Virus record (IMG/VR): IMGVR_UViG_3300025168_000131
Location: 1 to 50,051 of that record
Source of the DNA: a virus
DNA length: 50,051 nt
Strand: one strand, 5' to 3'
Position 1 is the stretch's first letter; the number at the start of each line of letters is the position of its first letter. Below, piece by piece: positions 1 to 50,051 of the stretch. The translations under genes and the position numbers were made by a program. The notes under the pieces were generated by a model. The model was not told the DNA's origin and made no database searches. It saw only the letters and a program-made list of their open reading frames with translations.

Positions 1-716
1 TGACTGGGATAGGCTCGGGGACGGTGTTAGGATACGACATGAAGAAAGCCGCTCAAATAGTAAAAAGAGAAAACGCAAGAGTCGCGAAAGTGATTGGAAT
101 TAATCCATCAGCTAGATGTACAACCGTGAAGCCCGCAGGGACAACATCTCTGGCATTAGGAACATCATCTGGTATTCATGCATGGCATAACGATTACTAT
201 GTCCGTAGAATAAGAGTTGGTAAAAATGAGAGTATATATAAATACTTAGTCGAAAATCACCCACTGTTAGTAGAAGATGAATACTTTAGACCACATGACA
301 CAGCTGTAATTAGTATACCACAGAAAGCGCCTGAAGGTTCTATACTTAGAACTGAATCACCTTTTCAATTACTTGAACGTATAAAAAAAGTGGCTCAAGA
401 ATGGGTTACACCTGGTCATAGAAAAGGATCTAATACTCATAATGTTTCTGCCACAGTTAGTTTGAAAGCTGAAGAGTGGGAAGATGCTGGAGAATGGATG
501 TGGACAAACAGAGAACATTACAACGGCTTATCTGTATTACCTTATGACGGTGGAACTTATACACAAGCTCCTTTCGAGGATATTGACGAAGGAACTTATA
601 TAAATAAGTTACAACATTTAAAAGATATAAATTTAGAAAATGTTATCGAAACAGAAGACAATACAGATCTTAGTGGTGAGCTTGCTTGCGCTGGTGGCGC
701 TTGTGAAATTACCTAG
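1..716 (+). CDS. nrdJ: Adenosylcobalamin-dependent ribonucleoside-triphosphate reductase, C-terminal part (5' end outside window)
   Basis: Makes deoxyribonucleotides for phage DNA synthesis. The reading frame (codons from base 3) is open to the left edge, so the N-terminal part with most of the active site lies outside the window and the GTG at 24 is not the true start. Visible are the segment ARCTTVKPAGTTS followed by GIHAW, typical of the monomeric class II enzyme, and a C-terminal tail CAGGACEIT. Its two cysteines are five residues apart, as in the thioredoxin-reducible tail of Lactobacillus RTPR. A class II enzyme needs vitamin B12 coenzyme and no separate small subunit. The last 77 nt overlap the next gene in another frame. 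Plus strand, opposite to the structural module. Confidence 0.9.
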   Translation, partial: TGIGSGTVLGYDMKKAAQIVKRENARVAKVIGINPSARCTTVKPAGTTSLALGTSSGIHAWHNDYYVRRIRVGKNESIYKYLVENHPLLVEDEYFRPHDTAVISIPQKAPEGSILRTESPFQLLERIKKVAQEWVTPGHRKGSNTHNVSATVSLKAEEWEDAGEWMWTNREHYNGLSVLPYDGGTYTQAPFEDIDEGTYINKLQHLKDINLENVIETEDNTDLSGELACAGGACEIT

Positions 717-1221
717 TTGTAATAAAATAACAGACAATTATAAAACATTTACTATACGAAAGGGGAAACATAGGTCGACAAATGCCTTGAGCTATAGTAA
801 AGATACGATGTTCGGTTGGAACATTAAGTTTGATTCTAGTGCTATCTACAAAACTGTGGATAGCCTTAATCAACTAGATATAAATAAATTAATAGGATGG
901 AGTGATTGCTCGACAAGCCATATGGAAAACTCTATAAGGTTTGGATGGCGATGGTTAAACGATAGTTTAGAAATACACTGGTTTAAACATGAGCATGGAG
1001 AGTTTAGCTTTGATCTTATAAAAAGAGTTAGTATATGTGAAGAGCATTACTACGAAATGACTATATCAACTTGGGACTACAAATTATCTGTAGATGGGAC
1101 ATATGTACATATACCTAAGAATTGTCCTAATGAGTATAGGCGATATCAACTCTACCCATACTTTGGGGGAGATGAACCCGCACCACATAACATAACTATT
1201 AAAATTAAAAAAGATGTGTGA
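640..1221 (+). CDS. Predicted small lipoprotein of unknown function
   Basis: 193 aa. The N-terminus looks like a lipoprotein signal: basic MLSKQK, a hydrophobic stretch ILVVSLLALVALV and a lipobox-like LPSC with Cys27. The proline at -2 is unusual for a lipobox. The mature part is polar and aromatic-rich, ends near YPYFGGDEPAPHNITI, and shows no catalytic motif I recognise; similar short lipoproteins of unknown function may exist in Bacteroidota. The start at 640 lies inside the reductase gene in the +1 frame, so 77 nt code for both. The next useful ATG, at 808, would give about 137 aa without a signal. A strong terminator follows. Inference: it may alter the host envelope, for example superinfection exclusion. 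Confidence 0.6.
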   Translation: MLSKQKTIQILVVSLLALVALVKLPSCNKITDNYKTFTIRKGKHRSTNALSYSKDTMFGWNIKFDSSAIYKTVDSLNQLDINKLIGWSDCSTSHMENSIRFGWRWLNDSLEIHWFKHEHGEFSFDLIKRVSICEEHYYEMTISTWDYKLSVDGTYVHIPKNCPNEYRRYQLYPYFGGDEPAPHNITIKIKKDV

Positions 1222-1257
1222 ACTATGTGAAAGTCTTTGTCAAGGCTGTTAAATAAC

Positions 1258-1285
1258 AAAAGGGAGGTCTTACGGCCTCCCTTTT
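1258..1285. terminator. Bidirectional intrinsic terminator between convergent operons
   Basis: Inverted repeat AAAAGGGAGG (1258-1267) and CCTCCCTTTT (1276-1285). The G/C core is flanked by T-runs on both strands. It lies between the stop of the plus-strand lipoprotein gene (1221) and the stop of the minus-strand 154-aa gene (1328), so it can end transcription from either side. Confidence 0.85.
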
Positions 1286-1327
1286 TTGGTTACAGGAACT
1301 TGGGTATGGTGCCCATCTCTTATGTTC

Positions 1328-1792
1328 CTAACATTTCCATCTTCTTCTAGCAGCTTTACCTCTTTCGCCGGTCCAACTTTTCGATCTAGCACAAAAAGCT
1401 TTTCTTCTTTTAGCAGCTTTACTACCAGGTTTGACCTTACCAGTTACAGCTGTTTTAAGTTTACTACCAGGATTTTTTCTTTTATATTCCTTAACTCCTT
1501 TAGCTGTCATACCAGCTCCTTCTTCAGTAGTTCTAAAATTTCTTCCTTTGCCTTTAGTAGTTTTTCTTACATCCGGCTTCTTTTTTCTTTTTTTTTTATA
1601 AGCTGGGCTATCTTCATATTGATTAGCAGGTGAATCACCTTCACTATCTGGTTTGCAGTCAGGAACCATTTTAATACTACCTGAAGCTGTCTTCTTTCCT
1701 GATGGTGATGGTTTAGTCCCATCAGCGCTGTATCCATCCCAACAAGCTTTTATTGGTGATTTTGCACAAAAATTATTTTTAAATTTACTCAT
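1328..1792 (-). CDS. Small basic, Cys-containing conserved phage protein
   Basis: 154 aa, strongly basic. The N-terminus carries KSPIK (from about residue 12) and paired DSPAN/DSPAY motifs, then a lysine cluster KKKRKKK. The C-terminal half has the pattern GAGMTAKGVKEYKRKNPGSK and ends FCARSKSWTGERGKAARRRW-K-C. I recall this pattern from an uncharacterised family in marine phages (possibly DUF6321). The stop codon of the 3344-aa gene and this start share one base (TAATG), so the two are translationally coupled, and this is the last gene of the structural operon. Function unknown. Its charge suggests DNA association or packaging in the virion, by inference only. Confidence 0.75.
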   Translation of the reverse strand: MSKFKNNFCAKSPIKACWDGYSADGTKPSPSGKKTASGSIKMVPDCKPDSEGDSPANQYEDSPAYKKKRKKKPDVRKTTKGKGRNFRTTEEGAGMTAKGVKEYKRKNPGSKLKTAVTGKVKPGSKAAKRRKAFCARSKSWTGERGKAARRRWKC

Positions 1793-4700
1793 TATTCTAA
1801 GTTTAAACCTTCTATTTTTAATTCTGCAGATGAATTAGATAAATCTAATCCTTCAATTTTTAATCCTTTATCATCTTCTTTTTTGTCTGGCTTTATCTGC
1901 CAGGAATTCCAACCTAATAATATAAATATAGCTTCCCAAGTTTCTGTATCTTCTTCTAAAGCAGATCTAACATTGTTTGTTTTCTGCACTAGTCTATCTA
2001 AAGGTATATTAGTGATTGTGCTAAACACTTTAGATCCAGCTTCCCAAGCAGGATTGTCTAGTGAAAATCCTTTGTCTAAAACTTCTTGTCTTCTTTTTTT
2101 AGAGTCAAATACCCAACCAGCATTTTTTAAATTCATTAATTTCTTTCTTATAGAAGGAGAGAATTGTAATAAAGTCTGCCAAGCATCGGAATATTCTGGT
2201 CTTTTTCTTTGAGATCTATCATATATATCTATTCCTAAATTTTTAAGAACAGAAACAGTTATACCTGCAAAACCTAAACCTCTTAACATAGAGTCAACCA
2301 TACCGTTTGCCGTGTAGATAGTTTTATCTTTTAAATCTCCATCGTCTTCATCATCGTCTCCAAATCCTGCTAACATTAAACCTGATTGCATTGCATTAAA
2401 CCACATGTTCTGTATAATACCATAGTAAAGTATCTTACCCATGTTTTCTCTTTTAGAACCTCTTCCATTAAGTAAATCTTGAAAAGCTCTTTTCTGTAGT
2501 CTAGTATATTGCATAGGGGTATTAACAAACTGAAGTAACAATCTACCCATTAAAGTTGTTTGTTGTTTAGATATTTTACTAGGATCAGAAGATTGTTGAG
2601 ACATTTCTGATTTTTCTTTAAACTCCTCAAAAGCCTGCGCTTCCGCTTCTTCTTGGCTTTTCCCTTCGTTCTTTATTAAGTCATTAACTCTATTTCTATA
2701 AAACGTAGCACCACCTGAAGCTATGGCAAAGCTATCCATAAATTTAGTGGGTAAATAACCTTTTTCTATTATATAACTTATAACTGCTTTAGCTTTATTT
2801 CTTGAGCTTTTAGCTGCATCTGCAATTTCCGACTCATTTATATTTAATTTTAATCCATTTCTTCTATCTACTAAATAATCAGAATTAAGTATTTCAATAA
2901 AATCTTTCCAATATTGTTTTTGATTAGCAAACGCTTTACCAGCAGCAGCAGGATTGTTGTAAGTCCAGTTTAAAAAGTTAGCGGCAGATATACCTTGAAG
3001 CAAAGCAGATCTCATGTTAAAAAACATTATAGTACCTACAGATCCATTTATCCAATCCATCACTTCATTTGTCAACCTGTCTGTACTAGGCTGTCTGTTT
3101 TTGCCAGACTTCATTCTTCTTATAATATCCTCTAATGCTTCTCTATATTTACTACCATATAAAGCCTCTAGTTTGTTTAGATTTTCTTCACTAAACATTG
3201 CATCAACAGTTTCTTTCCAGTTTTCTAAATACTTACCTCTTTTAGTTGTGTTAAGCATATCTACTAAGTCAGTAGTAATTGTACCACCCAACCAGCTTTG
3301 ACCAGGTTTAGAATAACCATCACCTTTAGTTATTTCTAAAATTGAATTACCAAAAGTTTTAAGTTTAGGATCGTTTTCTACAATATCTAATAATTCTTTT
3401 AAATCTGTTTTAGATATACCCGGTACTTCTTGACCAGTTTTATTCCATAAGTAAACTCTTACAGCTTGTTCATTAGTAAATCCTGAATTTGTTTTCTTTC
3501 TAAGATCCTTAGGAACTTCTAATGTTTTCTTTAGTTTCTTAAAATCAGCCATTAATTGAACTCTGTCTGCAGATAAATCACTCATAGCCTTTGAGTAAGG
3601 TTTTAGCAACATATCTTCATAAAACTTCATTTGTTGTTCACCAACTTTGCCAGGTGCTAATGTTTCATAAAGCAACCCTAAAAAATCCTCAGCTGAGTTA
3701 GGTATAAAAAACTTAAACTTATTTTTCTTGCTTCCTAAGACTTGTGCTTTAGCTTTTGAATATTGCTTATACCATTCTATACCGCTTGAGGCTTCTAAAT
3801 ATTGATTAAACTTATCACTAACACCTTGAGAAGTACTTAAAGCTACTTTAGCTTGCTGAACTTTTGATTTAACATCTACAACACTTAAAGCATCTTGAAC
3901 AGCTCTAACATTAGCCATATGATCATCAGCAAAATAAAAGTCATTATAACCATCAGCCGCTTTGTCTATAACCCAATTAGCTTTTGCAGCTCCTGTAGAA
4001 TTACCTAGTCCAGTTATATTTTTTAAAGGTATATTTAAACCAACACCATCTAAGAAATCTTTTATAGCCTGTTGAGACTCAGGTGCTCTAGCTGTTAAAA
4101 CAAACATGTCCTCGGTGCCTCTTGACTCTTGTATTTTTTGAGCAACTTCAAATAAAGGACCTTTTCTACCATTCATAACTTTATTAAACTCTGAAAAATC
4201 CCACACAGCTCCATCATTTTTCATCTCTTCACCTCTTTGTGCAAACTCTTCAGCAGTTAGTTTACCAGTAGTACCATCAGGCATAGTATATAAAACATTG
4301 CTTTTAGTTCTAGCTAGTGTATCATCAAAATCAAATACTCTAATTTTTTTAACTGGTCTATTTAATCCATTTGCTTTTCTTATAGCTTCGTCGATAGTAG
4401 CAGCCTTGTTCATGACATCTTCATTTGTCATAGTAGTAGGATCTAAATACAAAACTTTAGATTTTCCAAGCTGTTGAGAATTAGAAAGATTTGTTTTCTT
4501 CAAGTCAGGAACTGTTTTTAAATATTGTTTTAATTCTTGTTTTGAATTTTCAACAGGATTTAATATTAATTCATTTTGTTTAGCAACAACATTAGGATCG
4601 TTTTCAAATTTCTTATCTACACCTAATCCGTTTTCCTCTGCTATAGTCTTACCTGTTAATGGATTAATTATAGAATTTAAATTTATTCCGGCAGCCGCGT

Positions 4701-7700
4701 ATCTAACAGCTGGATTACTAAATATACTAGTTCCTTTTGGCATTACAGCATCTAACTTAGCAGCATCTAATTTAGAGTCATCAAATTTAGAAAGCTGAGT
4801 TTGAGAGTAATTTTCTCTTAAAGCATCCATTGTTTGTTTGGCTCTATTGCTTTTTATAGCAGCTATTAAAGAAGCTCCGACAACTGAAGCGGGTGGATTG
4901 TGTTCTTCTCTATATTTTTTACCTTCTCTTTGCTGAGACTTACTACCTTTAGGGCCATAAGCAAAAACTTTAGAGGCATATTTAAAAGGAGCAGCTACCT
5001 TAATTAATCCATCAGTTGCTTGATAACCTTGAGTAACTATCATTGCAGCATAATTAATGCTCATTCCACCTTGCTTAGCTTTAGCAAGTTGATCAACAAC
5101 AGACTCTAGTACATCCATATTTTCAGCTGACTGTTTAGCTTTACTTTTAATAAAGTCTTCTGTAACTCCAGATACAGGTGGTATTATTTTTTTAAATTTA
5201 GCATCACCCTCTTTATCATTCTTTTTAGCTTCTTCTAAAGCTTTTATGTAAGCAGGATCAGAAGTTCCATAATACAATCTGCTTTTATCTCTTGGCACTA
5301 AAGACGTTCCTTCAGGAGTAACTGGTTGTGAGTATTTAATGTTACCATTTTTAGTTTTACCTTTTATACCTTCCATCCATTGACCATTGTCTAATTGGTA
5401 AAAGTAAGGATTTTGAACCTCTTTTCCTTTTACAATTCTAGTTTTAGCTTTTACTAAATTACCATCTTTATCTAATTGACCTTGCGCTCTTCTCGCTCCT
5501 GAAAAAGCAAAAGCGCCAGCTAGAAAAACTTGAGAGTTTAGTTTGTGTTTTATGATTTGTTTTTCAAACTCAACTTGTCTAGCTACTCTATTATCGTCAG
5601 TTATAATTACATTTTTAGGATCTATTTTTAAGGATTTTAAAGCAGCTTTGATATCTCTTTTTTGCGATATCTCTTCAATAGTAGACATGTAGTTTACATC
5701 TTGAGCTTGAGTAAACTGAGTACTACTTTTCATAGCTTTAGCTTTGCCTTCACCCATTTTTTGAGTACCTTCTACAGATTCTCTTATAGCTTGATTAGTT
5801 AGTATTTTCTCTGTAGCTCTAATCATTGCTTTAACAGGTTGACTAGACATAGAAACATTTTGAACATTAGGCTTTCCAGCTTCTGTTATGCCAAACAAGT
5901 CATCAAAAACACTGTCTTCTACATTGTCAAGTTTAGTTTGTTTTGATAAACCTTGTTTACTACCTGTTTTAGTCATTTTTACTCTATCACCTTTAGAGTA
6001 GAATTTATCTAATAAAACTTTTGCCATACCTGTAGATTTACCAGAAGGATCTGTACCTTCAGCTAAAGCACCAGACATCAATGTCTGCTTATTTTTCATT
6101 AAAAACTGTTGTACAGCTTTTATGTCTTGACCATTTAAAGCAGCGTTATTTTCTATTTTATTTAATATAGATTCAGCAATAGAAGTTCCTAAAGCTTTCT
6201 TACCTTTAGGCGTTCCCCAAAAAGAGCCGCCATCATCAACATATACAGCATTTGGATCTGACATAAACATTTCCACTGTTTCCTTAATAGCTAACTTAGG
6301 TGTTTGTTTATACCCTTTACCTTTTAACTTAAGACCAGAAGCCATGGCTTTTACTTTCTTATCTATAGCTTTTGCTTTATCCCCTAATCTATCTTTTATA
6401 AAAAACTGTGGTTGTTGTGATTCTTCTTGACTAGTAGAGCTAGATCCTTGAGATACACCTTGTTTTTCAACAACTTGTTTCACACCTTCTTTCTCCATAC
6501 TAATTTCATCACCTTTTTTCTGCTGCTTTTTAAAGCCACTACCAACTTTCAAACCTAAATAACCACCTATATAACCTGGTAAATCAGTGTTTTGAGAAGG
6601 ATCAAAAGCTTTAACGTGGTTCATTAAAAAATCAATACCTGCATAAGCTGTACCCATCGGATCTTCTGAACCTTTTCTTTTAGCTATAGCAACCATATCT
6701 GGTAAATAAGAAGTTTGAACCTCTTTTACCCCTGGTTTTTCTAGTAATTCTCTTTTTTCTTTACGAGTATTATAGTTTAATATATTGTTATTTTTATCTA
6801 ATAAAACAGTACCTGCTAATATTTCATCTTGAACTAAAGCTATTCCTCTTGGCGACTCTACAAACTCTCTCCATTCTTCTTTAGTTTTACCTTTAGCATG
6901 TTCATCATATATGTTGTCTACTACAATGTTTCTAGTATCTTGCCTTGTTTTTTTATTTTCAGTAGTTTCGTCTATTACTGAAATAGATAAAGCAGCCTCA
7001 ACCTCTGGCTTATCTTTTACGTTTTCGTCAACAACTGTAGTTGTTTCTGTAGACTCTTCAGGCTTTGCTTGGATTTCATTATCTCTATTATAAACTACTT
7101 TACCTACTTCTTCTGAAAACTCGTCCTGCTTACCTTCAGTTATTGCCTTAGTCTCTATAGAATAATTTTTTATAAAGTCGTAAACTCCTTGCGGGCTGTC
7201 GAATTTTAAATCTTTTTTAAATGAACCTGGAGCAAAACCGTTTATTAAGTTAACAATCCAATCTCCTAGTTGTTCAAATATGTTTTTATCATATTTTAAA
7301 TCTCCCCTAACAATAGCATCATGAAAGGCATTAAACCATTCTTCAGTAGTAGCTATATCAACACCATTGTAGTTTGCTTCTAGTCTAGCTTCTACAGTTG
7401 CTTTTTCTTTTGGACTTAATATATTTTTAAAACTATTTATTAATTCCACTTGCTCTTCGTCACTAAGCCCTGCTAATTGATCAGCGGTAATGTCATGCAA
7501 TATTTCGTGAGTAGTGGCTGATATAGATACCATATCCTCCATCATTTTAGTATTAACTATTATGTTTCCACTACCATCTTTAAGATACATTGCATCAGCT
7601 AAAGATTGATTAACAAGATTTCCTTCTGCATCCACAGCTTGAAGCGCAACATTATTGTCTTCCATAGCTTGCTCAAACTCTTGTTGAGATTTAGCAAAAG

Positions 7701-10700
7701 TTATAGTTCCTCCACCTCGTCTATCCATTATTTTTTCACCTAGCACTTGCTGTCTTTCTACAGCTTCTTTAGTACTACCTTCAAATCTTTTGTTATTAGG
7801 ATCAAGTGATATAGCTTTCACTTGAGCATCTATAACAGCTACTTGTTCAACAAGATCAGCAGCTGCATTTTTATCACCTATTTGGTCAATCTCTTCTATT
7901 AATTCGTTTTTCTTAAGTAACAACTCACCCATCTGGCTTTGAGCAACACCTGTTAAATTTTGTGGAACTTGATGTTTATATACTTCATATACTTTATCAG
8001 CTTGTTGCTTAAGCTTAGAAGCGGTTTCTTCATCCATTTCATTGTCTGGATCATTAAGTTGATTATCAATATCAGACTTGTATTGTTCTAAAGCATCTTC
8101 ATTTCTTTTATTACTAACATTAAACTGTAAGAATTGTTCAAGATCAGCTTTAGCTTTTAAACTTAAAGCATTATAGTTATCTACAAGTTTATCATTGTTA
8201 TTTACACTTCCATGAAAAACTCCACCAACAGCTCCCATAGTAAAGCTAATTTTAAACAATTGGTCCATTTGTTTTTTCCACTCCGCACCATTTTGATCGG
8301 CTATGTCCCATTTTATTTTATAATCAGTCACTCTTTGGTAGTCAGATTTTATACCTTCAGCAGCTATGGCTTGAGTATATTCCTCCAAAGTTTCTAATAA
8401 ACCAGCCTCTGCCATTCCGCCAGCCTTACCAGCTGTTTTAGCTACACTTTCACCAACTAATTTTCTAACACTTGCATTAAGAGATTCAGTAGTAACTACT
8501 TTACCTTCTTTACTAAATAAATCTAATGCAACATCTACGTATTTTTTAACTACTTTACTAGAGAATGGTTTTATCTTACCTTGTAGAACTTCACCACTAA
8601 AATATGTTAACGCAGCTTCAACACTTGCTTGAGTAAGTATATAACCTTTTTGTTGCATAGACGTAAAACCTTTTTCAAACTCTTGTAAAGCCATCCATGC
8701 TGGGCCATCATAATTTTTAATAAATTCACTTTGCATGTCTAATATCTCTTGCTGTGAACTTGCCATACTGTTGAAAAAGAAACCCGCAGACAAACCAAAT
8801 GACATAGGAGCTCCAGGAGTTCCTCCAGCATAAGCACCTAACATAACAGCTGCTGTATCAGCTAAACCACCTAAGAAGCTTTCAGAATAAGTAGTAGCAT
8901 ACTTTTCATCTATATTCTTAATTTTCATAATCTCCTTCACAGCTTCTACATCTGCAGAAAAACTTTTTTGATCAGCAGATATTTTCCCTGCGTTATAATT
9001 ATATTCATCTTCACTAATAGCGCCTGTAAATCTACCTACTTCATTAAATAATTCTGCTAAATAACTAAAGCTAATAGCTTTACCACCTGTAGCGTCAGCA
9101 AATGCGCCTGTGAAACTATTCCAAGTTTCACCTATAAAACTACCTCTACCTTCTCCTTCTTTAAATATTTTCGCGGATTGGTCGTGTATGTTTTTAGAAC
9201 CAGCAGCAAAAGAAAAAGACAAAGCTTTATAGGTATCTGCAGCGTTTAAAGCTCTAGTCATTTCCAAACCAGCTTTTCTTATCTCTGGAGTGAGATCAGC
9301 TTTATAAGCTTTATACTCCTCCATTTCTTTTTTATACTCGTTATAATTTGCAGTATAACCTTCTTGTATACTTTTTATTTCTAAATTAAGATTGTTTACT
9401 TCTTGAGTCTTGTTGTCAAAGTCAGCTTTAAGATCATTAAACCTAGGCTTGTAATCTTTAGTTTCCCATGCAATGAAGTCATTGTAAATCTTTAATTGAG
9501 CATCTCTTGTTGTAGCTTTTTTTATTTGAGCTTCTGTTTCTTTGTATTTTTCAGTGTATTCACTGTTCAACTCTTCTATCGAAAGATTTATATCTTGCTG
9601 ATCTTGAACTAAAGGTTTGATATCACTTTGTACCTTTTTTAAACTTTCATTAGTTACATTGTATTCACTAAGTATGTTTTCACTAGCACTATTTATTTTT
9701 TCTGTTTTTTCTTCTAATTTTTTAAAAGCTGAATTAGAATTTGTATTTTTTTTAACAATCTTCTTAGCGTGATTCATGTTTTCTTTAATCAAGCCTTGTA
9801 ATTCTTTGAGTTTTTTGTCAAAACGTTTTCCACCAGACATAAGCTTTTCTTCATTAAAAGCTTCAGTATTAGTTATTGTGTTTTTTTCTCTTTTAAATTT
9901 AAAGTTTTCTTTTTTAGTATTGTCATTTAAAAAATTCATCTCATCAGCCAAACCTTGAGCTATATCTACACCGTTTCCATTGTGTTTAGTATTTATAGCT
10001 ACTCCTTTTCTTATAAGATAATCTAATTGTAAAGCTTTTCTTTTGGATACATTCATTACACCCAATGAAAAAGCTTTGAAATCTTCATTATACAAGCCGT
10101 TAGCTTTGGCAGTTGCAACTAAATCTATTTCACCAGCTTTTTCACCACTAGTAAAAGTTCTACCATTTTTAAACGTAGTAATATAATCTCCACCATCTTT
10201 ACCAATTAAAGAATCTCCTTCAATTAAGAAAACTTCTCCAGCATCGGTATATTGTAGACCAATACCTGTGACTGTTATTAAACCAAAATTAGCATATTTG
10301 TCATTACGATTTATAACTAGTTTATTTATTTGCTTTTCATTTTTTTCAAAATCTCTATCCCAATAATTAGCTTTTCTAGGGTTTTTCTTAAACCAAGAAC
10401 CAGGACCAACAGCCATTCCACCACGTATTGGATCATAGGTTTTATCCATGTTAGGAATTATTTTACCATTTTCATCAGTTATAAAGCCACCTTTATTGCC
10501 TACTGTTACTTTTGGTATTTCGTCATCCTCAATCTTCATGAACATCTCAACGCTTTCACCTGTAGCATTAGCTGTTGATATCGTGTCCATAATTTTCTTT
10601 TTCTTTAAATACGCTTCTTGAATCTCTATAGCTAGCTGTGTTCTTTCTTCTTCAGGCATAGCTTCGTCATTATACCTAGCACTTAACTCATCTAATTTAG

Positions 10701-11826
10701 TAGTAGATGCATCTAGTTCTGCTCTAAGAACCTCTGGATCTCCTTCTATATATGTGTCAACTTTTATTTCAACTTCATCTAATTCTTCTGTAGCTTGAAC
10801 AACTTCTCCTTGTTCATTTATAGTTTTTTGACCACTTTCACCTTTTTGAAATTTTTCAAACTGTTCATTAGTAAATGATCTAGTTTTTTGAGCTTTATTT
10901 AAGTCTCCGTTTTTTTCTAATATCTGTACAAGGGATCTTTCTTTACCTTTAGCTTTAAAAGCTTTTTGAATCTCCTTAGCTCTTGCAATAGCATTTGGAG
11001 TAGCTGTGTATAGAGTATAGTAATTTTCTAAAGTAGATCCTTTTGGTTTTACACCTTGCTCTAGTTCAGGTTGTTCACCTGGTAAGTTTAATACTTTAGC
11101 TTTAAATGTTGTTTCCTCATCGTCTTCAAATGGTCTTTCAGCATCAAGCTTTTGAATTAAAACTACTTGTTCTTCGTAAGACTCAGGTTTATAAACATAT
11201 CTTTTAAGAGAATAATCATATTTAGTGTCATCCTTAGTAATGCCGGCTTCTTCCATTTGTCTCATGCCTCTAGCATCGTCTGTAAAATACTGCTCTTGAC
11301 CTTTAACTTTTTTTAATTTAAAAGCTTCTAATACAGCATCACTTTGATCTAAGGATATATGATTAGCATCATGTTGATCTTCATTTTCTGCTAAAGCATA
11401 AGTGTCCAGTACATCTACTTTTACTTTTCTTCTTTTTTCACCACCAGGTAGAGTCATTTTAACAACATCGTCGGTAGCCTTAGAATTTATGTTTATAAAA
11501 TTAGCTCTATTCTTTTTCTTTTCTTCTTCTTCATCATCTCCACCTTCTAGTAAGGTATTAGGATCTAACTGCTCTAAGTTCGACTGTAATTCCGAAGAAA
11601 AAGTTTCCGAATCTGAAACCAAACTCTCTTCTATGTTTTGCGACGCCACAGGCACAGTCTCCCCCATGTTGTCTTCTTGAAAATTTACAGGAACTTCTTC
11701 TTGTACTTCAACTTTCTCTTCTTCTAATACAACTTCTCCATTGTCATATTTTTCTATTTCTAAAAGAAACTCTTCATCAGTAATTCCTTTTGAGTATAGA
11801 TTTTGAGCGTATTCTAATCTTGTCAT
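1792..11826 (-). CDS. Giant polyvalent internal virion protein (3344 aa) with HExxH and HAD-type motifs
   Basis: The longest gene in the window. The N-terminus is acidic, followed by long charged coiled-coil regions (residues about 650-900). A Gly/Ala-rich hydrophobic region (about 980-1020) and a second (about 1190-1210) could insert in membrane. HEILH at residues 1440-1444 is a zinc-metallopeptidase-type motif. DFDDTLA at 2499-2505, with a later VLTARA and YFADDH, is a complete-looking HAD phosphohydrolase pattern. The C-terminal about 500 residues have more hydrophobic segments and an Asp-rich GDDDEDD. Such fusions are known as phage large polyvalent proteins and are usually packaged and ejected with the DNA. 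It overlaps the upstream 691-aa gene by ATGA. The function of each domain is inferred from motifs. Confidence 0.85.
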   Translation of the reverse strand: MTRLEYAQNLYSKGITDEEFLLEIEKYDNGEVVLEEEKVEVQEEVPVNFQEDNMGETVPVASQNIEESLVSDSETFSSELQSNLEQLDPNTLLEGGDDEEEEKKKNRANFININSKATDDVVKMTLPGGEKRRKVKVDVLDTYALAENEDQHDANHISLDQSDAVLEAFKLKKVKGQEQYFTDDARGMRQMEEAGITKDDTKYDYSLKRYVYKPESYEEQVVLIQKLDAERPFEDDEETTFKAKVLNLPGEQPELEQGVKPKGSTLENYYTLYTATPNAIARAKEIQKAFKAKGKERSLVQILEKNGDLNKAQKTRSFTNEQFEKFQKGESGQKTINEQGEVVQATEELDEVEIKVDTYIEGDPEVLRAELDASTTKLDELSARYNDEAMPEEERTQLAIEIQEAYLKKKKIMDTISTANATGESVEMFMKIEDDEIPKVTVGNKGGFITDENGKIIPNMDKTYDPIRGGMAVGPGSWFKKNPRKANYWDRDFEKNEKQINKLVINRNDKYANFGLITVTGIGLQYTDAGEVFLIEGDSLIGKDGGDYITTFKNGRTFTSGEKAGEIDLVATAKANGLYNEDFKAFSLGVMNVSKRKALQLDYLIRKGVAINTKHNGNGVDIAQGLADEMNFLNDNTKKENFKFKREKNTITNTEAFNEEKLMSGGKRFDKKLKELQGLIKENMNHAKKIVKKNTNSNSAFKKLEEKTEKINSASENILSEYNVTNESLKKVQSDIKPLVQDQQDINLSIEELNSEYTEKYKETEAQIKKATTRDAQLKIYNDFIAWETKDYKPRFNDLKADFDNKTQEVNNLNLEIKSIQEGYTANYNEYKKEMEEYKAYKADLTPEIRKAGLEMTRALNAADTYKALSFSFAAGSKNIHDQSAKIFKEGEGRGSFIGETWNSFTGAFADATGGKAISFSYLAELFNEVGRFTGAISEDEYNYNAGKISADQKSFSADVEAVKEIMKIKNIDEKYATTYSESFLGGLADTAAVMLGAYAGGTPGAPMSFGLSAGFFFNSMASSQQEILDMQSEFIKNYDGPAWMALQEFEKGFTSMQQKGYILTQASVEAALTYFSGEVLQGKIKPFSSKVVKKYVDVALDLFSKEGKVVTTESLNASVRKLVGESVAKTAGKAGGMAEAGLLETLEEYTQAIAAEGIKSDYQRVTDYKIKWDIADQNGAEWKKQMDQLFKISFTMGAVGGVFHGSVNNNDKLVDNYNALSLKAKADLEQFLQFNVSNKRNEDALEQYKSDIDNQLNDPDNEMDEETASKLKQQADKVYEVYKHQVPQNLTGVAQSQMGELLLKKNELIEEIDQIGDKNAAADLVEQVAVIDAQVKAISLDPNNKRFEGSTKEAVERQQVLGEKIMDRRGGGTITFAKSQQEFEQAMEDNNVALQAVDAEGNLVNQSLADAMYLKDGSGNIIVNTKMMEDMVSISATTHEILHDITADQLAGLSDEEQVELINSFKNILSPKEKATVEARLEANYNGVDIATTEEWFNAFHDAIVRGDLKYDKNIFEQLGDWIVNLINGFAPGSFKKDLKFDSPQGVYDFIKNYSIETKAITEGKQDEFSEEVGKVVYNRDNEIQAKPEESTETTTVVDENVKDKPEVEAALSISVIDETTENKKTRQDTRNIVVDNIYDEHAKGKTKEEWREFVESPRGIALVQDEILAGTVLLDKNNNILNYNTRKEKRELLEKPGVKEVQTSYLPDMVAIAKRKGSEDPMGTAYAGIDFLMNHVKAFDPSQNTDLPGYIGGYLGLKVGSGFKKQQKKGDEISMEKEGVKQVVEKQGVSQGSSSTSQEESQQPQFFIKDRLGDKAKAIDKKVKAMASGLKLKGKGYKQTPKLAIKETVEMFMSDPNAVYVDDGGSFWGTPKGKKALGTSIAESILNKIENNAALNGQDIKAVQQFLMKNKQTLMSGALAEGTDPSGKSTGMAKVLLDKFYSKGDRVKMTKTGSKQGLSKQTKLDNVEDSVFDDLFGITEAGKPNVQNVSMSSQPVKAMIRATEKILTNQAIRESVEGTQKMGEGKAKAMKSSTQFTQAQDVNYMSTIEEISQKRDIKAALKSLKIDPKNVIITDDNRVARQVEFEKQIIKHKLNSQVFLAGAFAFSGARRAQGQLDKDGNLVKAKTRIVKGKEVQNPYFYQLDNGQWMEGIKGKTKNGNIKYSQPVTPEGTSLVPRDKSRLYYGTSDPAYIKALEEAKKNDKEGDAKFKKIIPPVSGVTEDFIKSKAKQSAENMDVLESVVDQLAKAKQGGMSINYAAMIVTQGYQATDGLIKVAAPFKYASKVFAYGPKGSKSQQREGKKYREEHNPPASVVGASLIAAIKSNRAKQTMDALRENYSQTQLSKFDDSKLDAAKLDAVMPKGTSIFSNPAVRYAAAGINLNSIINPLTGKTIAEENGLGVDKKFENDPNVVAKQNELILNPVENSKQELKQYLKTVPDLKKTNLSNSQQLGKSKVLYLDPTTMTNEDVMNKAATIDEAIRKANGLNRPVKKIRVFDFDDTLARTKSNVLYTMPDGTTGKLTAEEFAQRGEEMKNDGAVWDFSEFNKVMNGRKGPLFEVAQKIQESRGTEDMFVLTARAPESQQAIKDFLDGVGLNIPLKNITGLGNSTGAAKANWVIDKAADGYNDFYFADDHMANVRAVQDALSVVDVKSKVQQAKVALSTSQGVSDKFNQYLEASSGIEWYKQYSKAKAQVLGSKKNKFKFFIPNSAEDFLGLLYETLAPGKVGEQQMKFYEDMLLKPYSKAMSDLSADRVQLMADFKKLKKTLEVPKDLRKKTNSGFTNEQAVRVYLWNKTGQEVPGISKTDLKELLDIVENDPKLKTFGNSILEITKGDGYSKPGQSWLGGTITTDLVDMLNTTKRGKYLENWKETVDAMFSEENLNKLEALYGSKYREALEDIIRRMKSGKNRQPSTDRLTNEVMDWINGSVGTIMFFNMRSALLQGISAANFLNWTYNNPAAAGKAFANQKQYWKDFIEILNSDYLVDRRNGLKLNINESEIADAAKSSRNKAKAVISYIIEKGYLPTKFMDSFAIASGGATFYRNRVNDLIKNEGKSQEEAEAQAFEEFKEKSEMSQQSSDPSKISKQQTTLMGRLLLQFVNTPMQYTRLQKRAFQDLLNGRGSKRENMGKILYYGIIQNMWFNAMQSGLMLAGFGDDDEDDGDLKDKTIYTANGMVDSMLRGLGFAGITVSVLKNLGIDIYDRSQRKRPEYSDAWQTLLQFSPSIRKKLMNLKNAGWVFDSKKRRQEVLDKGFSLDNPAWEAGSKVFSTITNIPLDRLVQKTNNVRSALEEDTETWEAIFILLGWNSWQIKPDKKEDDKGLKIEGLDLSNSSAELKIEGLNLE

Positions 11827-13898
11827 GAAGTTTGATTTTTAATTAAATTTAATAAGTTTTGTGCACCCATAGTTTCTGCATCTCCTTCAACCGTAGCTAC
11901 TTCATCAGTCGCATCTGTTTTTATACCGGTGGCTTCTATATCTTCAATAAACTTTGTCATATTTTTAGGTGTTATACCACTATCTAGAATTTGTATCTGT
12001 TTCATTAAAGCTTTCCAATCACTTATATCTATTGCTCTAACTTTATCATTACTAGTTTTGACATACATTTGATCATCTTTAAGGTCTGTTTTATTTGGAT
12101 ATTTTCTTTTTAAATATGCTCCAGTCATGTAAGTTGGATTATTAGGATCGTATTTAGCTCCAGTATTTCTTTTTATAACACCATTAAGTAAAGTGGTTAT
12201 ACCTGTTTGTCCAGTAGAATCTTTATTGTTTGATAATTTATCAAAGTGAGTTATTATTTCTGAACCAGTATATCTACCGTCTTTATTTTTAAAACCCCAA
12301 GGCTCTAAGCTAATACTAGTAGCTATACCACTTGATTTGTCATCTATTAAAGCTGCGCCTTTTACTACTACATCTTCCTCGTCATTAGGTGTAATTTTTA
12401 AATTACTATAATTAGATATAGTTCTATTATTTTGTTCTCTTTGACGGTAATAATAGTCAACAACAGCATCTTGCTGATCAGGTGTATTCTGCCAATTAAT
12501 CGGTAAAGTAGAATCTGGTTTTCTTATAAATTGCCAATTGTTTTGAGCACTAGTGTTTTGAAAACCTCCTGTACCTGGAGCTCCATTATCGGTTGTTCTA
12601 TCTGATGAATATATGATCTCTTGTATATACTGTAAGCTTTCTTCATTTAGCCTTGTAAAATCTTCTATAACTTCTTTCTTAGTCAATGTATTTGTGTTTC
12701 CTTCTTTAGTATATTCACCACTTGTACCTATAGTTGTTTTAATTGGTTTTAAATTTTGACCATCTAAACCACTATTTATTGTTTTACTAAAGCCATCAAA
12801 AGTTTCTTGGTTTAAAGTAGCTAAGAAAGGTTGACCTGATTTTTTTGAAGCGTTTTGTAAATCTTTATAAGGTATAGCTAATGGCTTATCCATTACAACA
12901 GGATTGAAATAAGTTAAAGTTGAACCTGCTTTACTAATGTCCATAGAAAATCTATGATCAGCATTACCATTATTCCAATCCATTATAGCATTTAATTTTC
13001 CTTTAAACGCAGGATTTTCTTCAAATAATACAGAGTTAACTTCATTTGTTGGAGCCATTTCCCATTTGCCTTCTGAATTTAAAACAAGTAATCCCTTGTT
13101 ATCTTCAGCAGCAGCATCCATAAAAGCTAGTAAATTTGGTATTTGTGTTTTAGCACTATTTAAACCTTGCGTAGCCTCTGTATGCTGTATAGAACCAACT
13201 GGGTATTTTAACATTTCAGCTAGTTTATTTATCTGAAGATCCATAGATCCTTTTATACCAATACCACTAGGTGCTTCTCCATGTGTTTCTATATATTGAT
13301 TATACCAAGCTCCTAGTGTAGCATCTTTAATTACTTCATTGCCTAAATCATCCCAATCCCTTTGTTTTATTATAGCGTTCTCTATAAACTTTAAATCTTT
13401 GCCTTGAAAATTAACGGTATAATCAGTTTCAACTTCTTTAGTGTCTAAATTATCTCCTACGTATTGATAGTTACCATCACCTAAAGCTGTAGTTTGTTTT
13501 TTATTGTAGTATCTTCTATGATTTTCTAATAACTCTTTTTGTGTTTTCCAATCATTTCCACCTATTACTTTACTAGTTACAGCTGTAGCTTTATCTCCGT
13601 CCCAGTCATAATCTATAGCAATACCTACAGGCACATCTTGATTTTCTCTAAAAGCGTTTATGGAAGTCTGTGTTTCTAAAACTAATTTATCATCTTTAGG
13701 ATCTTGTCTTATTTCAGCTAACTGTTGTTTCTGTTTATTTTTTTGAGCATTAAGAGCAAGCTTTTGAGCATACGCTTGATCCTGTTTTCTTTTTGCCGCT
13801 GCTAAAGCTTCTCTTTTGTCGTTAGCTGCATTAAAAGATTTATTAAAAGACTCAAAGCCTTTATCTATTAACTGAGCTGGCTGTCTATAAGTTCCCAT
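11823..13898 (-). CDS. Probable internal virion protein (691 aa)
   Basis: I do not recognise a named family. The N-terminal about 85 residues are rich in Lys, Gln and Ala (AAAKRKQDQAYAQKLALNAQ) and should form a coiled coil. The rest is a soluble mixed sequence without catalytic motifs or a signal peptide. It lies between a 256-aa Ala/Gln-rich coiled-coil protein and the giant polyvalent protein, with a 4-nt overlap to the latter. This trio resembles the internal-core or ejection cassette of podoviruses (T7 gp14, gp15, gp16 as analogues by position and size trend, not by visible similarity). The start ATG sits in a TATATG context shared with its neighbours. Confidence 0.75.
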   Translation of the reverse strand: MGTYRQPAQLIDKGFESFNKSFNAANDKREALAAAKRKQDQAYAQKLALNAQKNKQKQQLAEIRQDPKDDKLVLETQTSINAFRENQDVPVGIAIDYDWDGDKATAVTSKVIGGNDWKTQKELLENHRRYYNKKQTTALGDGNYQYVGDNLDTKEVETDYTVNFQGKDLKFIENAIIKQRDWDDLGNEVIKDATLGAWYNQYIETHGEAPSGIGIKGSMDLQINKLAEMLKYPVGSIQHTEATQGLNSAKTQIPNLLAFMDAAAEDNKGLLVLNSEGKWEMAPTNEVNSVLFEENPAFKGKLNAIMDWNNGNADHRFSMDISKAGSTLTYFNPVVMDKPLAIPYKDLQNASKKSGQPFLATLNQETFDGFSKTINSGLDGQNLKPIKTTIGTSGEYTKEGNTNTLTKKEVIEDFTRLNEESLQYIQEIIYSSDRTTDNGAPGTGGFQNTSAQNNWQFIRKPDSTLPINWQNTPDQQDAVVDYYYRQREQNNRTISNYSNLKITPNDEEDVVVKGAALIDDKSSGIATSISLEPWGFKNKDGRYTGSEIITHFDKLSNNKDSTGQTGITTLLNGVIKRNTGAKYDPNNPTYMTGAYLKRKYPNKTDLKDDQMYVKTSNDKVRAIDISDWKALMKQIQILDSGITPKNMTKFIEDIEATGIKTDATDEVATVEGDAETMGAQNLLNLIKNQTS

Positions 13899-13910
13899 AT
13901 ACTTTTTTAT

Positions 13911-14681
13911 TTAAAAATTAAGCTTAGACAAGTCAAAACCTGATAGATCAATGTTTACTTTTTTATCTTTTTCACCTGTAAAGTCTGTCATACCCATTAA
14001 ACCACTAGCTACTTGTCCAAAAGCAGCTGATGAATCTGATTGATATTGTAATTGTTGAGCTTTAGCTGTATCTAACTCTTGTTGCGCTCTATCTAAATCA
14101 GCATTAGTTCTAGTTTCTTGTGCAGCAAACATAAATTGTTCACCTGCCGCTTGAGCCGCTTGAACTCTTCCTTGTTCGCTAGCTTCAATACCTTGAACCC
14201 TAGCTTTTTCTGCTGCTTTTTGAGCCTGAACTTGTGCATCTCCTTGTGCTTTTAATTTTTGATTATTAATCTCTTGTTGTTCAATACTAGCTGCAATGCC
14301 TTGTTTTCCTTGAGCTGCCGCTTGTGCTAAAGCTGTTGCACCGCCTGCTCCCATGCCGCTTACTCTTAAAGTATCTAAAGTATTTGCTAAAGCTATATCT
14401 GTTTGTTCCATTTGTATTTCAGCGGCTTTAGTAGCTACTCTAAGATTTTCGTATGGATTTTTAAACATGTCTGAATTATCAGTAGGTTTATAAGCGCTAA
14501 CACTTTGATACGGATTAGTTATTTCTTGTCTAGAGTCTATAACATCTTGTAAAGCTTTTTGATTATCTTCTATTATTGATGTTTGCTCGTCAGCTTTACC
14601 TTTAGCTAAAAAACCTTGTGTTGTGTTAACTGCTAAACCTATTACTTTAGGGTTTGTCAATATTTCTTCTAATGCGCCCAT
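13911..14681 (-). CDS. Ala/Gln-rich coiled-coil internal virion protein (256 aa)
   Basis: 256 aa. Residues about 85-215 are almost all Ala, Gln, Glu and Lys with heptad-like spacing, and they include a small glycine patch, GMGAGGATALAQAAAQGKQG. That composition is typical of phage internal-core proteins such as T7 gp14 that line the tail channel or enter the cell envelope on ejection. The C-terminus is short and polar. The preceding tail gene starts its own unit; this gene begins 10 nt downstream of that gene's stop and its ATG is in a TATATG context. No enzyme motif is seen. The role is inferred from composition and from being upstream of two much larger putative ejection proteins. Confidence 0.7.
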   Translation of the reverse strand: MGALEEILTNPKVIGLAVNTTQGFLAKGKADEQTSIIEDNQKALQDVIDSRQEITNPYQSVSAYKPTDNSDMFKNPYENLRVATKAAEIQMEQTDIALANTLDTLRVSGMGAGGATALAQAAAQGKQGIAASIEQQEINNQKLKAQGDAQVQAQKAAEKARVQGIEASEQGRVQAAQAAGEQFMFAAQETRTNADLDRAQQELDTAKAQQLQYQSDSSAAFGQVASGLMGMTDFTGEKDKKVNIDLSGFDLSKLNF

Positions 14682-14691
14682 ATATTTATTT

Positions 14692-16578
14692 TTAAGATGA
14701 TTTTACAATGTTTGATGAAACAGAGAATAATTCTTTTTCTCCTCCTGGTTGAGTCACTGTGTCTGTTGACATTTGTACATTAGCGAAAAAACCTTTAACT
14801 CCACTCATTTGATTACCAAATATCACTTCACCAGGTCTAGGTGGATAAGATGAAGGCTCAGTTGTAACAGTTTGTTTTTGAATTAATGCTGACACATATC
14901 TGTTTTCTTTTCTAGCGAAACCTGCATGAGCATATGGAGGAGAAACTGCATTTGTTCCTGTTTTTGAAGGATCGTAAACTTCATATTTACCCTCTAAGAA
15001 ACTATAAACTACAGTTGTTTCATCTTCAAAAGTACTATATAGATTTTGATTATTAACAGTTTTCATAAAGTCATATCCTTCTTCATCACTAGTAAAGTAA
15101 TCTACTTTCCAACCGCTACCTCCTTCGTAGCCTATAGTATTGAAGTTCTTTACAACTAACGGATCAGTGTTAAATAAGAAGTTTACACTAGAAGAATTAT
15201 AAGGTTGATCATACCAAAACCCTCTATTGTTTGGTACTGTTTCGTCAAAGTGCTCGTAAAGACTGTATTGATCTATAGAGAAAGTTTTATTCTCAACACT
15301 GAATATTTTGCTTGGTTTAAAAGAGAATCTACTTGTCCAACCGTTTATTGCTTCTTCAAATGTTAAAGTTTGATATGTTGAACTATCATTACTAGTAAAA
15401 TGTGAATTAGTTTGTAAAGATAATAAATAATGTAATGAGTATATATCCCAACCAGCTCTTATTCTACCTCTGTCAGGAGAAACAAATCTTACTAAACCAT
15501 CAGTTGCTGGTAAAGTTATTTCTGAACTTGATGTTATAGTAGTAGAATTTCCACTTACAACAATATTTGTAATATAAGCAACAGTAGGATCAGGACTATA
15601 ATTAATTCCATTATCAGAAGATATTTGTATACCACTACCTATCTGAAGATTTCCACTTATAGTAGAATTAGTTATATTAAAAACATTAACTGTGCCAGTA
15701 GTTTCAAGCGTTGCTGTTACGTAATAATCTTTCCATTCATTATCTACTTTAGCTAATTCATCTCTAAAATAGTCATTCATACCATATTTACTAATAGGAG
15801 TTAAACCGTCTCTTGACAATCTCATTATTGAACTTCTATCTTTATCTGCAAAATATTTTTGAAAACCGTAAACTGCAAAAGACTCAGGGTTTTGACTTAT
15901 GCCAAATTCACCTAAATATGGAACTGTTTGACCTATAACGACTTGACTAGACGTTACAGTACCACCGCCTTCAGCTGAATAAATAGCATCCTTGTCTATT
16001 AATGCTCCATTAACTTTATTCTCTTGAAATATTATTAAGTTAGTGTCTTCTGCATATAGCCTTTGTATTGATCCATAAGCAGGTTCTAAGGACTTAGTTA
16101 TACTCTCACCAACAGAAAACACGTTAGTAGCATTTAAACCTGTTCTAGAGTTAAAAACACCAGAATATATTAAAGAATTAAACCTACGTTCTTGAAGTGG
16201 TTCGTCCTCATTTAAATAAGCTCTAACACCAAAATCAACAGTGTTGTTTCCAAAGCCACCTCTTATAGTAGAGTCTTCGCAAAACCAATTATACCTTAAT
16301 GTTTCCGCCATTCTATCGTTAGCGCTGTTAGGGAAAGCAGGTTCGTAATTTTGACTTCCTACAAGGTCAGAATATCTTAAACCATATATCTCTTGATTAC
16401 CTACGCCAGAAACAGCATCTCCAAAAGCTACAGGACCTGGATATGTACCTGTAGTGTTTGCTTCTCCATAAACATTAGGTTGAGGTGAACCAATATCAAC
16501 TATAGGATTAACTTGACCAGTAGCAATACGCTTAGTCCAAAATGAATTAAAATACTTTACTTCTAAAATAGCTCCCAT
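14692..16578 (-). CDS. Tail structural protein (628 aa), probably tail hub or needle region
   Basis: 628 aa, beta-rich, with many Gly, Ser, Thr, Asn and aromatic residues and no transmembrane segment or enzyme motif. Segments such as RLYAEDTNLIIFQENKVNGA and DYFRDELAKVDNEWKDYYVT look like beta-propeller or sheet repeats of tail proteins. It lies directly downstream of the 1463-aa tail protein and upstream of the internal-protein cassette, which fits a distal tail component. In crAss-like phages the equivalent place holds tail muzzle or hub components. I see no similarity strong enough to give a specific name. Confidence 0.65.
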   Translation of the reverse strand: MGAILEVKYFNSFWTKRIATGQVNPIVDIGSPQPNVYGEANTTGTYPGPVAFGDAVSGVGNQEIYGLRYSDLVGSQNYEPAFPNSANDRMAETLRYNWFCEDSTIRGGFGNNTVDFGVRAYLNEDEPLQERRFNSLIYSGVFNSRTGLNATNVFSVGESITKSLEPAYGSIQRLYAEDTNLIIFQENKVNGALIDKDAIYSAEGGGTVTSSQVVIGQTVPYLGEFGISQNPESFAVYGFQKYFADKDRSSIMRLSRDGLTPISKYGMNDYFRDELAKVDNEWKDYYVTATLETTGTVNVFNITNSTISGNLQIGSGIQISSDNGINYSPDPTVAYITNIVVSGNSTTITSSSEITLPATDGLVRFVSPDRGRIRAGWDIYSLHYLLSLQTNSHFTSNDSSTYQTLTFEEAINGWTSRFSFKPSKIFSVENKTFSIDQYSLYEHFDETVPNNRGFWYDQPYNSSSVNFLFNTDPLVVKNFNTIGYEGGSGWKVDYFTSDEEGYDFMKTVNNQNLYSTFEDETTVVYSFLEGKYEVYDPSKTGTNAVSPPYAHAGFARKENRYVSALIQKQTVTTEPSSYPPRPGEVIFGNQMSGVKGFFANVQMSTDTVTQPGGEKELFSVSSNIVKSS

Positions 16579-16610
16579 AATTAATTATTACTTATTTTTT
16601 TGTTTTATTA

Positions 16611-19600
16611 CTATGGATTTATAGTAAAATTCAGGTTTGCAAATGATGTTTCTGTAGGAAATTCAAAACTTAAACCATTTCCATTTGCATCTGTAACTTG
16701 ATATATTAAATTATAAGTACCTGCAGGTGCATTAGCAGATGCTATAATATAGTTTTCATTAACATAATTATCATATATAAGGCCATTATTGTCATTTACT
16801 ATGTTTCCACCGGTATATCCAAAACTTATCTCACTAGCTATGTCATTACCTGTAGTTGTTTCTATACAGCTAACTACGCTCCAAGCTATATCTTGTGCAT
16901 TTGCTATTGGAGATCCAATTGGAACAGTGTTAGGAATCGATGCTACAAACCAATCATAACCGCCATTAGTATATGCTGGGCTTAGTATACTACTATTACC
17001 ATTCACACCATCATCTCCCCATATAGTACCACCTGTTCCCGCTGTTACGTTACTAAGTCCACTTTTATTTCCAGGTTTTCTAATTTTAGGTTTAACATTT
17101 TGTAATGATATAGTTGGTACAGAAAGTGTTGTTACGGTAGCTGGGTCGCCAGGTAATTCTGCATCTACATTAAATGTAAAGCTAAAATTAAATTGTCTAG
17201 TGTTTACGTCTTGTAGAAAATACTGTGGAGTTTCTTTTAAGTATATTTTATATATAGCTTGCGCCGGATTATTTGCGTTAGAAAGTACAAACAAATTCTT
17301 AACGTCAGTGCCGTCGCCGTTAACACATGTAAATTCCACACTATTTATAGCTGAAAAAGGTATAGTGTCACCTACTGCATTCTTAGGTTGAAGTGATATT
17401 ATATAAGGATCTATACCAGTAGTAGGCACAGGAGGCGAAGGTGGGTTTAATCCAGCTTCGTAATAAGAATAATAAAGAGAAATAGGAGTGTCTTCAAAAA
17501 AGTCTACCGTAATAGTATTTAAAGCAGCTGGAATATTTTCATCAACATTATTTTCTATTAAAGTATTAAGTTCTGATATTAAACCTGAAGTAGAAGACTC
17601 CCAAAATATCTCTAAATTAGACTCATCGGCTTCAACCTCTACTATTGATATAGAATTACTATCAATACCTCCAATATTGTTTTGCTGGTCTTTAGATGTG
17701 ATACCTATACCAGTATTAGTTATTTGTTTACCAATATTAATTATAGGAGCTGTTTGAGTAGGTACTGTATTTGAAAAACCTGTTATTTTATCATAGTAAA
17801 CAAAAGGATTTCTACCGATTTCATTTTCAGCAATAACTGCATAAGAATTATCTGGTTGCTTATATAATAAAGTTTTATTAACCTCAGCTAATGTCACTCC
17901 AGCGCTTGACCTACCTGTTGAACTATATATTTGATCTATATTACCTATATATACAGTGTTATCATAAGCACCATTTAGATTTACCATACCTGTTTGATAT
18001 CCAATACCGCCAGCTCCAGCTGTATAGCTTGACCAATTTCCAGGTGATCCAGTGACGAAAATTAATTCACCAAAAGTTGCAACTCTAGGATATAATTTGT
18101 CTTCACTACTATTAAATTCTAACTGAGAATTTGTCTCAACAATTTCAGTTGTTACTTTATTTATATTGTCACCAATTAAAGTAAAAGAGGTTAAAACATT
18201 TGTATTAGGCGCAATACCATTTGGACCAGTATTTACAACCGGTATTAAAGGTTCTCCATTAGCTTGAAAAGGCATGTATAAATTATAATAACCCTGCTGC
18301 TGTTGTTTTACTACTATCTTATAACTATACCAACCAAGCGGATTTGTATCTTTATTATAAAGTCCGGGATAACCTTCTACATTAGGTAAAGTAGAAGGTA
18401 TTTTGTTTTTAAACAATATTTTTAAAGAATCTCCTACCCAATTAACTATATTAGAACCATCTATAAGAGGCGCACTTATTTGATCTTGTCTTTTATAATT
18501 GTGAAAAAACGTATCTCCACTAAACACATCTCCGTTAGAAGCTAGATTAGTAGAAAATATTGGTGGTGCTAAAATAACATCTGATTGTCTACCAAACTTA
18601 TCAGATAATACAACACCTACTTGATAATTTCTATTTTGTTTTAATGTGTGATTTGGATATTCTACAGACGAATTGCTACTAAACTCATTTTCTACATCGT
18701 ATTTAGGACTTGATCCTACAGAAAAATCTAAAGAATCTGGAGAAGAATGTCTATTTAAAAAGTTTCCATATATTATTCTATTACCAGCAGACTCTTGAGC
18801 TAATGCTCTTATGGGAACTTGATCTGAAACTCTAGTGACTTCTGTAGTGGGTAAAGTTTTATAAGGTTTATCTCCCTGCCACTTAAACACGTAGTAGTTT
18901 AAAGCGTTTCCATTTATAGAAGAATCAGTTACTGGAATAGTTTTTAATAATCTTAATGCTGTAGACTCAGAGTCTTCATATATTATGTCTATAGATTTTA
19001 CCTTAAGCTTAGAAGAAAGATCTTGTACCTGAATCTGCGATCCATCAACATAAGGCATTTTTATAGATAAATTTATAGTATTTAATATGTTTTGATACAA
19101 AAAGTTAAGCGTTGAGGTACCGACTGTTTCCACGTCTGAAGCTGGAACTGTTCCTTGACCTAAAAACGCACCAGAATTAGCATTAAAAGCAGCGTATGCT
19201 TCATTATATATGTAATAACCTTTTTGTAAGGGCTCAAATAATGATTGTGTGAAAGGCGATATTAAAGAAGTTTCTCCATCATCAAAAGTAAATCTATAAG
19301 CAAGTCTTACAAATTTATCCTCTAAATAAAATTTATCACCACCAAAATTCTCTTCAAACCATGGATTTTTAAAACAAATATCAAATGGATCTCCATTTGC
19401 AAATTCAGGCCAAACCCAGCTAGTTATATACTTTCCGTCTTGATCTACTTTCTTTACAGTAATACTAAAAACTGTATTGTTAGCAGAATCAGTACCTTGT
19501 GGAAATATTTGATCAATTAAATATGTACTACCATCTTCAACGAAAGCAGCACTTGATAGTTTCATATCTGGCTGTAGGTAGGCTTTTAAATAATCTCTTT

Positions 19601-21002
19601 TTGCTTCATACGAAGTACCACTTGTGCCTGCTCCTTGCTGGCCAAGTCCATATCCATTTATATCAGTTATAGTTAGTTTTATATAACCAAACCCAATAGA
19701 ATTTGTATAGTCTTCAAATTGTGGATAAACTCCGGTTGGAAATGGAAAAGCTTTGTTTTCTGTTGGTTGAGTTTCTCTAACTTTACCTTGACTTTGTAAA
19801 AAAGTAGTGGAACCTTGCCCAGTTGGTTGACCACCTATTCCAGCGAATTTCAACCTATATGTAGCCGGTAAATACCTTTCTAAAGCGTCAGAAGAAGATT
19901 GTTGTATTATCTTTAATTTACAAGTGCCTTCCCAAGGAAATGGACTACCATTTGTAAGACTACCTGTTGTATTATCTATATAATAAAAAGGAGTATTAGG
20001 ATAAAATATGTCTGGATTTGTATTTGGAGATACAGCTTCAGATTTAGTAAATGGCCCAAGAGGAGCTACTGGAGGTTGAGTATCAACATAAGGTTGCGTT
20101 TCCCAATTCCTTATACAATTAAAATAAGGCCAGGAGCTTTTAAAAGCTACGGGATCTTTGCCTGCAGAAGCGCCTGTACCTACAGCACTTCCTGGTACTA
20201 GTGTAAAAGCTAAACCAGGATACAGTTTTAACAATGGAGTACCACTAGTTATTTTGCAAAAACTATTAACAGCTGTTTGAGGATATTTTACAGCAGCTAA
20301 TTGTTGAGTACTATTAGAGGCCTGTGTGTTTGCAAAAGGTGGCACTAAACCAGAGTCTGGAAAACCACCTGGGTATTGATTACCTATGCCTCCATTTAAA
20401 ACCTGAACATCTATAACTTCTTCACTATAAACTTCAGGTGTGTTAAAAGGGTAATACTTTGCTACAGATATTTGATCTTCAAGCTGATAATAAGGATTAA
20501 CGGCAGTAGCTGGACTAGACAAAGCTGAGTTTATATTTATTTTTCTAGGTTGATTTCTATCGTCTGTCCAAAACAATAATTCTTCTAATATATTTATACC
20601 AAATATAGGATGTGTTTTTGAAAAGTTTAAAAAGTTTCCAGACACTAAAGGAGTTACAGTATTAGAAGTTATGTCATAACATATGATAGAACAATACGAA
20701 GCAGTTGGAGCAAAGTTACTAAGCCTATCGCTTGATGAGTCATTGTAGTTCGTAAAAAAAGCAAACAATCTATTTGTTCCAGGATCTTCTTTTACACCTA
20801 TTACTTCAGTTCCAACAGCTGTTATATTAAACTTATTTAATAACTTAGTACCTAGTATATTTTCTAACGCACCTACGTCAGCTCCCTCAGATGTACTTAC
20901 AGTTACATTAACTGCGTCTCTATATTCACCAGCAGGAACTATTCTAGCGTCTAGGTCTTTATTCATTTTAGACCTTATAAATGTATTTCTTATATCTGGC
21001 AT
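16611..21002 (-). CDS. Large tail protein (1463 aa), tail nozzle or muzzle candidate
   Basis: Begins MPDIRNTFIRSKMNKDLDAR, with a following EYRDAVNVTVSTSEGADVG. It then has propeller-like segments (LEELLFWTDDRNQPRKINI, a pattern typical of phage tail nozzle proteins of the T7 gp12 kind). The remainder is long, beta-rich and proline/aromatic-containing, with Ig-like sequence near the C-terminus (residues about 1200-1460). No membrane segment. Length and place, after two ring/adaptor-like proteins and before the 628-aa tail protein, match the large tail muzzle protein of crAss-like phages. The start codon follows an A/T-only leader ending TATATG. Confidence 0.75.
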   Translation of the reverse strand: MPDIRNTFIRSKMNKDLDARIVPAGEYRDAVNVTVSTSEGADVGALENILGTKLLNKFNITAVGTEVIGVKEDPGTNRLFAFFTNYNDSSSDRLSNFAPTASYCSIICYDITSNTVTPLVSGNFLNFSKTHPIFGINILEELLFWTDDRNQPRKININSALSSPATAVNPYYQLEDQISVAKYYPFNTPEVYSEEVIDVQVLNGGIGNQYPGGFPDSGLVPPFANTQASNSTQQLAAVKYPQTAVNSFCKITSGTPLLKLYPGLAFTLVPGSAVGTGASAGKDPVAFKSSWPYFNCIRNWETQPYVDTQPPVAPLGPFTKSEAVSPNTNPDIFYPNTPFYYIDNTTGSLTNGSPFPWEGTCKLKIIQQSSSDALERYLPATYRLKFAGIGGQPTGQGSTTFLQSQGKVRETQPTENKAFPFPTGVYPQFEDYTNSIGFGYIKLTITDINGYGLGQQGAGTSGTSYEAKRDYLKAYLQPDMKLSSAAFVEDGSTYLIDQIFPQGTDSANNTVFSITVKKVDQDGKYITSWVWPEFANGDPFDICFKNPWFEENFGGDKFYLEDKFVRLAYRFTFDDGETSLISPFTQSLFEPLQKGYYIYNEAYAAFNANSGAFLGQGTVPASDVETVGTSTLNFLYQNILNTINLSIKMPYVDGSQIQVQDLSSKLKVKSIDIIYEDSESTALRLLKTIPVTDSSINGNALNYYVFKWQGDKPYKTLPTTEVTRVSDQVPIRALAQESAGNRIIYGNFLNRHSSPDSLDFSVGSSPKYDVENEFSSNSSVEYPNHTLKQNRNYQVGVVLSDKFGRQSDVILAPPIFSTNLASNGDVFSGDTFFHNYKRQDQISAPLIDGSNIVNWVGDSLKILFKNKIPSTLPNVEGYPGLYNKDTNPLGWYSYKIVVKQQQQGYYNLYMPFQANGEPLIPVVNTGPNGIAPNTNVLTSFTLIGDNINKVTTEIVETNSQLEFNSSEDKLYPRVATFGELIFVTGSPGNWSSYTAGAGGIGYQTGMVNLNGAYDNTVYIGNIDQIYSSTGRSSAGVTLAEVNKTLLYKQPDNSYAVIAENEIGRNPFVYYDKITGFSNTVPTQTAPIINIGKQITNTGIGITSKDQQNNIGGIDSNSISIVEVEADESNLEIFWESSTSGLISELNTLIENNVDENIPAALNTITVDFFEDTPISLYYSYYEAGLNPPSPPVPTTGIDPYIISLQPKNAVGDTIPFSAINSVEFTCVNGDGTDVKNLFVLSNANNPAQAIYKIYLKETPQYFLQDVNTRQFNFSFTFNVDAELPGDPATVTTLSVPTISLQNVKPKIRKPGNKSGLSNVTAGTGGTIWGDDGVNGNSSILSPAYTNGGYDWFVASIPNTVPIGSPIANAQDIAWSVVSCIETTTGNDIASEISFGYTGGNIVNDNNGLIYDNYVNENYIIASANAPAGTYNLIYQVTDANGNGLSFEFPTETSFANLNFTINP

Positions 21003-21005
21003 ATA

Positions 21006-22181
21006 TTAATTTTTAAGCCATTTAGATTTACCTCTCATCACTTGTGTAAATGCACCTAACTTAATATCTGATAATCTAATCTTGGCATTTCTTAAAGCAG
21101 CACTTCTTTCTTTTTTATACCTTCTTACTACATATTCAGGCATGTTAGCTCTAGTAGATACTATACCGTGAACGATGTGCATATAAATAGCTTGCTCAGC
21201 CATTTTAGGTATTTTCATATCTAAGTCATAGGCTAGGCCATCTGATATGTACTGCATTATTATTAATTGATTTGCTAAATCACTTGAAAATGATATTCTT
21301 CCTTCTCTTTCATTTATAGTAAACCATCCATTTTTTTGAGAAGTCTCTGGTTCTAATCCGTATCTTTGACCATAAGCCATTTTCCACCAATACCAATCAT
21401 AAACACCCATGTAATAGTCACTATCAAACTCACCTGTTATTAACCTGTCATTAGCTTTTTTCCATCTTTCATCTATCTTAGCTTGAGCGGCTTCTGTATT
21501 TTCTCCATACTCATCTTGTATAGGCATACCATTAGCATCCTGTAAAGGAAGTTGAGTAGGATTACTTGTTAAAGTTGTTGGATATATTATATGCTTAACA
21601 CCTAACGCGTCTACCCATGAGAACTCCACATAGTTAACATAATCTTGTGGAATAGGATATGATAATGAGTTAGCTAAAGTTATTTCTATAGAATTTATAC
21701 TTTTTAAAGTGTCGTAGCTAAATTCTTGTAAACCTCTTTTAGCATGAAACAATACGTCAGTTCTTTTAACTCTAGGTATTAATTTGTCTTCACCTACATA
21801 AGCTATCATGAAGTTATCTATAACGTCTTTTAAAGATATATATTCATAACCGCCGTAGTTGTTCCATTTAGCTTCTGCTATTAATTCTATTTTAATAGCT
21901 ACTTTAGTTGCCCCACCTGCTGGTCCAGGTATCGCCGGATTAAATGTTATAATGTTATTCTCTACAGTCGCAGCACCAGTATATAGTACAAAATCATTAG
22001 GAGCAATGTTACCACTAGTACTTACATATGTATTATAGTTAGCTATAGACCCTGGGATTGTTGATCCAGAGTCATAAAGTTGAGTATTTAATGTGCATGT
22101 TACTGAACTTGTAGCTGCAGTTATAAAAAATATTTGTTCTCCGTTGTAATATTGACTATTAGTTTCTGTTATTAATCCCAT
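21006..22181 (-). CDS. Head-tail ring or adaptor protein (391 aa)
   Basis: 391 aa. The N-terminal about 120 residues are beta-rich. The middle has helices around IPRVKRTDVLFHAKRGLQEF, and after that SYPIPQDYVNYVEFSWVDALG; the latter resembles tubular tail A or adaptor proteins that sit under the portal. The C-terminal part (PEYVVRRYKKERSAALRNAKI) is basic and helical. It begins 1 nt past the stop of the 337-aa protein, so they are co-transcribed. Inferred role: one of the stacked rings that connect portal and tail. The family was not checked by search. Confidence 0.7.
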   Translation of the reverse strand: MGLITETNSQYYNGEQIFFITAATSSVTCTLNTQLYDSGSTIPGSIANYNTYVSTSGNIAPNDFVLYTGAATVENNIITFNPAIPGPAGGATKVAIKIELIAEAKWNNYGGYEYISLKDVIDNFMIAYVGEDKLIPRVKRTDVLFHAKRGLQEFSYDTLKSINSIEITLANSLSYPIPQDYVNYVEFSWVDALGVKHIIYPTTLTSNPTQLPLQDANGMPIQDEYGENTEAAQAKIDERWKKANDRLITGEFDSDYYMGVYDWYWWKMAYGQRYGLEPETSQKNGWFTINEREGRISFSSDLANQLIIMQYISDGLAYDLDMKIPKMAEQAIYMHIVHGIVSTRANMPEYVVRRYKKERSAALRNAKIRLSDIKLGAFTQVMRGKSKWLKN

Positions 22182-22182
22182 T

Positions 22183-23196
22183 TTATGTTGTTTCTATTAC
22201 ATCCTCAGACTGAGCTAATTGAGTAGCTGTTTGAATCATATTAGTATCTCTTACTATAACACCGCTGTATGCTAGTATTTTAAGTATAACTTCTGTTTGA
22301 TCAATATCAGAAAGTTCAAATTGTGTTGAAAACTGAGAAGATGCACTATTAATATCTGCTGCTGTTAAAGTTATTAAAAGATCAGCTGTTGTACCAGTTC
22401 CAAGAACTGCTTTAGGAATTGTTATAACATCACCTGGCTTAAAGCCTAGACCTACTGTTACTGCATTTACAGCAATAGCAGTTACCACACCGCCTGCAAC
22501 TGTTATATCAATAATAGCTCCATAACCTAAACCACTGTTAGTAGCTTCTGAAGTGCCTATGGTAACAGGATAAGATCCATTAGTAGCGCTTGTTACATTT
22601 TGTGTAATACTAGTAAAAAGACTTGAACTAGCTACTAAACCTGCAAAACCAGGCGTAGGATCATATATATATTGACCTAGTGTACCCACAGTAAATCCCC
22701 ATCTAACGTTATTAGGTTTCCTTATATAATAACAAAATAACTTGTCTGCTCCTATTGATGTAGGATAAACTTGTAAATTATTACCTCTACGGGTAAAAAC
22801 TGGCCAAGTAGTACTAGCTTGAGTAAGCTTTGATCTACTTATTAAATTAAACTCATGCTGAGAAAGTTCTTCGCATTCTACAGACTGCATGTTAGCACTT
22901 TCGTATTGTATAGTGCCAAACCTATGTAAGTTCAAAGGTAGTTTATAACCTGTTTGCAAAGATGCTTTTTCTTCAAATAAAGCTATTTTCTCTTGTATCA
23001 TCTTTACACGATTGGCGTATTCACTATCAACAACATCAGGTCTTCTCATTTGTTGATTTAAATCTTCAAAGTACTTTTCAAATATTTCTAATTGTACTTG
23101 AGTAGCTACACTATTAAACTCAGCGGGTGTTAAGTAGCCTCTTTGTTCTTTGTTTAATATATATAGTACTGTTTGATATACTTGGTTTACGTCCAT
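22183..23196 (-). CDS. Ring/adaptor-like virion protein (337 aa; start moved inward)
   Basis: The open frame extends to 23238, but those first 14 codons would lie within a clear terminator hairpin (23213-23241). The ATG at 23196 (MDVNQVYQTVLYILNKEQRG) follows an A/T-rich leader and begins the first well-folded helix, so it is preferred. The N-terminal 80 residues are helical, including QLEIFEKYFEDLNQQMRRPD. Later parts are beta-rich, with a Gly-rich segment around residues 225-265 that looks like an inserted beta domain. It is followed immediately by the 391-aa adaptor-like gene. Likely a head-tail connector ring protein, inferred from position and architecture. Confidence 0.7.
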   Translation of the reverse strand: MDVNQVYQTVLYILNKEQRGYLTPAEFNSVATQVQLEIFEKYFEDLNQQMRRPDVVDSEYANRVKMIQEKIALFEEKASLQTGYKLPLNLHRFGTIQYESANMQSVECEELSQHEFNLISRSKLTQASTTWPVFTRRGNNLQVYPTSIGADKLFCYYIRKPNNVRWGFTVGTLGQYIYDPTPGFAGLVASSSLFTSITQNVTSATNGSYPVTIGTSEATNSGLGYGAIIDITVAGGVVTAIAVNAVTVGLGFKPGDVITIPKAVLGTGTTADLLITLTAADINSASSQFSTQFELSDIDQTEVILKILAYSGVIVRDTNMIQTATQLAQSEDVIETT

Positions 23197-23212
23197 ATCG
23201 TTTAATATTTTT

Positions 23213-23241
23213 AAAAAAAAAGGTGGCGTTAAAACCACCTT
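23213..23241 (-). terminator. Intrinsic terminator inside the structural module
   Basis: On the minus strand: AAGGTGG, an 8-nt loop, CCACCTT, then a long run of T. It ends transcription after the 256-aa gene (stop at 23258) and lies just upstream of the 337-aa ring-protein gene. It therefore also argues against a start at 23238 for that gene. Confidence 0.85.
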
Positions 23242-23257
23242 ATTTTATTATCACTTG

Positions 23258-24028
23258 TTATTTGATTTTTTTCTCTATTGATTTGTAAACTTCTAAACCT
23301 TCATCTGTTTTAAACCAAGCAGCTAAAGCTGAATATGGATTTTCATCAAATGGTATGTTCATTAATTTACGTCCATTACTTCCCCAATTAAAAGTCCTGT
23401 TATCAGGCGATAGCTTTAATATACCTGATTCTACAGCATTAATACCAAAATTTCTTAAAACTATATTTTCATCATGAGCAAGATCTAAAAATAGTCTTGG
23501 ATCTCTTTTAGCGAAAATAAGTAAATCTCTTCTTAGTTCTTTAGAAGTTAAGTTAGAAACTGAAGATCCAATCTCTACTCTAAGTATAGCCTCTGCTTGA
23601 TCAAGCTCTAATTCATAAGCGGTGTTCATAGCGGCTAGTTCCATTTCTAAATAGTCAAAATGATTTTCTGCTTGCACAACGTGATCATGCTCTTTGAATA
23701 TTAAATCATTATGAGGATGTTTGCTTAAAAATTCTTGTAAACTTCTTTTTTCTTTAGGAACACTTAAATGTCCTTTTTCAAAAACTATATGTTTTAAAGT
23801 AACTGGTCCTTTTTGTTCGTCTACAAATATACTTTTTTGATTAGTAGCATATCTAAGTTCTCTTTCATAGCCTAACTCTTCGTCAAACCAAACCAATGCA
23901 AACCTTTTAGAATGTCTACTAGGTAGAGTATATGTTAAAGGAGATTTGTTATTTAGTAAATAATAATTTCTGTTTTTATACTCCCAAGTATCTGCTACTT
24001 TAGAAGATTTTTTATTTTTTGTTTCCAT
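23258..24028 (-). CDS. Conserved virion-module protein of unknown function (256 aa)
   Basis: Unrecognised. It starts METKNKKSSKVADTWEYKNR. Residues about 20-90 are beta-rich with charged loops, and residues about 120-200 are helical (ELELDQAEAILRVEIGSS, ELRRDLLIFAKRDPRLFLDL). It ends with a basic helix. No catalytic motif, signal or membrane span. The gene stands alone between two intrinsic terminators (24056-24077 upstream, 23213-23241 downstream), so its expression can differ from that of the capsid genes before it and the ring genes after it. Its leader TATTATATTATATTATG is nearly identical to that of the scaffold gene. Probably a head protein or assembly factor, by position only. Confidence 0.7.
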   Translation of the reverse strand: METKNKKSSKVADTWEYKNRNYYLLNNKSPLTYTLPSRHSKRFALVWFDEELGYERELRYATNQKSIFVDEQKGPVTLKHIVFEKGHLSVPKEKRSLQEFLSKHPHNDLIFKEHDHVVQAENHFDYLEMELAAMNTAYELELDQAEAILRVEIGSSVSNLTSKELRRDLLIFAKRDPRLFLDLAHDENIVLRNFGINAVESGILKLSPDNRTFNWGSNGRKLMNIPFDENPYSALAAWFKTDEGLEVYKSIEKKIK

Positions 24029-24055
24029 AATATAATATAATATAATAATTAAAAA

Positions 24056-24077
24056 AGACCCCGCCGAAGCGGGATCT
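24056..24077 (-). terminator. Intrinsic terminator with UUCG tetraloop
   Basis: On the minus strand AGATCCCGC, TTCG, GCGGGGTCT is followed by TTTTT. Nine pairs include one G-U. The UUCG loop is the exceptionally stable tetraloop. It ends the transcript that carries the major capsid and the 139-aa gene. Confidence 0.92.
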
Positions 24078-24091
24078 TATTATTGTTCGAC

Positions 24092-24511
24092 TTATGTTAA
24101 AGCAGCCCCTTTTTTGATTACAATAGTTGGAGTAGCATTAGCTAATTTTGCTCCACCTGTTGTTACTTCAGTACCAACTTCAAAGCTGAAAGCAGCAGCA
24201 CTACCAGTAGAACCACTCATGCTTACAATAGCATCTTGATATGCTTTTTGTAAATCAGCAGCGGTAATACTGTAACTGTTGTTAGCTCCTGGCGCAGAGT
24301 AACTAACAGCTGTTTTAAGTAAAGAATCAACTGCACCTCCATCGCCAGTACTGACTGTTGTGTCACTAATAGCTACAGCATACAATATATCTACTGACGC
24401 TACAGCCGAAGCTCCAACACCACTATTAGATATTGCAGCTTTAACTTCCATCACATTGTCGCAGTTAATCAACTGTCCAGTTGCTGCGTCGTTTAGTTTA
24501 ATAAAACCCAT
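24092..24511 (-). CDS. Small head protein, decoration or auxiliary capsid candidate (139 aa)
   Basis: 139 aa, almost free of aromatic residues and rich in Ala, Gly, Ser, Thr and Val. A single compact beta/alpha domain is expected: MGFIKLNDAATGQLINCDNV, then VDILYAVAISDTTVS, a Gly/Ser-rich middle and a C-terminal strand TPTIVIKKG. It lies 32 nt downstream of the major capsid gene and upstream of a strong terminator, so it belongs to the highest-expressed part of the module. An abundant capsid-associated protein is the best guess. No family was recognised. Confidence 0.7.
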   Translation of the reverse strand: MGFIKLNDAATGQLINCDNVMEVKAAISNSGVGASAVASVDILYAVAISDTTVSTGDGGAVDSLLKTAVSYSAPGANNSYSITAADLQKAYQDAIVSMSGSTGSAAAFSFEVGTEVTTGGAKLANATPTIVIKKGAALT

Positions 24512-24543
24512 AATTTCTATATATTTTAAATGTTTATAATTAA

Positions 24544-26070
24544 TTAAGCTCCTTTGAATAACACGAAGTTATTAGCAGCTTGAGTTACTAAACATCTTTC
24601 AGATAAGAAACTAACAGTCATAGCATCTAAAGTGTCCGTATATGCACCGCCTACAGATCCAGTGATCCAAGACTTCATTCTTCTGTCTTCAGTTTCAGAA
24701 GCTCTATATCTTACATGTAAGAATGGACGTCTGATATTTGAACCTAACATTTGATCGTACACTGTAGTTGTTCCAGCAGGAATCATTACACCGTCGATTT
24801 CTTTAGATAAACCTCTAGTAGAAGCATCATTTAGATATTTCCAGTCAGTTTTGTAGAAGTCATAAGAACCTCTTCTAAATCCAGAGAAACCAAAGTTAAG
24901 TGCCATGTCACCGTCATTTTCAAATAAACCGTAAGATGCAGCTTGTGTAGAAGCATAAGATCCGTTAACAGCAGCTAACATATCATCAAAGTCAAGAGCT
25001 GATCTTCTTGATAAGAATAACATGTTTTCTTCAATAGCACCTTGCTTGTCTAAGTTTTTAAGGATTTCATCAAAATCACCTAAAGCACCTGAACCAGGAG
25101 CAGCAGCTCCAGCAAAGCCAGAATATACATTACCTCTATCTTCTATAGCAGCAAATAATCCTTCAGTACCTTTTACTTCTTGCCCTCCAGCAGGTTGAGC
25201 ACCAGGTCCACCAAAATCATAATCTACTAAGTTAGCAGCAGTTGTTCCAGCAGGATTCATAAACTTACCTTCAACCATTGCCATTTCTAAGTAATCCTCA
25301 AATCTTAGTCTTGTTTCAGACTCAGCTTTTAGATACCATAAATATCCTGATTGACCATCTTCAGTAGCAACTTCAACCCAACCAATCTGAGCAGTGTCAG
25401 AACCGTTAATTTGAAAGTTATCCTTGATAATCAATGGAGAATTTTGATATTGAGTAAAAGATGGCTCAATAGAACCTTCCATACCAATTGTACCTTTTCC
25501 AAAGTCTGAACCATATACAAACATATTTACAGATCCTACTAATTGTGAAGGTAGTGGAGTAGCTCCAACATCACCGTAAACAGCAATGTTAAGCACATTC
25601 TTTGTGTAAGCAACACTACCAACATTAGCATCACCTAAAGATTGTACTAAACCTTTTGCAGTTACTAACCCAGTTGCGTTGTCAGCTAGCAAAATTGTTT
25701 GACCAACTCTCACAGCGCCTTCAGTAGTACTAGTTCCAGCTAAATCAATAGTAACTGTAGCATTAGCATTGTTGTTAGCAGCGTTAGCACCAACACAATT
25801 TTTGTATGCGATGTGTAACCTGTTTTGTTCAGACCAAATTACCTGATCAGATGTCATAGGCATTTCAGCGCCTACCATTCTCAAGAAACCACCAATAGTT
25901 CGGTTTCCGTATCTTTCAACCTCAGCTTCATAAAGCTCAGGAAGATATTGTTGTGCAAAAGTTCCACCACCAGATCCAGAATCAAAAGTAAGATAATTCT
26001 CTCTTAATGTCATTCTCTTTTGTGAAGGAACTAAACTTGCGGGAAAACTCCCGCTGTTTTGAAAACTCAT
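24544..26070 (-). CDS. Major capsid protein (508 aa)
   Basis: Called from position (directly after a scaffold-like gene and before a small head protein and a strong terminator), size and composition. The sequence is Gly/Ala/Asn-rich, with higher GC than its neighbours, and has long mixed helical and beta segments typical of HK97-fold capsid proteins. Useful landmarks are YLPELYEAEVERYGNRTIGG (from about residue 42), MTSDQVIWSEQNRLHIAYKN, ESETRLRFEDYLEMAMVEG and a C-terminal RRPFLHVRYRASETEDRRMK. No N-terminal protease domain is visible. It ends 32 nt before the 139-aa gene. The fold itself is inferred. Confidence 0.85.
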   Translation of the reverse strand: MSFQNSGSFPASLVPSQKRMTLRENYLTFDSGSGGGTFAQQYLPELYEAEVERYGNRTIGGFLRMVGAEMPMTSDQVIWSEQNRLHIAYKNCVGANAANNNANATVTIDLAGTSTTEGAVRVGQTILLADNATGLVTAKGLVQSLGDANVGSVAYTKNVLNIAVYGDVGATPLPSQLVGSVNMFVYGSDFGKGTIGMEGSIEPSFTQYQNSPLIIKDNFQINGSDTAQIGWVEVATEDGQSGYLWYLKAESETRLRFEDYLEMAMVEGKFMNPAGTTAANLVDYDFGGPGAQPAGGQEVKGTEGLFAAIEDRGNVYSGFAGAAAPGSGALGDFDEILKNLDKQGAIEENMLFLSRRSALDFDDMLAAVNGSYASTQAASYGLFENDGDMALNFGFSGFRRGSYDFYKTDWKYLNDASTRGLSKEIDGVMIPAGTTTVYDQMLGSNIRRPFLHVRYRASETEDRRMKSWITGSVGGAYTDTLDAMTVSFLSERCLVTQAANNFVLFKGA

Positions 26071-26075
26071 AGTTT

Positions 26076-27173
26076 TTAGTTTTTAGTTTTTGTTTTAAAT
26101 TTTAACTTTGTGCTATCTACACCGTTAACCGCCTTAACTTTAAAACCATTTATAAATATATCTCCATTGTCTTGCGGACGTGGATCGTTACTTATATTTT
26201 TTGATTTTGCATTTATATTTTTAATTGCATCTGTTTTACCTTGCTCATAAAAATGTTCAGCAATAGAATCAGCATTGCTTGCGGTATATATAGCTTTATG
26301 ATAACCATTTAAATCATTCACTTCTCCCGTGTTTCCTAAAAACTTTCCAAGAAACGACTTAATGTTTGATTGATTTTTAGCTATATTATCTGGATTTTTT
26401 ACATTATAATTAAATGTTTTTTCACCAACATTAAATTTGAAACCTTCAAAATCATTGTTGAAATAACTATTAGTTTTTTCTGTAAAATCTCCATGTTGTT
26501 TTTGAGCATCTTCTTGCTCTTTTCTATAGCGATCAAAAAAATCCATTGCTTTTTGTTGCGTAGGGTTTACATCAGATTTCAACTTGATTTCTGCGTAATA
26601 TTTAGATTTTGTTTCTTCTAAAAAATTCCTAGCTTTAGCTACTTCTTCTTTGATTTCTAATTTTTTCTTTTTAACCTCTATCTCATCATCTACTTCGTCA
26701 TCGTAAGAGAATCTATCTTCTATAAGAAAATCAATTTCTTCTGAATCTAAATGTGGTTTAGAGTTTTTGTAATATTCTTTTAATAAAGTATTTGGATCAA
26801 CGCTCGAATAATCTGCATTTAATCTTGAATAATCATCTATAGATCCACCTGTCTCATTCATGAAGGAAACTAGTTTTTCAATGTTTTCAGGCATTTGAAT
26901 CTTTGTCTCTTCTACTTTTTCAATTATTTCATCTTTTGGTTTTTCTACTTCTGTAATTTCAACTATCTGCTTGTCTTCTACAACCTTTTCTACTTTTTCA
27001 TTATTATTGTTAGTTTCTTTTTCTTCTTTTACTTCATCAATAATTTTCTTTTCAGTATTTTCTTCAGGTTTATTTGTTAGATCTAGTTTAAATACATCAT
27101 CGTTTGGTCTTTTATACGATGGTTTTTTCATTTTTAAAGGCAAAGCCTCTTGTTCTTGTTTTGTTGTTGACAT
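26076..27173 (-). CDS. Probable capsid scaffolding protein (365 aa)
   Basis: Highly charged (Lys, Glu, Asp, Asn). Residues 40-100 are low-complexity acidic/basic, and residues about 145-240 are a coiled coil that includes SEEIDFLIEDRFSYDD and EIEVKKKKLEIKEEVAKA. The C-terminus is a basic tail (STKLKFKTKTKN) of the kind that binds coat protein. This architecture and the place between portal and major capsid gene are those of phage scaffolds. It ends 5 nt before the capsid ATG. Its leader carries the TATTATATTATATTATG sequence. Confidence 0.8.
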   Translation of the reverse strand: MSTTKQEQEALPLKMKKPSYKRPNDDVFKLDLTNKPEENTEKKIIDEVKEEKETNNNNEKVEKVVEDKQIVEITEVEKPKDEIIEKVEETKIQMPENIEKLVSFMNETGGSIDDYSRLNADYSSVDPNTLLKEYYKNSKPHLDSEEIDFLIEDRFSYDDEVDDEIEVKKKKLEIKEEVAKARNFLEETKSKYYAEIKLKSDVNPTQQKAMDFFDRYRKEQEDAQKQHGDFTEKTNSYFNNDFEGFKFNVGEKTFNYNVKNPDNIAKNQSNIKSFLGKFLGNTGEVNDLNGYHKAIYTASNADSIAEHFYEQGKTDAIKNINAKSKNISNDPRPQDNGDIFINGFKVKAVNGVDSTKLKFKTKTKN

Positions 27174-27193
27174 AATATAATATAATATAAATT
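27174..27193 (-). promoter_or_regulatory. Repeated A/T leader before the scaffold gene
   Basis: Minus-strand sequence TATTATATTATATTATG at the scaffold start. Nearly the same string precedes the ATG of the 256-aa gene at 24028. No Shine-Dalgarno. It may be a translation-initiation leader or a promoter element close to the start. Confidence 0.45.
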
Positions 27194-27194
27194 A

Positions 27195-29606
27195 TTACTC
27201 TAATGATTCAGGTGTACCTGGAGCATCAGCTTGTGCTTCAAAATCGATTGCAGGTGTTCTAGTGTCTCTTTGTTGTATCATTTGACTCTGTTGTGTTCCC
27301 TCCAATCTAGTTCGTTCATCTTTTCTATCTTCTATAAATTTTTCTCTAGTTGCTATTTCTTGTAAATCCATTTGTTTCAACTGCATGTCATATTGAAACT
27401 TTTGATCCATTTGTTGATTTGTTATTTGAGCAGCTTGTTCCATTCTAGCTAGCTCTAATTGAGCCTTACCTTGCTCTATTTGCATCGTTGTTTCAGCTAA
27501 AGCTTGAGATTTCTGAACTTCAGCCATTGCTGCTTTTTGAGCAGTTTCTGCGTTTGCTTGAGCTTGTGCTTGAATGTTTTGTTGTGCTATTTGTTGATCT
27601 TTTTGTTGCTTCTTTTTTCTTCGCTGTTTAAGCATTTGATTAGCTAACTTTATGTTAGATATTTCTCTAAGATCTATAGCGTCCTCAAGGTCAATTTGTC
27701 CACCTTGTAAAGCTATTTGAATGTTTTGTTCTAAAACTTGCTTTTCCTCCTCATCAGGAGTTAGCTCTAAATATATTCCAAAGTCGTGTATGTTTAAGTT
27801 TTTAAGTTCTTCAAGAGTAGCTGTATTGTATCTACTTAAACTATCTTGCAGTGCTTGTTTTGTAAATGGGTAATCTAAAGAATCTCCAACTCTTAGTGTT
27901 ATATTTTCACATACTCTTGAAGTCAGATATAACATACCCTGTAGCAAGTGTCTTGTTGCTGTGTTTGAATTAGCCGCTGCTAATTTTTGTATACCTACTA
28001 AGGCGTTTTTATCAGGAGTACTACCGTCTCTAGCTTCGTTAAGTCCTGTTACATCTCTTATCATCTGTAAATAATACTGATAAGTTTGTATTAAACTTTG
28101 TATTTTAGCACCACCTGATGACGACTGCAGTTCTTGTATAGGAACTTTACCATGGTTCATTTCACCATCTTGAGTCATTGATCTACCTACTATACTACCA
28201 GTTTGGAAGTACATGTTTAAGGCTTCTGCAGGGTTATAATTAGTACCATTTCCTAGGTCAACTTCTGCTAAACCGTCCATATCTAAGTAAACACCGTCTG
28301 GAACCATTCTAGACATAACCTGTTGTAACTTGAGATGTGTGAGCTGTATCATATCAGCAAAACCAGTTACTCTGCTTACTAAAGACTGAACTCTTCCTTT
28401 GTACAGTCTAGGAGCACAAACAGTATAATTCATTCTAACTTTATTAGTATTAGCTATAGGTCTAGTCATATTTTTAGCTAACTGCCACTCTAACATTAGT
28501 GGATGTCCTAGAATTTTAGCACCAGAATAAAGTACTTCTATAGATCTAGATATTCTTTGAAAGTTGTCATTTTCAGGAGGATTAAATGTATCAGGCTTTT
28601 CCAGCACTTTTTGTAATCCTGTATTAGTTTCTTTTATTTTAAAAACTTGATCATGGTAAGTTTTGTATTCAAAATAAAGAACTTGCACAGTGTTATTATC
28701 GTTTCTACCACTCCAGTTTCTTAAATATTCTTCATTACCTCTGTATTGTTGTATAAGTTCCATTTCTTCATCTGTTAAATGAGGAAACTGCATTTTAAGA
28801 TCTTCTAACGTAACCGCTTTAACTTCGCCAACGTAATATAAATCTTCAAAATTTGGATCTGCAGTATATGAATATACTAAATTAGCGGGATCTACATAAT
28901 CTACGACTATGCCTTCGGCTTTATTCCAACTAGTTTTTGCTGCCCCAATACCAATTGTTACTAAATCATAAGTAAATCTTCTTCTAATTAAATCAAATTT
29001 ATTTTTGTCTAAAATATTGTTTATTAATTCTTCTTCAGCTATTTCAACGCTTTGTTTAAAATCTAATTGTAAATGAAGTTCTAGTTCTTCAGGGCTTTCT
29101 AAACCTAGTTTTTTACTCTCTGGTGATCTTACTTCTACTCCTAATTCATTTTTAAGTTGTTCAAACATTTCTCTTTGCTCAACATCTCTCATTAGTTCTT
29201 GTGCGTATCTAGTTCTTTTATTTGTAGATTCAGGGTCAACAGCAAACGCTTTGATATCAAAATGTCTTTGTGACATACCATTAACAACTATATCAACAAA
29301 CTTAGCCACTATTGGAACAGGCTGCCAATCAAGATTTAAATATGATAAATCACCATTTATTGATAATTCATCTTTATATTTTTGAATAGGCTGTTCTCCT
29401 CTAGCATATAATCTTAAAGTATGGTAAGCATTGAAGTTCACAGCATAACCACCACCTTGAGCTCCCGAACCTAATCCACCTCTATAATTTCTGAACCATT
29501 CACCTTCTATCGCTTGCGCAACTTTCAGCCCGTATTCAAATGTTGCTTTTTCTGCCGCAGGTACCACCTGATTCGGAAAAGCGCTATAGTTAGTAGTTAT
29601 TTGCAT
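27195..29606 (-). CDS. Portal protein (803 aa)
   Basis: Forms the dodecameric DNA channel at one capsid vertex. The protein begins immediately downstream of the terminase gene (adjacent stop and start) and has the expected portal order. An N-terminal wing runs to about residue 300 (KFVDIVVNGMSQRHFDIKAF; LVTIGIGAAKTSWNKAEG). A stem/clip region follows around LVSRVTGFADMIQLTHLKLQ, then a crown with RDVTGLNEARDGSTPDKNAL. It ends in a very long Gln/Ala-rich coiled coil (about 640-770) that can form an extended barrel. Size and the pattern resemble crAss-like portals. Confidence 0.88.
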   Translation of the reverse strand: MQITTNYSAFPNQVVPAAEKATFEYGLKVAQAIEGEWFRNYRGGLGSGAQGGGYAVNFNAYHTLRLYARGEQPIQKYKDELSINGDLSYLNLDWQPVPIVAKFVDIVVNGMSQRHFDIKAFAVDPESTNKRTRYAQELMRDVEQREMFEQLKNELGVEVRSPESKKLGLESPEELELHLQLDFKQSVEIAEEELINNILDKNKFDLIRRRFTYDLVTIGIGAAKTSWNKAEGIVVDYVDPANLVYSYTADPNFEDLYYVGEVKAVTLEDLKMQFPHLTDEEMELIQQYRGNEEYLRNWSGRNDNNTVQVLYFEYKTYHDQVFKIKETNTGLQKVLEKPDTFNPPENDNFQRISRSIEVLYSGAKILGHPLMLEWQLAKNMTRPIANTNKVRMNYTVCAPRLYKGRVQSLVSRVTGFADMIQLTHLKLQQVMSRMVPDGVYLDMDGLAEVDLGNGTNYNPAEALNMYFQTGSIVGRSMTQDGEMNHGKVPIQELQSSSGGAKIQSLIQTYQYYLQMIRDVTGLNEARDGSTPDKNALVGIQKLAAANSNTATRHLLQGMLYLTSRVCENITLRVGDSLDYPFTKQALQDSLSRYNTATLEELKNLNIHDFGIYLELTPDEEEKQVLEQNIQIALQGGQIDLEDAIDLREISNIKLANQMLKQRRKKKQQKDQQIAQQNIQAQAQANAETAQKAAMAEVQKSQALAETTMQIEQGKAQLELARMEQAAQITNQQMDQKFQYDMQLKQMDLQEIATREKFIEDRKDERTRLEGTQQSQMIQQRDTRTPAIDFEAQADAPGTPESLE

Positions 29607-31832
29607 TTATTTTATTATTTTTGAAAGTGATCCTTTATTGTCGTACTTTTTAATACCTAGAGAAATAGCCTGAAGTTCTACAGGTGCCTTAGGAACATAA
29701 TTGTGTTTGTTACAAGCCATTATGGCTAAACCAGAGCTTATCGAAGCATCATGTTTAGTTCTGTTATTTATATTAAATTGAGCCCAATCTTCAAGCGTTT
29801 CTTGGAAATACATGTCTCCATGAGTTTCACCTAAGTCACCAACAAATGTTTCTATATAAGTTTCTATAGCCGCTGCATGAGCTTGTTTTATATCTTCACT
29901 TGAATTTGGTATTCCACCTATTTCTTTTTCAGTAGTAGATAATTTGTTCCATATTTTATCAGGTCTATTAATACTAAAACCTCTATATCCCCTTCTTTTG
30001 AAATAATACAATAATCTAGGTTTGTTATTCTCTGCTAATATAGGCATGCCATAAAATATACAAGCCATCAATACGTCTTCAAAAAATATTTCAGCCGTTT
30101 CAGGTCTTGATATATATTCTAAAAAAAAGTGATTAGGTGGGCAATCTGCTAAAGAAAACTTACTCAAGCCATGTAAAGATCCATTAGATCCTTTTCCATC
30201 TACTGTTCCTGATATGTCATAACTATCACAACCAAAAGCTCCTAAATATTCGTTGCCTGGGTATTTACCTCCTTTTTTATTCACAACATTATTTTGTAAG
30301 TGAAAAGCAGGAACCCAAGTTATATTAAATCTTCCTTTTTGATTTGGAAAAAACTGTACTTTAGTATCTTTAATTCCATTTTGCCATTGAAAATTACCTG
30401 TAGTAACTTTTATAGAGTTTACTAACTCTTCATTATAATCTATTTGTTGATATATTTTAGCTAAGTTAAATAGACTAGATTTAGTTTCATCTCTAAAAGC
30501 ATGAGCTTCTGTTCTAGGAAATTGTCTATAATATTCATTTAAACTATCTTGATCAGATTTTAAACCATCTACTTCATTGTCCCAATGCTCTATTACTCCT
30601 GTTTCAATTGGCAGACCATCAACTCCGATTGTTTTATTTTTTGGCGTAATGAATACAGGTGATCCAAAAGTATCCATGAATCCTTCGTAGTTCCACTCCA
30701 TAGGGATGAAAAGAGAATAGAGTCCGCTACTTGTTTGTCCGTTTCTATTTCTTTTTGTAACGTCTGAATTGTAATAGAGTTTTTTAAAGTTGTTTCCACC
30801 TTTATCTAATGCATTTGATGTTGAGCCCATCATACACTTGCCTACTATTCTTCGGCCTAGTCTTAGTGTAGTTTTTGTAACTCTCCAGTTGTTTAATATA
30901 TTGTCGGGTCGCTCCCACTTTCCTGATTCGTCGTGTGCTAATATTTTTAATTTCTCACCATCGTAAGAGTTATCACCCGTATTTTTCCAGTCTATTGTTG
31001 TATCTAAACCTTTTAATTCTTCTAATTTAACGTTGTCATCTAATTTACGTCTAGTAAGCTTTGAAGCTGGGACTCTATATGCCAGTTCGGTTTTAGGACG
31101 ATCCATACCATCCTGGATCGGCTTGAAGAAAAACGGATAGTTAACGGATATCGGGACAACTTTATCTGTGAACATTTTTTTAGCATCTGCTCCAGACTTC
31201 GAAAGGATGCCGAATCTGGCATCACTAGATATTGTGGCTTGGTTAACAAGCTCTGCTGAGGACATAAAAGAAAATCCAGACCGTCTGTTTTTAAGATAGC
31301 ACATCCCATAACATCTATCATCTGCTTTGCATGCCTCCCAAAATATAAAGAAGAGTCTATTTGCTTCTCTATAGTCGGCTGAACCAACATCGATTTTTGA
31401 CCACTGCAAATACATGTAATGAGTACCAGTGATATAAGTAGGCACACCGTTATTATAAAACCAGTAACCATCTGATCTACGTTTAAATTCTTCATCTATA
31501 TAGTCAAACCATTTTTCTTTAAATTCTATAGGATATTCCTCCCAATCAAACCTGCTTTTGATTCTCGCTAGTTCTTTTGGGTATTCGTGTTTTTCCCAGT
31601 ATTGCTTCTCTTTTGTTTTGCTTCGTTTAAAGCATTCATACTCCGCTGGTAATGCAATACGGAGGTTTTGAATTTCAATGATCTGTCCAATTTGTCCAGT
31701 TTTACTAATTACTATAAAGTCATAATCCGCATTATAACCATACTCCCATTTTTTTAATCTATTATGTTTAGCTAAAATTTTTGGGTTTATTAAATCTTTT
31801 ACCTCTTCCCAAAGGTTCTGTTTGTAACTCAT
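29607..31832 (-). CDS. terL: Terminase large subunit
   Basis: DNA-packaging motor with ATPase and nuclease domains. Visible: a deviant Walker A near residue 181 (KNRRSGFS), a Walker B near 296 (ILAHDES), a coupling motif near 334 (MMGSTSN), a first RuvC-like nuclease Asp near 532 (FGCDSYDISG), and a last one near 694 (KHDASIS). The N-terminal 130 residues contain the FYNNGVPTYITGTHY segment seen in terminases of Bacteroidota phages. At 741 aa it is larger than the T4 or T7 enzymes and similar to crAss-like ones. It overlaps the 90-aa gene upstream by 4 nt and abuts the portal gene. Confidence 0.9.
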   Translation of the reverse strand: MSYKQNLWEEVKDLINPKILAKHNRLKKWEYGYNADYDFIVISKTGQIGQIIEIQNLRIALPAEYECFKRSKTKEKQYWEKHEYPKELARIKSRFDWEEYPIEFKEKWFDYIDEEFKRRSDGYWFYNNGVPTYITGTHYMYLQWSKIDVGSADYREANRLFFIFWEACKADDRCYGMCYLKNRRSGFSFMSSAELVNQATISSDARFGILSKSGADAKKMFTDKVVPISVNYPFFFKPIQDGMDRPKTELAYRVPASKLTRRKLDDNVKLEELKGLDTTIDWKNTGDNSYDGEKLKILAHDESGKWERPDNILNNWRVTKTTLRLGRRIVGKCMMGSTSNALDKGGNNFKKLYYNSDVTKRNRNGQTSSGLYSLFIPMEWNYEGFMDTFGSPVFITPKNKTIGVDGLPIETGVIEHWDNEVDGLKSDQDSLNEYYRQFPRTEAHAFRDETKSSLFNLAKIYQQIDYNEELVNSIKVTTGNFQWQNGIKDTKVQFFPNQKGRFNITWVPAFHLQNNVVNKKGGKYPGNEYLGAFGCDSYDISGTVDGKGSNGSLHGLSKFSLADCPPNHFFLEYISRPETAEIFFEDVLMACIFYGMPILAENNKPRLLYYFKRRGYRGFSINRPDKIWNKLSTTEKEIGGIPNSSEDIKQAHAAAIETYIETFVGDLGETHGDMYFQETLEDWAQFNINNRTKHDASISSGLAIMACNKHNYVPKAPVELQAISLGIKKYDNKGSLSKIIK

Positions 31833-32101
31833 TTGCTACGCCCTTCTGCAAACTTAAAAACTCTTTCTTTTTTAACCTCTAAAGGTTTATTATCAAGTAT
31901 TGCTTCTTCTTCTTCTATTCTTTTTAATATTTCAAAAGCGTCAAATATTGCTAATTTTTTTGTAGCCGCTGCATTTTTAAGTCTATCAGCAGAAACATCG
32001 TCTTCTGAATCTACTATTTTTTCTTTTGCTACCTTAATTAGTTCTTCAACTGCTTTTTGCCCAGCTTGGATTATTTTCTTTTTCGTTTCCTTCGTATTCA
32101 T
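31829..32101 (-). CDS. Small helical protein, candidate terminase small subunit (90 aa)
   Basis: 90 aa, all-helical and highly charged: KKIIQAGQKAVEELIKVAKE, then DVSADRLKNAAATKKLAIFD, AFEILKRIEEEEAIL and a basic end. It overlaps terL by ATGA and the 197-aa gene by 56 nt. In many phages the gene upstream of the large terminase is the small, DNA-recognising subunit. The middle helices resemble the oligomerisation region of small terminases in marine phages. The assignment is by position and composition only, and no HTH is obvious. Confidence 0.55.
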   Translation of the reverse strand: MNTKETKKKIIQAGQKAVEELIKVAKEKIVDSEDDVSADRLKNAAATKKLAIFDAFEILKRIEEEEAILDNKPLEVKKERVFKFAEGRSK

Positions 32102-32639
32102 GTGTTACGGCTATATCATTAGATTTCATACAATAAAGGCGTTCGCCTTCGATAATAAACTCAAACTCTGAGTTAGGAGTAAATACAACAAGGTCACCAG
32201 ATCTCACTCCTACTGCTTCTAAGGAGCTATTAGAATATTTTAATATACCAAAGTATTCTTTTTCTTTTCTATTGTATAGATCCTCTATTTCTTTTAGAGG
32301 TTTGACAAAACAATAGTTTAAATGACATTTTAAATTGTACATATATATTTGATCTAAATTACAAAAATATAAGTCATCTTTAAAAAAAGTTCCACTATTT
32401 TTTTCTTTACCTTTCATATCATAGTATCTTCTAAAAATATTATGATGAACGTAAACCTTATCACCAGGTCTTATATCTGTATCAAAGGCAGCTGGAGTTT
32501 GCACAACAACTGCTTTTTTACTTACAAATAAATGAGACTCTATACTAGAATTAATTATCAACTCTTTGCCTTCTACGTCTATTTTATTATTATATCTTTC
32601 TGTATAAGGTTTTATTATAAAATTATAAAGACTTTTCAT
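32046..32639 (-). CDS. Conserved phage protein with possible GroES-like beta-barrel halves (197 aa)
   Basis: Begins MKSLYNFIIKPYTERYNNKI. It has two parts that look like repeats of a GroES-type barrel: DTDIRPGDKVYVHHNIFRRY (about residues 53-72) and VGVRSGDLVVFTPNSEFEFI (from about 143), each an x-R-x-GD-x-V core as in Cpn10 proteins. The first part has the K-[KA]-VVVQTPAAFDTD lead-in. No clear mobile loop is seen. A canonical 86-aa GroES is encoded elsewhere (44601-44861), so this may be a diverged, duplicated relative. Its C-terminal 56 nt overlap the next gene. Confidence 0.5.
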   Translation of the reverse strand: MKSLYNFIIKPYTERYNNKIDVEGKELIINSSIESHLFVSKKAVVVQTPAAFDTDIRPGDKVYVHHNIFRRYYDMKGKEKNSGTFFKDDLYFCNLDQIYMYNLKCHLNYCFVKPLKEIEDLYNRKEKEYFGILKYSNSSLEAVGVRSGDLVVFTPNSEFEFIIEGERLYCMKSNDIAVTHEYEGNEKENNPSWAKSS

Positions 32640-32866
32640 TAATACTTTAAATCAAACTCTACAGCTATAGCCATATTTGAATTGAACTTTTTCCACGGTA
32701 TTATTTCATTGTTCTTTTCAATATATATAGAATATTCACCTTGGTTTTTATCACTTAATATATTACATATTTTGTGACCTCCATACACCTCTTGACCTAC
32801 AGAATAATGCATGGCATCGTTTTTATAGTCAGAGCCTATACTAATTTTTCTGATTATATTAGACAT
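32639..32866 (-). CDS. Conserved small phage protein (75 aa)
   Basis: 75 aa, beta-rich: IRKISIGSDYKNDAMHYSVG, then QEVYGGHKICNIL, GEYSIYIEKNNEIIPWKKF and SNMAIAVEFDLKY. I recall sequences with this pattern in many marine phages, but without a known function. It begins 8 nt inside the end of the coiled-coil gene upstream and its stop shares a base with the next start, so it is tightly coupled. No enzyme or nucleic-acid-binding motif is visible. Confidence 0.7.
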   Translation of the reverse strand: MSNIIRKISIGSDYKNDAMHYSVGQEVYGGHKICNILSDKNQGEYSIYIEKNNEIIPWKKFNSNMAIAVEFDLKY

Positions 32867-33107
32867 TAGCTTCTTCTAAAATATCTTCTTCAATGTTAGT
32901 GTAAGAACCGTCGTCAAGACTAATGTTTACTTTTCCATAGTCTTCTTCTAGTTCTTTCTTAAAAGATTCTATATCTTTATTAACCTCTGCTAATTCATGT
33001 AATAACCCATGTTTTTGAGTTTCTAAAACACCTATATTAGTTATTAAAGTCTGTAAAGCTTCTTGTTGTTTTTTAATTTTTTCTAATTGTTCTTCTTTAA
33101 TTTTCAT
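32859..33107 (-). CDS. Small coiled-coil protein (82 aa)
   Basis: Residues 1-58 are a continuous heptad-like coiled coil (EEQLEKIKKQQEALQTLITN, GLLHELAEVNKDIESFKKEL). The C-terminus is a short acidic tail after DYGKVNISLDDGSY. The same architecture is frequent in phages as an uncharacterised small protein. It is the first gene of the packaging group, behind an 83-bp gene-free A/T-rich gap, so a promoter for terminase and head genes may lie in that gap. Confidence 0.7.
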   Translation of the reverse strand: MKIKEEQLEKIKKQQEALQTLITNIGVLETQKHGLLHELAEVNKDIESFKKELEEDYGKVNISLDDGSYTNIEEDILEEANV

Positions 33108-33190
33108 TTGATTTTATTTAATTTATATTATTGTTATTATTAATATCACTTGTTTTTGTATAGTATTCCAATTTTATTTCCTATCCTAAT

Positions 33191-33817
33191 TTAAGCTGTT
33201 TCAGTTGTATTTATCTTCATCAATAGAGAACCAGCAGTTCCTACTATATTACTAGTATTTACCACCCATCCAAAAGTGTTAGGTTTAGAAGTAGTAATAT
33301 CTACTTTTCCAGCAGTATTTCCTTCTTCAATTAACTCTCCAATCTCTGGATTAACAACGCCACTATAATCAACATCTGTTATTCCACTTGTTTTGAGTTG
33401 TAAATAGTCTCCAACAGTAACACTACCAACTTGAGTAGCTGCTCCATATAATGTGTTATAAGAAACTCCTACCGCTAACTCTGCATCAGTAGCACTAGAT
33501 CCTAAATCCACTTCTTCATTTTGAGAAACTTGATGACCAGTATACCATTTGTTTTGAAAACCACTAGAGCTAGCCCACCATTGAGAAAACTCAGCGCTCA
33601 TAAAGCAACCATTGTAATAGTCACTGCTACTATCTTGAACTGGATTTTTAGCCCATCTTAAAACACCTTCTAAGCCTCTATCTATAATAGATTGACCATC
33701 TTGAAGTAATCTAGGTTCTGTAGTGTTATAAGAAGCTCCATATTCACTTGTTTGTTGTAGTCTTTGTATTTGTTCTTGGGTTCTTGCACCCCAATGGTGA
33801 AATTTAGTATAACTCAT
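33191..33817 (-). CDS. Virion decoration-like protein (208 aa)
   Basis: 208 aa starting MSYTKFHHWGARTQEQIQRL. Residues 1-90 have a helical part and a Trp-rich segment (FSQWWASSSGFQNKWYTGHQ). Residues about 100-205 are a beta-rich domain with GSVTVGDYLQLK and TFGWVVNTSNIVGTAGSLL. The C-terminal pattern (x-FG-x2-hydrophobic, short loop, GxLLx[MI]) also occurs at the C-terminus of the 176-aa neighbour, so both may have a common fold. It is the last of three consecutive genes starting MSY. Likely a surface protein of the head or fibre complex, by inference. Confidence 0.65.
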   Translation of the reverse strand: MSYTKFHHWGARTQEQIQRLQQTSEYGASYNTTEPRLLQDGQSIIDRGLEGVLRWAKNPVQDSSSDYYNGCFMSAEFSQWWASSSGFQNKWYTGHQVSQNEEVDLGSSATDAELAVGVSYNTLYGAATQVGSVTVGDYLQLKTSGITDVDYSGVVNPEIGELIEEGNTAGKVDITTSKPNTFGWVVNTSNIVGTAGSLLMKINTTETA

Positions 33818-33818
33818 A

Positions 33819-34349
33819 TTATCCTAGTTCTATTGTTTGTAATGCTATCCAAAGTAAGTTACCAGCAGAACCAGACTCTAAAGCGACTCCAAAGCCCCCA
33901 GTGGAAGGACTAGTGTCTAAATCAAATCTACCAGCTGTTCCGCTTGGTTCAACACCTTCTCCTCTAGTAATTGTTTCACCAGCTATAGCTTGTACTTTAC
34001 CACAATGAGCTACTGACACGAAACCACCAACTGGGTTTCTAGTAGCCACGCCAACAAATTTTGGATAATTAGTTGAACTATTAGTCATTAAGGCTACTTC
34101 TCCAGTAGCTGTAGTGCCTGAACCAACTGTATATAAAGTATTTCCTTTTACAACTGTAACACCAGAATCTACAAGAAAGCATAAACACCTTTCGTCTAAC
34201 CATATTCTGCCATTGTATATCTCTAGCATTTGAGTATCTGTATTAAACACAGTAGATCCAGCAGGTATTTTAGGACTAGATGTTGGTATTGCATCTATTT
34301 GAGCTTCCGTTAAAGCTCCATATGTATAAGGTAATGCTTGATAACTCAT
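33819..34349 (-). CDS. Virion decoration-like protein (176 aa)
   Basis: 176 aa. Residues about 20-55 (AGSTVFNTDTQMLEIYNGRI-W) resemble a short tail-fibre or collagen-like repeat end. The following domain alternates VVKGNTLYTVGSG, KFVGVATRN, GFVSVAHCGKV, ITRGEGVEPSG and GGFGVALESGSAGNLLWIAL. This is the beta pattern of phage decoration domains of the DUF2190 kind. It sits between a 208-aa and a 231-aa relative, so the three probably arose by duplication. No TM or enzymatic motif. Confidence 0.7.
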   Translation of the reverse strand: MSYQALPYTYGALTEAQIDAIPTSSPKIPAGSTVFNTDTQMLEIYNGRIWLDERCLCFLVDSGVTVVKGNTLYTVGSGTTATGEVALMTNSSTNYPKFVGVATRNPVGGFVSVAHCGKVQAIAGETITRGEGVEPSGTAGRFDLDTSPSTGGFGVALESGSAGNLLWIALQTIELG

Positions 34350-34350
34350 A

Positions 34351-35046
34351 TTAAAATACTTCTGCTGCTGTTCCCCATATGCATACTTGTGCTCCGTCTA
34401 CAGTGGTGGGTGTTGCAGCTGTTGATGTAATTATAGGAAAATCTGGATCTATTGCTTTTCCAAATGCTCCGTTTTTATAAGATCCTATAGGCGCGTCATC
34501 TACTTTGCCAGTGCCATCAGTTCTAGAATATATAGCTTCACTTCTTCCTAAAGTTCCTTGTCTCTTCATAGGCCATAAGCCCATCATAGCCACGGTAGCA
34601 AAGGCAAGTTCACCTCCTTCATCACATGGCTCTAAAGCAACTCCCATTGGTCTTTCTGCTTCAGAAACACTAGTAGCTTTTACTACTAAAGGTCTAGCAC
34701 CTGCAGCGCCTGGTAAATCCTCTATTAACGGACAACACAAAAAATCTCCAACTCCAAAACCATTGCCATCGCTATCAAAACACAAATATATTCCAGCTCC
34801 TATCCAGTGAGAGCCATAAACTAAAGATCCGCCTTGGTCAAAGTCGTACCAAGTTAATAGTTTATAATCCTTTATAGCCTGAGAAGCATGAACATAACTC
34901 ATTTCACAAATTACAGTATCTCCACTAACTAACGTAGGGTTCCAATAATTAGAAGCTCCTACAGTAGTTCTGTTTATAGCAAATATTTCATTATATGTTT
35001 TAACACCATGATTAGTGCCTCCTATATTATTAAACGTGTAGCTCAT
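34351..35046 (-). CDS. Virion decoration-like protein (231 aa)
   Basis: 231 aa, MSYTFNNIGGTNHGVKTYNE. The protein has the strand pattern GDFLCCPLIEDLPGAAGA, RPMGVALEPCDEGGELAFAT, RQGTLGRSEAIYSRTDG and GAFGKAIDPD. The strand order is comparable with that of the 176-aa downstream protein. It has five Cys, more than most neighbours. The gene starts 2 nt after the stop of the 1000-aa tail fibre and is clearly co-transcribed. It may be a head-fibre or tail-fibre-associated decoration protein; sequence family not identified. Confidence 0.7.
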   Translation of the reverse strand: MSYTFNNIGGTNHGVKTYNEIFAINRTTVGASNYWNPTLVSGDTVICEMSYVHASQAIKDYKLLTWYDFDQGGSLVYGSHWIGAGIYLCFDSDGNGFGVGDFLCCPLIEDLPGAAGARPLVVKATSVSEAERPMGVALEPCDEGGELAFATVAMMGLWPMKRQGTLGRSEAIYSRTDGTGKVDDAPIGSYKNGAFGKAIDPDFPIITSTAATPTTVDGAQVCIWGTAAEVF

Positions 35047-35048
35047 AA

Positions 35049-38000
35049 TTATTTAATCCACCAGTTTGAACCATCTGAAATAACCTCGTAGTAAGTGCCA
35101 ATAGAAGCTAAAGGTAAGCCGTTTGTTGTTCTATTAGTTCCATCTATAGTTTGACTACTAATCGTTTTAATAACAACAGTGTCATCTACACTGTTTTGAG
35201 CAGCATATTTAACACCTATTATTTTTCCGCTATTACTAGCAGCTGTTGGTAATGTTACAACTATATCAGCAACGCCACTTGTAGTTGTAATAGTATAAAA
35301 TGTATCAACCGCAGCACTAGTTGCGGCAGTAGAAGAAGCTGTTACAGCTGATGGAAAACCACCACCTGAACCACCAGAAGCATTAAGCGTTATAGTACTA
35401 GCTCCTGATTGATTAGTAGTAAAACTACCACCACCAGTTAAACCTGTTCCAGCCGCTATAGTTACAGTAGTGTTATTAGCACTAACTTTAGCATTGTTAG
35501 CTGTTATGTCAGATGCTTGTTGAGTAGTAATACCTACCTTAGCAGTATTAGCTGTAATCTCATTAGCTTGAGCAGTTGTTATACCTACTTTAGCTGTGTT
35601 AGCTGTGATTTCATTCGCTTGCGCTGTAGTTATTCCAACCTTAGCCGTATTAGCAGTTATCTCGTTTGCTTGTGCTGTAGTTATTGTAGTAGTGTCACCA
35701 GCTAGAGCCGTGGTTGAAGAAGTTCCTATTTGTAAAAATCCAGTAGCTGTTACATCTGCTAAACCACCGTTTCTAGTTAGTGTTAAAGTACCAGCTGAAT
35801 AAGAAGCTCCGGTAACATAAAAATTGTCGCTGCTACCAGTAGTTATAGAAACACTTGAGTCTCCAGATTGATTTGCTGTAAATGTAGTTGCTGTTCCATC
35901 AACTGTTATAGTAAGTTGTCCATCATTAACAGTTGGTAATGATGCAGAAGTTATATATCCAGCTCCATTTGTTAACTGATTGTTGTTAGTTGGTATAGTT
36001 GGCTTACCTGTTAGATCTGCATAAGCACCACTAAAATTACTCTTACTATTGAATGTTGTCCAATCAGTGGATGTTAAATAACCATTTGTAGATCCACTAG
36101 CGGCAGACATAGATACAACAGGCGTGTTTCCAGAAGTAACAGAAACCGGCGCAGTACCAGTAACACCCGTCACAGTACCACTTCCCTTGCTATTAAAAGT
36201 ATTCCAATCAGTACTACTTAAGTAACCATCTGTATTAGTATCAGACTGTGTTATATTTAAAGCAGGAGTTGTAGTTCCATTAGCTACTGTTAAAGGAGCA
36301 CTTACAGTTACATCTGTTACAGTGCCACTTCCACCACCGGTTGGAGTAGCTATCCACTGACCATCACCGTTTGCATCAACTTCTAATATTCTACCGTTGC
36401 TACTATAAGCTGATTGTGTAGCTATTTTGTTTGGAAGTTTTATATCATAACTTACAGGGCTATTGATATGATCAGGACCTATTACACCTACGTAATGATT
36501 ATTATTGTAGCAATTAAATGTTAATTTACTAGCATCAGTACTACCGTCTCCTTTTATAATAATATTATCCTGTACAGTTAATGTATCAGAGCTGTAAGTT
36601 AAATTAGAAGAGCCACCGAAAGAACCTGCATTGTTGAACTGTATAGAATTTACAGGAGCTGACGGAGAACTACCTGAACCTGTTGCATAGTTAGGTATGT
36701 TTAATACTCCACTATTTAAAGTAGCAACACCAGAAGTTCCACTAGTTGTTAATGATGTTACTATACCATCTCCAACACCAGCACCGATCAAAGTTCTTAT
36801 TTCAAGACCAGTTACTCCAGTAGCTAAACTAGGAGATCCACCGCCTGAAAATATAGCAGGTTCTGCAAAAGCTGTTTTATTGTTAAACGTATTCCAATCT
36901 GTAGATGTTAAATAACCACTATCACTTGTATTAGCTTGAGGTATACCAATTGTTCCTGAACTAGTTATAGTACCACCTGTTAAAGGTGAGCTAGCTATTA
37001 TTTGAGTTACTGTCCCTGTGTTGTCTGTTTTGTTATTGAAAGTCGTCCAATCAGTGGATGTTAATGCTCCTCTGTTACTAGCCGACGCGCTTGGCACATT
37101 TAAAGTTATTACAGGAGTCGTAGTGCTATTAGCAACTGTGCTTGATAAATCAGTTCCAGTAGTTCCTAGTGTTAAAGCAGATACATTAGTAACTGTACCT
37201 CCAGATCCACCACCACCTGTTATTGTTACTGTAACATCATTTCCAGAAGCTGACGCAGTTACACCAGCGCCTACAAAGTCTAAACTAGTAACTCCTGATG
37301 TTATTTGAGTTCCTTCATCAGATACAGGTATGCTAGTTCCGGTAGTGAATGATAAGTTAGTATCACCTGATTGATTAGCTGTAAATTCTGTAGCAGTACC
37401 ATCAACTGTTATTGTTAATTTACCATCACCTACGGTTGGCAAAGAAGACGATGTTATATATCCAGCTCCGTTAGTAAGTTGATTGTTATTTGTAATAGTA
37501 TTAGTAAACGTTATAGTTTTATCAGATGGTTGATTTAAAGTAAAGTCGCCTCCACCAGAAAGACCTGTGCCTGGACTTAAAGTTATAGTGTTATTGTTTA
37601 CAGTTGGAAGTGTAGGAAAAGTAGTTAAGTTGCCAGCACCGTTTATATATTGGCTTGAGCTACCTTGAGGTGCTATACTTATACTAGGTGTTGTAGTTGC
37701 ATTAGTTACTGTAGCTGTGTAAGCCGATCCACTTATAGAAGCTGATACTGTAGTTACTGTACCTAAGTTACCTGTTTTATCGTTAAATGTATTCCAGTCA
37801 GTACTACTTAAAAAACCGTTTGTTGAGGTAGTAGCTTGTGATATAGAGACAACAGGTGTACTTCCAGATGTTACAGATATTGGTGCTGTGCCAGTAATAG
37901 TAGTTATAGAACCACTAAGTACACTAGCTTTTAAGTTAGCTCCAGATATCTTAACATTACCACTACTATCGTAGCCTGCTAAACCTACTACATCTAAGAT

Positions 38001-38051
38001 ATCACTTTTAGGGATAAATACACTATTATCACTTATTTTTGCATTTGCCAT
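35049..38051 (-). CDS. Tail fibre protein 1 (1000 aa)
   Basis: Gly/Ser/Thr-rich fibre made of repeats. The unit STDWNTFNNK (variants at about 6 places) with preceding TGTVTxxxxxxP occurs throughout residues 60-700. Residues about 780-850 contain a 17-aa tandem repeat (QANEITANTAKVGITTA). The N-terminus MANAKISDNSVFIPKSDILD probably attaches to the tail. The C-terminal about 90 residues (VVTLPTAASNSGKIIGVKYA) form a globular end that fits a receptor-binding tip. Codes for the adsorption structure of the particle. Immediately upstream are the small NLPGQ proteins, and downstream the decoration-like genes. Confidence 0.88.
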   Translation of the reverse strand: MANAKISDNSVFIPKSDILDVVGLAGYDSSGNVKISGANLKASVLSGSITTITGTAPISVTSGSTPVVSISQATTSTNGFLSSTDWNTFNDKTGNLGTVTTVSASISGSAYTATVTNATTTPSISIAPQGSSSQYINGAGNLTTFPTLPTVNNNTITLSPGTGLSGGGDFTLNQPSDKTITFTNTITNNNQLTNGAGYITSSSLPTVGDGKLTITVDGTATEFTANQSGDTNLSFTTGTSIPVSDEGTQITSGVTSLDFVGAGVTASASGNDVTVTITGGGGSGGTVTNVSALTLGTTGTDLSSTVANSTTTPVITLNVPSASASNRGALTSTDWTTFNNKTDNTGTVTQIIASSPLTGGTITSSGTIGIPQANTSDSGYLTSTDWNTFNNKTAFAEPAIFSGGGSPSLATGVTGLEIRTLIGAGVGDGIVTSLTTSGTSGVATLNSGVLNIPNYATGSGSSPSAPVNSIQFNNAGSFGGSSNLTYSSDTLTVQDNIIIKGDGSTDASKLTFNCYNNNHYVGVIGPDHINSPVSYDIKLPNKIATQSAYSSNGRILEVDANGDGQWIATPTGGGSGTVTDVTVSAPLTVANGTTTPALNITQSDTNTDGYLSSTDWNTFNSKGSGTVTGVTGTAPVSVTSGNTPVVSMSAASGSTNGYLTSTDWTTFNSKSNFSGAYADLTGKPTIPTNNNQLTNGAGYITSASLPTVNDGQLTITVDGTATTFTANQSGDSSVSITTGSSDNFYVTGASYSAGTLTLTRNGGLADVTATGFLQIGTSSTTALAGDTTTITTAQANEITANTAKVGITTAQANEITANTAKVGITTAQANEITANTAKVGITTQQASDITANNAKVSANNTTVTIAAGTGLTGGGSFTTNQSGASTITLNASGGSGGGFPSAVTASSTAATSAAVDTFYTITTTSGVADIVVTLPTAASNSGKIIGVKYAAQNSVDDTVVIKTISSQTIDGTNRTTNGLPLASIGTYYEVISDGSNWWIK
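35517..35690 (-). repeat. 51-bp (17-codon) tandem repeats inside tail fibre 1
   Basis: At least three in-frame copies encode the same residues ITTAQANEITANTAKVG, followed by a diverged fourth (QQASDITANNAKV). Codons differ synonymously at most wobble positions: the first two copies differ in 11 of 17 codons without an amino-acid change. Confidence 0.85.
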
Positions 38052-38222
38052 TTATATATTGTTTTGAAGACCTACTAAGTCAGTGTTGTTTTGTAACTCA
38101 ACTAAAAATGTAGAGTTTTCTAGTTCAATGAAAGATGTTGGCGGAATCGGAGGCGGCGTAGGAGTTCCTTGACCAGGTAAGTTTCTAACTGCAGGAACGA
38201 TATATGTTAAACTAATCATCAT
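38052..38222 (-). CDS. Small virion-associated protein, paralogue of the upstream 97-aa protein (56 aa)
   Basis: A short frame, MMISLTYIVPAVRNLPGQGT, then a proline-rich PTPPPIPPTS and a polar C-terminus FIELENSTFLVELQNNTDLV. The N-terminus matches that of the 97-aa gene just upstream (ISLTxxxxxxVxNLPGQ), so the pair arose by duplication. The stop lies directly before the ATG of the tail fibre (38051). A Pro-rich linker after the shared N-terminus suggests attachment to a common partner. The function is unknown. Confidence 0.6.
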   Translation of the reverse strand: MMISLTYIVPAVRNLPGQGTPTPPPIPPTSFIELENSTFLVELQNNTDLVGLQNNI

Positions 38223-38232
38223 AACTATAAGT

Positions 38233-38526
38233 TTAAGACCACTCTGAAGTAGCTATTAATACATTATGTTGGTTGTAATTAAGCGTTTGTAAAGGCACTA
38301 TAGAACCGTCTCTTATGAACGTAGGCTTACCACTCCAAGATATTATAAACTTACTATTATCGTTAGACTTTAAAACGCTAGCTTGAGTTTCGTAAACTTG
38401 ATCATAATCCACATTACTAAGCTCGTCTATACTAACTACAGCAAAAGTAAGTGTTAATGGACTTATGTCCGCTTGACCAGGTAAATTAACTAAACTTGAA
38501 ATACAATTAGTTAAACTTATAAACAT
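38233..38526 (-). CDS. Small virion-associated protein (97 aa)
   Basis: 97 aa: MFISLTNCISSLVNLPGQAD, then a beta-rich domain with LTLTFAVVSIDELSNVDYDQ, KFIISWSGKPTFIRDGSIVP and NYNQHNVLIATSEWS. It shares its N-terminal 18 residues' pattern with the 56-aa downstream protein. It sits between the 125-aa decoration-like protein and the tail fibre, 2 nt after the preceding stop. No known family, no TM. Possibly a fibre or head attachment factor. Confidence 0.65.
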   Translation of the reverse strand: MFISLTNCISSLVNLPGQADISPLTLTFAVVSIDELSNVDYDQVYETQASVLKSNDNSKFIISWSGKPTFIRDGSIVPLQTLNYNQHNVLIATSEWS

Positions 38527-38528
38527 TA

Positions 38529-38906
38529 TTAGAATAATGCTATAAGATCAGTCGCAGTAGTTCCTCCAGTTCCAGATCCATAAACCTTAACTGCTAATAT
38601 AGGTAAAAAAGATCCAGCTGCAAGTCCTTTAAAAACTACAGGAGTTACATCTCCTTCTAGTAAAACCTTAACATCTCCAGCAGCACCTACATAAATACAA
38701 GCTCCTCTTTCAACAGTGCTAGTTCTTACTATATCTCCAGCTGGTACAGGATCTGGTAAAGTATCAGATGGTAATACGTCAACCGCAACAGTCGGAGTAT
38801 TTGGTATTGTAATATTTCTAGCTGAATGAGCAAACATTCTAGGCTGAGCTTGCATGTTCCCTTCTAAACCAGCTATGTCTACATTATAAACATCATATTC
38901 TGCCAT
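38529..38906 (-). CDS. Decoration-like small structural protein (125 aa)
   Basis: 125 aa, beta-rich: NIDVxG-type start (MAEYDVYNVDIAGLEGNMQA), VAVDVLPSDTLPDPVPAGDI, RGACIYVGAAGDVKVLLEGD and VVFKGLAAGSFLPILAVKVY. The strand and Gly pattern suits a single beta barrel or decoration domain, as found in phage head or tail spike caps. It follows the holin-like gene and precedes the NLPGQ pair, and the short gaps indicate one transcript. Role inferred from composition and setting. Confidence 0.65.
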   Translation of the reverse strand: MAEYDVYNVDIAGLEGNMQAQPRMFAHSARNITIPNTPTVAVDVLPSDTLPDPVPAGDIVRTSTVERGACIYVGAAGDVKVLLEGDVTPVVFKGLAAGSFLPILAVKVYGSGTGGTTATDLIALF

Positions 38907-38909
38907 TTC

Positions 38910-39362
38910 TTATTTTTTAATTTTTGTTATTTTTTCAGCGCCTCTAGATCCAAAGTACGCTACATATACTGTTATAAGTAGAGCTTCTAATAAAGAAACC
39001 CAACCTGTTTTTATTTCTAGTAATACTGTTGAATCTAGTATTATAAATATTGTCATGGCTAATGTAAGAAATATCAGCGTCATAGGTCTAGTGTTCTTAC
39101 TTAACCATGAATCACTTTTCATATCACTAGCCCATCTTTCTGAGATGTTATTCATCTCTGCTATATCTTGATCTAAAAGTTTAAGAGCTGTTTCTTTATC
39201 AGCAGCCTTAATACTCTTATTACTTGTTATAAGATTTTTTACTATACCAAGACCACCTTGATCGGGTAAAAACTCTCCAAGTTGTGATACAAGTTTAGGA
39301 GCTTTTTCCGTTAAAAAAGCCCCTACCTTTGTTTCTTTAAATTTCTTTTTATCTTTACTCAT
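38910..39362 (-). CDS. Holin-like membrane protein (150 aa)
   Basis: The N-terminal 75 residues are soluble and helical. Then RWASDMKSDSWLSKNTRPMT leads into two transmembrane segments: LIFLTLAMTIFIILDSTVLL and VSLLEALLITVYVAYFGSRG. The C-terminus is basic (EKITKIKK). This W-L-x-N-x-R-P layout is that of the three-TM holin family of gene-transfer agents and many phages (PF11351-type). Such proteins form membrane pores for lysis timing. The gene overlaps its upstream neighbour by ATGA. It is apart from the amidase (42194-42607), but in the same direction. Confidence 0.75.
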   Translation of the reverse strand: MSKDKKKFKETKVGAFLTEKAPKLVSQLGEFLPDQGGLGIVKNLITSNKSIKAADKETALKLLDQDIAEMNNISERWASDMKSDSWLSKNTRPMTLIFLTLAMTIFIILDSTVLLEIKTGWVSLLEALLITVYVAYFGSRGAEKITKIKK

Positions 39363-39565
39363 TTTAAAGGAGTTTCATCAACCCATTTAGCATTTCTAAA
39401 TACATAGTCATTACCTGGATACATTATTTTAGTATAGCCTCTATCGTCAGTTCCTAAAACTTTAAAGTCTACACCTTTCATAGTTATGTTTCCTCCTAAT
39501 ATTCTATTACTAGGATTGTTAACGTCTTTACTATCTCTTTTATAACCAGTTTTTGATGTTTTCAT
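39359..39565 (-). CDS. Conserved small phage protein (68 aa)
   Basis: 68 aa. The middle reads GGNITMKGVDFKVLGTDDRG and ends TKIMYPGNDYVFRNAKWVDE. I recall similar short proteins in marine phage genomes with [IV]TMKGV-x-[FY]-x-VLG-x-D and MYPG-x-DY motifs; no function is known to me. It is coupled to both neighbours by overlaps (TAATG upstream, ATGA downstream). Likely a small virion part. Confidence 0.65.
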   Translation of the reverse strand: MKTSKTGYKRDSKDVNNPSNRILGGNITMKGVDFKVLGTDDRGYTKIMYPGNDYVFRNAKWVDETPLK

Positions 39566-40275
39566 TAGTTGCCATATAGTTTTGTATCTGGTTGATCTGT
39601 GTCTTCCTTAGACTCTATATTACCAGAATAATTAGCTACTACTTGATCATATTTAGCTTGCTGCTCTTTCCACTTAGCTAAATCATCAGTGTGTCTTTGA
39701 GCATTTAATTTCTCAGCACTTCTGTATTTAGCAAAAACATTACTATATTCATCTCTACCCTGATAAGCAGATTCTAGTTCATCAATAGTCATCATCCTTC
39801 TGTATCGTTGAGTTCCTCCACTAGCTAACTCTTTTTCATCGTCAACTTTCATTTCTCTAGGATTATATATACCAGCTTTATTTAAAAGAGTAGATATATC
39901 TGGATTAGCATAATCTTTAGAATCAGGTTTTACAGGTTTTTTAAATTCTTGATAATAATTACCGCTTATACTTGACTTTGGATTTTCCCATGGTTTACCA
40001 TGTTTTTTCTCATAATCAACTAAGAATTGTTTCCATTTTTCAGGTTCCATTTTAGGTGTATCACTATCGCCGGGTTTATCAACGTTTGCTTCACCTTTAT
40101 AAAAATAAACCCCAGTTTCCTCGTTAAACTGCAATCCGTTGTTCATAGCATTTTCTTTAGCTATGGCGTCTATTTCTTCTTGAGTTTGTTTAATAGGGGA
40201 ATTTAACCATCCCATGCCTTGAAGTTTTTGCATGGGATTTTTCCTAATTCCGCTAGGGTTCATTTTAAAGGCCAT
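39565..40275 (-). CDS. Lys-rich virion-module protein with MxFK start and SP motif (236 aa)
   Basis: 236 aa, starts MAFKMNPSGIRKNPMQKLQG, soon followed by NSPIKQ. The rest is polar and helical, with KWKQFLVDYEKKHGKPWENP and a C-terminal coiled-coil-like region QRHTDDLAKWKEQQAKYDQV. No enzyme motif. The MxFK start also occurs in the 123-aa gene (MGFK) and loosely in the 313-aa gene (MAYK), and the SP motif in several proteins here, so this family likely shares a virion or processing function. The 1-nt overlap with the 68-aa gene shows coupling. Confidence 0.65.
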   Translation of the reverse strand: MAFKMNPSGIRKNPMQKLQGMGWLNSPIKQTQEEIDAIAKENAMNNGLQFNEETGVYFYKGEANVDKPGDSDTPKMEPEKWKQFLVDYEKKHGKPWENPKSSISGNYYQEFKKPVKPDSKDYANPDISTLLNKAGIYNPREMKVDDEKELASGGTQRYRRMMTIDELESAYQGRDEYSNVFAKYRSAEKLNAQRHTDDLAKWKEQQAKYDQVVANYSGNIESKEDTDQPDTKLYGN

Positions 40276-40280
40276 AACTT

Positions 40281-41399
40281 TTATTTACTATTTCTAGTCA
40301 TTCTGGTTCTGTAATCACTTTTAGTAGCTGATTGATCTCCATGAGACGAACCATCTGTACCGTGATATCCTTTATCTGTTCCTTTATAATTAGCATAGTC
40401 AGTGCGAGTAGCTGATTGATCACCTTTCATAGCACCGTGCTTTGGAGCTGGAGATTTTTTCATTGTTTCCTTACTTTTAGGTTTATCTGGTTGGATAGCA
40501 TGAAAATGATCACTCATTTTAGGATAAGTAGGACTATAACCTGCTTTAGTAGAATCATCATAAGACTTTACAGCGTTTTCATAAGATTTATTTTCTTTAT
40601 ACAACGACTCAGAACCAAACATTTTTTGTTTAGCTGGAGACTCACCAGCGGTTTCCTTAGCATCGTAAGAATCCATTTGATCAAAGTCTTTAAATCTAGC
40701 CATAGGAGATTTTTCAGAGAACTGCATAGCAAAAGATTTTTTTGTAGCCATACTATCTCTTTTCTCTTTGTCGTCTTCGTATATGTCTTCTTTAGCATCT
40801 TTGATTTTAATTCTCTCTTCAGCCATGTCTTTATCATAATCCGCTTTATAAGCCATTGAATGATTCATTTTTTTAGCTGGGCTTTCTGCTGCTGCTTTTT
40901 TCATAGATTCTTTTTTATCTCCATCTCCATCTATATCTATATAGTCTGGTTTAGATTGTTTAGTTGGTGGTTTATCATTTGTAATACTAACGTACGCTGA
41001 AGGAGACATACCCTCCATCTTGTTCTTTTTTTCTTTTGTTTTACTCGGTTTAGCCCCATTTTCCGTATCGCCTTCTTTACCTTTAGATGGCTTAAAACTA
41101 GCTTCAATCATTCTTTTAAAAGCTTCGTCCTGTGGATTTGTAGTCTTTTTAGTTGTTGACTTTTTTCTACCTTCTGGACCTTTAGTTACTTTTTTCTTTT
41201 TAGTTGTTACATTACCTGTCTTTTTGTTAGTAACAACTTTTACTTTTTCTTTTGTTTTACCGTCTCCACTTTCAGTTACTACTTTTGATTTAACTTTACT
41301 TTTTCTTTTGTTTTCTTTAGATTTACTCTTTGATTTTAACTCTCTCTCACGTGTTTTGCTTGGGTCTTCATCTCCTTGATATACTCCTGATTTTTTCAT
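40281..41399 (-). CDS. Low-complexity basic protein with SPAK motifs (372 aa)
   Basis: Residues 1-120 are nearly all Lys, Ser, Thr, Glu and Gly (SKSKSKENKRKSKVKSKVVT), histone-tail-like. Later come repeated SP motifs: ESPAKKM, KSPMARF, ESPAKQKM and KSPAPKHG. A twice-occurring GDQSAT[RK][TS]DY pattern lies near the C-terminus. DIDGDGDKK looks like a calcium-loop-like acidic patch. Disordered and positively charged overall. It may bind DNA or act as an internal or scaffold-like head protein; SP-K motifs can also be protease or processing sites. The opposite-strand open frames here are shadows of the low-complexity codons. Confidence 0.6.
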   Translation of the reverse strand: MKKSGVYQGDEDPSKTRERELKSKSKSKENKRKSKVKSKVVTESGDGKTKEKVKVVTNKKTGNVTTKKKKVTKGPEGRKKSTTKKTTNPQDEAFKRMIEASFKPSKGKEGDTENGAKPSKTKEKKNKMEGMSPSAYVSITNDKPPTKQSKPDYIDIDGDGDKKESMKKAAAESPAKKMNHSMAYKADYDKDMAEERIKIKDAKEDIYEDDKEKRDSMATKKSFAMQFSEKSPMARFKDFDQMDSYDAKETAGESPAKQKMFGSESLYKENKSYENAVKSYDDSTKAGYSPTYPKMSDHFHAIQPDKPKSKETMKKSPAPKHGAMKGDQSATRTDYANYKGTDKGYHGTDGSSHGDQSATKSDYRTRMTRNSK

Positions 41400-41401
41400 A
41401 A

Positions 41402-41773
41402 TTAAGTTATTGGTGTTTCATTATTGTAAGCTTCTTCTTCCCAAGGAAATTTTGGCCAACCTTCTGGTCTCCATTTTCCTTCGTAAAATATTTTGCCGTT
41501 TTTTCTTTTATAGTTCTTGCCGTTCCATGATATATGATCATCGCTATAGTCTAATCCTTTTTTTCCTTCTGATTGATTAAAGTCTTTAAACTGTTTAACG
41601 TGAGTCATTTCATGAGAAATAGTATTTTCTTCCTCATTAGGTTTTAGCTTGTTGTTAAGTGTTATAGTTCCGTTTTTGTTGGCTCTACCGTTTATACCGT
41701 CTTCTTCATCTACACGATATACTGGAGTATTCATTTCCTCGTCAATGTACGGAGGTTTTAATTTAAAGCCCAT
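41402..41773 (-). CDS. Small HExxH metallopeptidase-like protein (123 aa)
   Basis: Contains HEMTH at residues 54-58, preceded by a GTITLNNKL strand, which is the minimal zinc-peptidase (gluzincin-like) core. A candidate third ligand is Glu112-114 in WEEEAYN. There is no signal peptide and the protein is small for a free protease, so it may act inside the virion or assemble with the lysis proteins. It starts MGFKLKPPYI, like the MxFK proteins nearby. The stop of the small membrane gene upstream and this start share one base (TAATG). Confidence 0.75.
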   Translation of the reverse strand: MGFKLKPPYIDEEMNTPVYRVDEEDGINGRANKNGTITLNNKLKPNEEENTISHEMTHVKQFKDFNQSEGKKGLDYSDDHISWNGKNYKRKNGKIFYEGKWRPEGWPKFPWEEEAYNNETPIT

Positions 41774-41931
41774 TACTCAGCTTTAAATGCTAGTAAAAAT
41801 TCTCTTATGCTCATTCCAAATAATAATCCTGCATAAAATAAGTGCTTTTCTAAAAGCAACATCGCTCCTACAAATCCTAAAGCTAAAGCCTTAGACAATG
41901 GGTGGTTTAATAATTGTTTTATTTTTTCCAT
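41773..41931 (-). CDS. Small membrane protein, holin or antiholin candidate (52 aa)
   Basis: Too short for ordinary ORF cut-offs. MEKIKQLLNHPLSKALALGF continues VGAMLLLEKH, then LFYAGLLFGMSIREFLLAFK. There are one or two hydrophobic helices with positive charge at the N-terminus. It lies between the one-TM/coiled-coil protein (41935-42207) and the metallopeptidase with 1-4 nt spacing, so it belongs to the lysis-type block. Its size and topology fit a class II holin or antiholin. Inference only. Confidence 0.6.
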   Translation of the reverse strand: MEKIKQLLNHPLSKALALGFVGAMLLLEKHLFYAGLLFGMSIREFLLAFKAE

Positions 41932-41934
41932 GAT

Positions 41935-42207
41935 TTATTTTTTCTTGTTATACAATTGAGAATCTATTTCACGACACCAGTCTCTAAGTTCTCCAACTTC
42001 TTTTTCTAATCTATTTATATGATCTGTATGCCAATCTTGTTTTAGATCATACTCTATACGATCTATAACAGCTTCAGGCATTGCCTTAGCATCTGCTATA
42101 TCATCTTGTAGCGTATAGTACATCCCAACAAAAGATGCTGTTATAACTATTAAACTAATTATTGTTTTAAGATCTATCTTAAATTCAGTTCCTTCAGAGA
42201 TTTTCAT
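41935..42207 (-). CDS. One-TM coiled-coil protein, spanin-like (90 aa; inner start chosen)
   Basis: The frame begins at 42249, but the ATG at 42207 (MKISEGTEFKIDLKTIISLI) starts directly before a transmembrane helix (IISLIVITASFVGMYYTL) and is preferred. The earlier part (MLIKHVHHLTQ...) would overlap the amidase by 56 nt instead of 14. After the TM the chain is helical and charged (ADAKAMPEAVIDRIEYDLKQ, INRLEKEVGELRDWCREIDS). One N-terminal TM plus a coiled coil is the layout of i-spanins. Immediately downstream of the amidase, as expected for spanins. No lipoprotein partner was found within it. Confidence 0.6.
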   Translation of the reverse strand: MKISEGTEFKIDLKTIISLIVITASFVGMYYTLQDDIADAKAMPEAVIDRIEYDLKQDWHTDHINRLEKEVGELRDWCREIDSQLYNKKK

Positions 42208-42607
42208 ATTCACTAGTTGCGTCAAATGATGGACATGCTTTATTAGCAAAGTCCTTGTGAGAATGTATTACAGCTTCAGGATACATTGCCTTAAGCGTTC
42301 TTAACACTGCTAAGAGACTTTCTTCTTGTTCTTCTGTTCTAGTATCCTTTGGGGTCTTACCATCAACCTCAACGCCTCCGCAATAGCATATACCTATTGA
42401 ATTTCTGTTTTGTCCTCTAGTGTGAGCCCCAATTTTGGCTATATCTCTACCTTTATATATATCACCATGTAGGTCAATATAGAAATGATAGCCTATGTCA
42501 GTCCAGCCTCTGCCCTCTACGTGCCACTTTCTGATTGTGTCTACAGAAATGTTTTGTCCTTCGCGAGTAGCAGAACAGTGAACTATAATTTTATTTATTT
42601 GCCTCAT
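42194..42607 (-). CDS. N-acetylmuramoyl-L-alanine amidase, T7-lysozyme type (endolysin)
   Basis: Cleaves the amide bond between MurNAc and L-Ala in peptidoglycan for lysis. It is 137 aa, with all catalytic features of the Amidase_2 fold: zinc ligands His10 (IIVHCSAT), His117 (HSHKDF) and Cys125 (KACPSFD), plus Tyr40 (IGYHFYID) and Lys123. Length is a little shorter than T7 lysozyme (151 aa), with no extra cell-wall-binding domain and no signal peptide, so it needs a holin. It overlaps the 75-aa gene by 4 nt and the spanin-like gene by 14 nt. Whether it also binds the phage RNA polymerase, as T7 lysozyme does, is unknown. Confidence 0.92.
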   Translation of the reverse strand: MRQINKIIVHCSATREGQNISVDTIRKWHVEGRGWTDIGYHFYIDLHGDIYKGRDIAKIGAHTRGQNRNSIGICYCGGVEVDGKTPKDTRTEEQEESLLAVLRTLKAMYPEAVIHSHKDFANKACPSFDATSEYENL

Positions 42608-42831
42608 GAATGATAAGCTTTTAATGCTCCTTCTGCTTTAGACTTGCTTTTATACTTTGCTGGCCAAGGTTTACCAGTTTTGTTACTTATAACTCTCCAA
42701 ATTCCACCCATATTTTTAATACAGCCACTTCCACCTTCTGACTTAGCACACTGATTAACAGGTGAACCTAGCGGGCGTCTTACTTGCTTGATACAAGACT
42801 TCATCCTATCTAAATCTTTTCTACTTTTCAT
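42604..42831 (-). CDS. Small basic conserved phage protein (75 aa)
   Basis: 75 aa, basic, with two cysteines close to the centre: SPVNQCAKSEGGSGCIKNMG, then GIWRVISNKTGKPWPAKYKS and KSKAEGALKAYHS. Similar small proteins with a GCIK-x-x-GG-x-W pattern are seen in marine phages. The segment could be a zinc-free small beta fold. It overlaps the upstream membrane protein by 11 nt and the amidase by 4 nt. Function unknown; its setting suggests the lysis or virion-assembly group. Confidence 0.65.
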   Translation of the reverse strand: MKSRKDLDRMKSCIKQVRRPLGSPVNQCAKSEGGSGCIKNMGGIWRVISNKTGKPWPAKYKSKSKAEGALKAYHS

Positions 42832-42985
42832 TTTTATCGTTTTTTAACTTCCACCATCTATGAGCAGTATAACCAATGGTTACACAAAGTAAAGTTATTT
42901 TTAACACAGGTTCTAACCAATCTAAACTTGCAATTGTGAAAGAAGTTATATTAAAACAATATAACTTAAGATCATCGATACCCAT
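42821..42985 (-). CDS. Small membrane protein (54 aa)
   Basis: 54 aa, MGIDDLKLYCFNITSFTIAS, a transmembrane helix around WLEPVLKITLLCVTIGYTAH and a basic tail RWWKLKNDKNEK. It fits the topology of a small holin-like or membrane-anchored phage protein. The start shares a base with the previous stop (TAATG) and the end overlaps the 75-aa gene by 11 nt. No family recognised. Located five genes upstream of the metallopeptidase in the lysis-type block. Confidence 0.6.
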   Translation of the reverse strand: MGIDDLKLYCFNITSFTIASLDWLEPVLKITLLCVTIGYTAHRWWKLKNDKNEK

Positions 42986-43152
42986 TATCTATTAGCATTA
43001 AGAACAGCGTTCCCTTTGTATTGTACAGGTTCTAATTTTAAAGCTGTAGATATAGTTTTATCTCTAGACTCCATACTTCTAGGACCCATAGATTTGCATC
43101 CGCATTCTAATTTTACTCCTGCAGGTTTTTGTTTTTCTCCGTAACTTGGCAT
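42985..43152 (-). CDS. Small Cys-containing protein (55 aa)
   Basis: 55 aa: MPSYGEKQKPAGVKLECGCK, SMGPRSMESRDKTISTALKL and EPVQYKGNAVLNANR. A C-G-C motif in the middle might hold metal or a disulfide, otherwise a polar protein. It is the first gene of the overlapping small-gene block, 62 nt downstream of the 313-aa gene, and a palindrome lies in that gap. Not recognised. Kept because it has a complete frame with coupled stop and start to the next gene. Confidence 0.55.
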   Translation of the reverse strand: MPSYGEKQKPAGVKLECGCKSMGPRSMESRDKTISTALKLEPVQYKGNAVLNANR

Positions 43153-43180
43153 ACTTTTAATTTTTTTGGTTAATCTTGAT

Positions 43181-43200
43181 GTGTAATTATATAATCACAC
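43181..43200. promoter_or_regulatory. 20-bp near-perfect palindrome GTGTAATTATATAATCACAC
   Basis: The two arms GTGT[AG]ATTA and TAAT[TC]ACAC match except for one pair. It lies 28 nt upstream of the 55-aa gene start, in the gap after the 313-aa gene. No T-run of terminator type follows on the minus strand, so a protein-binding operator is more likely than a terminator. Confidence 0.55.
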
Positions 43201-43214
43201 GTTTATTATTTTTT

Positions 43215-44156
43215 TTAAAATTCTCCATATAACGCTCCAGCATTTTCACCGTAGGTCTCACTAGTTTCATTTCCGGACGCTCTATCTCTTTTAGCCTGCT
43301 CTTTAGAGGCTTTCATTTTCATGTTGTATTCTTTTCTTTCTTGCTTCTTTTCACTAGCTTGATTACCTTGCATTGTTGGAGAACCTTGTAGATTTTGAGC
43401 TATAGCATTAAACCTAGAAAAGTTAACAGCTGCGTTAGCTTCATCTTGACCGTTTAATACTTGACTAGTACTAGAATAAGGCATTAAATTACCAGAATTA
43501 GCTCCTCTAGCTGCTCTATTGACCATGTTACTTTCGCCAAGCTGTGTTGCGGGCGAGCTTTTTGCTTTAAAAGCATTCCAATCATTACTCATATCAGGTT
43601 TCTTTTTTATTAAACTTTCATTTTTATCATAGTACATTATAGAAGCTAATTTATCTGCCTTGTTTTCTACCATGTACGGATTTTCTTCTTTTAATTTTTT
43701 TGCATCAGCTGCTATTCTATTTTTTTCAAAACCACCACTGTCTTTATTAGCTTGATTTCTTTTTCTTACCATCTCTTGGTTTTCAGCTAACATAGCGTCA
43801 TTTTTTTCTTGCCATTCAGCATCTCTTTTAGCTTGAGCCGCGTTTCTTCTAGCTTCGCTTTCAGGTGTTGATTTTAATGTTCTTACGCCTGTTTCTTTAT
43901 TAAGCGTGCCGTAAGAAGCTTCATCATTTTTTATAAATTGTGCTCCAATACCTACAACCCCACCTATTATTCCACCTGCTACATTACCAACTCCTGGAAC
44001 TACAGAACCTAGTTTAGTACCTAGTTGAGCGCCTTTTGCACCTGCTGCTAAATAACCTTGATTAGCTACATTTTCATTATACCAATTCCAACCTTGTACA
44101 GGTGAAGTGCTATAACTATTTGAAGACTTAGGAAACGGAGATTGCTTATATGCCAT
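43215..44156 (-). CDS. Virion-type protein with glycine zipper and SP motifs (313 aa)
   Basis: 313 aa. The N-terminus is MAYKQSPFPKSSNSYSTSPV. Residues about 35-75 form a Gly/Val/Ala-rich zipper (GAQLGTKLGSVVPGVGNVAG, then GGIIGGVVGIGAQFI) of the sort that inserts in membranes. Residues about 100-190 are a charged coiled coil, and the C-terminus is low-complexity (QASEKKQERKEYNMKMKASK). SSPATQ and GSPTMQ repeat the SP motif of other late proteins here. Such architecture fits an ejected or internal virion protein. It starts 11 nt inside the winged-helix-like gene. Confidence 0.6.
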   Translation of the reverse strand: MAYKQSPFPKSSNSYSTSPVQGWNWYNENVANQGYLAAGAKGAQLGTKLGSVVPGVGNVAGGIIGGVVGIGAQFIKNDEASYGTLNKETGVRTLKSTPESEARRNAAQAKRDAEWQEKNDAMLAENQEMVRKRNQANKDSGGFEKNRIAADAKKLKEENPYMVENKADKLASIMYYDKNESLIKKKPDMSNDWNAFKAKSSPATQLGESNMVNRAARGANSGNLMPYSSTSQVLNGQDEANAAVNFSRFNAIAQNLQGSPTMQGNQASEKKQERKEYNMKMKASKEQAKRDRASGNETSETYGENAGALYGEF

Positions 44157-44604
44157 TAGTTTTATTTTTATCTTTATTAAGATTTAATACAGCATATGAT
44201 AAAACCTTATTGCTGTAAGTATCTTTTTTCATTATTTTGTTAGATAAAGAACTTGTAGGTATTTCTTCATCACCTAATACTATTCTATATATTCTACTAA
44301 GAAGCTGTTTAAACCTCAGAGAGGTTTTATATATATGGTATTTTTGTGTTGTTCTATTTCTTTTTCGCCATACCACTATCCACTCATCTTTTAAGAGTCT
44401 ATTCCAACGTCTATTGTCCCAACTGTAAGAATAAGAACCTTCTTTAAAATCTTGTTTAGTGAACATTTCTAAAGCGTCTAAATACATTAATAATTCTAAA
44501 TCAGCTTCTCTTATATCTTGTGTTTTTGAAACCCATTTTCTTATTATTCTATAATGCTTAAAAATTTTAAGATCTCTAAGGTCTGATGAGGTTAGTTTTC
44601 TCAC
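44146..44604 (-). CDS. Winged-helix-like DNA-binding protein (152 aa)
   Basis: Begins MRKLTSSDLRDLKIFKHYRI. The region about 28-75 reads like a winged helix: DIREADLELLMYLDALEMFT, KQDF, then WNRLLKDEWIVVWRKRNRTT and KYHIYKTSLRFKQLL. MarR-like proteins are common in phages of Bacteroidota. It overlaps groES by 4 nt, so it is co-expressed with the chaperonin genes; it may regulate the late operon or simply be a virion factor. The recognition helix was not identified with certainty. A basic Asn/Lys-rich tail follows. Confidence 0.6.
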   Translation of the reverse strand: MRKLTSSDLRDLKIFKHYRIIRKWVSKTQDIREADLELLMYLDALEMFTKQDFKEGSYSYSWDNRRWNRLLKDEWIVVWRKRNRTTQKYHIYKTSLRFKQLLSRIYRIVLGDEEIPTSSLSNKIMKKDTYSNKVLSYAVLNLNKDKNKTNGI

Positions 44605-44861
44605 AATATAATTACTACGTCAAACTCTTTTATAACTTTATACTGCTCTTTTTTTATTTCAATGTTAAAGCCAGCAGCTTTATCATAATAAATTTTATCG
44701 CCTTTTTTAATTACACTTACTTCAGAACCTGGATTAATTACTTCTGCTACCCTATACCTAACGTCTTCTCTTTGTTTTTCACCTAATATTAAACCTCCTT
44801 TAGTAGTGACGTTTATTTCTTTTTCAGGTTTTATTATTATATACTTACCTATTGCTTTCAT
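44601..44861 (-). CDS. groES: GroES-type co-chaperonin
   Basis: 86 aa, near the usual 95-100. It starts [15 protein letters not shown] and has the mobile-loop region KGGLILGE (LIL at residues 24-26 corresponds to the IVL that contacts GroEL). It also has the conserved VINPGSEV and KKGDKIYYDK motifs, and ends in FDVVIIL. It forms the lid of the chaperonin. The ATG overlaps the end of groEL as ATGA, and the gene is read after groEL, opposite to the bacterial order. Confidence 0.93.
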   Translation of the reverse strand: MKAIGKYIIIKPEKEINVTTKGGLILGEKQREDVRYRVAEVINPGSEVSVIKKGDKIYYDKAAGFNIEIKKEQYKVIKEFDVVIIL

Positions 44862-46396
44862 GCTCTTAGATTATTAATAACACAATCAGTAGATATTATA
44901 GTAGTAGCTACAGAAGCCGCATTTTTTAAAGCGCTTTTAGTAACAAGTAAAGGATCTATTATTCCGGACTTTACCATATTAACCGTTTTGCCTGTAACCA
45001 CATCTAATCCTTTACCTTTAACTTTTGGCGCTTCGTAATCAATAATACCAGCATTTTCAAGTATAGTGTAATAAGGCGCTTTGATAGCATCTAATAACAC
45101 TTGTTCTGCTAACGAACTTGGTTTTATATAGTTTGCTGCGTTTAGCAGTGCTATACCTCCTCCTGGTACTATACCTTCTTTAATAGCGGCTTTTGTAGCA
45201 CAAATAGCATCTTCTACTCTATCTCTTTTTTCTTTTAATTCTATTTCAGAATTTGCTCCTACTTTTACTATAGAAACTTTAGAAGATAACAATGCTAATC
45301 GTTTTTCTATTTTTATTATTAAATTAGGATTTTTAGTTTCTTTTAATTGATTATTAAGCTCTTGTATTAATTCTTTAACATTTAAAGGTATTTCATCAAC
45401 CTGTAAAATAGTTTCTTGTCTATCACTTACTGCTCTGCTACAAGATCCTAAATGATCTACACTGATTAAATCTATGTCATCACCTAAGTCTTCGTTTATT
45501 ACAGTGGCTCCAGTTAACATCGCTAAGTCATTAAGCGTATCTTTTTTATTGACACCGAATGGTGGAGCTGCTACAACGTTAACTTTTATATTACCTTTTA
45601 CTTTATTCATCGCTAATGCTGATAATACTTGCGTGTCTACGTCAGCTATTATAAGCAATGGTTTATTAGTTTTTATTACATGTTCTAATACGCTTTGTAT
45701 TTTTCTTATGTTCTCTACTTCGCTTTCTATAATTAATACTAAAGGGTTTACAAGCTCTGCTTTACCCTTGGCAGTGTCAGTTATAAAACTAGAATTTTGA
45801 ATACCTGCATCATACTGTATACCTTCTATTGCTTCAAAAGTAGTTTCAGGTAAATCATGTGTCTCCATCATTACTATGCCAGTTTCATCAACTGATCTAA
45901 ATGCTTGACCAATGAGTTGGCCTAACTCACGGTCGTTATTAGCTGATATAGTAGCTACTTGTTCTATTACATCTCCTTTTACTTTTGAGGAATGTTTTTC
46001 AAGATATTGCACTACTTTTTTTACAGCTAAATTAATTCCTTTTTTTAAGTCTCTACTGTTTATTTCAGTATACTTATTAGCTTCTGTTATAATAGAATGT
46101 GCTAAAACCGTTGCTGTTGTTGTTCCGTCACCAGCTTCACTAACTGTTTTTCTAGCGGCTTCTTTTAATATTTTAGCACCCATGTTCTCAACTGGATCTA
46201 GTAATATAACTGATTCAGCAACTGTAACTCCATCTTTAGTTATCTGTGGGTTACCATGACCGTCTTCTAGTATAACACATTTACCACTAGCACCTAGTGT
46301 AGAACTAACAGCTTTAGTTAGTTTTTCTATACCACTAAATATAGTGGCTTTAGCATCCTCTCCAAAATTGAGGTGCTTTACTATTGTTTCATTCAT
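44858..46396 (-). CDS. groEL: GroEL-type chaperonin (Hsp60)
   Basis: 512 aa, slightly shorter than cellular GroEL (about 545). The ATPase residues are present: KDGVTVA with Asp55, GDGTT at 89-93, and Asp396 in [12 protein letters not shown] followed by GIVPGGG. The apical part (residues about 185-365) is present, and the C-terminus ends [12 protein letters not shown] without a GGM tail. It folds proteins in an ATP-driven cage with GroES. Phage copies are known from large phages and presumably serve the capsid or tail proteins made late. The promoter is probably in the 68-bp gap after the fibre stop. Confidence 0.95.
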
Positions 46397-46464
46397 TTGA
46401 TTAGATTAAATTTTATTATTGTACTTCTATTTATAGTATTACTTAATATTTTTATTATTTAAGA

Positions 46465-48438
46465 TTATTCATAGCCTAATGCTGCTTCGCATAATAGTTT
46501 TTCACTTCCAGAAGTATTGTCTATGCAGTAACATGTGTAAACATCATATTTATTTATTGCCGCTGTATACCCAGGTGATGCCGTATTTGGAAATTGAAAG
46601 CAACTATTTACCTGAAAAGCCGCTGGTGCTGCACCTGTATTTGTTACTATTATTTTATAAGTTGCTCCTTTTTTAAGATTTGAAGGAACTCCTATGTTTA
46701 AAGCAACATTGGGATTGGTTGTATTAGTTATGACCTGTGTATTACCTGTATCAAAATCTAAAGTTATTGCGCCTCCTTCAGTAGTGGTCGTTTCTTCTTG
46801 TTTAAGGTTGATTTGTCCTCCTCTTAAGTCTACATTATTGTCAACTCTAACTCTTGGTGAAATCCTAAACACCGTGCCGGTTCCATCACCTGCTCCGCTA
46901 AACCATAATGTATTATCCCCCGTACTACCAAATTCAACAACTCTATCACCTGATAAAGTCCCATCTGAATCATATATGTTTGTATTATCTATCCAATCTA
47001 ACTCATAGTCACTATCTGCACCCACTGTAGTAACACCTTTACAAGACAAAACTTGGCCATTTGTGGCTAAACTAGCAGGAAGTGTCCATGTTCTATTACT
47101 TTCTTCTCCAGATGTCATAGCAGTGGGAGTAGTTATAATATAAGAACCTCTAGTTGGTTGTGGTGGCGCCGCTATACCTGATACTTTTAAAACTATTTTA
47201 GGACCAGCATCATTATTACTTACGCTAGCACCTAGAGTTAACGTTGGTGAAGCTACACCTGGTCCATTAGGAATAATATCAGTTTGAACACCTTTTATTG
47301 TAAAATTTCCAGTATTACTAAATGTTCCTGTATTTATAAAGTTTCCAGTATGTGTACTAACAGTAGGGTTTGTAGCGTTGTCCACTATCATAGGTGCATC
47401 ACCGATGTTTGTAGTTCCTCTAAATAAAGTATACGATGCTATACCACCACTACCTGTTATAGTACCACTACCAGAAGGAGAACCCCAAGAAGTGTTTGTA
47501 CCATCCGATGTTAAATACTGACCAGTTGCCGCTGCCTGATTAGGCAACAAAGCATTTAAAGCTGCATTGGCAGATGTTGCTCCTGTACCACCATTTGCTA
47601 TAGGTAATGTTCCGGTTACATTAGCAGCTAAATCGCAATATGTAGTAGCACTTGAACCTGTACCACCGTTTACCGTAGGTAATATTCCACTAACTTCAGA
47701 AGCTAAATTTACTGAACCTGTTAAAACGTTTTGTGAAGTTAATAAATTACTTACTGAAACTTTTTTATTTATCGGTGTTCCTGCAGGATCATCAGTTATA
47801 AGCAATATATCACTGGCGTCAGCGCCTGTTGATATATCGGTTAGGGGTATTAAATCTATACCAACTTCAACGGCTCCTGTTGTGGGACTTACATAAGCAC
47901 CTTTATATTGATCATCTGCTGATGCTGTAACTGAAGTAACAGAATCATTGTCAGTTGACCATTGAGGTATCTCCTCACCGGCTACGGTTGCAACTTTTAA
48001 TACTTGACCAACATTACCAATAGGTATTTTAGACAATATAGATCCACCAGCACCATCTGGAAAACCTATTAACAAATCTCCTGTAATATAACTAGTAAAT
48101 CCAGTACCACCATTAGCGGTAGGTAAAGGATTTGGTATACTTAAGTTTATATCACCGGACGATGCATCAACAGCTAGTGGAGAATTAACGGCTAAAGATA
48201 AAACTCCTGTGTTAGATACCGTTATATTTGGTGTAGAATTACTAATAAGTATACCATTACCAGAATTAATAGTTAAATCCCCAGTAAAAGTATTTAAAGA
48301 GTCTACTCCGGCTAAACCTTGCTTAAGTTTAGATATAGTAGTTGTCTTAGTTTTTCTATTATCACTTACGTCAGTGATTAACAGCTCATCTAGCAAGTTA
48401 ACGTTGTCAATTGAAGGGTAAGAGTATATTATTGCCAT
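46465..48438 (-). CDS. Tail fibre protein 2 (657 aa)
   Basis: Gly/Ser/Thr-rich fibre. The N-terminus MAIIYSYPSIDNVNLLDELL is a likely tail-attachment part. It contains the phage fibre repeat LP[TI][AV]NGGTG three times (near residues 105, 255 and 280) and a TNTSWGSPSG segment. The C-terminal part, about residues 490-657, is beta-rich and includes VALNIGVPSNLKKGATYKII, so it could be the receptor-binding end. It is distinct from tail fibre 1 and encoded 10 kb away, which suggests two receptor-recognition organs or a fibre and its cap. First gene of the minus-strand operon. Confidence 0.85.
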   Translation of the reverse strand: MAIIYSYPSIDNVNLLDELLITDVSDNRKTKTTTISKLKQGLAGVDSLNTFTGDLTINSGNGILISNSTPNITVSNTGVLSLAVNSPLAVDASSGDINLSIPNPLPTANGGTGFTSYITGDLLIGFPDGAGGSILSKIPIGNVGQVLKVATVAGEEIPQWSTDNDSVTSVTASADDQYKGAYVSPTTGAVEVGIDLIPLTDISTGADASDILLITDDPAGTPINKKVSVSNLLTSQNVLTGSVNLASEVSGILPTVNGGTGSSATTYCDLAANVTGTLPIANGGTGATSANAALNALLPNQAAATGQYLTSDGTNTSWGSPSGSGTITGSGGIASYTLFRGTTNIGDAPMIVDNATNPTVSTHTGNFINTGTFSNTGNFTIKGVQTDIIPNGPGVASPTLTLGASVSNNDAGPKIVLKVSGIAAPPQPTRGSYIITTPTAMTSGEESNRTWTLPASLATNGQVLSCKGVTTVGADSDYELDWIDNTNIYDSDGTLSGDRVVEFGSTGDNTLWFSGAGDGTGTVFRISPRVRVDNNVDLRGGQINLKQEETTTTEGGAITLDFDTGNTQVITNTTNPNVALNIGVPSNLKKGATYKIIVTNTGAAPAAFQVNSCFQFPNTASPGYTAAINKYDVYTCYCIDNTSGSEKLLCEAALGYE

Positions 48439-48508
48439 TTTATTTTTTTAATATTTTTGTATATTATTAGTATTCACTTGTAAAAACAGTTATTTACATT
48501 AATAATAG

Positions 48509-48553
48509 TGTGACATAAGCCTATTACTAGTTATACTTAACAACCTAGTGTCA
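48509..48553. repeat. 45-nt dyad element, copy A
   Basis: Aligns without gaps to 49545-49589 at 35 of 45 positions. The ends TGACA and TGTCA are inverted and can pair; the core shares TTACTA and CTTAACAA. Lies upstream of the second tail fibre gene. Confidence 0.65.
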
Positions 48554-48750
48554 CTATTTAAAAAAAAGTATAAAATATATAGAAGTACAGTGCTTCACCT
48601 CAAAATTTTATTGTGAATGTCGTATACAAAACGCAATCAAACAACCCGGGCTCCCCCTTTTTCGCGATATTGTTGTCAAACCTTTTGGGCTTTTGCAATT
48701 ATGTTGCGCATAACATTGACATTTTCACATACTATGCCACACAAAGTAAC

Positions 48751-48780
48751 TACGATGCACATAAGATAATATAAACATAA
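48751..48780 (+). promoter_or_regulatory. Early promoter-like repeat, copy 1
   Basis: Starts TACGA and contains ATAAGATAATATA followed by A/T and ATAAC. ATG of the next small gene is 55 nt after its first base. Same arrangement at copies 2 and 3. Confidence 0.6.
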
Positions 48781-48805
48781 CAATAACAAACTTAATAACA
48801 AACTT

Positions 48806-48919
48806 ATGAAAATCTTAAACTACATATCATTAATAACAATAACATCAATCATAACATTAATAACTTATAACATAATAACATACGGAATTGTTCAATACAT
48901 ATCATTCAATGGAATTTAA
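48806..48919 (+). CDS. Small hydrophobic peptide (37 aa)
   Basis: MKILNYISLITITSIITLIT is a one-TM segment, followed by YNIITYGIVQYISFNGI. It has a promoter-like repeat 55 nt upstream of its ATG and a stop (TAA) before the next repeat, the same layout as the next two plus-strand genes. It is strongly G-poor: no G between 48809 and 48883. No family is known to me; a membrane-acting early peptide is a possibility. A real gene is less certain than for the next two. Confidence 0.45.
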   Translation: MKILNYISLITITSIITLITYNIITYGIVQYISFNGI

Positions 48920-48930
48920 TACAATATAAA

Positions 48931-48960
48931 TACGACTACAATAAGATAATATATATATAC
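48931..48960 (+). promoter_or_regulatory. Early promoter-like repeat, copy 2
   Basis: TACGACTACA, then ATAAGATAATATATATATAC. It is 52 nt upstream of the ATG at 48983 and shares its first 23 bases with copy 3. Confidence 0.65.
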
Positions 48961-48982
48961 TAACAAACTAAAATTAATAACA

Positions 48983-49222
48983 ATGTCAAACACTCTTAAA
49001 ACCTCATCACTTCACATACTCACACTTAACAATCAAACATACATACCATTTCAACCTCATACTCTACCTAATTACTTTCATAACATACCAATCAATCACA
49101 TAATTAAATTCAAATCATACACATACATAAACATACTATCACTTAAACAAACTTTAAACTATTACAAAAATAACATAACATTTAATAACAAACTTAACTC
49201 ACAACTACTTCATAAAAAATAA
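48983..49222 (+). CDS. G-free small gene (79 aa)
   Basis: Coding strand with one G only, in the start codon; no G from 48986 to 49237. The protein therefore contains only residues whose codons can be written without G, besides Met: F, L, I, S, P, T, Y, H, Q, N and K. It has no Gly, Ala, Val, Asp, Glu, Arg, Cys or Trp. It is polar and basic, rich in N, H, Y and K, and begins MSNTLKTSSLHILTLNNQTY. No domain is visible. It has a promoter-like repeat 52 nt upstream. It may be a true early protein, or a reading frame that rides on selection for a G-free transcript. Confidence 0.6.
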   Translation: MSNTLKTSSLHILTLNNQTYIPFQPHTLPNYFHNIPINHIIKFKSYTYINILSLKQTLNYYKNNITFNNKLNSQLLHKK

Positions 49223-49234
49223 TTACAAACTAAA

Positions 49235-49264
49235 TACGACTACAATAAGATAATATAAATATAA
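49235..49264 (+). promoter_or_regulatory. Early promoter-like repeat, copy 3
   Basis: TACGACTACA, then ATAAGATAATATAAATATAA, 67 nt upstream of the ATG at 49302. It is the first place with G after the G-free stretch. A weaker fourth copy (AAGATAATATAATAAACAAT) is near 49827-49846. Confidence 0.65.
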
Positions 49265-49301
49265 CAATTAAACTAAATATAAATAAATAAAATAAATAAC
49301 T

Positions 49302-49538
49302 ATGAAAACTAATAACTTAACAACTAAAAGATTCGTAATCAGAAAATCTCTAATCGGTACTAACTCAGTAATAACTTTTACTAATAATAAAGATATTACA
49401 TTCACTTATGATCATGATGAAATATACTCAACATTTCAAGAAAAGTTTGAATCAATGAAGTGTTTTCAAGAATACAAATCTTATACTAACTCTAATACTG
49501 TACCAGCTTTCGCTAGAAACTTAGCAGAAGTATCATAA
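49302..49538 (+). CDS. Small early protein (78 aa)
   Basis: 78 aa, starts MKTNNLTTKRFVIRKSLIGT, then beta-like NSVITFTNNKDITFTYDHDE and a C-terminal helix IYSTFQEKFESMKCFQEYKS. Normal amino-acid use, unlike the G-free neighbour. No family recognised. The leader has a promoter-like repeat, and a dyad element (49545-49589) lies just 7 nt beyond its stop. Likely an early accessory or host-takeover protein, by location. Confidence 0.6.
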   Translation: MKTNNLTTKRFVIRKSLIGTNSVITFTNNKDITFTYDHDEIYSTFQEKFESMKCFQEYKSYTNSNTVPAFARNLAEVS

Positions 49539-49544
49539 GTAATA

Positions 49545-49589
49545 TGTGACAGTAGCCAGTTACTATTATATCTTAACAAGCTATTGTCA
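49545..49589. repeat. 45-nt dyad element, copy B
   Basis: Second copy. Here the arms TGACAGTAGC (49547-49556) and GCTATTGTCA (49580-49589) pair over ten positions with one G-U. An inner GTTA/TAAC stem is also possible. Not followed by a T-run. Confidence 0.65.
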
Positions 49590-49705
49590 TACTACACTAT
49601 TAATAATATATTAATATAACTATGTAAGTTATTGAGAAGTCAAGTGTTAAACTATAACTATAAAATAAACTAATAAATAAATATACACCTTTAAACTAAA
49701 TAAAA

Positions 49706-49813
49706 ATGAATAAATATAATAATAAAAAAGATGAGAAAATAGCTAATGAAGCACTTTTAGCAATAGTAGTAGTAGCATGTGTAATAATAATAATAAACTA
49801 TGTTACAATATAA
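49706..49813 (+). CDS. Small membrane peptide (35 aa)
   Basis: MNKYNNKKDEKIANEALLAI is followed by a hydrophobic VVVACVIIII and a short NYVTI end. The charged N-terminus followed by one TM is characteristic of small early membrane peptides of phages. An A/T-only leader with a TAAAA-ATG context precedes it. No clear promoter-like repeat directly upstream. Uncertain as it is short, but the amphipathic layout is not random-looking. Confidence 0.5.
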   Translation: MNKYNNKKDEKIANEALLAIVVVACVIIIINYVTI

Positions 49814-49933
49814 ATACTAATAGTAAAAGATAATATAATAAACAATAACAAAAGTCTTAGTTGATAGTAATACTTTAGAGACTATAAATATAATGAATAT
49901 ATTACTCAGCACAAACTAATAAATATAATAACT

Positions 49934-50051
49934 ATGCTTGATTTAACTAAATTACCAGAATTAAATAATACTCATGAATACTTAATTGATAATCCAGATT
50001 ACTCGGAATTATATGAGCGACTAAATATGAAGAATATGGAAGACTACTTAA
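49934..50051 (+). CDS. Small early protein, N-terminal part (cut by window end)
   Basis: Begins MLDLTKLPELNNTHEYLIDN, followed by PDYSELYERLNMKNMEDYL, and is open at the right edge. Acidic helical sequence with Leu spacing. The upstream gap (49814-49933) holds a weaker early repeat near 49827 and a short inverted repeat around 49853-49883 (AGTCT and AGACT). No family recognised. Confidence 0.55.
   Translation, partial: MLDLTKLPELNNTHEYLIDNPDYSELYERLNMKNMEDYL

Follow-up and report, generated by a model that had tools for sequence, protein, structure and literature searches.

A class of small early phage genes whose reading frames are purged of G

In the MazF single protein production system of E. 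coli, an ACA-less gene stays expressed while other messages are cut (PMC9102682). Other endoribonucleases favour G: RelE, which acts only on the ribosome and early in genes, preferably cuts before G (PMC5224514), and the sites that RNase Y prefers in A/U-rich RNA lie after guanosine (PMC4608709). The phage genes described here resemble the ACA-less gene in that a gene without the cut site of a nuclease would escape mRNA cleavage; however, that system is engineered, concerns one trinucleotide and has a known enzyme, whereas the present genes are natural, lack a whole nucleotide, fall into several families and have only candidate agents. RelE serves as a lead only, comparable in its confinement to translated codons, its action early in genes and its preference for cutting before G, and differing in that the exclusion of G here spans all codon positions. 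To RNase Y, a G-free message would offer no preferred site. We know of no phage that escapes RNase Y by means of G-free genes. A further comparison is with T4-type cytosine-modified DNA, the likeness being a dCMP-hydroxymethylase-like enzyme and a MazG-like pyrophosphatase in relatives of our phage; to our knowledge, T4 has no G-free early genes, unlike the phage studied here.

A literature search of limited coverage returned no report of natural genes that lack one nucleotide over a whole ORF, and we are aware of no natural precedent for such a gene.

The G-free run and its surroundings

The window, meaning the whole stretch of DNA that was analysed, comprises 50,051 bases and is a virus record from IMG/VR. 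Its structural genes (terminase, portal and structural proteins) match those of the Flavobacterium elemo and Cellulophaga podovirus-like group, with a terminase 45% identical to that of the elemo phages and ~37% identical to that of the Cellulophaga phages; judged by this similarity, the phage is a relative of flavobacterial podovirus-like phages. The phages with G-free genes are marine bacterial viruses, whose hosts are probably marine Bacteroidota. Unlike the window phage, elemoA_7-9A has no G-free run above 39 nt within the early stretch examined. Late and early genes of the window diverge at a junction near 48.4-48.8 kb, past which short early genes run rightwards, several of them with a repeat resembling ACAAACTAAATACGA-N9-GATAATA in front. 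The features of the locus are as follows.

48740..48773, plus strand: diverged copy of the promoter-like repeat, 5' of the 37-aa ORF (repeat search)
48806..48919, plus strand: ORF of 37 aa, hydrophobic, poor in G (6 in 114 nt) but not G-free, with a homologue in contig L003
48920..48953, plus strand: promoter-like repeat TAAATACGA-N9-GATAATA (family D1 repeat), 5' of the G-free gene; a putative promoter, with many copies before early genes of relatives
48983..49222, plus strand: G-free early gene of family A, 79 aa, its only G in the ATG and its stop TAA; an ORF with one-G homologues in contigs L003 and L004 and dN/dS of about 0.1
48986..49237, plus strand: 252-nt G-free run by base count, comprising the ORF after its ATG and the 15 nt that precede the G of the promoter-like repeat following it
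49224..49257, plus strand: copy of the promoter-like repeat 5' of the next gene, which terminates the G-free run (repeat search)
49302..49538, plus strand: krf (a name given here), a conserved 78-aa neighbour gene with normal G, used as the locus anchor in 61 relatives

The first-pass annotation had reported a stretch without G at 48986-49237, and base counts (A 119, T 70, C 63) bore this out; it is the longest G-free run of the window, the second longest measuring 75 nt (48809-48883). Its further counts also held, with 10 G in the 483 nt from 48766 to 49248 (A 241, T 136, C 96) and, in the ORF at 48983-49222, a single G and no G-requiring residue besides Met1. The statement that the ten nearby Gs fall mainly in repeats and start codons was half right, as five do (48808, 48934, 48945, 48985 and 49238) and five lie inside the 37-aa ORF.

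A null distribution of run length, as the annotation had proposed, ruled out a chance origin: in 200 second-order Markov windows of 50 kb, the longest G-free run averaged 59 nt and never exceeded 99 nt, and with the G-poor composition of the early region (8.9% G, run excluded) the mean was 95 and the maximum 155. Given its protein and the codon usage of the window, the 79-aa ORF would be expected to contain 6.0 G, and the probability of none is about 1e-3; that 78 residues should avoid all G-requiring amino acids has a chance of about 4e-18 at late-gene composition. Sequencing or assembly error was likewise ruled out, by two independent contigs from different metagenomes (L003 and L004), whose 79-aa proteins are 72-73% identical, whose ORFs hold one G each, and whose G-free runs measure 254 and 264 nt.

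Homologues, further families and the borders of the exclusion

Base counts at the locus in related phages, which the annotation had named as a check, showed direct homologues to be equally G-free. Between the three family A ORFs, each of which would be expected to carry about six silent Gs, there are 69, 62 and 72 pairwise differences, none of which involves G, with C-T, A-T and A-C changes abundant; in the next gene of the same genomes, G takes part in 13 of 44, 8 of 40 and 11 of 38 differences (20-30%). The dN/dS of the 79-aa frame, another suggested check, was near 0.1 in the two pairs for which it was computable, indicating that the frame is a real protein. Values for G-free ORFs lay mostly at 0.04-0.3, and these ORFs encode real proteins under purifying selection. 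The objection that relatives might have normal G at this locus applies loosely, in that many of them have a different gene there, but the direct homologues there are G-free. Family A members carrying 10-17 G occur in a second phage group (in L006 the gene sits downstream of krf), which shows that the function of the protein does not need the G-free state.

The 79-aa protein had no match in 50,697 phage records, and no relatives were found in bacterial genomes. Comparisons with Pfam, PHROGs and PDB folds gave no functional match; DUF5436 (PF17504) reached 15.6 bits, below its curated cut-off of 27. The predicted fold of family A, a model of lower confidence (pLDDT 69), consists of strands followed by a helix. 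One family A homologue (L017:4958-5231) has an intact frame whose first part is G-free, with no ATG in the G-free run and a possible ATT start, and those in L014 and L015 apparently start at TTG.

Of 50 related viral records, seven had a G-free run of at least 110 nt; each had a single such run, which in every case lay at this locus on the early coding strand. When sequences were scanned for the promoter-like repeat followed by ATG and 97 G-free bases, 27 DNA stretches were found, with families A (LNNQTYIPFQ), B (FKITNITLKTF), C (NKYQT...FIILNNKLIFTH), D (INKYQIKLTTNLLTNN) and E (IYNLLFNSNKL). Since this repeat-anchored scan is biased toward G-free starts, families C and D were collected again by protein similarity alone, regardless of G content. 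All ten family D loci then had 1-3 G per 168-174 nt, ATG included, and beyond their ATGs the 17 family C loci together had 16 G in 2922 nt, of which one occupied a third codon position. Proteins of the G-free families are small, at about 55-79 aa. Families C and D align with each other and were modelled with high confidence as a 55-aa b-a-b-b-a-b domain (pLDDT 94.7), and judging from the predicted structures the trait is apparently common to at least two different folds. Class members share the same promoter-like repeat and usually lie near krf, with L132/L133 and L165 as exceptions. A further G-free ORF of 50 aa and different sequence (L165:3851-4003) lies downstream of a distant krf, on a MAG contig that is probably phage DNA.

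The borders of the exclusion coincide with those of the ORF. Across 28 distinct ORFs with G-free starts, with G-containing family A members left out, one silent third-position G was found in 1634 codons, compared with 6.5-7.3% in the adjacent krf and 8.3% in other early ORFs. TAA stops close 26 of 27 G-free ORFs, as against 142 of 186 other early ORFs, and the exclusion reaches the last codons. G is tolerated just outside: the 12 bases before the ATG contain 7 G in 324, compared with 1 in 745 silent sites (p 0.0013, a value drawn, like the others here, from related loci that are not fully independent), and in the 30 nt after the stop G is back to 7.3% (53/727). In near-G-free ORFs, residual G sits mostly at the first codon position, chiefly in Asp codons. 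Almost all silent G has thus been removed, as has coding G at those positions where the protein seems to permit it.

A general shortage of G in early genes was rejected as the cause. There is a mild gradient over ~2 kb in the early cluster L023-L083, where mean coding-strand G is about 4-9% near the krf start and reaches 16-19% ~2 kb downstream, with C remaining at ~13-16%, and the leaders of early genes generally contain little G (1-3% for genes with less than 15% G). However, krf, usually 50-240 nt downstream of the G-free gene at loci where this is readable, has a G content independent of its neighbour, at 12.6% in 18 cases with an upstream G-free run and 12.4% in 63 cases lacking one (p 0.88).

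Taken with the G-free homologues, the absence of G differences and the several families, the boundary at the ORF strongly supports the earlier suggestion that the G-free state is selected. The genes form a class of small early genes, belonging to several sequence families, in which selection directed at G as a nucleotide has cleared it from the sense strand, and there from the ORF alone, a pattern of which we are practically certain.

What might act against G

A gene without G has to forgo nine amino acids (Gly, Ala, Val, Asp, Glu, Arg, Cys, Trp and internal Met), and the selective force must therefore be strong. The pattern suggests that G in these messages is penalised by some factor in the infected cell, and it gives a clear view of a hidden, G-dependent barrier that phage gene expression has to overcome. 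Our boldest reading, to which we assign a probability of roughly 0.4, is that phages write this class of genes in a three-letter alphabet without G so that no others are expressed while an early, G-dependent block is in force in the infected cell. If this is true, the G-free cassette would be a device of general use, whatever protein it encodes, and would reveal a host defence or a step of phage takeover; it may also provide a natural G-free expression cassette. The candidate mechanisms (a ribosome-dependent nuclease, RNase Y, modified template cytosine and GTP limitation) each predict something different and can be tested.

As to mechanism, the target process would be specific for the sense strand, the ORF and G, and would operate early in infection. 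Our best proposal, a tentative one, is that the G-free message is expressed at the start of infection while something attacks G in translated mRNA; the idea of escape from a G-specific RNase, already raised in the annotation, is possible in this form and is our best guess. The most economical agent would be a G-requiring endoribonuclease. Were it RelE-like, it would cut in the ribosomal A site, where the G of the start codon never comes to lie; were it RNase Y-like, it would cut after G in A/U-rich RNA. Either would leave a short G-free ORF intact. The G-free ORF would be translated while ordinary messages are cut, and its product might be a fast countermeasure or a takeover protein, after which ordinary early genes could be expressed. 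A point against this proposal is that neighbouring early genes have normal G behind the same promoter-like repeat, and would have to be expressed later or tolerate such an attack.

Several findings support a G-directed nuclease: the absence of G from differences between homologues, the near-G-free families C and D, the almost complete loss of silent G, the limit at the ORF, the preference for TAA and the lack of selection against base pairing as such. Confinement to decoded codons, with G tolerated in untranslated flanks, fits evasion of a RelE- or MazF-type enzyme, although the loci behind this comparison are related. Against RelE itself, that enzyme mainly prefers third-position G, and here first- and second-position G is avoided as well; against a free RNase, G after the stop codon would remain exposed. 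Many relatives without a G-free gene speak against a nuclease of either kind. A putative RNase Y match was found in a Bacteroides control genome.

The main rival, which we consider doubtful, holds that the phage genome contains modified cytosine, that a G-free coding strand, having a C-free template, can be transcribed, and that its product or later factors make the remaining genome transcribable. The strand asymmetry, with G excluded and C not, fits this exactly. Relatives also encode a protein of the thymidylate synthase family whose best PDB matches include CMP 5-hydroxymethylase and, among others, T4 dCMP hydroxymethylase:

L136:1050-1736, L137:782-1468 and L138:1143-1907, in relatives and not in the window: dCMP-hydroxymethylase-like gene with an adjacent MazG-like pyrophosphatase gene

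In the relatives' enzyme, an Asp (MRSNDLWFGFCIDQYCF) aligns with the Asp of the CMP 5-hydroxymethylase 5b6d. We take Asp at the dUMP-binding Asn position of the thymidylate synthase family to be the mark of a dCMP hydroxymethylase, so that the activity is predicted, and from these sequences the phages may carry modified cytosine. Searches for the enzyme found it in 9 of 15 and in 8 of 26 records, of which many were fragments. However, it occurs whether or not a G-free gene is present, and phages whose family A gene contains G (G044 and G045) have it too, so that a link between enzyme and G-free gene proved uninformative. In addition, every other early gene has C in its template and is transcribed all the same, and host polymerase transcribes T4 DNA with modified C.

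Self-immune effectors and GTP limitation are weaker options. In the former, which is unlikely, the product would destroy or block G-containing messages (host shut-off) and its own message would be exempt. Exclusion that is gene-specific and ORF-limited, in genes for small proteins, agrees with this, but the same activity would have to reside in several families whose predicted folds differ, no nuclease match was found, family A homologues with G exist, and neighbouring phage genes are unprotected. Quite improbable is early transcription under scarce GTP, in a starved host or under a GTP-depleting defence, with the first gene avoiding GTP; exclusion of G on the sense strand and the climb in mean coding-strand G from the first early genes would agree, yet the adjacent gene has normal G behind the same promoter-like repeat, translation itself requires GTP, and G is tolerated just before the ATG.

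We give similarly low odds to selection for a message that is free of structure and translated at a high rate, like the A-rich leaders of Bacteroidota. Early leaders are indeed G-poor, and A-U pairs alone are possible without G. Yet folding of the G-free ORFs matched or exceeded that of synonymous-codon shuffles (mean z -0.89, n=27), which largely refutes this reading, proposed in the annotation as an unstructured transcript, and indicates that selection acts on G itself; the exclusion also extends to the last codons, at the cost of nine amino acids. Mutation bias or avoidance at the DNA level (restriction sites, an origin, strand-specific deamination) would reduce G across a stretch of DNA, but is hardly credible, since sharp ORF borders, promoter-like repeats that keep G and a normal neighbour disfavour regional bias, several families are hit, and the purge goes beyond site avoidance; with the rest of the genome unprotected and at normal G, including the adjacent gene, the restriction escape once suggested would be pointless.

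Other elements of the window

A conserved stem-loop-like element, GTGACA(N3)GCC...GGC(N3)TGTCAC, occurs at 48508-48554 and 49546-49590. It lies at the late/early divergence, with a second copy just after krf at many loci, is present in 59 of 61 loci (L023-L083), and in its second window copy has a folding energy of -17 kcal/mol (z -3.97); it resembles a terminator, a processing signal or a regulatory element. No Rfam match was found in the early region and no tRNA in the window. The 3344-aa late protein (1792-11826) had no convincing relative in Pfam, PHROGs or PDB, and was rejected as a virion RNA polymerase for want of a match. The phage also has a GroEL gene of its own, at 44858-46396 (PHROG 5725, E 4e-133).
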